In this document: piece by piece, positions 1 to 64,000 of the stretch
Position numbering within the stretch: position 1 is the first letter of the stretch
How the letters are laid out: every line of letters starts with the position of its first letter
Source: Straminergon stramineum
Lineage: Eukaryota > Streptophyta > Bryopsida > Hypnales > Calliergonaceae
Direction: 5' to 3'
NCBI GenBank assembly: GCA_963920665.1
Contig: OY987265.1
Coordinates: forward strand, 18,481,001 to 18,545,000
Length of the DNA stretch: 64,000 bases
The notes under the pieces: model-generated
The model's input: only the letters and a program-made list of their open reading frames with translations
What the model was told of the DNA's origin: nothing
The model's database searches: none
Made by a program: the position numbers and the translations under genes

Positions 1-1976
1 CACTTAAAATTTAGTGAAGTATAGTATTTCTACATTCATCCATCTTTTGGACCAAAAAATACTTTTCAATCATATTCATGCACTTTTTCATCCAAATTTG
101 GCGAATTCGTCCACATTTTAAAATAAAAATGGAATTTTTTTGGCAAGAAAAGATTACTTTTTTTTGGCAAAAAGTAGATATTTATTTTGAAATGGTGCAA
201 TCTAGCCCTGTGGTGCCAAAAAAAAAGGACTAATACCCATGGACTTGAATACAATAGAACTTGTACTAAGTAGTAGGACCAAGACCAGTCTAACACATCA
301 CATTAGAGAAGTTATTATAGTAGGGAGGGTCATTTGCATTCTTGATGTTTGTATGGGGCCAAGGTCGGGGCAGGCAAGCAATATTACTTCAGAGAGTGCT
401 ACTTAGTAGAAGTTCTACTGTACAGTCACTGGAAGTAGTAAGTTTTGAATAATAATTGAGTACATTGATGAAGATTTTCCTAGTTTTTTTGGCCAACAGA
501 AGAGAATTTCCTTGATTCACACATAGCGGTTACAATACCTCTTGAATTGACAACAATGACGACAAAACACGTACTTCCAGTCTAAGACCGAGTGTTCTTA
601 TTTCCGCACTATCGATCTTCGACGAGTTCCAGTTGCTGCAGGCATTTCTCTCCTGAATTTTCCGGGATGTGGCAGCGACCAGAATTTTTACTTCGAGATA
701 AACGTACGTGAAGTTCTCTCAGCTCGCCCCCCAGTTGGTGCACGCGTGTCGGTACGTCTCTCCTCTGTCAAACAATGTTTCGGTAGTTGTATGTTGACTT
801 GATCATTTTCGATACTGTAGTCGTATCTCCCGACGTCTCAAAGTGACCTTCACTCTTCTCTATTCAACTCTCTAGTAACGCTAGGAAGTTTTTCCTGGGG
901 TTTCCTCTATTAAAGACTCAATTTCAATTCAATGTAGTAATCAATTTCGATTTCAAGACAATCCTGAGACTCGAACGTAGTCACTCCTCAAGCAAGGTCG
1001 CTAAGCGGTATATCTTCACGAACTTAATTCTCTTTGTTAAATTGCTGTACTAACTACTCAAACAATAAATTTGTGTGAAGCTCACAAACTCAAGAACGGC
1101 GGAAGGATCACTTTTCACTCTAGTAAACGGAGTGATGCACAAAGTCTGTGTTGCAATGCAAGGTCCTGATTTTGCATCCCAAGCGTCATTTCAGCAAGGT
1201 GTAGTGCCAATTCACATACTCACCAGTTCTCCCAACTGAGGAAGGAAACGCGGTTGTCGTTTCAAAATTTACACGAGATCTGCCCGAGTCTGACTTCAAT
1301 GACGTACTCTCACGACCTCTAACTTAATCGGTTTTCCCAGTGACATCAATCTGACTGTTATTCTTGAACGGCGCTCAGCATCCTAACTGGCACTGCTACT
1401 GCAGTGATCCCTCACGACTTCCCTTCACGGGATGAATGACTTCCTAATCTAAATCAGCCATATTGTCAACGATACGGTGATACACTCTCACTGGCCTTCC
1501 ACAGTATGGCCTTGGGCACATCCTTACAGGGTCAAACAAGAGCATAACATTCAATCAGTTCAAACCCCCTTGGAATTTTATCAATTACAAACATTGATAG
1601 AGGACGATTCATACCATAGGCCCTTAACCCTGGAAGTACACCCTTAACGCAGAGGCCAAAATGTGGCTGATGAATGACTTTTAAGATTACTGTAGAAATG
1701 AAGAATGCACCTACTGGTCCACAATTCAGATAAATTTTGCCAAAGTACCTTGGTTAATCAAAAATTAATCCAAGCGAAACAGGTGAATTCAACGGAATGA
1801 ATAGGAGAAGGAATGACAACAAACAAATCTGAAAACCAACAGTCTTGAAGTGATTCTGCACATTGCTCAATATTGTATTATATTACAACTCTCATCGATT
1901 CACATGAGCTACAAAATTGGTACTCACTGGGAGCTAGTATACAATGGTACAAAGGTCCTACAGTTGCCAGAACAGC
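1..1976. other. Non-coding flank downstream of the kinesin gene
   Basis: I see no open frame or RNA gene here that I can support. Bases 1-350 are AT-rich with homopolymer runs. From about 540 to 1560 the base composition is more balanced and less repetitive, like transcribed sequence, but all frames are broken. Part of this stretch could be the 3' UTR of the kinesin gene, whose stop codon on the minus strand is at 1977-1979, or an unrecognised non-coding transcript. Confidence 0.4.
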
Positions 1977-4900
1977 CTAGCGAGGTGCAGGGCTGCCGCT
2001 CGACGCTCTTTGAAGCAGGTCAGTGAAGTTGCTGATAGACCTTAGTGGGGAGTCTTTGGCCCTAACGTCAGTACGTCTTCTCCTCCCTCCTGTGAATTTT
2101 ATCTGCAAGTTATGCGTGAAGGGTTAGAAGTCTATTACCATGATCAGGTCCTGAAGAAAACTTTGAGAGCATATAAGATCACAGAAGGAAGATTTGAAGT
2201 GTATTGAAATGAAGAAACCTTATATTTGGAGTCTGAAAGCTCTAGTTCAGTAGTTCTCAGGCGATTCTCAAGCAGATTAAGGGCGTCCATTGCTCCAGGT
2301 ACATCCACTGTTTCGGAGACTGACATGCCAGCGGCCTGTTGAACAGCGAAATGAAATTCAGAAAACTTCATGAATTTTTGGAAGGGTAGAATTAGCAACT
2401 AATTTACAGATATCTAAGAATCTCACCAGAGGCAAAAAGTTCTCAGATATGCTAAAACCACTGGATATCCTTTTAGTCACGAAGGTTTACCTGCATGAGG
2501 GCGGAGCACAAGCTCGAGAGCTTTTGTGCTGCTTCGGCCCGACTGTTCTCTGCCTCCTGGACCACACTCACCCATACCCAAGTTAGAATTATCATTAGTC
2601 TCTGAGCACACACTCCTTAGAAGATTTCTGTAAGGTGCAGTTGAAGCCTTCTTGAGCAAAAGTCATTTCAATACGAATCGCCCATCATTTCTGCTCAGAT
2701 TCCCAACAAACATCAGGCCGACCTGCTTACAAGACGGTAAAAAATCTGGCATTCCATATACCAATGGTAACCGATACATAAACAAATGTCCTTGCTCACA
2801 ATCTATACCTGGAGCAGATGGCGAAGATTTAATCGCTCCTCATCGAAGCTGGGAGATGTAATTTTGGGCTCGACTGACTTGTATCTTACCAATTCATCAT
2901 GCATCCCCGCATGCAGGAGCTCAATGCGTCGCAGTTCCTTGCTCAATTCCTCATTGGCCAATTTCAGAGCCTGGTTTTCTTCCTGGGGACATGAAATAAA
3001 AATGAATATGAATACAAATAAATCGACACAGGGTTCAGACCTACCCAGTTCCAGGAAAGCGAGATCCATGAGCAGATCTCGCTGAAGGGACGAGAATGAC
3101 AGCAGCAGACGATGGTCGGTTACAGCAATTAATCGCTGACAAGAGACTTAACGCGCCGAAGCTCACAAATTTTCAAAGTGCATCTATATTACCACTAACT
3201 TCTGCCTAGTATCGGTAAGCGTTGATAACACCTCAACCCAGCTGTCTTAATCCCGTATCCAACAATCCAACAACAACGATGTGATACCAGCGCACCTTAA
3301 TTTTAGCATGATGGGTAATCTGTTGATAGAAAGACTGTTGACTAGAGGGGAGTCTCCTGATCTCCATTTCAAGCTCACTAATCTTTTCCTGGTGATTAAT
3401 GTTCTCAACCTGCAAAAATGAAATAACGAGGGACAGTGAGAGAAAGTACGAGGGCACGCATCAGTACCAAAATGAACTTCTGGGGTAATAAATATTCACC
3501 GGGATATAATCGACAAAATAACCCGCAACGCATCGAGCAAGACATCGATCGAGGCAGCGTGGCGAAAGACGAAATTTGGATTTGGATTCAAGACCATATC
3601 AGCAATGGAATCACTACAAGTTATAGACGCTCCCACTGTCTAGGCAACGATAAAACATTTCTTCATCAACGTCTTGGAAGCTCACCCTGAACTTTTCAAT
3701 CTCATCCGTCAGCATCTGCTCTTTCTGGCGTAAATTCTCAGCAGCTACACGGGCAGTCTCAATCTCGCACTGCCTGAGGTTGATCTCCTCAACCCAGCTG
3801 CAAACAAGTAAACAAAGGGTTAGGGTGAGAATCAGCTAAAGCCCCTATGTTCAACAACGAGTAATCAATTAAATTCATTATCAAGATCATAGATGGAAGC
3901 AAGATAAGTCAAATTTCATACCTCTCTCGTTCCTCAATGTAGGCATTTAATTGTGACCTCAAGCTGGAAAGTTCTTTTTCCTGCATGAGGAGAAAGATGA
4001 TGTGAGGATGAACGGAAACAACAAATGTTGCTATAACGACGCTTATGGATGGATATGGGTCAAACCACACTCTAGAAAAAAATCTCAAGTTCAGTATATC
4101 ATTGCATCTTCAGAAGGTGCTGTTATTGTTATTCCATTCATCAAAAAAGAGGACATACCATTTCTTCAGCTTCCACATTTTTGCGACAGGCCGTCTCTGC
4201 CAGCTGCTTAATCTGTTGGTGATCTAGCATCGACTGCAGAGTCACAATTTTGGTGCTCAGAACCAGAAACACACTATGGAATATACCGCCTAACAAGGTT
4301 GAGAAAGTTTCCACATGCAGCACAGTACGTACCACAACGTTGTTCATTTCCGATTTCACACCAAGTAAATCTCGGAGCACATCATGAGTCATGCTCTCAG
4401 CCTCAGCTAGTCTCGTATGCAGCGTGAAAACCTACAGGGAAAGCCGGTCCGGATTAATGTCTTGAGAAGTGAAAGCTCTAAACAAGAGATTATAACTGTT
4501 TACGGGTCAAAACTCCGTTGCGAATTGGCAGTATCATATCATGATCCTGTTAGTACGGTAACAGACGCCGTAAATCAAAATAATACTATACTGCGCTTAG
4601 CATAGATCTTTCAGGTTAAGCAGTAAACTTCCTGTAATCCTGAGAGTGCTGGCCTGAAAATACCTCTTTCTGGCGAGAGGAAGCAAGTTCTTCAAGCTCT
4701 TTGATACGGCTCTGACATGAGACATGCGTTATGTCTCTTTGTGAAAATGAGTCGTGTGCTGGGTTGGCGTCAAAAGATACAATCTCGGTTTCTACTTCGA
4801 TTGAGTTTGGAATAGTGCAACCAGATTGGACTTCCCAGTTAACTGTTTTCGATCGCTCCACTTGACTTTCCATCCGTTTCAGCTAATCAAGAGGAAGAAG

Positions 4901-7900
4901 AATTCGAGCTTAAGAAAAGTCGAAATTCTTTGATCAATCTTTACATATCAAAGACTTATGTTCATGCCGGTAAAAAAAAGGACAATGAAATACGAGAATT
5001 TACCTTCTGCTGATAATCAGCCTTTTGTACTTCAGCAGCTAGCAAGAGGTCCGATATCTGAGCCATGGCATCATTAATCTGCATTCAATCCACACGTCAG
5101 GCAATTATTACTGGTGCTCTCATAGTCTACAAACCATTCTTAAGGTGGTGAGGAGCTTTACAATACAGAGGATTATCGACGGGAGCATTGAGACGCTGAA
5201 CTTTTATCATTCAATGCGATAAAAGAAATTTATTGATTGCAATTTCATGCAGGATTATAAAAAAACTGTAAACTCGACATTTTCGATACAATAGTATGTG
5301 AGTGCACCTGAACATCTTTGTCTTTCGACGCAATCTCAAGGTTCTCCAGTTTTCTTCGGAAGTGAGAAATTTCAGACTCTTTCTCCTCCACTTTCCTGAA
5401 GCAGAACAAAAAAGCATTAAGTCAACTTAGATAGCATATGAAAGTGCAGACCTCCTGCAGGCCACTTAATGACTAGAAGTTAGTGGGAAATTCTGGGCAC
5501 CTTTCAGTTTCCTGTAGTGCAGAAATTGCATGCTTCAACTCCTCAGCATTGCGGGTATTTGATTCTTCAAGAGCAGATTGAGTCACGAAAATGTGATTGT
5601 TCAATTTCTGCGACTCCATTTCTATGTCTTCCCTGAGCAGGCGCTGCCGTTCTGCTTCTCTCTTCAGTAAGCCCAACTACAAGCAAAAAGGAATAGAAAT
5701 AAACACTCCACATTCAGCAAGGTTGCAATGATCCCGCTGCAACCGTAACATTAATGAGAACAGTTTACATTTTCTCTAAAATCTCGACGAAATTTCAAGG
5801 TAAAATGTCATCAGGTGTTAGGGACACTTCAGTTAAGAGATGAGAACATTCGACCCACTTGGTTCTCTAGAGCGTAGACTGTGCTCTCCAACTCGTGCAC
5901 TGATCTTGTAAGGAGCTTGGCTTCGTCTTCTTTCTCCTTTGCATGAGTTCTGCTTAATTCTCCAGCCTGCACAACATGTAACTGATTATACGACAGGTTT
6001 AAGGAGCAATTGACTCGTGTTTTTTCAATAGAGTCCGGTATCAAAGACAGAATGATTTTTTAAATCCAACCACAAAGTAGTGAATTAGTCTGATCTACCT
6101 GGTGTAATTCAGAGACAACCGCATCACGCTCCTCTACCATAGTGTGCGTCATTTCCAGCTGCTCGGTTAATTCAAGGACTTCGATCTGAAGCCGGTCCCG
6201 TTCGTTTTCGACCTCCTTAAGATCGACAGTGACCTCTTCAAGCGTGTTCGCCATGTTCTGCTCTGCCATTCGCAACTCGTCTTCCAGGCTTTCAATGGTT
6301 TGCCGCTTCTTGTCTAGCTCGGTCTCCAGTTCGCAAGCCTTTGCTTTCCAGGTCCCGGCCTGGTTCCTCGTTTGGACGATCTCTTCTGTTAGTTGACCAA
6401 TCTCAATCTCCAATCTTGCCCGCCTTTCCTTTTGAATATTCACTTCCTGTTGCAAGACCTCTGCTGTAACGCGCAAAGAATCGAGCTCTTGATTAAGGCG
6501 GAGTTCCTGGAAAGCGGACTCCTGGAGTAAATTGAGATCAGATTCTAGATTTTGTAATAGCTCGTCTTTCTGTTTGAGGTCCCTCTCGAGTGCCTCCATT
6601 TCGAGCCTCGTCTCAACCTGCATGTTTTCTGCAGCTGTGGCCCGCTGTTGGTTGGCGACGACTTCGGCAGTAAGGTGTTTCACAACAGATTCCAACTCAT
6701 TCTTCTCATTCTCGAGGGATTCCAGTGCTTCTTGTTCGATAGAATGTCTGCTGAAATGTTCTTCCATTTCACTCTCCCGTATCTGGAGTTTTGCTTGAAG
6801 GTCAGCCACTACGGAACACCCTTCTTCAATTTCATTGATCAAATCTCGTCTTTCAGAATCAATCTCCTCTGTTCTGCGCTGACATTCTCGCAGCGCTTCA
6901 TAGACCAATTCCAATTGCTGTTTGCATTCCTCCTGAGTTGCAACTAGCTTACCCCTGAGAACAAATAATTCGGAGACTTTCTCATCCAGTTGTACCTCGG
7001 TCTCTTGACATCGTTGTTCCCAATCCCATAAATCCACTTCCATGGCTGCCTCCTGGGACTTCAGCTTTTCGACCTCATCTGACAGCAAGCGTACTTCCTC
7101 GTCCTTCTGTTTTCGCAGCTGAGCAAAAGAAGTCCTGGATTCCTCCAAAGATTTCTCGGAAGCTTGTCGTAGTTCTTTGATATCAGCTATTTCTTGAGAT
7201 AGGGAATAAACCTCAGCAGTGAGCACCAATTTATTTTTCTCAAGCTCCTTATTTTGCTGGAAGCAAGCGTCAAGCTGCGATTGAAAGAGCGAAAAATGGT
7301 TCACAACCTCCTGCGAGGATTGAAGCATCTCTGCGTTCTGCAGTTGACTTTGACTAAGAAGGTTCTCTAGATCAGATGCCATGGCATCCTTCTCTCTTGA
7401 TTCCTGGACTGCACTCTCAAGCATTGTTGTCAGGATTTCAAGCTCCAATTTCAGCTCCCAGGACGCCGTAGAGGATTCTTGCAGCTCGGTTTGCAGCCTC
7501 AATATTTTAATCTCTAAATCAGCGCACTTCCGTGACTTTATGTTAACTTCATCTCTGAATACTCTTTTTTCCGTTTCCAGGTTGTTTGCAGTTGCAAGAA
7601 TTTCATCCCTCTCATGCTCCAACTGAGCTGAAGCAACCATGGAAATCTCCAAAGAATTGTGCAATTTCAGAGTCTCTGCACTACTTTCCTGGAGGTTATC
7701 AAGCAGTGAAGATGTAATGCGATCCTTCTCTACCAATTCGTTTGAGGCGCTATCGATAATGGTTCTCAAAATTTCAAGCTCTGTCTGATGCGCAGCGGAT
7801 GCAGCGATGGCTTCCTGAGACTGCTTACAAAGCTCCAGCCTCTGAATCTCCAACCTCTCCAGAAGGTCATTCTTATTCTCTTCCAAAGCCTGACAACGCA

Positions 7901-10900
7901 CAATGCTTTGATCAAGCTTCTCTCGAAGTGACATCATCGTCTCGTGTTTCTCCTGCAATTCGCTTTCCATGGTAGTTTTCAAGATTTCAAGCTCTGTCTG
8001 ATGCGCAGTGGATGCAGCGCTGGCCTCCTGAGACTGCTTACAAAGCTCCAGCCTCTGAATCTCCAACCTCTCCAGAAGGTCATTCATGTTCTCGTCCAAA
8101 GCCTGACAGCGCGCAATGCTTTGATCAAGCTTCTCTCCAAGTAACATCATCGTCTCGTGTTTCTCCTGCAATTCGCTTTCCATGGTGGTTTTCAAGATTT
8201 CAAGCTCTGTCTGATGCGCAGTGGATGCAGCGCTGGCTTCCTGAGACTGCTTGCAAAGCTCAAGCCTCTGAATCTCCAACCTCTCCAGAAGGTCATTCAT
8301 ATTCTCGTCCAAAGCCTGACAGCGGGCACTGCTTTGCTCCAGCTTCTCTCGAAGTGACATCATCATCTCGTGTTTCTCCTGCAATTCGCTTTCCATGGTG
8401 GTTTTCAAGATTTCAAGCTCTGTCTGATGCGCAGTGGATGCAGCGCTGGCCTCCTGAGACTGCTTACAAAGCTCTAGTCTCTGAATTTCCAACCTCTTTA
8501 GAAGGTCATTCTTTTTCTCGTCCAAAGCCAGACAACGCGCACTGCTTTGCTCCAGCTTCTCGTGAAGAACAAATACCATGTGGTCTTTCTCCTGCACTTC
8601 CCTTGAGGTACTTTCGATAATGGTTTTCAAAATTTCGAGCTGTAATTCTTGTGCAGAGGATGCAGCACTAGCTTCCATCGACTGCATACAAAGCTGCTTA
8701 CTCTGCAACTCCAACCTTTCCAGGAGATTCTTCTTATCCTCTTCCAGAGCACTTACACTTACCGAGAGAAGCCTTTTCTCTTGTCCCAGCTGAGAAGCAG
8801 TCACCTGTAAAGAAGCAAGCAAAGACGAAAATTTGATATTGATTTTCTCTATATCAGATTTCAAGGTCTGTGCAGCATGCAGTTCACTGGAAGTGCTTTC
8901 TAGCATAGTTGCCATAATCTCCACGGTTCCATGGAATTCAGCTTCAGATTGCACGAACTTTTCCGAAGTACTTTCCAGCAAATTTTTCTGCGTTTCTGCG
9001 TGTGCCATTAAGTGCACCTCTCTCTCACCTAGTTCGTGAGTAAGCAACCGGAGATCATTAACTTCGGTAACAGCCGCATCCAAACTCCCCTGAATACACA
9101 CCACCTCATTGTGGCTGTTCTCTAGATCAGAGATGAGGGCATGTATAGTAACCTCCGTTTCCAAAAGCTTCGCAGCTGCTGCGTTAACCGCGTAATGAGA
9201 GGCAGCGAGGTCGACTTCGAATTTGCGAATCTCATCTTCAGCAGAATCCTTTTGCTGCCTGAGACTAACAACTTCCATCTCCACCACCTGCTTCATGCGC
9301 ATCGCATCTGCTAGTGAAATCTCAAGTTGCTTCACCTGACCACGTAAATGATTGTTTCCCACCTGCAGCATTTCAGTTGCTTCAATCAATGTAAGTTTCT
9401 CCATCTCCAGCTCTTTTGAATTAGCAACATTAATCCTCAACTCTTCGCACGTTTCTGTAAGCAACCCCTCCAGCTCTTGATTTCTTGTAGAGAGGTGATC
9501 GAACTCAACAGTTAACTCTGAAATATATGCACTCTTTCCAGCCAAGGAAGCCAGCGCTCCTTGAAGTTCATCTTTAGTAGTTGCATATCCTTTGTGTTGC
9601 AACTCCATGTTCTGCATTGCATCCTCTAGAGCTGCTTGCGATCCAACAAACAAATCTTGAGTTCTGTCAAGAGAAGCTTGCAGAGCCTCATTCTCCATGA
9701 CACTATGTTGCACTCTCTGCTCCAAGTCAGTCACCTTTGCATTCATCTTAGCGAGTTTCATATGTGCTCCATCCGTAGCATTTTCGATCTCAGAAATTTG
9801 AATCTTCATAAATTCCCTGAATTCATGGTCGAAGTCAGCTGCTCTCTCCGAACAAATGCCCGTGAGAAGCGTTTTCATCCCATGAATATCTGAACCCAAG
9901 TCCTGCAAATGTTTCTCCACATGATCCATGGTCACAGACACTTCCTCATCAATCATGCTGAGAACCTCATTACTCTCGAGAGTTATTTTCTCCCCCCTCG
10001 ACTTCCATTTGAGCACATCGCGCTTAGCAATTTCATTGGCTCGAACTAATGCATTCACAAGAATTTCTGCCTCCTTCAAAGTGGCCTGCCCGTCCTCAAA
10101 TTGTTTCCTCAACATTATCGCTTCAGTGCTCTTCTCACCGGCACAAAGTTTTGCATCCTCCATCTCTGCCTTCAATTTTTCAATCTGCTTACGCCATTCA
10201 AGAGATGATTCATCCATCTTCTCCTCTGTTCTTACGAGGACGTCCATGACCTTGTGCAACTCACATTCAAAAGTCTTCAATTCCACGTCTCTGCATCTCA
10301 CCTCATCCTGCGCATTCACAAGTGCTTTGCTAATGCTGGTGAGCTGCTGCTTAAGGTCACTCCTTTCGTCAACAAGGCATGCCAGTTCAATTTCCCGCTC
10401 CCTGCTGCTTGCAATAGTCGCACCCAGCTCCAGTTGTACTGACAAGAGAGTGGTGTCCTTGTCGAACACCTCTGCTCGTAGTCTTTCGCACTCACATCTT
10501 ACTTTTTCAACCTCTGTCTTGAGTGCCTCAAGATAATTATGGGAGAGTCTGACCCCTGATTTCGCAATTGCATTACTATCTTCGCAAGGACTAGGGACAA
10601 AGCAACTGCTTTTCTGAAGCTCCACCGAATATTGTTCCCAGCGAGACAGATCCGACTGAAGGGCTTCCTGCTTTGCAAGTAACTGTTGATTGGTGTCTTT
10701 CAACTCTGAACTTTTGTCGAAAAGTTGTTCAATAGCTGTGTCTGCAGCAGATAATAAGGACCGAGACTGTGCAAGATCCAAGGACGTCTTTTCTGCGCAG
10801 CTTTTCAATTCCATGAAATCCAGGGAAATTTGAGTAAGATGACTTGACATTTCTCCACTAGCAATACTGCATTGAGTTTCAAGTTCGCTGAATGTCACTT

Positions 10901-13900
10901 CACACTTCTTTTCGGTTACTATTATTTCGCCCTCCAACTCCTTCAAAGCATTGTAAAACATTTCTTGGCTCTCCGAGAGCTCTCGGTTAGCTGTGACAAT
11001 TCGGTCTTTCATCTGTTCTCTCTCAACATGCCACTGCTTTTCCAAAACTTTGAGTCTCTCTTTTAAATTGCCAAGGGTCATGGTGGACATGCGCTCCTTT
11101 TCATGCGACTCCTTCAAGCTCTTCTCAAGGCCATCAATCTGGCCTTGCAAGGATGAAAATTCCATCTCCCGACAAGCCATGCACCTTGTCAGTCTCTTAT
11201 TCTCCGCTGCAAGAGCTATGGTTTGAAGCTTCAATTGCTCTTCTGAACGCGAAAGCTCTTTCATCAAAAAGTTCGACGCACGCAGTTTTTCTTGAGTCTT
11301 GACAGCCTTGCTTTCCAATTCGGTCCAGTCTCGCTGGAGAACGGTGATATCCTCTTCCATTTTCATAATTAAGCAATCTTTATTGCCTAGATCCTCTTCA
11401 GCACGAGAGTTCTGAGTCCTGAGACTATTCTTAGCAGAAGATTCTGCAGTCAGAGTGTCTGAAAACCATTGTAGCATGATTGTGCAAACGGCAAAATTCC
11501 TCATGATGCCATCGGAGTGGTCGGTACCGCCTGCCTGTCCTGTTTCATTAATGTCCTTTCTTGCGGTAGGGGTTGTTGTCATATCCAATTGCTGCACATT
11601 GACAGACTCTTGTTCTTGCAATCTACCTTTGTCAAGGGCAGTCGGTTGTGATAAACAATCATCAAGTATCCCTTGCATCTCATGGACTGCATCAGTGAGG
11701 GCGTGTTCACCCTCATTAAGATGCTCCAGGAGTTTCGAGGTAGACGCATCCCTCTCTTCGCGTGCAATGTCATTCTCTTTCAACAAAGCCTCATTCTGTG
11801 CGGCCAAGTTCTTCCTCTCTTCCAGGACAGCTTGAACGACCCAAACCAAATCCTGTAGCTCCTTGACAAGCTCAGTTGAACTCCACTTCGTGACTGTCTC
11901 CGTTGGCTGATCTGATGTACCCTGTGGTTTCAGTTTCATGATTTCACTCTGCAAACAACGAATAGCTTGCACTAATTCCAGATCTACAGGGTTTATGTTG
12001 TTTCCATTGAGGACATGAAGGTCTCGATCTTCCACAAGATCAGACACAATCGATTCCACATTATGAATACCCTTTCCAGTCTCATCCGGCTCTACCTCTA
12101 ACAGAGCTCGATCCTCCACAGTATGAATCTCCTCGAGGGTGAAGTTTAACTTCAAGATACAATCCTTACCCTGTTCTAGATACGATGACTGCTTCCTCTG
12201 GGTCGTCGACGTCTCATCACATAGCCTAGCGATATTCTCTATCTCTTCTTTGGCAGATTCCCTTGATCTGGTATTTAAATAAGTGCACCCGCTTCCGAAT
12301 GAAAGTTCCAGAGATTTCAGGTCTTGCTCCAGCTGACTGATGCCGGCAGTTCTCTTGCTAACTAGAATATCTCGCTGTCGCTCATTCTCTGATGCCACAG
12401 AACAACTTGAACACATTCGTTCATCCTTTGTTGAAGACAACTTTTGTATCAAAGACTGAGCCTCCTTCAGCTCCTCCCGCAATTCAAGTTCCTGCAACCA
12501 AGATCATGTCATTGATTTATATCCATTGGATCCCATAATATCCCATTATGGCGGAATAGCAGGTTCGGACCCCACTTCTCTTTAGTCTGCACCTTCATGC
12601 TGTCGAAGTTCCAAACACATGGTACCGTATAATATTACTTGCATCTATGTGATTTGAGAAATTAACTGAGTCATCCGCGATCATACGTCGATTACCTTCA
12701 TGCAAGCTGCAACCACCGCATCTTCGGTATGCTTCAAGGACAGACGCTGCTCTTCTCCAATTTCCTTCGTCTCCAAATGTATTTGTCTAACAGCGTTCTG
12801 TGCTAATATAGCCATCTCCTGCAGCATAACTCATAAATTTAAAATTACTGCTACTATAAATCAGATGTATAAATCAGTTGTATAACTTGGCAGTACGAGC
12901 ATACGACCATCCGTTTAAAACTGAAAATTCTATTGACGAAACCAATACCTGAGCAACTGACAGGTCCGATTCCGCGGATTGTAACCTACACACAAGCATC
13001 TCAGCTGCATCCAATGCTCCCCTAGTTTCCTGAAGCACAGTAAGATATGCTGTGAGGTAGATGTATGCCATTGTTAGATTTCAAAGCACTGATGCAAATC
13101 TGTCCGATAAATAACTTAATTTTGACTAATTTTGACTAATATATATTCCTCACGATTTTTTTATGTTCTTTAGCAAAACACCAAGCAATTTTCAACTTTT
13201 CTTTAAAACTTCATTTTTACGCCGAACCTGCTATTCACCTGAGGTACTCTTCGTAAAGACATTGGCAAATCGAGTAAAAAGAATTCCATAAACGAAAGAA
13301 ATAATCTTTTCAAAAACAATACGTACCTGGAGATCTGCATGCAGATCCGCTGCTTCCCCTAAAGATGCGTTGAGTTGCTTATTGAGGTCAAAACGCAAGT
13401 TAGCTTCACGATCTGCTATATCCTCGCTCTGTACACAACGTCCAATGAAAATATTAATGCTATCCTGATTTTGTGCCGTTCAAATTCCTTTACTGAGAGC
13501 ACCAGGTGACCAATTTCTGCAGGGAATGTACCTGCTGCAATTTTATCTTAAGATTTGATATGAGCTCCAAATGCTGAGCATGGTCCCATTCAATAGCTTC
13601 AGTATCCAGTGCCTGCTCCTGCAAAAAAACGTGACAAAAGATTTTGTTAAGTGAGACGGAATCATGTGATACTTCACAGCTTAACCCAGACGTCTATTTA
13701 CTATATTCCAGAATAGTGAAGTTTACCCGAAGCTTTTGGAGCTCCACCTCACAAGCTTGGTGCTTCAATTTGACTTCCCGAAGCTCAGCATTTGATTCGT
13801 CGAGTTGCCTGCCAGAAGAGTCTAATAAGGTCTCTAGCCCAAAATGTTTAACTGAACTACGTCAAGCCCAAGACCAGCGAGTGTCCACTGAGCTATCGAT

Positions 13901-16900
13901 CGTAAAGACAAATATTTCTAATAATATAATTACAGTTCATGTCCTGCTCAGTCACAGGTAATCCCGAACAAGCAATACTACTGAAATAATTCTACACGAC
14001 ACGTATATGAGAGTGATGTAAAAGACTGTCAAAGCATATGAGAAGAAGACTGTCATACTTCGTTATTCTTGCGTTTGCTTCCAAAATTGAACTAAGATTC
14101 TTCCGGCAATCCTCAACCTCCCTTCGATAATTGTCTGTCTGTATTTATGAACCATGCCACAAATTATGCAAGAGAACGAGGTATACGATTCGTTTTGAGA
14201 GAGATGGCTTCGTGATGGTGAACTTGAGACCTTGTCGCTTCACACCGAAGAAATTAGTAAACATGAAATGGAGACAATCAAGCAATTATATCCAATGAGA
14301 AGTTCCAGACTGCGAAGCCTGAGACATTATATCAAGTAACAACCTATCAACTAGTGATTACTCTTGGAATAATCAAGAAGGCAATATGCTTTCTAATGAA
14401 AATGGACACGTACTTCAATACGCAGCAGTTCAATTTCGCGCTGGGAAGCAGCGAGTTCGGGTGCCAACGCTTCTCTCTGTTACAAAATCCAATGAGAACA
14501 TGAGCATCCTGTCGTGGTCACCTCAGTTACATGCCAAGCTTTTCTCTTTTTCAATATTCTCAAGAGAAATCTTCGTTCCGTAGGCTCGAAAGAAACACTC
14601 TTGGGCAGTAAATGTGACATTCATTAATAGGATGCGAGTTACCTGAGGTGAAGTGAGAGCTGTTAGAGATAGTTTACTGTCTAGAGCATCCAAAAGCTGC
14701 AAAATTCACACACGCAAGCCAATCAGTTCTATGGGCCTCAGCGCGAAGATATTTGCAGCTACTCAGATTTTTTTAAATCACGAGAATTCTCTGACGCTGC
14801 TATCTCGAACTGATTTCATTTATTAATAAAACAATTCTGCACCTGATCCCTCAAGCTCGAGATTTCATCAGCCATTGCTTCCCTCTCTCCGCCAGTGTAA
14901 AAGTCTTGAAACCTGCATTGGGAGATTCAAGTTGTAAGATTGAAGACTCGAAATTCAGTTCTTGATGTTTTGGCACCAGAGCCTTGCAAAACAAATTCCA
15001 AGTTTTACTGAAATTGAAAACTTAGTTACAAAGTTATGGAGGATAATTAAGATACTCTGTCGGGCCAAAATGAAAGCAACCTGCGAAGTTGCTCCAGTAG
15101 TCGTATATTCTCCATTGCGAAGCGTGTGAGCTCGGGGTTGCGGTCAGCTTTCTCTTGTAAGAGCCGTAACTCGTTCATAAGAAAGTCATTTTCTTGCCTG
15201 AGGTAAACGTCCGCTGACATTGAACCGGCAGACAGAGCTTCTAGCCTTCTTATCTTATCCTCTCGAAAACGTAACAGCATCTTGCTACATTGGCTGTCAT
15301 CCTCCCGTTGTTTCACCTATGTGATACAATTCCAACTCAGATACAAAGAACAGGGTCGAATAGGATATCTGGCTGCTTCCCATTGATAATCTCTTCATAT
15401 CTATGCACAAAAGATTATAGGTGACGTGTGTTGAAACGTACAAGGCGAGTCAGCTGTTCAATCTCAGTCGATTGTCGCTTCTGAGACAACTCTGCCTCCT
15501 GCTCTCTTCTCAGTGCTCCAGCGAGGACTGCCTCCATTGCTTCCAGCTATTCTCCATGAAAGACACCCCAACAAAAAAAAAGCAGTTTTACACTTCACTT
15601 TAAAGGAGAAATAAAAACCATTGCATACAGGGGTTGAAGTGATCATATACCTCTGTTTCTGATACAAACTAACAAGGGACTGAAGAGGTTGCAGCGCTAG
15701 TAACTGTACAGCACTTTCACAGGCCTTCAATTTAACACAAGAGACGAGAGTGAGAATTCGGGAAGTCGGCATACCTTTTTATTCGAGAATCGTGGTCCAG
15801 AAAATGCTTTGCTGAATTCCCATGCATCTAATGAACAACGAGAGTGCTCCTGTTCATCAACAGCAATCACTGCCATTCCAAGATTATTCTCTCCCGTGCG
15901 CACGCTATCTTGGGCGAATGATGCTACTGAGTGCATAGATGGCGTCCTCGGTAAGTCTTGCCTCCTTATACGGTCCAACTCTTCCTAGAATCCGAAGTAT
16001 CGTATCAATATAATATACTGCATATTAAATATAAGGCAAAACTAAAAACATAAAGAGGAACATACAGAACACTCTCGTAGAGATCTGAGTATTGCTTTAC
16101 TGAAAACAATTCGCATAACAGGACATCTTCATTAAAAAATGGCATTGCTGTCTCTTTTCTGCCAACCTTCAGTTCTTGGATTTCTTGGCGGAGTCCATTC
16201 ATATCTCCTGAGGCATCTTCATTCACGACGGCCTAGAGGAAGAGAAATGTACAAGACTGATCAGTGCCCACAGTCATTGAATTGAAATTGAAATTAGGCA
16301 AGTATGAATTTTAGCCATGAGTTGAAACTTGGTTAGTAGAGTCTTACGTTGTTTCGGATATATTTTGCACGTTGAGCAAACTTCAATGTACTCAGAGTTT
16401 CCAAAGCACAACTGCCAGACACAGAAATTTTTCAGATTTTCAGGCACATTACATTGGTACTAGCATCTTATATCCGTCAATCTGTTAAAACGGCATTACA
16501 GAATTCAACAGCATGCAACAGAAATTACACATTACTAGGGTAGGATCACGAAAGGTAAGAGCCTGATACCAGCTAGAAGGACTTATGTTTGCTATCATGG
16601 TGGTCTTCGAATTTCCACCCAAAGAATCCTGCACACAATGTAGTTGAAATTTGTAATCACACCAAGCACTCCTTGATACAGTGACATTGCACGCATGTAT
16701 ATAAATTGAGTGGCACATCCCGAGCTACATGTATTCCTGAAGAAATGTATTGATTCATCGATAGTCTGAAACTGGTTATCTGTCAAACCTGTAGTAGATA
16801 TGTGAGTTTTGAATCGCGGTAGGGCACATGCCGTTGCTTTCCGTTTGCGACGTCCACCAGTATCATGATGACGAGACTATTGGGACAACCAACATCAATC

Positions 16901-19822
16901 GTAAACCACCTTACGGAATCCAAGTTGCGCCAGCTTGAGAAAGCATTTCAAAGCACTGATAAAAATAACGTACCCTAAGGTGGAGAGCGATTTGTTAATA
17001 TTGGCTGCCTCCTTCAGCCGTTCTCCTTCAGCTCCCGAGGTTTTCTGTCTGCAGATACATCAGTGTTTATTAAACATTATCAAATGAATTCCTTAAATTC
17101 CTAAACATGGTTTATAAGTGTTCGACAGAATGTCGTTTACCTCTCCGATCCTGCAAGATCCACCAGATTCAATCGCCCAAATCGAATATTCGTACTCGAG
17201 TTGAGTTCCCACTGCATAACACAAGACAAAGCGATTCATTAACACCAAGAAACTACGGCTCAAAAGAAAATTCAAATTCTTAAAGCCAATCCTGACGGAA
17301 AAACCAGCGTCAAAATATACCTTGCTTTCAATGGTACAGGTAAACACACTATGCGAACGACTGCTCTCTCGGTTCATATTCGTAGCAGCCACTTTTCTGT
17401 TGGCAGCCCCCTGAAAATTACAATAACCATATTGCACAGTTCCAATCAGCATCATTAGTTCTCTGGAATCCAAGCATGATAAAATTTGATGCAGCATACG
17501 TTCGTCCATAGTCTCATCATTTGCGACCCTTACCAGAAGGAGAAGACGAACCACATCTTGAACGCTCCCAACCGCAACCTCAGATAGATTTTCAACGTAC
17601 ACTCCCTTATTGCCGCCTTCTCGAACCTGCAATCCAAGAGCAATGGCGTAAAGACACAATGAGAAAGTGAGAGTGAACTGGGACATTCAGAAAGCTGTAT
17701 ATCAAATTACCCAAGGTCATTATTCATAGAGCACCTAAAATACCTGCAAATTCGTAGAACTTGGCTCCAGAAGATCAGTGATCTGCTCATTGAATATCTC
17801 CAAAAAGGAGCACTTACAAACATATTTCAGGTGCTCATCTGTCCTAGACTCTTCTTCCTGCAATTGCAACCGCAAAGCGTTTAGAAACATTAAAGTCCCT
17901 TCTCTGATTAGGAGACCCAGATATAACCTGGAGGGCTGACACACAGATGGTTATCACGGATTCCTCCCCTCACCTTCTGTATCTTGGAAAATAGATACTC
18001 AAATACACGTGGTGTTATACCGCGGTCACCGCTGGGTCGCTGTTCAAGATCCACAATATCCCCCAGCATTGTATGGGTTTTACCACTTCCTGTCTGAACA
18101 CATGCTCAAAATTCATGTCATAAGTACCACAGATCTGGAACCTCACTGGTAAAATCTAAAGACTTTCACCATAATCCAAAGTCATTGTCATCAAGGCGTA
18201 TCGTGGTTAAAAATGGTGCTGGCAGAAACAAGTCGCTTCAAAAAGGAATAGAAAATACACCATACCTGACCATAACAGAACATACAGCTATTGTATCCAG
18301 CCATGCAGTTTTCGACCATGGGCACCCCAGCCACTTTGAAAAGGTTCTCCTACAACCTCGGAAACAACAAATTCTCAGGTGCCTGCTCACGGCTAGGAAG
18401 CATAGAAGAGAATTCGTACCACAATCCTCAACAAACTTTCAGCAAATACATTAATGCAAACCTGTGTGATGTGTTCGCCAGCAACATGATCGAAGGTGAA
18501 CCTAGTTTCAGGTTGACCTATCCAAGTGATGCTGTGGGAGTTTTCTTGCCGTATGCATCTGCTGAAGCCCTTCAAAGCCGATTCAGATGCGTTGATTGGT
18601 CGAGTCCGAAGTATTACCTGTGCCATTTCATCATCAGCATAGTCAACGTATCCCACCCTAGATAATCATGAAGTATATCACATTCTGCATTACGGACTTG
18701 CAAGGACTATAGTCTGGCAGAGCTTGAATTAATTGAAATGACAAGGCATCTAGCCTTTGCCTAAAGCAGTCACCGGAACAAATGGGAACTATCAGGTTTG
18801 CTGATGTCTGAGATTGAATTGAGATTCCAAAATCGCGCGAGAAAACATTACTCTCCAATGCTGAACCATCGCTAAATTCGCTATGACTAACTTAGGTTAT
18901 TATGAGGGTATTGTGAATGTCTCAGTATTCACAATTTATCTGACATCCAAAACATGCAAAATCAAAAAATAAATTACAGGAAAGCGAGCAACAAGTAAGT
19001 CTGGTCTCGATTGGCCACCTGGACATTGTGATCCTCCCAGAACGTGTTGTCCTCCTCAAAATCAAATTGCTGCGCTAAAATCTGCTGACCAGTGTTAAAT
19101 TGGAATGATCCTGAAGATTTCGCCCCATTCCCAGGCGCCCGTGAGCTCCCTACACTGGCTGCGCTACCAGGAGTAGCCCCATACCTAAGGGATCGATTGA
19201 CGCTGCGGCTAGGAGTGGACTGCAGGAAAGACGAGTTGCTTGAACCGAAGCAAGTCCTGGAAAGCTCAGAATCGAGTGGCGGCTTCCCTGAAATTTTAAA
19301 TGAACGGGACGTTTGTTCAATTGAGCCTGGCTTGCCAGCTCCAGTGCTCGGAATCAGAGGCGTTCGATAACTCGTGGTTGGAGTGCCGCCAACAGAATCA
19401 CTGTCCCAACTCTTATTCGCAGCGTCTGTCTGTTGCATGCTGTCCTGAAGTGCGCGAGCTAAGGAAGCCGTAATAGGAAGCTTAGACGACCAGGGTGCTG
19501 TTGCCTTAGAAACTCTTGTCAGAGTAGTCCGTTTCTCGCGAGGCTTCTCGGGAGTGTTGGAGGCGGAGCCAATGTTGCCATCAACGTTCTCAGACTGTCT
19601 GTACACGGCAGCAGCCCGTTTCTTGCCTCTTGGAGTAGGAGGTTTGGAGGGCGAACTCGTTTCTGTATGCTCCGACGCTGACGAGGATCTTGATGAGGAC
19701 GCCTCTGGAATAGCACGAAGAGGTTGCCTTCCAGGACGCACCGGGGAATCCATGCCATTTTCTTGTTTCTTAACCGAATTCTGCGATTGAAGGCGTCGCG
19801 GGGATGATGCCCTTGACGTCAT
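1977..19822 (-). CDS. Kinesin-12 (phragmoplast-orienting POK-like), ~40 exons
   Basis: Plus-end kinesin of the plant kinesin-12 class; known members act at the cortical division site and phragmoplast in cytokinesis. Exon 1 (19019-19822) is a Ser/Pro-rich basic N-terminus of 268 residues. Motor exons follow at 18462-18617, 18266-18349, 17974-18093, 17744-17877, 17534-17626, 17321-17410, 17141-17211, 16974-17048, 16789-16876, 16570-16628, 16348-16411 and 16167-16232. The rest is coiled coil, including one 6,393-bp exon (6099-12491). C-terminal exons carry family blocks: SMTHDVLRDLLGVK at 4333-4431, SMLDHQQIKQLAE at 4159-4233 and FDEERLNLRHLL at 2809-2982. The last exon is 1977-2102 with stop TAG. 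Most splice sites keep frame. The joins near 15651/15546 and 3045/2982 and the region 2560-2800 are unresolved. The product is about 3.8 thousand residues, longer than the roughly 2.1-2.8 thousand of the Arabidopsis POK proteins as I remember them. Confidence 0.93.
7770..8640 (-). repeat. In-frame tandem 213-bp repeats inside the giant coiled-coil exon
   Basis: About four copies of a 213-bp (71-codon) unit lie head to tail, with starts near 7764, 7974, 8187 and 8400 and a diverged copy near 8613. The translated unit contains LEILKTTMESELQEKHE, LDENMNDLLERLEIQR and LCKQSQEASAASTAHQTE. The inner copies are almost identical at DNA level, which points to recent duplication by unequal exchange. 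The period keeps the reading frame and lengthens the coiled-coil rod. Confidence 0.9.
16167..18617 (-). other. Kinesin motor domain exons of the kinesin-12 gene
   Basis: Twelve short exons encode the complete motor. The start is VILRTRPIN. The P-loop is split by an intron, with CYGQ at the end of 18266-18349 and TGSGKTHTMLGD at the start of 17974-18093. Switch I is NMNRESSRSHSVF in 17321-17410. Switch II is LVDLAGSERQKTSGAEGERL across 17141-17211 and 16974-17048. Then come NINKSLSTLG, HVPYRDSKLTYLLQ (16789-16876), DSLGGNSKT (16570-16628) and ALETLSTLKFAQRAK (16348-16411). All nucleotide-binding motifs are intact, so the motor should be an active ATPase. The GQ|TG splice position inside the P-loop helps confirm the model. 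Confidence 0.95.
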
Positions 19823-21460
19823 ACCTCCTCTGAATTCCTCTCTCCCTCTCTCTATTTACGATCAAACTGCCTTCCTGCTTCTACCTCAGCTACACTGGCC
19901 CCCTTACGGGACGGCATGTCGCGGCAATCAAAACCCTCTATAGACTTGGAACGGCAGTGCAGCTTCGAATGCAGAATACTGTGTAAGAAACCGCAAGAGA
20001 AATCACAACTCAATCCAATCTCTCCTTGGACATATCACCAATTCGCCAGAACGATAATCTTCAACCTAAGAAAATAACCTTAAGTCTGGTAACAATTGCC
20101 TCGTTCGGCGACAATTTTCCCCTGCTTTCTCCTCGCCATGGACCTAATAATTATTACAAAACGTACAAGCATATGTCTCTTCGCACTCCTCCACAGCTTT
20201 ACTAGCATCTTGAGACACACACACTCTCTTTCTCTCTCTCTTACTATCTCTCTACAGGTATAATTAAGAGGAAGATCACTGAAAGCCAGACCGCTCCGTG
20301 GTTCTGTGATTGGCAAAACTACAGCGACGACTGCGGAAACTGAATGCAACGCAAGATTGCGCCAACGTAAAACCTAAGTTGCCTCACAACGATACTCCCA
20401 TCGCTGAACAAAAGAATTCGCTCCTGTACAATACAAGCACGCTCAATACATCACCTCAGCTCGCAAGAAGACATTCCCACTCCCTCACCAGGTCACACAC
20501 ACGTACATTCCGTCACCATAACACTTACACAAAACTCTACAGCCAAATAGGACCACCTCGCCACCACATTATTCTCAATCACAGAACCTCAAATAACGAA
20601 CACAACAAACCGTGTCGAACAGAGCTACTAATTCACGCGACCATAAAAATTCTAATTCAAACTATACATAAGAACAGAGAAAAAAGCACAAATCCAGCGA
20701 TCCACCTCCAACACCTCAATGCAACATTCGAAATTCTCCCACTCTTAATTCTAATGCCCTCAACGTGCAATGAGCAATCGCCGGTCAAAAAGAAAATTCC
20801 GACGGGCTCTACATTCGACTATCTCTATCGAATTCAAACTATCTCACCAATCTCTCTCACGAAGCCCGCCCTCGACGTCCGTATCACAGATTCCACAAAC
20901 GAATTCAAACACTCATGAACTCAAAATCACTCAGCCATTCAACAGGCAGCGATTACTGCCACTACAACGGTCGGGAACGGAACTCAGGAAATTGAAAGTA
21001 GTGCACTGGTGATGCTTCTTCTTGTCTAGACGATCGGACAAACTACTTCACGCGCCTCGATCTCAGCAGGAAACAAGCACAAAATCACAAACACGTCGAG
21101 ACAAAGCTGAGGCAAAATTTCAAACGCCGAGCGTGGGAAAGGGAAAGGCAGGCTACCGAACCGGATGAATGAGCCTACTTTTTCGGATGAAACAATATAT
21201 AATCCATCCAAAAAGACTTGGCGTTTGGGCATGGACTTTCGGGAATGGGGGGAAATTCATTAATTCGTGGAGAATGGCAAATTTGAACGGGGCCAATCAT
21301 CAGACAGAGAGCGCTCGTTGGGCTTCGTTGCCGTTGGCGTATGTAAAAGTAGTCTACAATTTTTTGAGTCCCGGTATACGTTCCGGCGATTTCGATGAAG
21401 ACAAAAAGATTCACATACGAAGGAAATGAGTACCTGGTGCATCTGTACCTTTCTAATGTG
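19823..21460 (-). promoter_or_regulatory. Upstream region of the kinesin-12 gene
   Basis: This stretch is less AT-rich than the DNA beyond it and is probably the 5' UTR and promoter. A pyrimidine-rich tract lies at 20221-20257 and a CCAAT box (GCCAAT on the minus strand) near 20310. Mitotic plant kinesins are often driven by MYB3R factors through MSA elements with an AACGG core. Here CCAACGG occurs on the minus strand at 21331-21337, and two AACGG cores occur on the plus strand near 20965-20985. The transcription start is not visible, so the assignment is tentative. Long plus-strand open frames in this stretch have no recognisable protein character. Confidence 0.35.
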
Positions 21461-21474
21461 ACAACCCTCGCGGT

Positions 21475-21665
21475 CATAAATGCACGTGATAATATGGAGT
21501 TTATCACTTTATCAGTTAAGAATGAACTACCGTAGCTTCCTAGCAGCTTGGTAAAAGAAGGTAATATAAAGGCCATAAATGCACCTGATAATATGGAGTT
21601 TATCACTTTATCAGTTGAGAATGAACTATCATAGCTTCCTAGCAGCTTGGTCAGAAAAAGGTGAT
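21475..21665. repeat. Direct tandem duplication, ~99-bp unit, two copies
   Basis: Two adjacent copies begin with CATAAATGCAC at 21475 and 21574. They share the same order of blocks, including GATAATATGGAGTTTATCAC and TTCCTAGCAGCTTGGT. They differ by a few substitutions and an indel at the end. There is no coding potential. Confidence 0.85.
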
Positions 21666-21679
21666 AAAAAGGGTGTTTG

Positions 21680-24600
21680 AATCAATGGGAAATCATTGAT
21701 GTAGATTGTACTTAAAAAATTATATTTATTTAGAGATTGCCTAATTTATAGAAATTCAACTCACATTCAATTCTTAGAAATTCAACTTGCTCTACACAAT
21801 CTTGCAGCTTTTTTTTGCTTGTAACTATAAACATACATTGTAAAGTTTTTTGCATTGTCATTTTGATCATTTGAACCCATTAAGGTCTAGTTGACCACTC
21901 TATGGGCGAAATTGACACCTTTTCTAAAGTAGCTAGAATTTATAACGAATTTGAGGTTGGATGAAAGGGGACAGGTGTAGGGAATTTGGAAATGGATATA
22001 ATAGGACAAAGATCAGGATATTTTGTGTTGGCATGTGGTGTAGGGGTTGAAAAAACAAACAAAATATGAGCTAAAAATATGCTAATGAGTGCGTAAATCT
22101 AAATTGGGAACCGATAATCATCACAATATGTACTCTAGAGCTCCAAGTATTCACACCTCTTTCAATCAATACAGTCAAATCTCCTGAATTCATCTTGATT
22201 TGGTATGTTTTATTATATACAACCTGGGACGAAAAAACATCTCACCTGCCTCCAAAATCAACTACAATCCTTAATGGGTTTAAGCACAATTTCTCACAAA
22301 CAAAACATCTCTCTCACATACAACAAACCATGGCACACAAAGTAGAGAGTCTAGGGTTTGGAGGTTAAGACAAGGATTTATTGAAATGCAACTACTTTAA
22401 ATGAAAGTAACTGCAAACATCCAAAATGTGTAGGAATAACTTGAAAGAATGCTTAACATATTTAAATTACATTTCAAAATTGCCCAATTTTAATATATTA
22501 TTTTTTAGAGTACCAAACTATTTTTTGTACTTTAATTAATTATTAGGTAGAAAGTTGCCTAAGCTATTGGGAAGCTACAATACACTGATTTGTCCACATA
22601 TTGTCTTACTTCTTTGGGCAATTCATTTGCCGTATTTTCTAAGGCAATCATTTTGTGAAAGTTTTTGGGACAATTGTTTTGCCATATTTTTTTTGAGCTA
22701 GCATATTGCCTTATTCATTTGGACAATTGTTTTGCGATATTTTTTGGGGCAAACGTGTTGCCGTATTTGGGGTAGGGGATAATGAAATTGCTAAACTCTT
22801 CTTGGCAAATATATTGTCATATTTTTCTTGGCTAAAGCAATGCCATTTTTTTGATGTGTAGAGGTATGGATATATATTTGGGACACAACTATTTCCAAAT
22901 TCCAAAAAGTGTGATTCATATATTTTTGCAAATTGCCTCTACTTGTGGTGATCCATGGTTCTATACAATTTTCTCTTCAAACACTACATACAATCAATTG
23001 CCATATAGTCATGCAATTTGAATAACAAAGTAGCAATTAGGAATTACATGACTTGCATTGTGAATAATGTCAACAAATGCGGTAATGAAAATTCACTTTC
23101 TAACTTATAACATTGTCCAAAATAGAATCCTCACCATGAAAGATTTAGATAAACGACTCCATGAAGTGAATGTAGATTTTCACTGATTTATGATTTTTTG
23201 AACAAACATATGGACATCTCCTTTCACAAGTAGCAAGTCCACTAACAACTCCTATACTTTATGCACTCAACTCACATACTCTTTATCTTGTGGTTTGTTG
23301 TATATATGTGCACTATCCGTGTGAGGGGAATTGCTATGTTTTGCATGAAAATAAATAACGATCAATGTTTTCAACCAACATACGGAAGCAATACTTGCAG
23401 GTTAAAAGGGCACTTATTCTAAAGTTTGAATGGGATGAGATATTTTTTACCCTACTTCATGAGTGCCACATTTGTATGTTCATCCCAAGCTCTTTGGATA
23501 GGGCATTGTATGAAGGAAGAGGTGACATACACCTACCCTTGAACCTCAATTGATAAGCTCCACCACAACCATTTGAAGGGCGACTTAAAATGTCCACAAT
23601 CATTTGAAGGCCTTTCAACCTTCTAGAAGATTCCAAATTCTCATAGTTCCTGAATAGTGGGGAACTCTAGGAACGTTACTTTAGCAGCAATCTAACATGG
23701 CAGTGACATTTCCACATCAAATAATAATATTTAATGAATAATTTAATATTATTAAATTATTTTCTTTACTATTTTTTCATTCTTTTTCATTTTTTATTTA
23801 TTTTTTAAATTCTAAACAACACTATTTGGTTTCAAGAGAGAGGAACCAACCTGAATCAATCTGTCTATGCCCTCAAATATGTCCTAATGATTTTGACCGA
23901 GAAATCTTTTATACCTCCTCAAGTCTCAAAGTTAACAAATAAGCAATAGTAGTCACTCCCACTTTCTATCGTAGAAGTTTATGACATTGCCGTTGACATC
24001 ACCTTTACCCTTTTGCACAAAATATTAACAAGCAATGTTTAAAAATTAAGTATTTCACAAGATTGTGTGAGCCTCAAACCAAAATAAGAGTACAAAGAGC
24101 CCTAGTACATAGGGAAGGTTTCTATGAGCTCTTCTATCTTGAAATAATCATGGATCATAGGTATAGAGAGCCTACACCAAGGCTTTGAGTTCCATTCCTT
24201 TGAAGAAAGAGGGAAAAAGGTGACACTTTTACAATGCATTGCTCTTCTTATTTTTGAAGGGTCATTGCCTACACCCTCATTCTTGGTTTCAAGCTCTCGG
24301 TTGTTGTCTTGAATGTATTGCATATCAATATCTTTTGGGGCAATGGGAAATGCTATTTCAAAGTCTTCTTCTAGGCTCCGTGGAGTGGCTTTCACAATGT
24401 CCACAATCTCTTTGCAATTTGTGTTTTGCTTAAATAGAAATCCAATTAGATTCAATGAAGTGACTAAAATTTCAAGATCTAAGATGTTCAAGATAAACTA
24501 TGTTAACACAATCCTAGTTTGTATTTTTGCATCATTTATATTATTTTGTATTGGACATGCATAACAATGTTGACCTACATAGCTCAACTGCAATTGCTTT

Positions 24601-26865
24601 TTCGAAGAGACTTGCATAAATCATTGTACCTAAAATCATCTCTATCAACATTGACGTATACGAAACACTCTTCAACGCACTAAATTTTTTGCAATTGCTC
24701 CAATTAAAAGTGAATTTGAAACAATTGTCAAACACACAATGATTGAGAAATAAGCTATTATAATGCAAGTGATGCTTCCTTTGATAGGAATCTACAACAA
24801 AGGCTATGCAATGTTGGGTTGTCTTTGCATCTTGAAAAGCCAATTCTTGAAACTAATTTACACACCCAATACTTCCAAGTAGACATAGACACACTTATTT
24901 GCATTTTCAGCCCAAAAATATAGGGCAATGCATTTGGTTTCAAAAATATGGCAATATGTTTGCTAAGAAAAATAAGACAGGAAGTTTGCCAATAAGTTCA
25001 AGGCAATTTGTATGGGCTAAAATAAACTCCCAAAACTAAAAATTTTAAGCCTTAAACTCTAAAAGTAGACCCTAAACCATGAAATGAAAATATGTGAGAA
25101 ATTAGTACACTTGAATTTGACATAGACAAATTTTGTTTCTCACAAGGGCAAAATCTTGTATACATTTTAACCGCTAAAGTCCCAAAGTATCCCCTTGGGA
25201 GACAAAATGAATTGTGGGTAGACTCATACATTGTCAATATTTTTAGTGTTTTTTTTAAAACTTCTTGTGAAGATAGAAAAAAATATTTGTCTTTTGGGGA
25301 ATAGAATCTTTTGTTTCAATGGGGACTTATGAGCAAAAATTATGGCAGAACAAGTCCAAATTTTAGTTTGGCGGGCAAAGAAAAAATCCTGCAAAAACTT
25401 CAATAATTTATTTTTTAATTTATTTTTCATATATGTTTTTTTTCTTTGTACAATGATGTTAGTGTGAGCATGAAAATGCGAGCATGTGAGCCTTGAGCAT
25501 ATGTATAAGTAGATATTCTACAACTATTGAAGGTGTTTAGGACATAAACATTTATAATATATGTATCTATAATATAGTTACACCTAAATCATGGTAGATT
25601 TCTATAATATAAATATGTATAATATAGGTGTGTAGACTTTTAGGCTCATGGGCTTAGGCTCCGAGGCTCATGTAATAGTAACCTTCTTTATCTATATAAA
25701 AAGATTTGACTCATACCATTTGGATTACTAATGTGAAAGTTATAGACAATTTTGTTTTTCAAGCAAGTAAAGCATATTATTTGTAAGAAAAATTGCAGAT
25801 TTCTTTCGAAATTTATTAAAAAACATTGACTAGATTAAGATCTCTCTTTAGAATAATCTCAACATTTAGATTAGTGTGTTTCAATTTGAGCTTAGAACTA
25901 TGAATGGTTAAGATTTTCCTTCAATCTTCAACTTACTTCTATTTGATAAATTTTTAATGAATAAAAATTCAATATATTTTTATCAATATTTTTTTGTAGA
26001 CTCTCAATTGAATTTTTCAATATAAAAAAATGAGAAATTCACCAAATTAGGAATGCAAATTTTTTAAGCAAGTTAGATTCAAAGGTAAAGAATGTGGTCA
26101 AGCAAAGTGCAAAAAAACTTGTTTTACTTAGTTTAAATACAAATATCTTGTATTCCATGCAATCAAAGTTTCTGAAATTTGTTCCATGCATTCTTTAAGT
26201 GTTCTCCTACAAAATCCTATGACTAACATAGAGAAAAAGTAGATTAATACCATTGTAATAGAAACCGCAGAGAAGCACCAATGGAACTCTAAGCCATGGA
26301 ATCCCTAACACCGCCATGAAACACATGGACATTTAGCACCATATATACATGGGGCATGGGGTGCAATGTAATGGATGGGTCTATGAATGATGGGCCATGG
26401 GGCATGGTCACGTCTACTAAAACAATGCATTTGAAATAGTCTAGAGTTGGTACATCGGTAGAGTTATTTGCAGGTAAAAAGGAATTTGCACCTACTTATC
26501 AAGTAGGAGACAAAAACAAAGTAGTAAGAGCAAGAGGGAGCAAGAATTATGATGAGCCACAAAACCAAGGTTGAGGTTTACTAAAACATGGTTTATTGGG
26601 CTTTTCTATAGCTTCTACAATGATTTGTCCTATTAGTAAAGGGACAAATTTAGTTTTAACAAAAAAAACAAAGTTGCTATGCAATAAATCAATCACTAAC
26701 ACCTATAATGATAAGTGATATTAACTTGCACCAATTGTCAAATTATGCAAATTTGCAAATTTGCACTAAGTAATATATTAGTCTGTAGTGTTTTAGATAA
26801 ATTCAATATAATGTGGTTTATATTATTTTTAGTATGGTAGCCACATCTATATTTTTTGGATATGT
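21680..26865. other. AT-rich intergenic DNA, no gene recognised
   Basis: Both strands are rich in stops, and the longest open frames (for example the minus-strand frame at 24102-24491) match nothing I know. Around 23590-23800 lies an AT-rich dispersed repeat of which related copies are seen near 34660-34870 and 59400-59700; they share a gttcc...ggaact...agca...caaataat arrangement. No TIR or target duplication could be fixed for that family here. Confidence 0.4.
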
Positions 26866-27048
26866 CACTAGAGGAAATCAGCGTTCACTTGAACAAAATT
26901 CAGGTGACGCAAAATTTCATTTTCTGCCAGAAAACGTAATTTCTGTGTTGGCCAAAACACAGTTTTCTGAAAAACTGCGTTTTCTAGCAGAAAATGAAAT
27001 TTCGTGTCACCTGAATTTTGTTCAGGTGAACGCTGATTTCTTCTAGTG
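26866..27048. mobile_element. Palindromic CACTA-type MITE, 183 bp
   Basis: The element starts CACTAGAGGAAATCAGCG and its inverted end reads CACTAGAAGAAATCAGCG. The two arms remain complementary for about 80 bp with few mismatches, so nearly the whole element folds into one hairpin. The termini match the CACTA (En/Spm) type. The flanking triplets are TGT and TAT, so the expected 3-bp target duplication is imperfect. Confidence 0.8.
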
Positions 27049-28820
27049 TATTTAGCCCTTGGATTGAAGTAGCTTTCCATGAAGGGCTCACTTCACTCAA
27101 GCGCCTCAAGTGGATGGTGTGTTGTAGTGACTCGGGGCTGTTATGTGTGGAGGCTATTCATTTTAGGCAAGAATCTAGATGGGACAATTTTGCAAACAAG
27201 TCAAAATTAGATGTTATCTTAGAGTCTTACAATTCTACTTGAAGATGATGAACAAGTGATAGAATGCTCTACACTTGCCTTTGACAATTGAATAATTGGG
27301 TCTTACTAAAATAGTTATAATAGAAAATTCTAAGCTCTTGTGCCCCTTGAAGTAATGACATTACAATTCTAAGGTAGTTGAACTTGAAAGTCCCATTCTT
27401 TTTTCTAACTTATCTACCTATTTTTTTTATAGAATGTTGGATACAAGAAGCCTCTATTATACCCATGTTGATCCCATAACTACAACAACACTATATGAAC
27501 AACCAATGAGGATTGACAAGTTCTTTGAAGAAACAAATGGGAGTTAAAACATTTCTTGATTAACCCCTTAACCCTTGAACATCGGGTTGGTGATCGTGGA
27601 AATCAACCAATTTGGAACTGTGTAACATCATCTACTTTAGAAAATCCAAAAATATTCATTGGGAGTCAAACTATTGTAGAAGATTTTCCCTTTCCACCCC
27701 TAATTCTGAGGATGAATAGTTGCACTTCTGTCCTACACAAGAGAATCCCCCATCATTCATCTAACACAAAACATCTGCTTCATCATTTAGGGATTAAGGA
27801 CCAAATGTTCAGATTTTGAACAACAATTGAATGCACATAGATTTCAATCACACAAACATGTGTTTTTTATCCATCAAATTTTTTTGAAGATTCTTGTGAA
27901 ACATTAATAAGGTATAGATTTTGAAGACTTTTCTTTGCAAATATTGTACAATTCAAAGGATATTGGTAGGATATTGGCCTCAAAAGTACTGTTTCTAGTT
28001 CTAAAAATGAACCTTCGAAAACATCTTGAATAAAAATAGTGTAGATAGAACTTAACATTTTGAACTAAAAGGAAGAAAAACTCTTACAAAAAACCAAAAA
28101 TATTTCATGTACAAACAATTTTTAAATGAATTTTCAATCTTTGACTTCAAGTTTTATTGAAAAAGATTGGTGTTGTGAACTACCCTACACAAAAGTCAAA
28201 TTTGTTAGAAATTAAGTCACTTTGTACAAAAGGGCCACATGGCATCTTGTGAATGATGTGAGGTGACGTGGACGCGTGAGAATCTGACGTGGAAATTCAA
28301 TTTCGACACCAGAGTGCCGAATCAGACCTTCACGTACGGTACTAAAGAATTTTGTTCGCCCAGACTGAAGTTAAAATGGTCCGAAATTCCAGGAATCCAG
28401 GAGTTCCAGCAAATGAAAGTCAATCGATTGTTCAACAACAGAGACTTTCACCTCATATTCATAAAAATGGCGACGAAGGCACCGACAATTTCACGATGAG
28501 TTTCCGTGATTGAAACAAGCACGCCATTTGAGCTACCCTGATCTCAATAATTTATTGGTTAAGATGAAAAATTAGTATAGAACACCCCAGCCTAGATAGA
28601 ATTCAGAATGTAGGCGTGGAGGAGCACAACTTGATCATACGCTACAGGAAGCAACATTTAAAAAAAAAACCCATTAACTTAGCTAGATTGGTATTCTAGC
28701 TAGCTAATGATATGTAATTTTACGTGGACATCATTCATTCATTCATTCTACTTAGCTAGATCTGTATCGACTTTTATCAGTTCTGAGGATTCTAAAAATA
28801 TATTTCTCACTTCGATTCGA
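27049..28820. other. Intergenic DNA downstream of the GDSL gene
   Basis: I see no supported gene. The sequence is AT-rich up to about 28200, then more balanced up to the GDSL stop codon at 28821; that last part probably includes the GDSL 3' UTR and polyadenylation region. Confidence 0.4.
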
Positions 28821-31592
28821 TCATGGCATGGCCAGCAATTGTTTAACGTTCATGGGGCTGATCGATTCCAACCCACCGTTGAGGAATCTTTCGGTGCAGA
28901 TTTTGTTCACTGCCTCCGTGGGGTGGAAAGCGTCCCAGAAAACAGACTTGGTGCGATCCGGACAGAGGTTACTGATAGAGCGGCAGGAACCGTCTATGCC
29001 GTTGTATTTGCCGATGCCGCAACAAGCTGTGGTGGCCGGTTCAGTGAATCCTGCAGAAAGAAAACACAGTATTTACAAAGCGATTGAAATGTACATGATA
29101 TTATTATGTGGACAAATTAAGACCGTGTCCTATGAGCTTTCAAAATAGTGTGTAAAACTGAAAAAAAGAAAAAGTCAAGGCAAGGGCAACTACAGTAGCT
29201 CTTGAATGTGTCATCAACTGCTTGAATTGACACTTCTGAATTCCTTAATGATTGTGTCTTAGGTTCATGAAATGAGTCTTTGGCCTGTTTGCATGTTACT
29301 TCAAAGATCTTTATCTATACATTGCATTTGGCCACTTGGAGGACAGATTTCTTTCCTATGATATATTGACTACTTCTGTATCCATTATGTTCGATTACCG
29401 CCAAACTGCCCTCATTCTTCATCCGGTTATCTAGTACATTGATACATTTCTGTATAATCTTTCATGTAAACATTGATAAAATCTTCCGCTGATTGAAAAT
29501 TTGAAAGAACCCATGTGCATAACAACCACAGAGTGTTACTATTTCTACACCACTTTGATGATTGAGGGATATAAGAAACTCAGTCTCTGGAAATTGATGA
29601 AGAACCCTGACATACAACTATTGCATTATAAACACTCAGGTTAAGATTTTCTTGGGTTAGTATTTTAGTCTCTTCCCTTGGGGTCGACACCAAAAATGTA
29701 TTTCTTTGGTTCTGCATTCAAGAATGGGATTACTTTCAATGGCCGGGTGTGATGAGAGTTACCATATTTCAAGGGGTTGTCAACGACCCCCTTGACCACA
29801 TCAAAAGCGTTGGCGTAGATGAACACCGAGTTGGGGAGCTGAGCTTGCAGGGTCTGTAACATGGGCTTCAAAGCGGCGTTGAAATTGAGGGCATAGTTGT
29901 TAACTTCTTGGACACACTCACCAGCTACGCTCCTGGAACTCACAATCGAAGGGGCACACCCGATGGGACCCATATTGGAAACAATGAACTTCCTCATCCC
30001 TAAGCTATATGCCGTCTGCAATCAAACCAGATGGATTCGATCAGATCGAACGTGTTCAGAATTGAAGTGCTGCCCAGCTTTAAATTAAAACTTCGCAGAT
30101 TTGGCCCCTCAAAATGAGATACCAACAGTCATCGAGTCATTCAGAGCATGTGAGAGCTAGCACGGAATTTTTTTCACGTAGTACATGGGGTCAAGCTTGA
30201 TGCAATTCAAACACAAATTCTCTGTCAAAATAAGGAATGTAGAGTTTTGGCGATCGACCAACAATGACACTGGAGTTTGTTCTAGCTAATTAATGAAATT
30301 CTACACCCAAACACTCAAAAATGACTTGTAAGGGTATCATGGAAACTTGACTCTTACCTTCAGCTGACTTCGGAAGGTAGTGATGAGAAGATCTCCAAAT
30401 TGTTTCGTTGTGTACGTAAATTTGGTGGTGGTGGTTAAAGCAAAGTAATTGTTGACCCAATCGTTGCCTCCGGCTGTGAAAGAGTAGATGGCGTTGTTAA
30501 TAAGCTCATCGGCCCGTTGTTGTCCTATGAGCTCCGCAATCTGCTTCTTCGTCTTCTGGAAGTGTTTAAATTGCTGTGCTATCGTCACACGCCCAATCTG
30601 AACAACAACATCAGCAGAGTCAAATTTTGACTCATATATAAAAGCAAACATCACTGAAGGATCAACGCTGGAATATTCCACGTCTTCATGAAACAATGTG
30701 ATATGTCTTGCTAATACATGCTAAATGCGAAGTAATACGTAGTACACGACAACTATTACATGTTTAATCTTACAGATACACAGAATCTTAAATTCGGAAT
30801 CTCATACTGACTATATTCATCCAGAAATTCGAGTTCGTCAAAACATTCGACACGAATTTCGAGATTCATCATTGTGAAAAGCAGATTCCAAATGGGTCCA
30901 AATTATTTGCCGCCAGAGTCAATGACGAATATTGCAAGTGTTTGTCAAGACAAATGTCTAGAGTTTAAACAAAAGAAAGCCCTACACCTGCTGAAAACTA
31001 CTGAAGAAACAAAAAGCCCTAGATCAGAGAATTATTTCCGGACAGAAGGAGTATCAACTGTGACACTACGATAACAAAAGAGTTTGCTCGTACAAAGATT
31101 GTGCCGGTCTCTTCAAGGATGCCTGAACCAGCCGAAGCGTAGTTGACCCCATGGAGAAGATTATTTCCCGTCGCTTCTGGGGCGAGCACTGGCAGAGGGT
31201 AAGGAGTCCCAAGATAGTCATCTGCACAGCATGTTCAAATTGAGCACCCTGGCTTCAACCATTCATTTTTTTAACTTGGAGATTTGATTTGATTTTGATT
31301 TTTTAAGGAGGAATGTGAAAGTTGAGAGCTCTGTCAAAAAATACGTACTGACGAGATCAGGGATGATTTTTCCATTGCACATCCTGCCCGTAGCTTTTTG
31401 CCCAGTCCAGTCCACTCCATAGGGTTTGTGATCCGCCGTAGCAATGGTGAAGATGTAGTTGTTGTTGCCCACATCCACAAGGGAATCTCCGAGTACAAAA
31501 GTAGCTGGAACCTTCTTGCTCTGGGCTTCCGCACCAGCTAGGAACGCAATCAGGCCCAATAGCAACATCACCGTGCATTCCATGTTTGTCAT
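28821..31592 (-). CDS. GDSL-type esterase/lipase, secreted, five exons
   Basis: SGNH-fold serine hydrolase of the large plant GDSL family; such enzymes hydrolyse ester substrates, usually in the apoplast, and the substrate cannot be told from sequence. Exons are 31349-31592, 31094-31221, 30358-30597, 29763-30015 and 28821-29050; all joins keep frame and give about 364 residues, normal for the family. The N-terminus (MECTVMLLLGLIAFLAGAEA) is a signal peptide. Block I is FVLGDSLVDVGNNNY with the nucleophile Ser. Block II is GVNYASAGSGILEETG, with the oxyanion Gly. Block III is TAGGNDWVNNYF with the Asn. Block V is FWDAFHPTEAVN with the catalytic Asp and His. All key residues are present, so the enzyme should be active. 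MTNM is the first Met in frame after upstream stops. Confidence 0.95.
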
Positions 31593-32445
31593 TCTGTTCT
31601 TCCAAACCCTGGGAAAGAGATGGGCAAAGTGAGATAATTAGGGAAGCCGACTCTGAAACAAATGGTGCGACAACATTGCGTACAGGCTGGCCATATAAAT
31701 CAAGCATTATAGCTCTTCAATTATGTGAAGCTTCTTGGTTATATCCTTTCGTTAGGTTAAGAAAAAATGATTAGGGATAGATGGTAGCTGTGGCATTATA
31801 AAATTGCCACACCAATTAAACTGAAAGTCATGATAAGTCATTTGGCTAATAAATCTCTGTAGATAACCCTTGAACTCTGGAATAGCTAGAAGTTAAGACA
31901 AGCAAAAGATTCAAAACTCCCACTAGTCGTGTAAGTTTTACCGGTACTACACCAGAGTGAAAAACAGAAACCCGAAATGAAAGCTCTTTCAGAGAATGCT
32001 CCAACTGAATGAGGAACCAGAACGAAGGTTTTTAAGCTGGGCAACAGCAATATGACACCCAAAATATTATAAATGTCATGAAAATCAAAATGAAACAAGT
32101 TCAAAACAAAACCTGTGAAGCAGGTATGCAGCATTGTGAGACCAAGTAGCATTCAATAAAAACCATAGAGAAAAACACGTTCAAACCAAAGCTGTGAGAC
32201 AGAAAAGATCAGCATTACAAGACCAAAGCATTACGATGCTGAAACCTGAGCTCCACAAACATACATACAGCTTCATAATGTGGCCGTGAGCCTACTAAAC
32301 CCAGAGCACGAAGGCTTTCGAGCTTCCTTTCCTTATCATCCAAATCCATACAATCTTCAAATTTCACTCTAACAGCAATGGCGTCATCAACAACCGAAGG
32401 AGAATAGCAGCAGCAGATAATATATAAGCAGTCAAAGTGTACGTA

Positions 32446-32478
32446 CTCACTCACTCACTCTCTCTCTCTCTCTCTCTC
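32446..32478. repeat. (TCAC)n/(CT)n microsatellite
   Basis: Three to four ACTC units run into about ten CT units. Simple sequence; no function implied. Confidence 0.95.
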
Positions 32479-32640
32479 AGTCTACCAACCTCAGACATCA
32501 CTCCAAGTCCATTTCAACACATTTGAAGCTCCAAAACTAACCAGCTCAGAGTCTCAGACGTCACAGCCGTGTGCTAGCTCAGCTTACTGGAGCTGCAACA
32601 TAGGAATGTGAGGAGCTCAAAACTTAGCTAAAGGAAGGAG

Positions 32641-32670
32641 AAGAAGAAGAAGAAGAAGAAGAAGAAGAAG
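32641..32670. repeat. (GAA)n microsatellite
   Basis: Ten uninterrupted GAA units, preceded by a purine-rich stretch. Confidence 0.95.
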
Positions 32671-34043
32671 GAGATTCAAGGTAGGGAGCAAATAGTTGAT
32701 ATAAGATAGCGGTTGAGGCCATCACGAATATGGGGTCGTGCTTCGGATTAAGTTCAGTTAGCCTTGTAGTCATCCCCTGACAGAGACGCAGTTAATGCCT
32801 GAAACTGTACCCACTTCCATCAATTTCCAACACCGCGTTGCTTCACTTCACTTTTCAGAATTCTGAAATTCTGAGATCTGATTTCTGAATTGTGACATCA
32901 AAGTCAAATTGCGCTCAAAGACGATTCAATTCAATGCGACAAAGAAAGGACGGACGGAGCTCTGACCCGTGGTGCAGGGCTCGCTTGAATACTGCAACTA
33001 AGGTCACGTCATCAGTGATTATTCCGTGCGTGTCTGAGAGGGTTAGTAGTAGGCTACCGGCTGGTGGTGGTTTGGGAAAGGGAGTGACGTGTGTCGTTGC
33101 CTGGTTTGTTGGAACCAGTGAAGAAGTGATGTGGAAAGGTCGAATTCATGATTTTGTGGTGAAAGGGAGGGATTGGCTACGTGCATGCCTGCTTTAACTT
33201 AACCCCTAAATGCCCACATCAGGAACTTCAAGGCATGTGAACATGGTGCCATGATGGTGCATTGAAATGCAATTAAGTTAATTTGGTGCTCAACCTCCAT
33301 ACCAACCTAGTATGGATAAAATGACACTAAAATGATGTGTATGTGAATTTGCTCTAAATTGAACAAAAAGTCAACACTCTGATAAGTTTTATCAATTTTT
33401 TTTAATTGTAACCACACAAATTCAAACTAGACATGCTAGAGATTACATGAGAAATGAAAACACAACAGTATCACATATGAATTGAAAGATTATAGTGTTT
33501 GATCATGAGGGTGATAAAACTGTAAAAGTGATTGGAAGTCTTTCAGTCCTTTATTCTTATGATTTGAAGTCTAAAAAATTGGTTGTGAGAAAAATATGAG
33601 ATTAAAGGGTAGAACATGCATAACCCCAATCAATTTATAGCTTCTCGAAAACTATTCTACAATTTTTTAAAATGAATTTCTAATGCGATTTTTTTCTAGT
33701 GTATGTAAGGCTCATTCCAAGAGACCTCAACACTAGGAAATCAAGATTTGCAATGAATGCCCTTGCACAAAATCTTGAATAAAAAAAAAATCATTCGGTT
33801 TCAAAATCGGATTTTTGATGATAAAACTAGACTTCAAAAAGATTTAAAAAAAAATACAAACTACTAGAAATAGTAACTGAACAAGGTTTTATTTAACTTT
33901 CAATTACTCTACACTAGAATTCAGTGCCTTGGGCATTTAGGAGTAAGTTCACCCAAGGGGATGTGCCTCCATAACCAAGATAGTCACCAAAATTCTTTGA
34001 TTACTAGACCAATATATGCATTTTTTTTACAATTTAAACTGAA

Positions 34044-34226
34044 TACTATCTAAAACTCATGTTTTAGGTGACATTAAATGTAAAAACACATGTATTTATG
34101 TCATTCAACAATAATGTCTAACATAACATCAAAATGTTACGTTAGACATAATTGTTGATATAAAACATGGATTGTTACATTGATGTCATCTAAAATCCAT
34201 CACCTAACACACAGTTTCTTATAGTG
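34044..34226. mobile_element. CACTA-type MITE with 3-bp target duplication GAA
   Basis: The left end reads TACTATCTAAAACTCATG and the inverted right end CACTATAAGAAACTGTG; both continue into TTAGGTGA. The inner arms are also inverted (CAATAATGTCTAACATAAC against the inverse of GTTACGTTAGACATAATTG). The flanks carry a perfect 3-bp duplication, GAA at 34041-34043 and 34227-34229, as expected for CACTA transposition. No coding capacity. Confidence 0.75.
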
Positions 34227-35055
34227 GAAGTCTTTTATTAGACCACTATAGTCTGCAATAGCCTTACAAAGTTAATGAGGTTAATTAAGTTGAGGACATT
34301 GTAAAGGCCTCAATTCTTTCTTAAATATATATAGTAAGAAGACTTATAAACCCCATTAGTAGGCATTTTCTAACAATAATAGATTTTTAGAGATCATTTC
34401 AAAATTTTCGCACAGTAAATTCATCTATTGAATCAATTCATCAAGACCTAGGCTATTTGTACTTCAAATAACCAGAACATACGGATGGAAAAGAAAGAGT
34501 GTAAAATTATCACATTTCAAGGAACTTCAGGACTTATATGAGTTACTCGGTAGTATCAAAAGTCAATTGTGCAATAATCAAATCTCCACCTCATTTGCAT
34601 ATCATTGTAACTAGATAATGCAATCGGAAACATTAGAAGAAATTTAGCTACTATGGAAGCCTATGAGTTCCCACAAGTACTCGGACTATAGGAACTCGAC
34701 GTCAATAGCAAGCTTATGTAGCCAAGCAATGGCCACGTCAAATAATAATAATATAATTCTTTAAATTTTTTTAAATAATAATTTCTTATTATTGTTTTAT
34801 AATAAATAAATAATTCTTTTAATATTTTAAAATTCAGGCCTGCCGTGATTGGTTCCCATCATGGAGAACCAGCTTGGAACAATCTTCTAGTGTAGTGAAA
34901 TCTCTTCTAATGTGTTGTGCTTTCCAATGAAGCCAAATGAGCCAATAATTTTAGCATAAAATCATATTGCATAGACAAGTTACTAAGTATTGTCTAGGAA
35001 ATTACTTATTAGTGGAACTAGAAGCATAATCCATCAATTACAAATGTTATCAAAT

Positions 35056-35152
35056 CACTAGTAGAAAATTGCATTGCCGTGAACAAAAATTAGGTGACAT
35101 TTTTGTTCATGGCAACATGTTTTTGTTCATGGCAATGCAATTTCTTAAAGTG
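35056..35152. mobile_element. Small CACTA-type MITE with target duplication AAT
   Basis: A 97-bp element starting CACTAGTAGAAAATTGCATTG and ending CAATGCAATTTCTTAAAGTG, so its ends are inverted repeats. Direct AAT triplets flank it at 35053-35055 and 35153-35155. The interior carries TTTTTGTTCATGGCAA twice. Confidence 0.75.
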
Positions 35153-35155
35153 AAT

Positions 35156-36473
35156 GTACAAGTGTAGAAGAAGTCTAATAGAAAGGAGAAATATTCGGCA
35201 AAGAATGGAAAAAATCCATTTGTGCAATTCCAAGCCAAAGTTTAGGGAGTTATCTCACTTGCACCTATGGCCACAAAACAAACAATTAGTCAATTTTTGG
35301 TCATGTGCGAGGTGTCTACAATAGGACTCTAATCGTTATCCTTGTCACAACAAAGGCAAGAGAACGAGAAAATTATTTTCTTTAATTTTTTAGCTTCTGA
35401 CTCCATCATCTCCCAATATCTCCCAATATCTCCTTGTGAACAATGTGTGGTCCAAAAACCTTGTTAGCCATTGGTGTAGGAGCTACGTCCTTACAATGGA
35501 GCTACACCAATCCACTAATATGCTCTGTAAGTTGAGCCAACCACTCTACTTACAACCACCTAAATATGAACCTCCACACTTTGAGGAGGAAATGAACAGT
35601 CAATGTGTAGGAGCTAGATGTGCTTAACTCACTAATGAAGCTTGTAAGAGGTGCAATTTAGCATTAGGAGTTGATTATACTGTTATTGAATATGGTATTT
35701 GGATTGATGAGAAACTTGTTCTTGTGGGCAACATTAGAGTACGTTTCATTATTTGGTGCCACCTCTAAATCTTCAAGACAATTGTCTAGCTATTGTGACC
35801 AAGCTATGTAATAATTTAGAAGGCAACTAGCTCTTGTAGAGTAATTACCATACAACATGGATTGTGGCTATCGTAGTATTCATGGCATTTTAATAGCTCA
35901 TGGTACAATTACATGACTAAATATTAATTCTTAGTCATTATGCCATGTTGCCATATCTAGTTTGAAATTACCACATGTTTAATTCATGTAGATATCTAAG
36001 CATATTTAATGCATTGGTGATCAAACCACTAAAATTATTTTTTGATTCTATTTAAACATATATGGAAAAATAGTTTAAAACCAAAAACAATAAAATCATA
36101 GCATTTCCCAATGGAACCACTATATAGAGAGAGAACCCTCCACCATCCCTTGGTGTGCAATTCTTTGAATCAAAAGTGAGAATTGGTATGTCACACTCTC
36201 TAATCAAAGTTGCATACTAGGCTCTTCTTTCAAGCAAACCCTTATAAAAAATTCTCTTGTTTTGTTTTTACACTCTAAATAGTGTCACAACTAGATCAAA
36301 CACAATTGTGCATTGCATTAGTAGTCCACCACAGTAGACCTACCATGTGGTGAAAATCTTCCAAATCACTAGTAATCATTCAGCTATCAAGCATGTGCAA
36401 TGCTTGTGTCATGTCGACCCTTAGGGTCGGGAAATAGCTGGCCTTGAGCCATGATATAATATTGAGTTGTAGT
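35156..36473. other. AT-rich intergenic DNA, no gene recognised
   Basis: Frames are short and broken on both strands. I see no repeat termini, RNA gene or coding signal that I can support in this stretch. Confidence 0.4.
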
Positions 36474-37456
36474 CTAATCTCCTAAAACCCATTTGATACT
36501 ATGGTGTAGATCAATAAGTTGATCTCTTGTATCGTTGTTGGTGTGGTGTTGGCGATGTATAAAATTGCTAAGATTTGTGATAGTATGATATTGTAAGATT
36601 GTTTCATTGGTCGGTTGGACTAGAACTTGATGAATTGCTTGTAATTGAATGTAGATCATGTCTCTTGTCAAATTTTCTCATGGTAATGGAACCAGGTCAT
36701 TCTTCATCCAAATGAATTTGTATATTTATAAAGTTTGTTGCCACTCCCTTTGTTGGGTCATCTAGGGCATATGCAGTAAAAGGGTTATTCAGAGTCCTTG
36801 GTTGTGATAGGAACAAAAATTTATGAGGATTTTGTAAATTGAACCAACATAGGTCATCAATGTAATGAAATGCAAATTGAAACTTGGACATTAAGTTTGT
36901 TCTTTCTAATTTTGACAGTCTTTGTATAAAATGCACCTCATAATATAGGAGGTACATATATGTTGCACCACAAAGGTGAACATGAGAATCCGATAGGAAT
37001 GCCTTTAACTTGCTTCCACACATTATTACCCAATGTGATTAAATAGTGGGAACTAACCAAATTTGTAATGCTATTAGGCGCTCTTGTGGCATATTGATCC
37101 ATTGCCTTGAATTTGGGGCAATGAAATACCTATGTACAGAGATAGGAAAACCATTAGTTGACATCTTTATTCATAAGTTGGTTTGAGTCCTTGGGTGTAA
37201 TTTGGAAGTTTCCTTGTATGCTTGCCAAATGACAAATCTAAGCACATCTACAAAATTATCTTCTCCCTCCAATGGGATCGACTCTTAGCATTTGGTCACA
37301 TTGGCAAGATAGACATCTAAGCTTTGGTGGGGCATGTTGAGGTGACTTACAAAATAGAGTCTACAATCCAAAAGGTTGATGTTTTGCACCCTAGTATGTT
37401 ACAATATCCCTTGATCATATTGCGAGCCCATATTTTAAATGATTCCAATAAGTCGT

Positions 37457-38641
37457 CACTACAAGGAAATGTAGTCCAAGATGACAAGCTTTTGACAAAG
37501 AATTGTCTGAAATGACAATAGCCATATTATTACTACCTGATCTTGTCAATTTGTGAAAATTTGTCAATTTTTTGTCAAATTTGTAGTTGATGTTTGGTTC
37601 TCTTCTCCCTATTTGCCAAAAACACGAAGATTCCATTAGGTTCTTTTTACATTTACCCTTTCGTCCATTACCATTGGATATCTTAGCTTGAGTTCTGCGT
37701 AGAAGTCAAGCTCTTCGTATATACATGGAGTGGTAGGAGGTAGAACAATCCATGTGGGATATGTCATTTAGAAGTTGCAAAACTTAACCGCTCATAGTTA
37801 AGTTTGAAATAAGAATTGTATTAAAACTAGAATTTCAGAACTTGTTTAAGTATAGTAGAATAACTTTTCAAAAAAAACTTGGAATTAAAAAAAGTTCCTA
37901 AATCTAGTCAAGTTTCATGTTCAAAAATCTGTTTGATGTTTTGATCTTCCAATCAAAAGTTCTGAACAAATTTCAGAGAGGATGTTTGAAAAGGTCAAAA
38001 AAAATTCCCTTCTACCGCCTCTTTGAAATTTGTCCATAACTTTTGATTGAAGGATTAAAATATGAAACAAATTTTTGGACATGAAATTTAAATTTATTTC
38101 CCAACTCTTTTTAGTTGAAAGTTTTTTTTTGAAAGTTATTTTACTATGCCTAAATGAGGTCTGAAATTCTAGTTTTAATACAAATCCTAATTCAAACTTA
38201 ACTATGAGCGGTTGAACTCTTATAACTTCTAAATGACATATCCCATATTGGTTGTTCTACCTCCTACCACCCATGTGTATATAGAGAGCTCTCTTCTCTT
38301 TCCAAATCCACAAAACAAAAGTGGTTCATAAAGTACAATGTCAAGATGGCAATAGGTTGTCTGTACTTGCATTTTCACTTAATATCAAGGTTTAAATTTA
38401 AAGCAATTTTAATATTTTGTCTTTTGCAAAAAATAAGGGCACTTGTAACCATTGATTAGGCCATCATGGCAATGGGACAACTAACAAACAACAATATTAG
38501 GGAATAGAAGTTGACAAAAATTCTAGTGAAATGACAAAATAGTTGACAAAATTTTGTCAAATTATTGGCCGAATCTACATTTTCCCACTGACAAACTTTT
38601 GTCAATTTTTTGTCAAATAGGACATAGTTTCCCTTGTAGTG
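37457..38641. mobile_element. CACTA-like non-autonomous element, 1,185 bp
   Basis: It starts CACTACAAGGAAATGTAG and its inverted right end reads CACTACAAGGGAAAC. Both subterminal regions are rich in the short motif GACAAA/TTTGTC, as in CACTA subterminal repeats. The flanking triplets are CGT and GGT, one mismatch from a 3-bp duplication. Removing the element plus one triplet brings the two parts of the decayed reverse transcriptase back into one frame, which supports the boundaries. It has no transposase of its own. Confidence 0.8.
37700..38300. repeat. Large imperfect foldback inside the CACTA-like element
   Basis: Two arms of about 280 bp are inverted copies at roughly 80-85% identity by eye. 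Landmarks are GTAGGAGGTAGAACAA in the left arm against TTGTTCTACCTCCTAC in the right, GACATA/TATGTC blocks next to GTTAAGTTTGAA and TTCAAACTTAAC, and CAATCAAAAGTT against AACTTTTGATTG near the centre (about 38003). The loop is short. A transcript would form one long hairpin, a possible small-RNA source. Confidence 0.8.
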
Positions 38642-39032
38642 GGTGTTCATACACCACTATAGATGCCACTATGACCAACTTGACAATCTGGGTAAAAATA
38701 GTATGGAAGGTGTTCCCAAGCCATCTATACTTTTGTATGTTTTGTTTAAAACTCACCATAAAAAATGGCAGCTCATTGAACAATGGGGGAACTTTTAGAG
38801 GAATTGATAGAAGATTTGTTTTTAGCTCGTCTAGGATTGCAATGGGAAGAGCCCGTAGTTTCTTAATTTTGCAATGTGAGAAATCATCACCCATGAGCCT
38901 GTCATAGGCTTGGAGAGGAATGTGTTGTATGCACATGAAATAAGCATTATTGTTTGTTTTATCTAATTTGGACACAAACAAGTGAGATAATAACCATTCC
39001 CTTTCATTCTTGATAGCAAGAATGGAAAACAA

Positions 39033-40689
39033 GTATGGTTTAGATGCCTCAAAGCCGTATTTGTTGCTGTGTGCAAAACACGCAACTGTATGAGACTAGT
39101 GTGTTGAAGAAAATTGATGGCCTATTCCAAATCAAGATTGTGCTTGTATAAATGCAACATATTGTATAATTGACAAAAAGCCTTTGTAGTCACTGATATA
39201 GCTTCCTTGAAGTTAGTGGGTCTAAAAGGAATATGGTTCAAGCCCATACTAAAAGCTGCCTAGAGTAGAGGGTGTTGAACAATGTTCAAGTCCATGGTCC
39301 TCTCATGTGAGAACAAATTATTGCCATGAGAAAATTCTTTGGCTAGTAGCGGATCATTCAAGAAAGGTGTGAAATCTTTGTGCAAATGCACACATACATT
39401 TCAAATCGTCATCCAACAAGTAAACAAAGGAAAATTATTTGAAAATTAAGGAAGATTTATATATCTCTGATGCAAGATTGCAATCATATGTCTAAGAAAA
39501 GGCTATATGTTCTAGTGATACTAGATCAATCAACCCAAAGTGCTCTAGTACCTTTGTGAATAGCTACCTACAATTTATCCATTCTATTGCATGACTCGAA
39601 TAAAATATGGGTAGATACTCAATAACTTCGTTGTGTATGTAGTTTTGAAGTTTGACGCATCCATATACATCGGTAGTGAGGATGTGGCCTAGATCTACAC
39701 AAGTTGAATCTCTAAATTAGATGTTCACATCATCCCGGTCAAGGATGTAGACCTTCATGGTCTTGTTGTTGTAACGAGGTGTAGCTTGCAATGAAGTCGT
39801 ACAGTTATTAGCATTACTTGAGGACTACATTGATTGGTTGGAAAAACTAGTAGATGGCACACTAGTCATTGGTGTAGGGTTAGACTTCGGTGTATAATTA
39901 CCACACCTTTTGGTTGTGGAATCTCTACTTGATCGACAAGTCGGATTTTGGAATATGAATGCTGCATTTGAATTGGCTTGTTGGATTTGTGGGCGGTAAT
40001 TTTGATAATAACCCTCGTGCCTCTTGTGTGAAGTTCCTCATGCTGTGTAGTTATTTTGTCTACTTCAACTATAGAGTGGTGTGGGATGGTGTGGTATAGG
40101 ATTGGCCTCTAGGGTGACATTCAAGTTTATTTTGGACCAAGATCTCTTCCCATTGGGTTTTAGGCTAGGGATATAGAGATTGGCAACCATGAAGCCAACA
40201 AGTTTCATGAGTCTCTGAATCTAATGTACTTTTGCAACGTCTTTATATAAGGCTAAAGGTTTAGTCATTGGATCGATGCTTCAACCATCATCTTTCTGGA
40301 ATAAACAAAGCTTATATGGTGCCTCACAACTATGAGAGTTGCATCGGATATCCACACTATAAATTCACTAAATTTAGCCACGAGATTAGGATAGCCCTAA
40401 TTAGTGGGAAAGAATTGCTTGAGGTGGTTTAACATGTACGAGATCGAATGGTTGAACCACATCATGTTACTTTTGCAACCGGTAGTTGCGTTGACATTAC
40501 ATAGACATCATAGATAGGATCTTTGGCAATTCCATCATGTCGCTGAGTATTTGTCAATCCTCAAGTCGCCTGTCTAGAGGTTCTATTTTGTGTGGATCTT
40601 TACATCTTGACTCGTAATGCATCAACATCGTTCAATTATTGCCTCACCCACTTGGACTCAAAGTAGTTCTAAGTAGTGCATACTACTTG
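39033..40689. other. AT-rich DNA with unassigned coding relics
   Basis: No intact gene. Short minus-strand frames such as the one reading NNKTMKVYILDRDDVNI near 39720-39775 look like eroded transposon coding sequence, in the same orientation as the relics on either side, but cannot be assigned to a family. Confidence 0.35.
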
Positions 40690-40918
40690 TATAAGATGGG
40701 AAAGCTTGTCATGGAGGGAGTTAACCCCTAATGCAGGTTGAAATTTGGTCTACGGAGATCATACACACAGGATACAATGAAGAATCCCAAATACAAGAGA
40801 CCACATTGTGGCTCCTACTTGCATTAGGGATTAACAATGATCACTCTAAGAAAAGATCTAACTTGATCATCCCTGAAGGACTCAACGATTTTATTATTAC
40901 CATGTTTCCCTTCTCTAC
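40690..40918 (-). pseudogene. Relic transposase, downstream part
   Basis: This is the continuation of the minus-strand relic frame at 55214-56791. If the two nested insertions (40922-55210) are taken out with one copy of the ATA duplication, the frame runs from the right side into this segment and stays open through KIVESFRDDQVRSFLR up to a stop near 40828. More broken coding-like sequence follows towards 40690. Confidence 0.5.
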
Positions 40919-40929
40919 ATATACTACAA

Positions 40930-40939
40930 GAGAATAGTG
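40930..40939 (+). other. Target-site duplication, left copy
   Basis: GAGAATAGTG, identical to 55121-55130. A 10-bp duplication is in the range of MULE elements (usually 8-11 bp). Confidence 0.92.
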
Positions 40940-40990
40940 CAACGAAGCTAGTATACGAGCGTAGAGCGGGAGCGTGGAGCCTAGAGCGGG
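40940..40990 (+). repeat. Left terminal inverted repeat of the 14.2-kb element
   Basis: After seven poorly matching outer bases the sequence GCTAGTATACGAGCG, TAGAGCGGG, AGCGTGGAGC follows. It pairs with the right end except for a 7-8-base insertion in the right copy and a few substitutions. Confidence 0.88.
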
Positions 40991-41104
40991 GAAAATTGAG
41001 TAGGGATTTGGAGAATAAGGAGAAATTTTAAAAAAACTTATTTTTGGGATAAAAAAAACAGACATTTTTGGGGGGAATATTGGGAATTATAAAGAATTCC
41101 GGGG

Positions 41105-41229
41105 GGTTTAGGGTTTAGGGTCCTATAACCGTGGACATAAATGTTGGACTCAAACGTAGGACTGGAATTTGTAACCATCCTTCTGTGACCTAAAAGTATT
41201 CATATGCACTTTATAGCCTATAACCGTGG
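41105..41229 (+). promoter_or_regulatory. Left subterminal motifs: telo-box run and CCTATAACCGTGG x2
   Basis: GTTTAGGGTTTAGGG lies at about 41107-41120. CCTATAACCGTGG occurs at 41122-41134 and 41217-41229. Inverted copies sit near the right end (55033-55045, 54946-54957), so the arrangement is symmetric, as expected of transposase binding sites. The role is inferred. Confidence 0.6.
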
Positions 41230-41811
41230 ACATGAACCTATATTCGTGGATGCAAAATGCTGGATTGAAACCTCTAACCACCCTTATGTGACATGATAGC
41301 ATGGATATATACTTTCAAACCTGTAAATCCGGACATTGGGTGGGTTTAGGGTATAAACGGGAGTAGTTTCCTGTTCATCTATTATAAAGTGGATTTTGGA
41401 AATGGAGTGAATTCATAGACAGACAACGGCAAACATTGTTTCCATGAATTTGTAGAATCTGAATGCGTAGTTTTAAGACTTAAAGTACATAGAAATCTTT
41501 AGAGTCTACAAAATGGATAGGGGTCCTGGAATTGAATAGAGTCGATGGAGTTTTTGTTGTGATCAATATATACATGAAGTCATTTTAAGAAAGCCAAACA
41601 TTGAAGTCAATCTTACAAGAAATCATGCCAAAGTGAAAAGAGGTGCAATACAAGTCAGAAGTAGACATGAGTATAACCAAAGATAGCATAAATAAAGTAG
41701 TGGCCCTTTTAGTCTCACTACATGTACTAAGTGAATGGAAATACAAGGAATTCTTTCATGTGTACCTCCTCACTACTTCTGTACGAATTGTCTTGAATTA
41801 ATTAAGGTGAC

Positions 41812-44800
41812 CTATGTATTTTGGGTGCACCTCAGGATCCCGCACTCAAGAATCCGCTTGATTTCATTGAAGCTGAAGCTTGGAGCATGAATGAAAACAT
41901 CCACCTCTGCATCCAAGTTGCATATGACAATAAATAGGAAATATAAGTGCTTGTAGTTTGCCCATTGTCCTCTCTTCCCTAGTGCCTTTGTTGACATTTC
42001 CTTGAAATTAGGACAACTGCAATCTGGAAATGAACCTATAGTAATCATGTATTGCTGTACATTAGGGGCTATACCTGAGTCAAGGGTTACGATGCACCCG
42101 AACCCACGATGTGGTATCAATGTAACCTGCCAAACAAGAGCCTTGACCGTAAGTGCTGAAGTGTAGTTGTTTGCTTGTTTAGTTGTGGGAGAGCTGGAAT
42201 TCCTACGAATTTTCTTGCCAGACCTTGTACCGGAGTGTTTTGTAGGATACGGTGGGACTTCAAATTCTGGCACTGCAGGTGGTACATTCTGGTTCACAAA
42301 CAACCTGCGCGGAGAGATTTCAAGACGTTGGGGAAGACGGAACCCCGCATTTTGAAGATCTAAAATCTCTTTAGGCGTAAGATGAGTTCCAAACTTCACT
42401 GGCCAAATGCTTGGTACTTCAGGTTTGAACATAACCCATTTTCTCTTTGAACCTTTGACGCAATGCTCAATGTCATCATTGCAGAAGAAGAATTGCATCC
42501 GCTCAATCCTGTTCTTCTTGTAATTGTCCATGTCACCTGTGTAAGTTGGTGCGGCAGTTCCTTTATTGCCTTGCACAATCCTTGCGATGCACTTCTTCCT
42601 AGTAAGGGCTTGTAAAGCAAAGCAAGCCTTAGCCGACGTCTTGGGCAAGCGAGCAATATGCCATTTGGATTCATCGCAAGTACTCTCTTCAACACTTGTC
42701 ACTCGAAAAGAGCCCGATGTTGTTGAGGCATTCATAAGGTTCTCTGACACCTGTGGCTCTTTTTCAGCAACATGAAGTAAAGTTTCTTCAGAAATAGTCT
42801 TCAGAGAAATCACACCTGCATTTGCTCTGGTGCATCTTGTTCCTACACGGGGTCGGGAGAAATTCACCTTGTCGGGGCAGTGCGAATCATGTTGCAAACC
42901 TGGAGGTAAGTTTGGCATCCGCTGTTGAGATCCAAAAACTTCTTCACCTTCTAAATGAGGATTTCTTGTACAATATTCTCCAACACCCGGGACAGTTGCC
43001 ATAGCATCATGAAGGTTACTAGGATTCTCGGTGCGTTGAGCATATCATTGTGCTACTCGGAGGCGAAGTTCTTCTTTGCCCGGACCGGTTCCAAGGTTCT
43101 CACCTTTTAGAAATTGGTAGTATCTAACCATCTGCATGAATGCCCTAACATAATCATCAACGGTTGCCACATATAGATCATTCCCTCTCTTTCCAGACTG
43201 CTGAAGCCATTTATTGTGGACCATCTCGGCGAGGTTGCAGGAGGGCATCTCTGCAAGTTCATTCGTTGGCAAATCCTGAACCATTAGACAAGTGTTAGAG
43301 ATATGAAAAACAAATAGTTTTGTTTTTAAAAGGCTAGCAGACTCGACCAGTAAATTAAGCGGAAGGCTTCCACATAGGTCAATGAAGGCAACATCGACCC
43401 ATTGGAGGCAATAATTACAAGCTACTACAAGAAACTAGAGAATGCAAAGTGTATGAGGAGAATTGCACACCGAGAATTGAAATGGATGGGTTTAAATATT
43501 CTTACAATCTGCATGAAACCTCCCCATTGCCTGTATCGGAAGTGCCAAAATGCTAGCCACAGCTCTAGTCGTTTAATCCCCTCCTCTGTTGTGGCTCCCG
43601 AAGAGTGCCACCATGCACGAATAGCATGAAATCGGATATCAGACTCGGATGTTGATGTTGCATCCTTGTACTGCTTGCATAACATTCGATGCTGATCTCT
43701 TAAGTCGGCACGAATGTCTGCTACCGTATGTTTCTCCATTGACTGAGTCCAATGGAAGAGACATGTCCGTTCTCGATCTACCATAGGACTCAGAGGGTCA
43801 CCACTTCCATATACAATGCGCACCGCATTCCAGTTTGCTTGTGCACAATCCGCCATGAAGCCCTTGAAATACGGCAAGGCAATACCATGCCTACTCATTA
43901 CTGCGTTCAAATTAGTCCAGAAAGATGTTTGAGCAATGGAATCCTCGGATTGCATGTCGCAGATAGCAATGGTCATGACTCTACAGTAAATGGAGTCATA
44001 AACATGACAGGCAATGGTAGTCCACTGTTTCACTCGCTTGACATGATCAAACATAATCCAAGCATCTCTGAGATCACCACCAGGTTGCATTCGTGTTACT
44101 AAATCGACGCCACTCCTTGGACCAACCTCGGACATCTTGAAGACAAATACTTTGTCTGAATCAGATCCTTGCCCGGGGAACTTGTTCTCCTGAACATAAG
44201 CCCAGTTACTACAACCTCGTAACTTCGTGATGCTATCCATGACTCCAAATCTTCGAAAGTACTTGAAGGTTGCGACTTCATTTCTAATGCTGGGAGAACT
44301 CATGAACTTGCACTTCTCCAGAACTGGCATGAGATCGTCCAACCCAATAGGAACAATAGGGGCTCCTTCCGGTTGAAGAAGCATCTCCCCTAAGAACTCC
44401 TTGCTTGCCTCTAAGACAATAGAAGAATTTGTAGCTGAGGGGTTTCTCTCAACTTGATCCGAAATTAGGGTTTGAGTCCTTTCCTTGGAGTCACGACAAT
44501 CTCCAACTTTCACAGGGTGCTCATGGACTCCAAAGTGAACACACGCCCGTCGCATGTTTGCCGTGCCGACTACATAGTGTATTTTCGCAGGGCAATTTGC
44601 AATACATGAAGAAACCATAGAGCAAATTTTACAAGTAATTGTTGAATCGGAAGGGGGGGTAGAACCAACCTCAAATGGAATAGGAGAACATCCATCCCAT
44701 TCGGTTTCGTTAATGAGCGCTACGCGGTGCCTTCGCATGAGATAGTCGCATTTGCTATTGTCGCAACGTAGATGACCGACACAAGAAGAAGATCGGAATG

Positions 44801-45608
44801 TGAGAGCATCATCGTTCTTGATGTCCGTCGTATGTGTATTCGACCAGACGTGTCCATCATAACGTTTCTCCATTCCACTCATAAGTTTCGCTTGTCCTTG
44901 GAAACCATTACTACCGAGGGGCGGTAACTCAAAAATCACATCACCGTTAAACACAGGTGGAACAAATTCAACGTGATGGATGGGAATTAAATTGTAGTCT
45001 ACCTTCTTGAATGGATTCCTCGACCCTTTCATGTGACAAAGCTTGTGTAGACAAGAAATTATAGATTGGCATGCTCTAGAACTAGATGTGGCTACATTCT
45101 CTACTGGAGAAGGCGAAAACAAAGTGCCAGGGACTTGGATCGAGGAAAGCTGGGTTTTCCTAAGGAGCTTGTGAGGAGGTGAGCGTTCATCTGAGTCATC
45201 GTTGTCTATTGCTATGACCTCTACTCCAGGTTCCATCTTCACTTTGTTAGGCAAACATGTTTTCGGCGTAGAAGTAGATGATAGCCGAGGAGTTCCATCA
45301 CCACAGGACGCCTCGGAGAGCACCTGAGATAGATCGTACGCTAAATATTTTCCTGGCATTAAATGCCAATGCCGACACGGGCCTAAGGATACAGGCTCGT
45401 GACTTAGGGTGTGCAACAATTCTCCACTTGTAGTATCGAAAACCTCCTAATCTATATGTAGTGACGTCTCAACTAAGAGGAATCTCATACTCAATCGCAA
45501 TGCACTAACAATAGCAAACCCGGCATCTTCGACTTGAAAGGAGATTGGTACCGCTTGCCCGGGTGCCCGAACAACTACCATTGATTCAGAAGACATACTT
45601 GAACTCAT
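41812..45608 (-). CDS. MULE-type transposase (WRKY/GCM-like finger, DDE core, SWIM finger)
   Basis: Probable transposase of the 14.2-kb element. Exon 1 is 43506-45608 and exon 2 is 41812-43275, joined in frame at MQI|DLPTNE, about 1,190 codons. A WRKY/GCM-like finger lies at about 44500-44780: CDNSKCDY, CKICSMV, NCPAKIHY and FGVHEHPV. In the catalytic core MFDHVKRVKQW may hold the first Asp. FMADCAQANW holds the second Asp at 43848-43850. CLFHW is the C-x2-H insertion typical of MULEs, and TTEEGIKRLE is a candidate Glu. A SWIM finger, CSCPNF followed by YKHLYFLF, lies near 41930-42025. Two stops interrupt an otherwise open frame: TAG at 45447-45449 and TGA at 43045-43047. The start ATG at 45606-45608 is the first Met of the extended frame. 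This copy is therefore probably non-functional. Confidence 0.8.
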
Positions 45609-46742
45609 CCTAGAGAAATACAAACAAAGATCGGTGTAATACTAAAGTATGAAATCACTCAAGATGAACATGCGATGGACATTAGCACCACCAATCATAA
45701 GAAAGATTAATCTCTCAGATCCAGACAAAAAAAGATATGCACGATGGAAAAGCGGAGACATGGAAGAGGTGAATACCCTTACTGCAGTATACGACATAAT
45801 ACAATAATGGGTTCACGAATTCATTCACTGGTAAATTACCACCGTTGTCAGAATCCGCTTCTACTCTAACGGTAAGTCTGTTAATGAATATCACAAATAC
45901 TAAGTTTCAAACATTTTCTGACCTACGTTTAGCATATATGATGTCAAGAACAAACATTCAGTCATAAACAATGAAATGTATTACCTGTCGATGTAAATGC
46001 GTCATTCTGAAGCATGATATCTCAGTACGTTCAATACTCAATTATCATATTAAGTAAATAAATCATATTCTCGACTAAATGAGGGATCCCTCAAATTTTT
46101 GACGTTATATTCGCGATTGTGTTATACAGTAAGAAGTTTTGTATGGCGCTGCACCATTCATTGCCAACGTCATATGATTCCTACCAGATTAGGGATACTC
46201 CGCATTAACTATTCATTTGATACATCAATACAAAAACCATGACAATAGTAAGTACTAATATTCAATAGGGCTCATCACAGATATGCAATCCAATAAGGAA
46301 CAAAATAATAACCCGAAGCAAGGGACATGAATGTCGATGTCAAAACATATGTTATTCCAAATAATGAACTCCCACACGAAGCCTTCCGGCCTTCTTGGAT
46401 CCACCACGGGGAATGGCGTCGGCAACCCTAATCGCTATGCAGGCCAAAGGACGACTTTCATCATTTCCAACAATGCCAGGATCAACACATCCTAGCAACC
46501 TCATTCCTCCCTTCCCCTATCGTTTATGCAATTCATCTTCTTCATTCGACTCTTCTGGCATTACCGAGTTCTCCAACACATTAACAGAATGGAGCGCAAT
46601 CTTCGACTGCGGCGAGGCCAAGCTGTGGTGAGCGTCGCGGATTCCGGGACAAGAGCATCAATTCCAGATCATACAAATGCTTCACTAGAGGTATAATCCT
46701 TGAACGCATTTCTCACCGAGGTCCCTCCTGTGACTGGATTTT
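45609..46742. other. Spacer between the divergent element genes
   Basis: About 1.1 kb that should contain the transposase promoter on the minus strand. A plus-strand open stretch at 46395-46631, with Met codons and a Ser/Pro-rich translation (PTMPGSTHPSNLIPPFPY), ends at the donor-like CTGTG|GTGAGC. It could be a first exon of the ParB-methylase gene with the repeat array in its intron, but the phase does not fit the next recognised exon, so this is only a possibility. Confidence 0.4.
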
Positions 46743-48770
46743 AGATCCCCTATTGAAACTGAGAGGCGACGGCGCAAGAGCCTGCCCTCTGCCTAGTGGC
46801 TCTCGGCACCGAGAGGGCTCCCCGAGGGTGCAAGGTTATACGCCTGCCCTTGCAATTTCATATTACTGTAATTTTCATTTTGATTTGGTATGTGTCCGTT
46901 TTGGATTTGATCTTGGTGTCGGGAGACCAAGTCCCGGCCCCTGTGACTAGATTTGGAATCCCCTGTTGAGACTAGATGGCGGCGATGCAAGACGCTACCC
47001 TCCGCCGAGTGGCTCTCGGCACCGAGAGGGCTCCCCGAGGGTGCAAGGTTATGCGCCTGCCCTTGCAATTTCATATTACTATAATTTTCATTTTGATTTG
47101 GTTTGTGTCCGTTTTGGATTTGATCTTGGTGCCGAGTGACCAAGTCGTGGCCCCTGTGACTGGAAATGGGATCCCCTGTTGACACTAGGCGGCGGCGATG
47201 CAAGAGGCTGCCCTCCGCCGAGTGGCTCTCGGCACCGAGAGGGCTCCCCGAGGGTGCAAGGTTATGCGCCTGCCCTTGCAATTTCATATTACTGTCATTT
47301 TCATTTTGATTTGGTTTGTGTCCGTTTTGGCTTTGATCTTGGTGTCGGGTGACCAAGTCCCGGCCCCTGTGACTGGAAATGGGATCCCCTGTTGAGACTA
47401 GGTGGCGGCGATGCAAGAGGCTGCCCTCCGCCGAGTGGCTCTCGGCACCGAGAGGGCTCCCCGAGGGTGCAAGGTTATGCGCCTGCCCTTGCAATTTCAT
47501 ATTACTGTAATTTTCATTTTGATTTGGTTTGTGTCCGTTTTGGCTTTGATCTTGGTGTCAGGCGACCAAGTCTCGACCCTTGTGACTGGATTTGGGATCC
47601 CCTGTTGAGACTAGGTGGCGGCGATGCAAGAGGCTGCCCTCCGCCGAGTGGCTCTCGGCACCGAGAGGGCTCCCTGAGGGTGCAAGGTTATGCGCCTGCC
47701 CTTGCAATTTCATATTACTGTCATTTTCATTTTGATTTGGTTTGTGTCCGTTTTGGCTTTGATCTTGGTGTCGGGTGACCAAGTCCCGGCCCCTGTGACT
47801 AGATTTGGGATCCCCTGTTGAGACTAGGTGGCGGCGATGCAAGAGGTTGCCCTCCGCCGAGTGGCTCTCGGCACCGAGAGGGCTCCCCGATGGTGCAAGG
47901 TTATGCGCCTGCCCTTGCAATTTCATATTACTGTCATTTTCATTTTGATTTGGTTTGTGTCCGTTTTGGCTTTGATCTTGGTGTCGGGTGACCAAGTCCC
48001 GGCCCTTGTGACTGGATTTTGGGATTCCCTGTTGAAACTGGGTGGCGGCGACGCATGAGGCTGCCCTCCGCCGAGTGGCTCTCGGTACCGAGAGGGCTCC
48101 CCGAGGGTGCAAGGTTATGCACCATTCCATCCAGTTTTGTATTACAGTAATTTTGATTTTGATATGGTGTGTTTCCATTTTGGATTTGATCTTGGTGCCG
48201 GGTGTCCAAGTCCCGGCCCCTGTGACCGGAAATGGGATCCCCGTTGAAGCCAGGAGGCGATGGCGCAAGAGGCTGCTCTCTACCTAGTGGCTCTCGGCAC
48301 CGAGAGGGCTCCCCGAGGGTGCAAGGTTATGCGCCATTCCATCGAGTTTTGTATTACTGTAATTTTGATTTTAATATGGTGTGTTTCCATTTTGGATTTC
48401 TGCTTGGTGCCGGGTGATCATGTCCCGGCCCTTGTGACTAAATTTTGGGATCCCTTGTTAAGACTGGGCGGTGGCGACGCAAGAGGTTGCCCTCTGCCCA
48501 GTGGCTCTCGGCACCGAGAGGGCTCTTCTAGGGTCCTTGGTTATGCGCTTGCCCTTGCAGTTTCATATTACTGTAATTTTGATTTTGATTTGGTGTGTTT
48601 CCATTTTGGATTTGGTCTTCGTGCCGGGTGACCAAGTCCGGCCCTTGTCACTAGATTTGGAATCCCCTAGTGGAACAGGGCGGCGGCGACGCAAAAGCCT
48701 CCCTCCTGCCCAGAGCCTCTCGGCACCGAGATGGGTCCAGAAAGGGCAGGGTTCATGCGCCTTTGGCATC
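46743..48770. repeat. Tandem array of ten 213-bp units with a conserved palindrome
   Basis: Unit landmarks (GTGGCTCTCGG) start at 46796, 47009, 47222, 47435, 47648, 47861, 48075, 48287, 48501 and 48713 (last copy GAGCCTCTCGG), a spacing of 212-214 bp. Every unit contains CTCTCGG-CA-CCGAGAG, a 7-bp-arm palindrome. In the seventh unit the centre is TA, which makes a perfect 16-bp palindrome; the tenth has one arm mismatch. Next to it lie CCCCGAGGGTGCAAGG and TGCCCTTGCAATTTCATATTA. The array sits between the two divergent genes of the element. Long open frames on both strands follow from the repeat length being a multiple of three and from the low stop content; I do not call them genes. Confidence 0.92.
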
Positions 48771-48895
48771 CCTTTGATCAATTCATTTTTTCAGGAGGGT
48801 CGCGTTGGGATTTTACTTGTATTTTATATGTTTGAGTTTAATTTATATATCTAGAGTTGGAGGATGTTTTCATGCATTTGGTTGTTTCATATTAG

Positions 48896-51800
48896 GTTGC
48901 TCTTCATGTGATACCCGATGCGGATTCTGTACCCGTCATTGCCGATCATGCTGCCCAGGAGGTGGGTGCTGCCGACTTGATCATTGAGTCGCCTGTGGTG
49001 AGCCGAGATGCCTTCCTTGTCCACCGAGAAGACCCTCTTATCAAATTCTTCAGGAGTGGCGAGATACTTCCAGCTGATTCTAGCTGCACTTCTGTTGGTG
49101 ATAACCAGTTATTTCCTGTTGTTATTACCTCAATGGATACCACTGAGTTCTGCACTTGTGGCCACGAGGATGTAGAGGTCACATTAGGTTTAGAGGAGGA
49201 TGATGATATTCTTATATTTTGCTGTGGCCAATACCGGGCCATCAATAGTGTTTGCGATTCCTCTATCTGTATTTTTGTTTAATCAGTGAATTTGAATGAT
49301 TTTATGTAATCAAAATCATTCATAATTTCGTACTATTTTATTAACTTGGTGATCGTTTCAGAGTTCATTTAATGTTCATAATGGGATAATGTGACTTGCA
49401 AAATGCATGGAAGCAGTTGTATTGCACTGTTGGTAAATTTGTATTCCTTCTTTCCGTGATGTAGATTGGGCATGACATTGGGACTCTGGACTCTCCTACG
49501 AAGTCCACCGGATCGCCAATGATGGACATCAGTCCTCAACCAGCAATTGAATCGTTCATAGAGATTGATGATGTCGATGAAGAGCATCATCTTGCACCAG
49601 AGGATACTTATACGGAAGATGACATTAGGCGGACACAGAAGATTGACACTGTCTCTACCATTTCCAGTTTGAGACTGACAGCGTCAAACCTCTCCCGAAT
49701 GAGAATTCTTCTTTGTCGGCTTATACCCATGCCGATGGTTCGCCCTACTTTATCTTGTGATTTGATATTATTAGAGCAACAGTTTGTCCACGGATATGAG
49801 GAAGGCGCTCGTGTATTCTATATTTCCATTGTAGATGAGTAGGGACAGATAAGTGTGTTCACAGATGAGGAGAAGGAAGAATGGGGACCCTTGTGGAACT
49901 CGGTGAACGACGACTTCAACAAGCACCTCAGGTCTAAGGCAACACTCAAACATTTGGTCGACCACAAGTTCTACATCTGCGACGGGAATCACCGGAGGCT
50001 GGCATGGATGAATCACATTGAGCGGTTGCACAAGTCAGACAGAGAATGGCACATCTCGGTAGATTCCATTGTCTTGGATACAAGAAATCGTATTGGCGTT
50101 GCAATGCAAGTCATGCACGATATCAATAAGTAAGACCTCTTATGTTTTAGTTGGAATTATTTTTGAATTCAACATTACTCGGCATGTATTAGGGTTCATG
50201 TCTTCATTTGATGTTGACTGTGTATTTCATGTGAATTGTTTCTCAGGCACACTGAAAACTCCCACATGAAGACCAACTTGGTATACACGCTATACCGTGT
50301 CCAGAAGTATGGGGTCATGGAACTAGACAAGTTCAATGAGCTCCTTAGTCCGGAAGAGGTGAAGACTTGCCAACAAAGTACACGGAAGACTTGGTATACT
50401 ATGCCACTAGAGGTTTTCACTTCTTTCATTTTCAAGGTATATGTTTCATATTTGTTTTCGCTTTATTTTTTGGTAGGGATTATTACAATGATTTCTATAA
50501 TAGGATATCCTTCAATGTCATTCTAACTTATTGTTTGACTTTGCATCCAGCAAGAAATTGCTGCGGCAGCTGATGCTGCAGTCCGAAAATATAATGAGGA
50601 TACTGCTCTGGAGGAGTTCTCTAAGGAGGGTGTCGCGGCAGCTATGAGGACTTCTATAAAGGAATCCACAGAAAAGTTGTACAAGAAGCTATCTAAGATA
50701 GTCTCCGTTGCCAATCCTGCCCTTGGTCGGGATTGGATGGAGGAGGTATTATGCAATTCTACTCGAGTTTGTGAAGTTACCATGTGCAATTGAACTCAAT
50801 TATTCATATTATCTCCTTCAACTTCTCGCAGATCGAAAGGCATTGGAGTCTTTATGCCCAGCCGGAGTTGACCTTGGAGAAGCTTCAACTGATAGCCACC
50901 GCCAATGTAAGTCCAATTCACAAAGTGAAATGGCTAAAGTGGATTAACGCCTCGGGTCCATCTCGAGAGGCACATCGACTTCCTCCGCGCCCAGTCAATG
51001 AGGAGAAACTAATGGTCTTCCTCTGCAAGGCATGTTGGTATGCCGGGGTAAAACTCTTTACATTCCTCTGCTTGTTCGTGACATTGTGCTGTTGTTTGTG
51101 ACTTTTATTTTATACTAGAATCATTATATCCATTCTTTACTCATTCGAGGATTGCCCTCATGTGTTATTGCTTTGGTTTACTCGAGTATCGATGGAGGAG
51201 GTATGCGTGGAGATGTTTGATTCCATTGTTCGGGCTGACAATATTCCAATCAACTACTCAGTCCCCACTGAACCCCAAACACTCATTGAATATTTGGAGG
51301 GGTGGAGAATGAAGTTGTGGGATCATGTGTACTCAGGGATATTCAAGGGCAGTGAGGCCTTCAAAAAGTCAGATTCCTTCAAGGATTATAGGGGAGCAAT
51401 TCTGGCTGTGAAGCGATTAATATACAGGTTTGTCTCTAGTTATTATTCTTTTTTGTTGTAATGCTTTCATTCTCTTATAATTGGTTGTCTACACATCTAG
51501 CTACTTCTCCGCCCTCTCCCTTTATTTTTTTCTAGAATTGTGGATGTAGTGTAGTATTTCTTTGAATTTCAACCTCGCCCGCGAGGGGACCCTATTGAAA
51601 GCATGACGATACTGAGAGATGTGTTTTGACACTAGAATTTATATCCCAAATACAAATTTCTTACCAATCATGTTCAACTTCATGAATTCTATGCCGCTAA
51701 GTCCAATGCCTTCCTATACTTGTACTTGCAATTTAGTGATTATAGTTTAGGCGTTTCCTTTATCGTTTTCATGTGCAATTTGTAATGTCTACTTGCCTTC

Positions 51801-54159
51801 TCAATTTTCATCATCGATTTTGAATATCACGATAAACGTAAGAACCAACTAGTATTTGTTTTTAACATTCGAGGTCTTGACCGCAATCATGTTTCTATTC
51901 TTACTTCACTTTCACATCTTACTCACATGTGCAAGTATTTCAAGTTCGAATTGTATGACAAGAAAGCCATAGAGAAGGCAGACTTACCATCGTTCCTCAC
52001 CACTTGGTTGGACCGATCTTCTCCGGACTACATGTTCTCTTCGTACCAGTTGAAGAACTGGACAACTCCGCATCTCCTAGCTTGTCCGTGGTATTTGGAA
52101 TGCAACCAAGGCTTCACTCCCCAAGATGAAGAGCAACTCTTTCGGACATTGAAAGAGACAGCAGTCTTGGAGCCTGAATTTGATGAATTCAGGGGATTGG
52201 ATGCCGAGGCCAAAGCTAAAGCCATTATGCGATGGGAACTTTCCGATAAGAGGAAGGAGGACCGCTGGGAGGTGGCGAAGAAGAAGACTGAGGAGAGCAA
52301 GAAGAAGAGGCTTGCGGCTAAAGCTGAGAAGGACCAAGAGAAGGGCAAGAAGAAGGGAACGAAGAGGAAGGCGGAGACACCATTGCAGGAAGCAGCAACA
52401 AGTGCCGCTGATGTGAAAGACACTTCATCGGGGTTCTCTCTTACTCAGGAGCGCCTTCTGCATAGACCGACGCCAACGATCCAGAATTTGGACCCTGTCC
52501 CTGACATTGATGAGTGTATTCTCAACCTATCCGTAGGTAGTTTGAACAGTTCAGGGAAGGGTCCAAACTCTACGTTTTACCAAGACGTCCTAAATTTCCT
52601 GGATATGGTAAATTTTACCTTCCACTTCACTTGACACTGTGAACTTTAAACCAATTACAAAAGCAGGACTGAAGTTCACTTAGTCCATTTCTTTAGCTCA
52701 TTGTTGTTCTTCAATTGTCGGTTCACGCTACATTATTGATGAAAATTTTTACTAATTCATTTATTCTATCTTTAATTTCTTGGTGCAGCATTCAGGAGAC
52801 AAGGACCGGTACTTCAAGGGTACTCTTAGCTCACAATCAGCAGTCGACCTGATCATTGTCGACGTTCCTAAAGGTCTTCATGTTCCAACCGTATCGGTTC
52901 ACCCAAGCCCTATTCCAAAGTGGAATGAGTTTGGGGATGAATACTTGATGCCCATTTTTGACTTTGTTCTTGAGTATTTGCAGGACCGTGGCAGTATTCT
53001 GATCATGTACCCTTCTAGTCGGACCCACAAAAGCCATGTTCTCGGATGCTGTCAAGAATACGGGTTCAAGATTGTCCAAACATGGTTGGGCATGAACCGT
53101 TTACATCTCACATCCCCAGCGGATCCAAATCTGACGGTACATTATATTTCATGGATTCCACGTTTGTCTTGAATTTTCTTTTCAATTGGATTACATTCTT
53201 ACCCAGCTTCTTTTGCAGACTATGAGGTTCACCATCTCTCTTGTGGTCAAAGAGAATGCGCCCCCATTTGTTTTCCAGAAGGTGCCATCTCATGATGCAG
53301 TTGGTGTAAATGTTGCTAAAGACGACATCCTCCAGAACTTCTGTGGCAAAGATGACGTGGTCATGAATGGCGACAAACCATGGCGGGGTCCTCGTGAGAA
53401 GGCCCGACCTTTCATGCAGATGCTCATCGAGGCATGTTCGCAGCCTGGAGACGTCATTATGGACTGTACCGCAGCTACTGGTTTGTTTCTTACTTTCCTT
53501 TCCGGTTTGTCTCATAAAAATATGTCATCCATTCAGTTTTATTGCCACTTGCTCATATCTGCTTGGTTTCTTATCAGGTTCCAGCATTCAGGCTTGTCGG
53601 GCTACGCGTCGTCATATTCTTGCTTTTGAGGAGGATAAGGCTATCTTTGATGCTCTCATTGCTCCTGTCATGCGCACTACGGTGGTTCCTCAAGCTCAAC
53701 CATCTCCCTTGGTTGTTTCTTCCATTGATCTCGATGAGGAGGAGGTACTACCCCAACGTATCGTGAAGACTTCCCGATTCAGTAAGTAAGTTCATCTTTA
53801 ATGTCCTCGACTTCAAATCTTTGTCACCATGTACAGGTATTTTGTTCAATTGTCCTAATGTGTTCTTTCCTGCTTTGTGTAGGCAAGCCCAAGATGTGAA
53901 GAACCGCAAATATGTACCGTTCTTTGCGGCACCGGGCTTTTTCCCAAGCCCTCCTAAACCATATCAGCTCCCGGTCTATGCTGAGGCCATTTCCAAGGAT
54001 TTTGTTGCTTTCAACCCTAGAATAGCTTCTAGGGCCCATTCCATAGATCCCCGCATTCTGGATTTTGTTGATGATTGTGCTCTAGAGTCGGATTTGCAAA
54101 CATCTAATAGTGAGGGTAGTTCGACCTCAACCCACTCCGGTTCGAGTACGGACATATAG
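48896..54159 (+). CDS. ParB-like domain fused to N4/N6-type DNA methylase domain
   Basis: Multi-exon gene of the 14.2-kb element. Exons with consistent phases are 49465-50129, 50247-50436, 50551-50745, 50832-51047, ~51150-51427, ~51800-52607, 52789-53136, 53219-53480, 53578-53785 and 53883-54159. The first recognised exon begins at 48896; its donor and the true start are unresolved. Domains: an acidic N-terminus; a ParB-like fold with ILLCRLIPMP and the signature FYICDGNHRRLAW (49966-50005); helical segments; a Lys-rich stretch (52250-52380, nuclear localisation likely); then a permuted amino-methyltransferase with motif IV at DLIIVDVPKG (52849-52878), EKARPFMQMLIEA, and motif I at DVIMDCTAATG|SS. 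The usual DPPY is DVPK and the usual FxGxG is TAATG, so activity is doubtful. An in-frame TAG lies at 49840-49842. ParB-methylase fusions are known from phage and bacteria. Substrate and function are unknown. Confidence 0.75.
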
Positions 54160-54945
54160 TACTCTTGTGTTTCTACCGCATGATGGTAGTGCAGAATTTG
54201 GAGATTTTGGTTTTTCATTTCTATCAGATCTTGACTTCGTTACGATTTCCATGTTGTAGTCTCTAAATGAGATTGTGTTTCCAACATGTTATTCTAGTAG
54301 GATTACTGTGAACCAAGAACACCATGTTCTAGACACTCATTGTGCATTTTCTTCACTATGTGACTAATTAATCTACTGACACTCTTGAATTCCTAAACTC
54401 CTTGCCCTTTCATAAACAGACAATGACATTGTTATCAAAATAGCTTTGTGTTGAAAAGGCAAGGAGACTATTACTTCAATGGTGCCCTGTAGAATGAATA
54501 TGTCATATGCTGTAGAGAATGCACGGTGAGTGTCTAGTATATGGTGAGCTCGTGGGCACTTTCTAATATTTCCCTTAGGAATTTGCGACCCTACACAAAT
54601 TCCTAAACTTATAGGGCTTCCAATTAAATAGAAACATTTGTACCCCGATTGATTTTGATTATGAATAAAATTTAGAATCGTTGAATATAAGGGCTTCAAT
54701 GTGTTCCCCTTTTCAAAATATAATTTGATGTACATCTATAGAATGCATGAATCATGGGCATTGTTATGAATCCATTGATATGAAGATGTATACTACACAA
54801 TTGATATCCCGAGCATGTGTATGCTAATTTGTTCAAGTAATAAATATGTAATTGTACATCCTCTTCTGCAACTATTATGCTTACATCATGTCCACAAATT
54901 GATGAGGTCACCTCTCCGCTTCAAAGACTAGACCCTTTGAAATTT
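54160..54945. other. 3' flank of the ParB-methylase gene inside the element
   Basis: AT-rich, non-coding on both strands as far as I can see; probably the 3' UTR and spacer up to the right subterminal region. Confidence 0.5.
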
Positions 54946-55120
54946 CACGGTTATAGGTCAACGTGGGATACTTAAATTTTAGAGACTAAAACTTTGACAC
55001 AAATTAATTCCACGGTTTTAGGAACCCTAAAACCACGGTTATAGGCTTCATTATTTTTACATAAAGTTTTTGCTCCACGCTCACTTTTTCCCGCTCCACG
55101 CTCGCGTACCAGCATTCCCC
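54946..55120 (-). repeat. Right subterminal motifs and terminal inverted repeat
   Basis: On the minus strand the end reads GCTGGTACGCGAGCG, TGGAGCGGG, then AGCGTGGAGC, matching the left end. Inside it are CCTATAACCGTGG (55033-55045), CCTATAACCGTG (54946-54957), a variant CCTAAAACCGTG (about 55011-55022) and a TTTAGGGTT telo-box-like motif, mirroring the left side. Confidence 0.85.
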
Positions 55121-55130
55121 GAGAATAGTG
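55121..55130 (+). other. Target-site duplication, right copy
   Basis: GAGAATAGTG, identical to 40930-40939. Confidence 0.92.
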
Positions 55131-55213
55131 TCAATTTAGACAATTTCTTGTCAATTTGGACACTATTAGTCAATTCGGACATGTCAATTTGGACACGTTT
55201 TCTTGTAGTGATA

Positions 55214-56791
55214 TAAGATTATACATTGTTATGCATACATGATTAGCCTTTGGCCTACAAAAACTAGCAAGTGTGTTCCACTTTGCTTCCCATGAAATTC
55301 TACCTTTGACCTTAGTCTCATCTTTGGCCAAAATTATCAGAATGGGACCAACAATGTTGTTGGCAAACTTGGCATCTATGTAAATTTGAGCAAATACTTT
55401 GAAAATGTCCGAGTGCTCACATGGTAAGAACTAAACTCCTTTTTTCAAATCTCTCTTTATTGTGCTGTAACTAGGTCTAGCAAAGTTTAATGCAAACAGA
55501 TCGCATATTCGCCTACCATCGTAGACCTTCAATGTTGCATGAGCAAAACACTTTATATTTTCACTATGCCTATGACCCTTGTCACTGTAGTTTAGATTTT
55601 TAGCAACATGTTGAATGAAGTCCCAAAGTGCATGCTTACCTCCAAATGCCCCCATTTGATGTGCATTTAGTATGTTAAAGCAGAATCTTTGCACATTATG
55701 ATCAACAATGGCATTCTTCACCATCTCAGCTAGAGTAGGATGCTTCACTTTAAATTGCATGATTTTGGCATAGGCTACCTAATATTGCAACTTCTCCAAC
55801 CTAAACTTTTTTGTTACATTCCTATTGTGATGAGAAAGTTTAGTGATTGACAAATGTCCCACCCTAATACCACTAGAAGTAGTTATGGAGGCCCACTTCA
55901 TGATAGACTTGTCCCCCTTGAGGACCCTCAACTTGAATTAGTTAATCATGGAATTTCAGGGCACAAATTGCAAGTGAGATAAGGAAACCCTCAAGGGGAC
56001 AAAGAAACCCTACAACATTTCTTCTGCCTAATCATACCATGGACTTCTACATCATCGTGACCAAGGAAGCACAAGAAAGCATGCAAGTGTGGTTTGAGAT
56101 ATCAATCTATTACAACATGTTGATCTTCTAACAACGAATTTACAGAATATGATACTCTTCTATACACAACATTAGGTCCATGGTAACCCCAGCACATGAT
56201 AAAGAACAATGAAATACTATCACTAGTCAGAGATTCACCTACTTATCCACTTGCCAAGTATGTACCACCTTTGTCCCTATAGAAAGCATGCAAGTCTCGA
56301 TGGTTGGACTGTACACTTGGTGCTAAGGATATTCGTGGCCTTCCCATCCTACCGATTAGCAGTGTAGCCCCTTTATGTTGTGCATTGTTGAATTCTTCAA
56401 CTCCTTACATGTGCTTTGAACTGAGCATGTGACCCTTCAATGAAGCCTTCTAATTCTTCTTTGATGAGCACAACTGGAATAGACCATCTTGGCAATTAGG
56501 TCATTTCACCTTAAACCAATAGTTCTTTGGTCTATCTTGTTGCACATCTTCCATAATGTGGAACTCTTTCATTCCTTCTTGGAGGTCAACATTCACGACA
56601 TTCATGACATCAACTCCTTCCCGTATTAGACATCTATAGTCTTTAGCATTGAGCAACATGGTTTTACCCTTACGCATTGTAGACTAAAGGTGATCAAGGC
56701 AGTCCATGTTGTACTTGTGACACCAAGATTTTATGTGTTGGATACTTTGAAGGTGACTTGTCCTAAAATTAGAGAACAAGTTTTGTATAGT
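55214..56791 (-). pseudogene. Relic DNA transposase, upstream part
   Basis: One minus-strand frame runs with a few stops from about 55940 to 55214 and contains VKHPTLAEMVKNAI, DLFALNFARPSYSTIKR, HSDIFKVFAQIYIDAKFANN, PILIILAKDETKVKGRISW and WNTLASFCRPKANHVC. The DET segment with an RNase H-like setting and the final FC-H-C look like a cut-and-paste transposase core, but I cannot name the superfamily. Further upstream (to 56791) a Cys/His cluster (PNCQDGLFQLC...GHMLSSKH) may be its zinc finger. A TAG at 55431-55433 is one of the stops. The frame is cut by the CACTA-like element at 56795 and by the nested insertions at 55210. Confidence 0.5.
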
Positions 56792-56794
56792 TAC

Positions 56795-58078
56795 CACTTG
56801 AAGAAAATGAGGGGGTTTGCGACTACAGAAAGCAACTAGTTTTGAATTGCATAGGACATTTTGCAATTCGTGCTAATTTGGAGCCCCTAGTTGCAGTGGA
56901 CATATTGCATGTAGGATTGTAGTTGCAAGTTGAGGCAACCTATTTGGAAACTTCATTAATGAACTTTTCTAACATGGGTGCTTATGTGGTATTTGCTTCC
57001 ACTTGAGCTCGGTCACTCAATTGAACAATTGTGCAACTTGTTGGCAACTCATTTGCGACTAATGTATGATTTGTTTGTGATTCATCTGTGACTTCATTGC
57101 AATTTGTCTATGATTTCAATGCAACTCATATGTGACTTCATTGCAACTTATCTATAACTTCATTGCAACTCATTGCAACTTTAATGCCACTTGTTTGTGA
57201 CTCATTTGCAACTTGTCTAGGACTTTTAGATTTGTAGATTTTGAAATTTTAATCTCAATGATTCATAGATTTGTAGATTTCAGATCTATCTTTTTTTTAA
57301 ATTTCAAAAATTATAATATTGGTATTTAATAGATTTCACCAGTTTCGGAAATTTTACAATTTCATAGGTTTTAAAAAATTTTGGGTTTTAAATATTTTTA
57401 GATCTCTATAGAATGTAGAAATGTATGGAATCTAGAAATCTTTGAATTCTATTGATAAAATTCATTACATTAGAATACAACGATTTACATGTCTTATATG
57501 TCCAACCCAATGGTGCTCTTCACAATTGATATGGTACAATTGATATAAGACAATTGGGAAACGACTAAAAAATGACTTTAGAAACAATTAGGAAATGACT
57601 AAAAAATGACTCTAATACAACCGTGGATACGACAAAGAAATGATTGGGAATTGATTAAAAAAACAACTAGAAATTGACTAGGAAATAACTAGCCTCATTT
57701 TACTATTGTAGTTGCTTTCTAGTAGTTTCCTAGTCGTTTTTTGCAACTATAGATTGCCACAGTGGATTCCACAAAGCATAGACTTGTCCACATTGACAAC
57801 TATGATGAATATTAGATGAAGAATAATTCACATTCATTCTGAATTTGAACTCTATTACAACTCTTGTAATCCTATACTTCATTCTATGACTGCTATGCAA
57901 CTAAAACAATGTATTCACTTCATTTCACAACTACTTTGCAACTAAAACATTGTATTATTGATGTATAACAATGACGTATGAATTTGGTGCAAATTGAGAG
58001 GGCTACAGTCGCATGATAGTTGTATAAGACACTTAGTCCCATTTCAATCAATTGTGGTGGACACATTTTCTTCTAGTG
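56795..58078. mobile_element. CACTA-like non-autonomous element, 1,284 bp, target duplication TAC
   Basis: The left end is CACTTGAAGAAAATGAGG and the inverted right end CACTAGAAGAAAATGTG. TAC triplets flank it at 56792-56794 and 58079-58081. Both subterminal regions are dense in short repeats: TTGCAACT/CTTCATTGCAAC in 57000-57240, and AATGACTAAAAAATGAC in 57540-57720. No transposase frame is visible. Confidence 0.7.
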
Positions 58079-58081
58079 TAC

Positions 58082-61000
58082 CTTATTATAATTTCCACTT
58101 TGCCCCCCTGTCTCCTTTCGACACTCACAACAATACAATTTCACAATTGTAACACCATCTTAATAATAAGATCACAGCTCCTACTTCTGATCATCAAGAT
58201 CATAGTCCTTTTGATCTCTCCGCAGCTTCTCTGCTTGAGCATGATGTCAATGTATGGCTTCAAGTGAAATAAGCGAAGACCACAATGCTAAGCCGCTCCG
58301 ATCGTTCTCTCCAACAATTGTTGCAATTATTCCGCTAATCCTATAAGAATTGATAGGGTCAAGGCTTTGTAATCCGCCTACTTTGTTCAACACTATGAAG
58401 TCCCCATGGCCATCGTCATTCATTGGTCGATTTCTTCCTTCAACGTGGGATCCATTTTGCAAACCGCAATCAAAAGGATGCTAAAGTTTCTATTCCCTCC
58501 TACTTCACCTTGTCAAAGAATTCGAGCGTAGAGGACTCCACCTCCAATGTCTAGATCTTCACAAATCTCACCATAGATATCCTAGAACCTGATTCTCTAC
58601 GTTGAAACCATCGATGCAGCACCCCCCCCCCCTAGCCCAAACTTGAATCACATTGCCAATCTCACATCACACACCAAATTCACCCGTGACTCCAAAAATC
58701 TTGAAGATACCCCAAGGACTATGCAATACTAATATCACAATGGCTACCTAGAATGTAAACAAATCCTAATCTCACAGCACCTCCTAATCAAGAATATATC
58801 TTGACCATTGCAAATCCTTAACTTTGAGAATACAAAAAGTGAATGTTGCAAATCCTAAGCTGTGCCCCTATCTAGAAGTGACTATGCACTATCACATTTC
58901 ATCCCTCCAGAGGTTAGTCAACAACATTCATCCAAACTTCGGATCCCCCCAATTATAACTTATATTTAGTTGTATTGAAGACAATAATTATACATTTATA
59001 CCTCCATCAAGTATGCTAGCCCAATTTATACCAATGGTATATATTAGATCTAAAAAAATAAAATTCTATATATTATTGGAGACATTATCTTAGTTATAAT
59101 CCAAAGTACCTATTTTTTTACCACACTAGATTATCTCCAAAAAAATTCTAAATTTTAGGTGTAAAGATTTAAATCCACCAGACCTTTCATTGGACCATTT
59201 TGAAGAAAAATTTCTAAGTGACCCCCCTTTGAACAAAACCAAACAAATAACATAATTTAATGTATTGATAACTCTTTATAGTTTAAAATAAAAATATGAT
59301 GCTTTTGAGATGACAATTATAGAGAATTCATTCACACTTACTAAAAAACTATGAGGATTAAAAGATAAAGTGATGTTAATTCACTCATTAGATGAAATTT
59401 GAGGTCTCCAAGAGCCCACAAGTTATCTTGAGTTCCCAAGCTGTGGGAACTTGCTATAGCAGCAGTATGACATGGCACAGTCACTACCAAGTCAAAAAAT
59501 AATTAATTTTTTAAATTATTTTCAAAATTATTTTTTTGGAAAAAAACATTTTTTTAATTCAGTTTGAAGTCTATCAATACTTTTTAGAAATTTTTGGGAA
59601 AAAAGAATTTAATTTTTTTTCCAAAAATTCAGAAATTCAGCCCATTATGGGCTGGTTCCCAATTTCTTGCAACATAGGGAATAATGTAGGGAACAACCTT
59701 GAAACAAACTCTTGGAGCCCTCAAATGTCCTCTAATGAGAGATTAAATTTTTATAAATTTTCAGAAAAAAGTAGAGATTTGGAAATTCAATATGAAAATA
59801 TTTGTAGAATATTCTTAAAATATAATCAAATATACTATAAATTTATTATAATATTCCATAAATATACTAATTCTATATAGCCCTCTTTAATATTCCTCGC
59901 TCACACAAGTGATTTGCTGCATTATGAAGCTTGATTTACTTGAGATGACAATTTGCAAAACATATTTACTATAAGATAGTATGTCCTATTAATTTATATA
60001 GTAATAAAATTAGAAAAAAAATCCTTTAGATAACCAACATATAAACTTTTTTTTGTTTGAAATAGGTCTCTTAGGGCTAATTTATCTAGGATTTTGTATT
60101 TTGTATTAAATTAATAAGAATACATTTAATAAATCTATTCCTATAATGATTTTAATATTTTTTTTCCTAAAGACTAGTTTATTTTCAAAGGAGGAGATAT
60201 ATATACAAATATGTATTGAATTTGGTGTCTTAGACTCAAATGAAATACATCAATGCAAAAATATTTTATTTTGTAAAGTTAAAATCAATAAATTTTTAGA
60301 CATTTAATAATATGCACAATCAAATAATAATGATTGAATTATAATATTGAAGATATATGCTTGTAATATATAAGTTAGATACCCAAGGAATCAATTTTGA
60401 ATACACTTAATTCAAAATTGTACCTTGACAATTCACAATTTATTCATATGTATGGTATTTATCAAATACATTTTCAGAATGCTTGAAATTTTTTCTTGAC
60501 TTACTACAATATTCAACAAAAGTTTAGACAATTTAATAATCACAACATTATTCTAGTCTTATTTTAGATGATTTTTGGTATAGTTACTTCAATAACTAGG
60601 GTTTGATGGAAGGTATCAACTCCAATATGTGGCTCTATTAGGTTTTGAGAATGTTTCCTACAATTGAATAGTCAAATCTTTTGTTGGGTCTCATCAATAG
60701 AAAAAAGGAATATCTAAATATCATGAAGATATAGATTTTAGACTTCATGGGAATAAATTATGAGTTTTCAGAGATGTAAAAATAGACATATTTAAAATTG
60801 ACCCTAGATTCTCATGCACATTTTGGATGGGATTGTTTTGCAAACAAGTCACAATTAGGTAATTAAGTGTTGCTAAGGAGTCCCCCCCCCCCATATGCGC
60901 CATAAATTGCCATCTACACCCTATGTACATCTCCAAAATCAATTTTGTGCCTATTACATAGAAGAAATGATTTTTGAACCAGACTTTGTTCCTTCATAAC

Positions 61001-61260
61001 TTTTGCATATTGTATTCAAATGTCGCATTCTTTGGAGCGTTGGAACCTCCCTTTATTTGCCAACAAGAAAATTTAATCATTCTAATAATAGTAACTAAGG
61101 CACAGTAGCAAAACTGGAGGCGGTTTGGGGGTACCCACCTTACCTTAGAGCTGGGGTCAGTATTGGTGAAGCCGTTTCTTGGGCTTACAATATGTATTAA
61201 ATTTATTTGGAGGGTTGAGTCACTTGTAAAGTAGCCGGCCATGGGAGCCCTTTTCATCCC
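58082..61260. other. AT-rich intergenic DNA with repeat debris
   Basis: No supported gene. There are two homopolymer C runs (near 58622 and 60885). A copy of the dispersed AT-rich repeat family lies around 59400-59710. The open frame at 59536-59880 is low-complexity AT sequence. Bases 60900-61260 are less AT-rich and may begin the upstream region of the guanylate-binding protein gene. Confidence 0.4.
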
Positions 61261-62036
61261 CTACTCACGAAGACTACTTATTATTCATCCAACGACTTGC
61301 CTGACAACGGACCGTGTGTCGCCATTTCATCCACGACACGTGGCGAAATCTCCAACATGGACGCGCCATGTCACCATGTACAAGTGTGAAACGGGATTTT
61401 CTCAAGCTTGAACCTCGAAAGCTCCCGCGCTCCCGGCCCTTCCGCCCGCTCTCATGTTCCCCGCTCTCCTAACTTACTTCCCGCCGAGAGTCTCCTCCGT
61501 CCCACGAAGCTCTCGCCTTCCCGTTCCGCCATTCCCGTCTGCTTGTTCAATTTGTTCCTCGGCCTCAACTGATTTGGGACAATTCTGTTAATCCTGCGCA
61601 CGTCGCTTCCCTTCGAAGGATTTTTCGAAATAATTTTGGGGCATTGGGATCCACCTTTGGCTGAGGTTTTTGGTCGGTGATGGAGTGTCTGGGCCTTGAA
61701 GAGCGAGTTTAGGGTTTCTTGAAGGTGGGACAATGTACAAGGAGGAGGTCGGGTTTGGCCATTTTTTTTGATTTGGTGAAGCTCACTTGGTTGCCTTGAA
61801 TTACTTCATGAGCTAGGTTTCTTCCATTTTGTAATCGCTTTGACTGTCATGCTTTTCCATGAGCTTTGTGGAGGTCCTTTCTTTGTTTTTTTTGGTGCAG
61901 TTGTTTTAACGTAGTTTTGTCATGCAGGTTCTGGAAGTGGTTAGACGATAAGGAGCGAGCTAAAATCACACATTTGGTGATTTTTTTTGGAATATAGTAG
62001 GCAGGGACAATTGTTGTCAAGTTCGTGGAATTCACG
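61261..62036 (+). promoter_or_regulatory. Promoter and 5' UTR of the guanylate-binding protein gene
   Basis: GC content rises sharply at about 61300-61520. A G-box/ABRE-like ACACGTGGCG lies at 61336-61345; such motifs bind bZIP or bHLH factors in plants. A probable 5' UTR intron runs from the donor-like GAAG|GTGGGACAATG near 61724 to TCATGCAG|GTTCTGG near 61927. The transcription start is not visible. Confidence 0.5.
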
Positions 62037-63976
62037 ATGTTGTCTAGATTTGGTTTTGGGACTCCCCAGAAACCACCACAACCAGATGAATCGCCTGAAC
62101 CGGAGTTTGAGAAGCCTATTGTTATTCAAACCAAGCGACCCGAGTATGCATTCAGTACCACGAGTGTCGGAGGGGGTCCAGCTCGTCCTTTACGACTGGT
62201 GTATTGTGATGAGCGAGGGAAGTTTAAGATGGATCCTGAAGCCGTGGCCGCCTTGCACATGGTGAAAGGCCCTCTTGGTGTAGTAGCTGTTTGCGGGCGG
62301 GCGCGGCAGGGAAAGAGTTTCATTTTAAATCAGGTTTGTCCACTTTCAGAGGATCTTTGGGAGATGATCGCTGTCAATTTTGATGTGCTGGCTGTGGAAA
62401 TTATTAGGGTTTATTCTTGGTATTGCCGAGATCGTTTCCTTTTCATTTCCAGGATAGGAGTGTAGAAAATGTAGACAATTTTTCTGTTCTGTTGGTTTTT
62501 CATTGTCTAGGCTAAACAGCACTTTTCTTTCTTGTAGAGTGTCTTGTCTTAACTTCAGGTCTCTTTTTCATCTCATTTAGAACCGTGGGAGTCCGGCATT
62601 TGAAACCTCTAAGTGCCAAACTAAAACTAAATATTCAATTTGGAATATAATTTTTAAGTATTGTAACTTTCAAAACAGTTTTCCTTCGGTCAGGAATGTG
62701 GGGTATGATACCTTGTGTTTGTTAGTACATCATGATACCTCACTTTAATCCTCCTAAATGATTTGTTTCAACTTCTATTGATATGGAAGCAGCAACTTTC
62801 CGCCATTTAGGCTCTTACGAGTTACACTTTTGTTCTGATCGTATTATCCTCAACTTGATGTGTAGTCTTAGATGGGTACAGACATCCTGATGTTGTTTGA
62901 TTCTGTACAGCTGCTTGGACGGAGTAGTGGTTTTACTGTTGCGCCCACACACAGACCTTGTACAAAAGGTTTGTGGATGTGGAGTTCTCCTCTGAAGAGA
63001 ACAGCTCCTGATGGCAGTGAATACAGCTTGTTACTTCTGGACAGCGAAGGGATAGATGCCTATGATCAAACTGTAAGTTTTTCTTTGATTATAGTGTTGA
63101 TAATTTTGTGCTTAGTTTGACTGGATTTTCGTGATTAGCGGAATTTGGGCTCTTGCTTTTGAAGAATGCTTGTGCTCGATCCTTATGTTTGTTTCTGATT
63201 TTGAGTTTCACTTACTGTTGAATGTCTGGACTTTGGACAGGGGACATATAGCACACAGATTTTCTCCTTGGCTGTCTTACTGTCGAGTATGTTTGTTTAC
63301 AACCAGGTTAGCCCTCGTTTCATCATGATACTCAGTGTTTTCCCGTAACCATTCCTGATCATTTATGCCTGAGCAAGTGACGTGAAATGGAGGGTTTAGG
63401 AGTCTTGAATGAGGCACCATACATGAAGGTCGAAAGGTAAATTTTATTCCGCAGTGTGGTAACCGGGATGGATTACTTTTGGCATCCAACAGATGGGTGG
63501 CATTGATGAAGCAGCATTGGACAAATTATCACTCGTAACAGAGATGACGAAACATATACAAGTCCGGGCATCATCATCATCTCCCCAAGGAGCTTCAGCG
63601 TCTGAGATTGGACAATTCTCTCCTCTTTTCCTATGGTTGCTCCGGGTGAGCTTCTTTCACTGTTGCTTTTAACAGCCTCTGCTCTTATTTGCCATTGACG
63701 TTTATTTAGCGCAGTGGCACTGAGTGCATTGGCCAACACGAAGTGGCGTTTCCTGTTTGGCTCTTCCATGATTGTTCCTTGCTCAAGTTTTCCCTATTTG
63801 ATACCTACTTTTTCTTTCTCTACTTTCCTAGTTATCAAAGCCATTAACGGTTTACTGTGCAGGATTTTTACTTGGACTTGACTGAAGATGGTCGGCGTAT
63901 CACTCCAAGAGATTATTTAGAGTCAGCTTTGCAACCCATTTCCGGCACGGGTAAAGCCATTGCATCAAAGAACGAG
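62037..63976 (+). CDS. Plant guanylate-binding protein (large GTPase), 5' part
   Basis: Dynamin-related large GTPase of the GBP family; plant members (GBPLs) act in immunity and nuclear condensate formation. Exons are 62037-62333, 62911-63072, 63241-63306, 63493-63645 and 63863-63976, all phase 0, giving 264 residues before the window ends inside an intron. Plant-GBP blocks are RLVYCDERGKFKMDPEAVAAL and the P-loop GRARQGKSF. Switch I is THRPCTKGLWMW and the G3 motif is LLLDSEGIDAYDQT. Then come FSLAVLLSSMFVYNQ, MGGIDEAAL and the G4-type LLRDFYLDL. All GTP-binding motifs are intact. The start ATG at 62037 is the first in frame after an upstream stop. The helical C-terminal part lies beyond the window. 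Confidence 0.95.
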
Positions 63977-64000
63977 GTCAGTCTATCATATTTTATTTTG

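What the first reader, a model, noticed from the sequence alone, without database searches (positions are those of the whole stretch)
40940..55120. A 14.2-kb plant transposon that pairs a MULE transposase with a ParB-methylase protein
A perfect 10-bp target duplication, matching terminal inverted repeats at equal offset, and symmetric subterminal motifs define one mobile unit. Besides the transposase it carries a second large gene of prokaryotic-modification type and a central palindromic repeat array. I know of no described plant MULE with this cargo; the whole looks like an autonomous element with a dedicated accessory system.
Basis: partly seen in the sequence, partly recalled or inferred. 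Interest (0 to 1): 0.93.

Follow-up and report, generated by a model that had tools for sequence, protein, structure and literature searches.

The report
Plant transposon with ParB-methylase partner gene
A large jumping gene in a plant-like genome carries, besides its transposase, a bacterial-style DNA-binding and methylase-like protein and an array of identical palindromes between the two genes, which together look like a self-regulating or anti-silencing system that could now be tested directly.

The parts
40930..40939 (.). target site duplication, left copy (GAGAATAGTG)
55121..55130 (.). target site duplication, right copy (GAGAATAGTG)
40940..40990 (+). left terminal region with imperfect inverted repeat (CAACGAAGCTAGTATACGAGCG...); 45 matches genome-wide with up to 2 mismatches
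55072..55120 (-). right terminal region (GGGGAATGCTGGTACGCGAGCG... reversed); 79 matches genome-wide with up to 3 mismatches
41124..41229 (+). left subterminal motifs TATAACCGTGG (41124-41134, 41219-41229)
55010..55043 (-). right subterminal motifs TAWAACCGTGG (55010-55020, 55033-55043)
41812..45608 (-). gene 1, transposase-like; start codon and intron (about 43276-43505) are my reading; C-terminal CxC..CxH SWIM-like motif, the C of CxH being Y in this copy; in-frame TAG 45447-45449 and TGA 43045-43047
46727..48738 (.). tandem array, 9.4 copies of 213 bp, between the two divergent genes
46802..48730 (.). ten exact palindrome cores CTCGGnnCCGAG, starting at 46802, 47015, 47228, 47441, 47654, 47867, 48081, 48293, 48507 and 48719; all ten are TCTCGGnnCCGAGA
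48896..54159 (+). gene 2, ParB-fold plus methylase-like protein; exons by my reading 49465-50129, 50247-50436, 50551-50745, 50832-51047, about 51189-51427, 51936-52607, 52789-53136, 53219-53480, about 53578-53786, about 53885-54156; first exon uncertain; in-frame TAG 49840-49842
49699..50129 (+). ParB-fold domain (DGNHRR)
52789..53650 (+). N6_N4_Mtase-like domain; motif IV region DLIIVDVPKGL, motif I region DCTAATG (split by the intron at 53481)
40922..55210 (.). older CACTA-ended MITE-like repeat interrupted by the insertion (40922-40939 plus 55121-55210)

Best explanation
A family of DNA transposons (probably Mutator-like) carries two co-evolving genes read divergently from a shared intergenic array. 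Gene 1 is the transposase. Gene 2 is a site-specific DNA-binding accessory protein made of a ParB fold and a probably catalytically degenerate beta-class amino-methyltransferase domain. It most likely recognises the palindrome TCTCGGnnCCGAGA repeated in the array and, bound there in many copies, controls the shared promoter region: keeping it free of host silencing or coordinating expression of the two genes, as VANC proteins do in VANDAL elements. Shown: mobility signature, pairing of the genes, purifying selection on both, domain assignments, palindrome conservation. Inferred: that gene 2 is the palindrome's reader, and the anti-silencing or regulatory outcome.
Against: No binding, expression or methylation data. 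The outer base pair of the palindrome differs by group: CTCTCGG..CCGAGAG in 18 of 52 cores (A, C, D mainly), GTCTCGG..CCGAGAG in 29 of 52 (B), so only 14 positions are shared. One A copy (E9) has no exact core, and one D-type copy (L072) shows only one- and two-mismatch cores in the 1.8 kb read upstream. Of 32 CTCTCGGCGCCGAGAG sites, 17 lie within 6.5 kb upstream of a gene-2 homologue in the two capped lists and 15 do not. 4 of 67 transposase matches have no divergent partner listed. Within subfamilies dN/dS is higher (0.10-0.93). The palindrome could be read by the transposase or a host factor. Each copy translated here carries a stop or frame break in at least one gene, so current activity is unproven.
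Confidence: 0.55

Rival explanations
1. Gene 2 is an active DNA methyltransferase that marks the element's own DNA with 6mA or 4mC at or near the palindromes, as proposed for the algal ParB-methyltransferase accessory proteins.
For: Methylase domain recognised by Pfam; ParB plus methyltransferase architecture and proposal in PMC12477816; motif I region largely conserved.
Against: Motif IV is DPPY in none of 14 sequences: D-V/M-P-E/K in 11 (E0, E1, E2, E3, E5, E6, E9, C, D, L072, L041), NVPE, DVLE and DVHE in E8, E4 and E10. The aromatic residue and one proline expected for base flipping and catalysis are absent (recalled knowledge of the family).
Confidence: 0.18
2. The palindrome is a binding site of the transposase or of a host transcription factor and acts as promoter or enhancer for the two divergent genes; gene 2 does something else.
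For: The array sits between divergent genes; nothing computed here links gene 2 to the site directly.
Against: 48 of the 50 listed sites lie in element intervals, unusual for a host factor, though 15 of 32 CG-centred sites have no listed gene 2 nearby; the palindromes lie about 6-8 kb from the window copy's ends, where transposase sites are expected; a 14-16-bp palindrome next to a ParB-fold gene resembles ParB-parS (recalled).
Confidence: 0.18
3. The array is a satellite that hitch-hikes and the shared palindrome is residual homology or a hairpin source of small RNAs.
For: Array length varies widely, from no array detected in E9 to at least 28 sites at C1:15.33 Mb.
Against: The core is kept while the rest of the unit is largely not alike between A, B, C and D, and it recurs in L041.
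Confidence: 0.06
4. Gene 2 is a captured host or bacterial gene without function for the element (Pack-MULE-like cargo).
For: MULEs tend to acquire host gene fragments (PMC6446971, start of abstract).
Against: 63 of 67 pairing, dN/dS near 0.1, same architecture in the D locus at about 37-65% protein identity.
Confidence: 0.02

Closest known systems
ParB-like plus DNA methyltransferase accessory proteins of algal transposons (Sola1-1_Ec32 of Ectocarpus; green and red algal cases cited there), PMC12477816, passages read
   Same: Large DNA transposon; a large protein with ParB-like and N4C/N6A methyltransferase domains on the strand opposite the transposase; proposed to act on its own transposon.
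   Different: There the transposase is Sola1; here it is MULE-like in a plant-like genome, with 10-bp TSD. The passages I read do not mention a palindrome array, selection analysis or degenerate motif IV (the word palindrom- does not occur in the main text). No direct sequence comparison was made.
VANDAL elements and VANC anti-silencing proteins of Arabidopsis (PMC5735166 passages, PMC10398659 abstract)
   Same: MULE-type element; accessory protein; short target motif accumulated in tandem repeats of noncoding regions that diverge quickly.
   Different: VANC target motifs differ between VANC proteins (YAGTATTAY; AGTTGTCC/AGTTGTAC); here one palindrome core stays constant across subfamilies while the surrounding unit changes. 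VANC is not, as far as I recall, a ParB-fold protein.
Bacterial and phage ParB/Noc/KorB and ParB-methylase proteins
   Different: Eukaryotic intron-bearing gene; long extra region between the domains; CTP binding and clamp loading untested.
Fungal transposons encoding TET/JBP dioxygenase (PMC12730594, start of abstract and passages)
   Same: Transposons carrying an epigenetic enzyme gene.
   Different: Different enzyme, host and presumed chemistry.

Membership tests
Mutator-like elements (MULE) | TSD of 8-11 bp (PMC6446971 passages) | tested here: met
   10-bp TSD in the window and in other copies: 6 of 12 perfect, 5 with 1-2 mismatches, 1 shifted
Mutator-like elements (MULE) | MULE-type DDE transposase recognisable by sequence | tested here: inconclusive
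   No Pfam transposase match; no PF10551 hit at a listed element among 26 genome hits; hhalign to two in-genome MULE ORFs negative with very shallow profiles. Invariant D467, D533, CxxH 562-565, E628 of A3 are compatible (assignment recalled)
Mutator-like elements (MULE) | SWIM-type zinc finger (common, not universal; PMC6446971 table) | tested here: inconclusive
   CxC..CKH near the C terminus by eye in the B and C sequences shown (the C of CxH is Y in the window copy); no Pfam SWIM hit
Mutator-like elements (MULE) | long terminal inverted repeats (typical, not in all MULEs) | tested here: not met
   Only a short imperfect TIR; local alignment of the ends found gapped subterminal similarity, score 41.5, 2 of 300 random pairs higher
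N6_N4 amino-methyltransferase (PF01555) | Profile match above curated cut-off | tested here: met
   30.6 bits against cut-off 26.7, E 4.1e-7 for member 1; 4 of 4 members match at the limit of E 10 used. Single exons matched nothing at E 0.1
N6_N4 amino-methyltransferase (PF01555) | Catalytic motif IV (D/N/S)PP(Y/F/W) (recalled) | tested here: not met
   0 of 14 sequences; 11 of 14 read D-V/M-P-E/K, 3 read NVPE, DVLE, DVHE
ParB superfamily fold | ParB-N fold | tested here: met
ParB superfamily fold | CTP binding and clamp formation | not testable with these tools
   needs biochemistry
ParB-parS system | Palindromic site near the gene bound by the protein | tested here: inconclusive
   Palindrome array upstream of gene 2; binding not testable here
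VANC-type anti-silencing system | Accessory protein binds motif in noncoding tandem repeats and removes DNA methylation | not testable with these tools
   Arrangement of repeats and motif matches; function needs experiments
ParB-methyltransferase transposon accessory proteins (algal) | ParB-like and N4/N6 methyltransferase domains in a protein coded by a DNA transposon | tested here: met
   compared with PMC12477816 passages. Direct sequence comparison with the algal proteins not done

The most novel reading that the evidence does not exclude
A eukaryotic transposon has adopted a ParB-parS-like machine: the accessory protein, a ParB-fold clamp fused to a catalytically dead methylase domain used as a DNA-reading module, loads at TCTCGGnnCCGAGA arrays, spreads over the element and holds its promoter region open against host silencing. 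The palindrome core has been kept across organisms while everything around it turned over.
Probability: 0.2. Interest if true: 0.92.

Novelty: new variant of a known kind. Interest (0 to 1): 0.76.

Why it matters
ParB-methylase accessory genes of algal transposons have been noted, but what they bind is not given in the passages I read. This family supplies a concrete candidate: one palindrome core, conserved across subfamilies and in another organism, in the array between the two genes. It makes the idea of element-encoded, sequence-specific anti-silencing directly testable outside Arabidopsis VANDALs, and suggests that the methylase domain may work without methylating. If gene 2 does read the array, ParB-type DNA recognition would have been recruited by eukaryotic transposons.

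Tried and rejected
Captured-cargo reading rejected by pairing and dN/dS. Host single-copy gene: the candidate followed up, C5:11.48 Mb (long open frame), turned out to be another element-like copy with two stops; other unpaired gene-2 matches were not followed up. Single-sequence fold of the window's 96-aa ParB fragment was poor (pLDDT 49) and was not used. Single-sequence and A1-profile protein searches found nothing; only the ParB-plus-MTase profile A4 found relatives, over the ParB exon. Viral contigs: no relative of either domain; the palindrome 16-mer occurs once each in 30 contigs, no clusters, a useful negative control. Phage tblastn gave one chance-level hit (E 2). Nested outer palindromes around the core: 11 of 52 units reach 3/100 or fewer against shuffles, mostly E10, so not claimed as general. 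PDB sequence searches: gene 2 profile best E 0.27 (DpnA), gene 1 profile best E 1.4, not meaningful. RNA-family, tRNA and promoter scans were not run. Literature: 8 searches. I read passages of PMC12477816, PMC5735166, PMC6446971, PMC12730594 and PMC12695648, and the outline and abstract of PMC10398659; Iyer 2011 and Petroll 2025 are known to me only from PMC12477816's text and reference list. I found no print report of the palindrome array in those searches; none of them used a palindrome term and the library is limited.
Full report
WHAT IS THERE. The window copy runs from 40940 to 55120, flanked by a perfect 10-bp duplication GAGAATAGTG. It sits inside an older short repeat with CACTACAAGA-like ends; the joined flanks show both ends of that repeat. 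Gene 1 lies on the minus strand, gene 2 on the plus strand, with their 5' ends facing a 2-kb tandem array of 213-bp units. Both genes carry in-frame stops (45447-45449, 43045-43047; 49840-49842), so this copy is not autonomous. In 11 copies and one half copy (E0-E11), 45 of 74 stops in the exon pieces counted (five pieces left out) are one C-to-T change (either strand) from the commonest sense codon of the other copies, consistent with decay of methylated DNA.

A FAMILY, NOT A SINGLETON. The genome (326 Mb, 59 contigs; not named by the tools; I read the gene content as plant-like, possibly a moss, which is not tested) has 45 left-end and 79 right-end matches with 0 in reversed controls. 27 of the 45 left ends pair with a right end in correct orientation within 45 kb; spans are 2.7-39 kb, 18 of 27 between 12 and 17.5 kb; 18 left and 52 right ends are unpaired. 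Of the 26 pairs besides the window I fetched 10 whole and half of an eleventh, later one C-type copy and one D-type locus. Of the 10, 9 carry both genes and 1 is a 2.7-kb internal deletion. The transposase query gave 67 matches (66 of 1178 candidates scored), falling by identity into about 80-100%, 66-80% and 54-58%; the methylase exon gave 150 (150 of 665 candidates scored) with a further group at 39-50%. I call the groups A (window), B, C and D; group borders are mine.

THE TWO GENES TRAVEL TOGETHER. 63 of 67 transposase matches have a divergently oriented gene-2 homologue within 30 kb, median 9.9 kb; random placement gave a mean of 0.44, maximum 4. One locus is counted twice among the 67. 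The 4 without are C9:17.94, C4:19.51, C5:7.35 (a gene-2 match 6.7 kb away, same strand) and C3:13.79 Mb. The converse is limited by the caps: 8 of 11 A, 17 of 26 B, 31 of 70 C and 6 of 43 D gene-2 matches have a listed transposase. Six B transposases pair with D-type gene 2, which suggests exchange of halves. Between the window copy and B copies, gene 2 core exons give dN/dS 0.09-0.10 with dS about 1.4; gene 1 exons give 0.10-0.12 (m2), 0.07-0.12 (m3) and 0.16-0.21 (m4) (simple Nei-Gojobori counting, near-saturated dS, decayed copies included). The first gene 2 exon evolves faster (dN 0.26-0.59 against B copies, dS mostly saturated). Comparisons within a subfamily give higher ratios (0.10-0.93), as expected if recent copies decay. 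Both proteins have therefore been under long purifying selection between subfamilies.

A DEGENERATE ACTIVE SITE. In place of DPPY, 11 of 14 sequences read D-V/M-P-E/K: E0, E9 DVPK; E1, E2, E3, E5, E6, the C copy and L041 DVPE; the D locus DMPK; L072 DMPE. E8 has NVPE, E4 DVLE and E10 DVHE. That a changed motif is kept across groups and in another organism argues for a selected new function rather than decay. I infer weak or no classical methylation.

THE PALINDROME. The arrays between the genes have units of 213 (E0), 117-118 (E1-E5), 234 (E10), 236 (E6), 215 (E8), 288 (C copy) and 331 bp (part of the D array) whose sequences are largely unrelated between groups, yet they carry CTCGGnnCCGAG. 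Exact cores occur in 11 of 12 loci whose intergenic region was read (E0-E6, E8, E10, C, D; not E9), 1-10 each, against 0.003-0.006 expected by composition. Of these 52 cores, 51 are TCTCGGnnCCGAGA; the next position pair is C..G in 18 (CTCTCGG..CCGAGAG, fitting the palindrome) and G..G in 29 (GTCTCGG..CCGAGAG, not fitting), the latter in B. In the window there are 10 exact cores inside the element and none, even with one mismatch, outside it. Genome-wide the 16-mer CTCTCGGnnCCGAGAG, which misses the B form, occurs 354 times, reversed control 0. Of the 50 sites listed (all on C1), 48 form five clusters upstream of a listed gene-2 homologue, including 28 at 289-bp or double spacing at C1:15.33 Mb; 2 are singletons elsewhere. 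For the CG-centred form, 17 of 32 sites are within 6.5 kb upstream of a gene-2 homologue in the two capped lists and 15 are not; these may be remnants or unlisted copies. The independent test came from L041, a 4.7-kb contig filed under a cyanobacterium but bearing what I read as an intron-split gene-2 homologue, 30% identical in the ParB region: three exact cores lie in its first 360 bases, 0.2-0.5 kb upstream of the ORF. In 2.9 million viral contigs the 16-mer occurs once each in 30 contigs, never clustered.

HOW IT PROBABLY WORKS. A ParB-fold protein coded next to an array of constant palindromes in otherwise fast-changing repeats suggests that the protein reads the array. The closest working analogue is VANC: VANC21 binds a nine-base motif in noncoding tandem repeats of VANDAL21, induces loss of methylation there, and the repeats turn over rapidly (PMC5735166; PMC10398659 abstract). 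I propose the same kind of job, on the shared promoter region of the two genes. Which protein binds, and the outcome, are inference.

RELATION TO KNOWN THINGS. [quoted passage not shown] The accessory protein type is therefore known, and I file this as a new variant. New here, as far as my searches show: a MULE-like element in a plant-like genome, quantified gene pairing and selection, the degenerate motif, and the palindrome array. MULE membership rests on TSD length and general build; the sequence tests were negative or inconclusive.

Noticed in passing
window 40922-40939 and 55121-55210: The element is inserted in a roughly 100-bp CACTA-ended MITE-like repeat with GTCAATTTGGACA subrepeats; CACTACAAGAAAA-like words are enriched in the window (17 matches, 3.3 expected).
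   Followed up: partly
window 6063-12503 (-): A 2147-aa uninterrupted ORF, coiled-coil-like by eye, contains a 213-bp tandem repeat (7760-8561), the same period as the transposon array but a different sequence.
   Followed up: no
own genome C3:17.58, C6:4.04, C2:15.16, C9:1.79, C11:3.12 and C3:28.07 Mb: Six elements with the window-type left end and a B-type transposase but a D-type gene 2 and no matching right end: apparent exchange of halves between subfamilies, perhaps at the array.
   Followed up: partly
own genome C1:15330422-15354232: A C-type element with at least 28 palindrome sites at 289-bp or double spacing, over 8 kb of array.
   Followed up: no
L041 (CADCWO010000058.1): Contig filed under an uncultured Synechococcales MAG carries what looks like an intron-split eukaryotic gene-2 homologue with its own palindrome array: likely contamination in the record.
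   Followed up: partly
P0001-P0120: 120 listed metagenome proteins look like single exons of gene-2 homologues from unannotated eukaryotes, some on contigs of hundreds of kilobases; 16 were read.
   Followed up: partly
window 49840-49842 and copy E6 (L019/L020, C1:11.47 Mb): The window copy and E6, from different subfamilies, carry a stop at the same codon of gene 2 exon 2.
   Followed up: no
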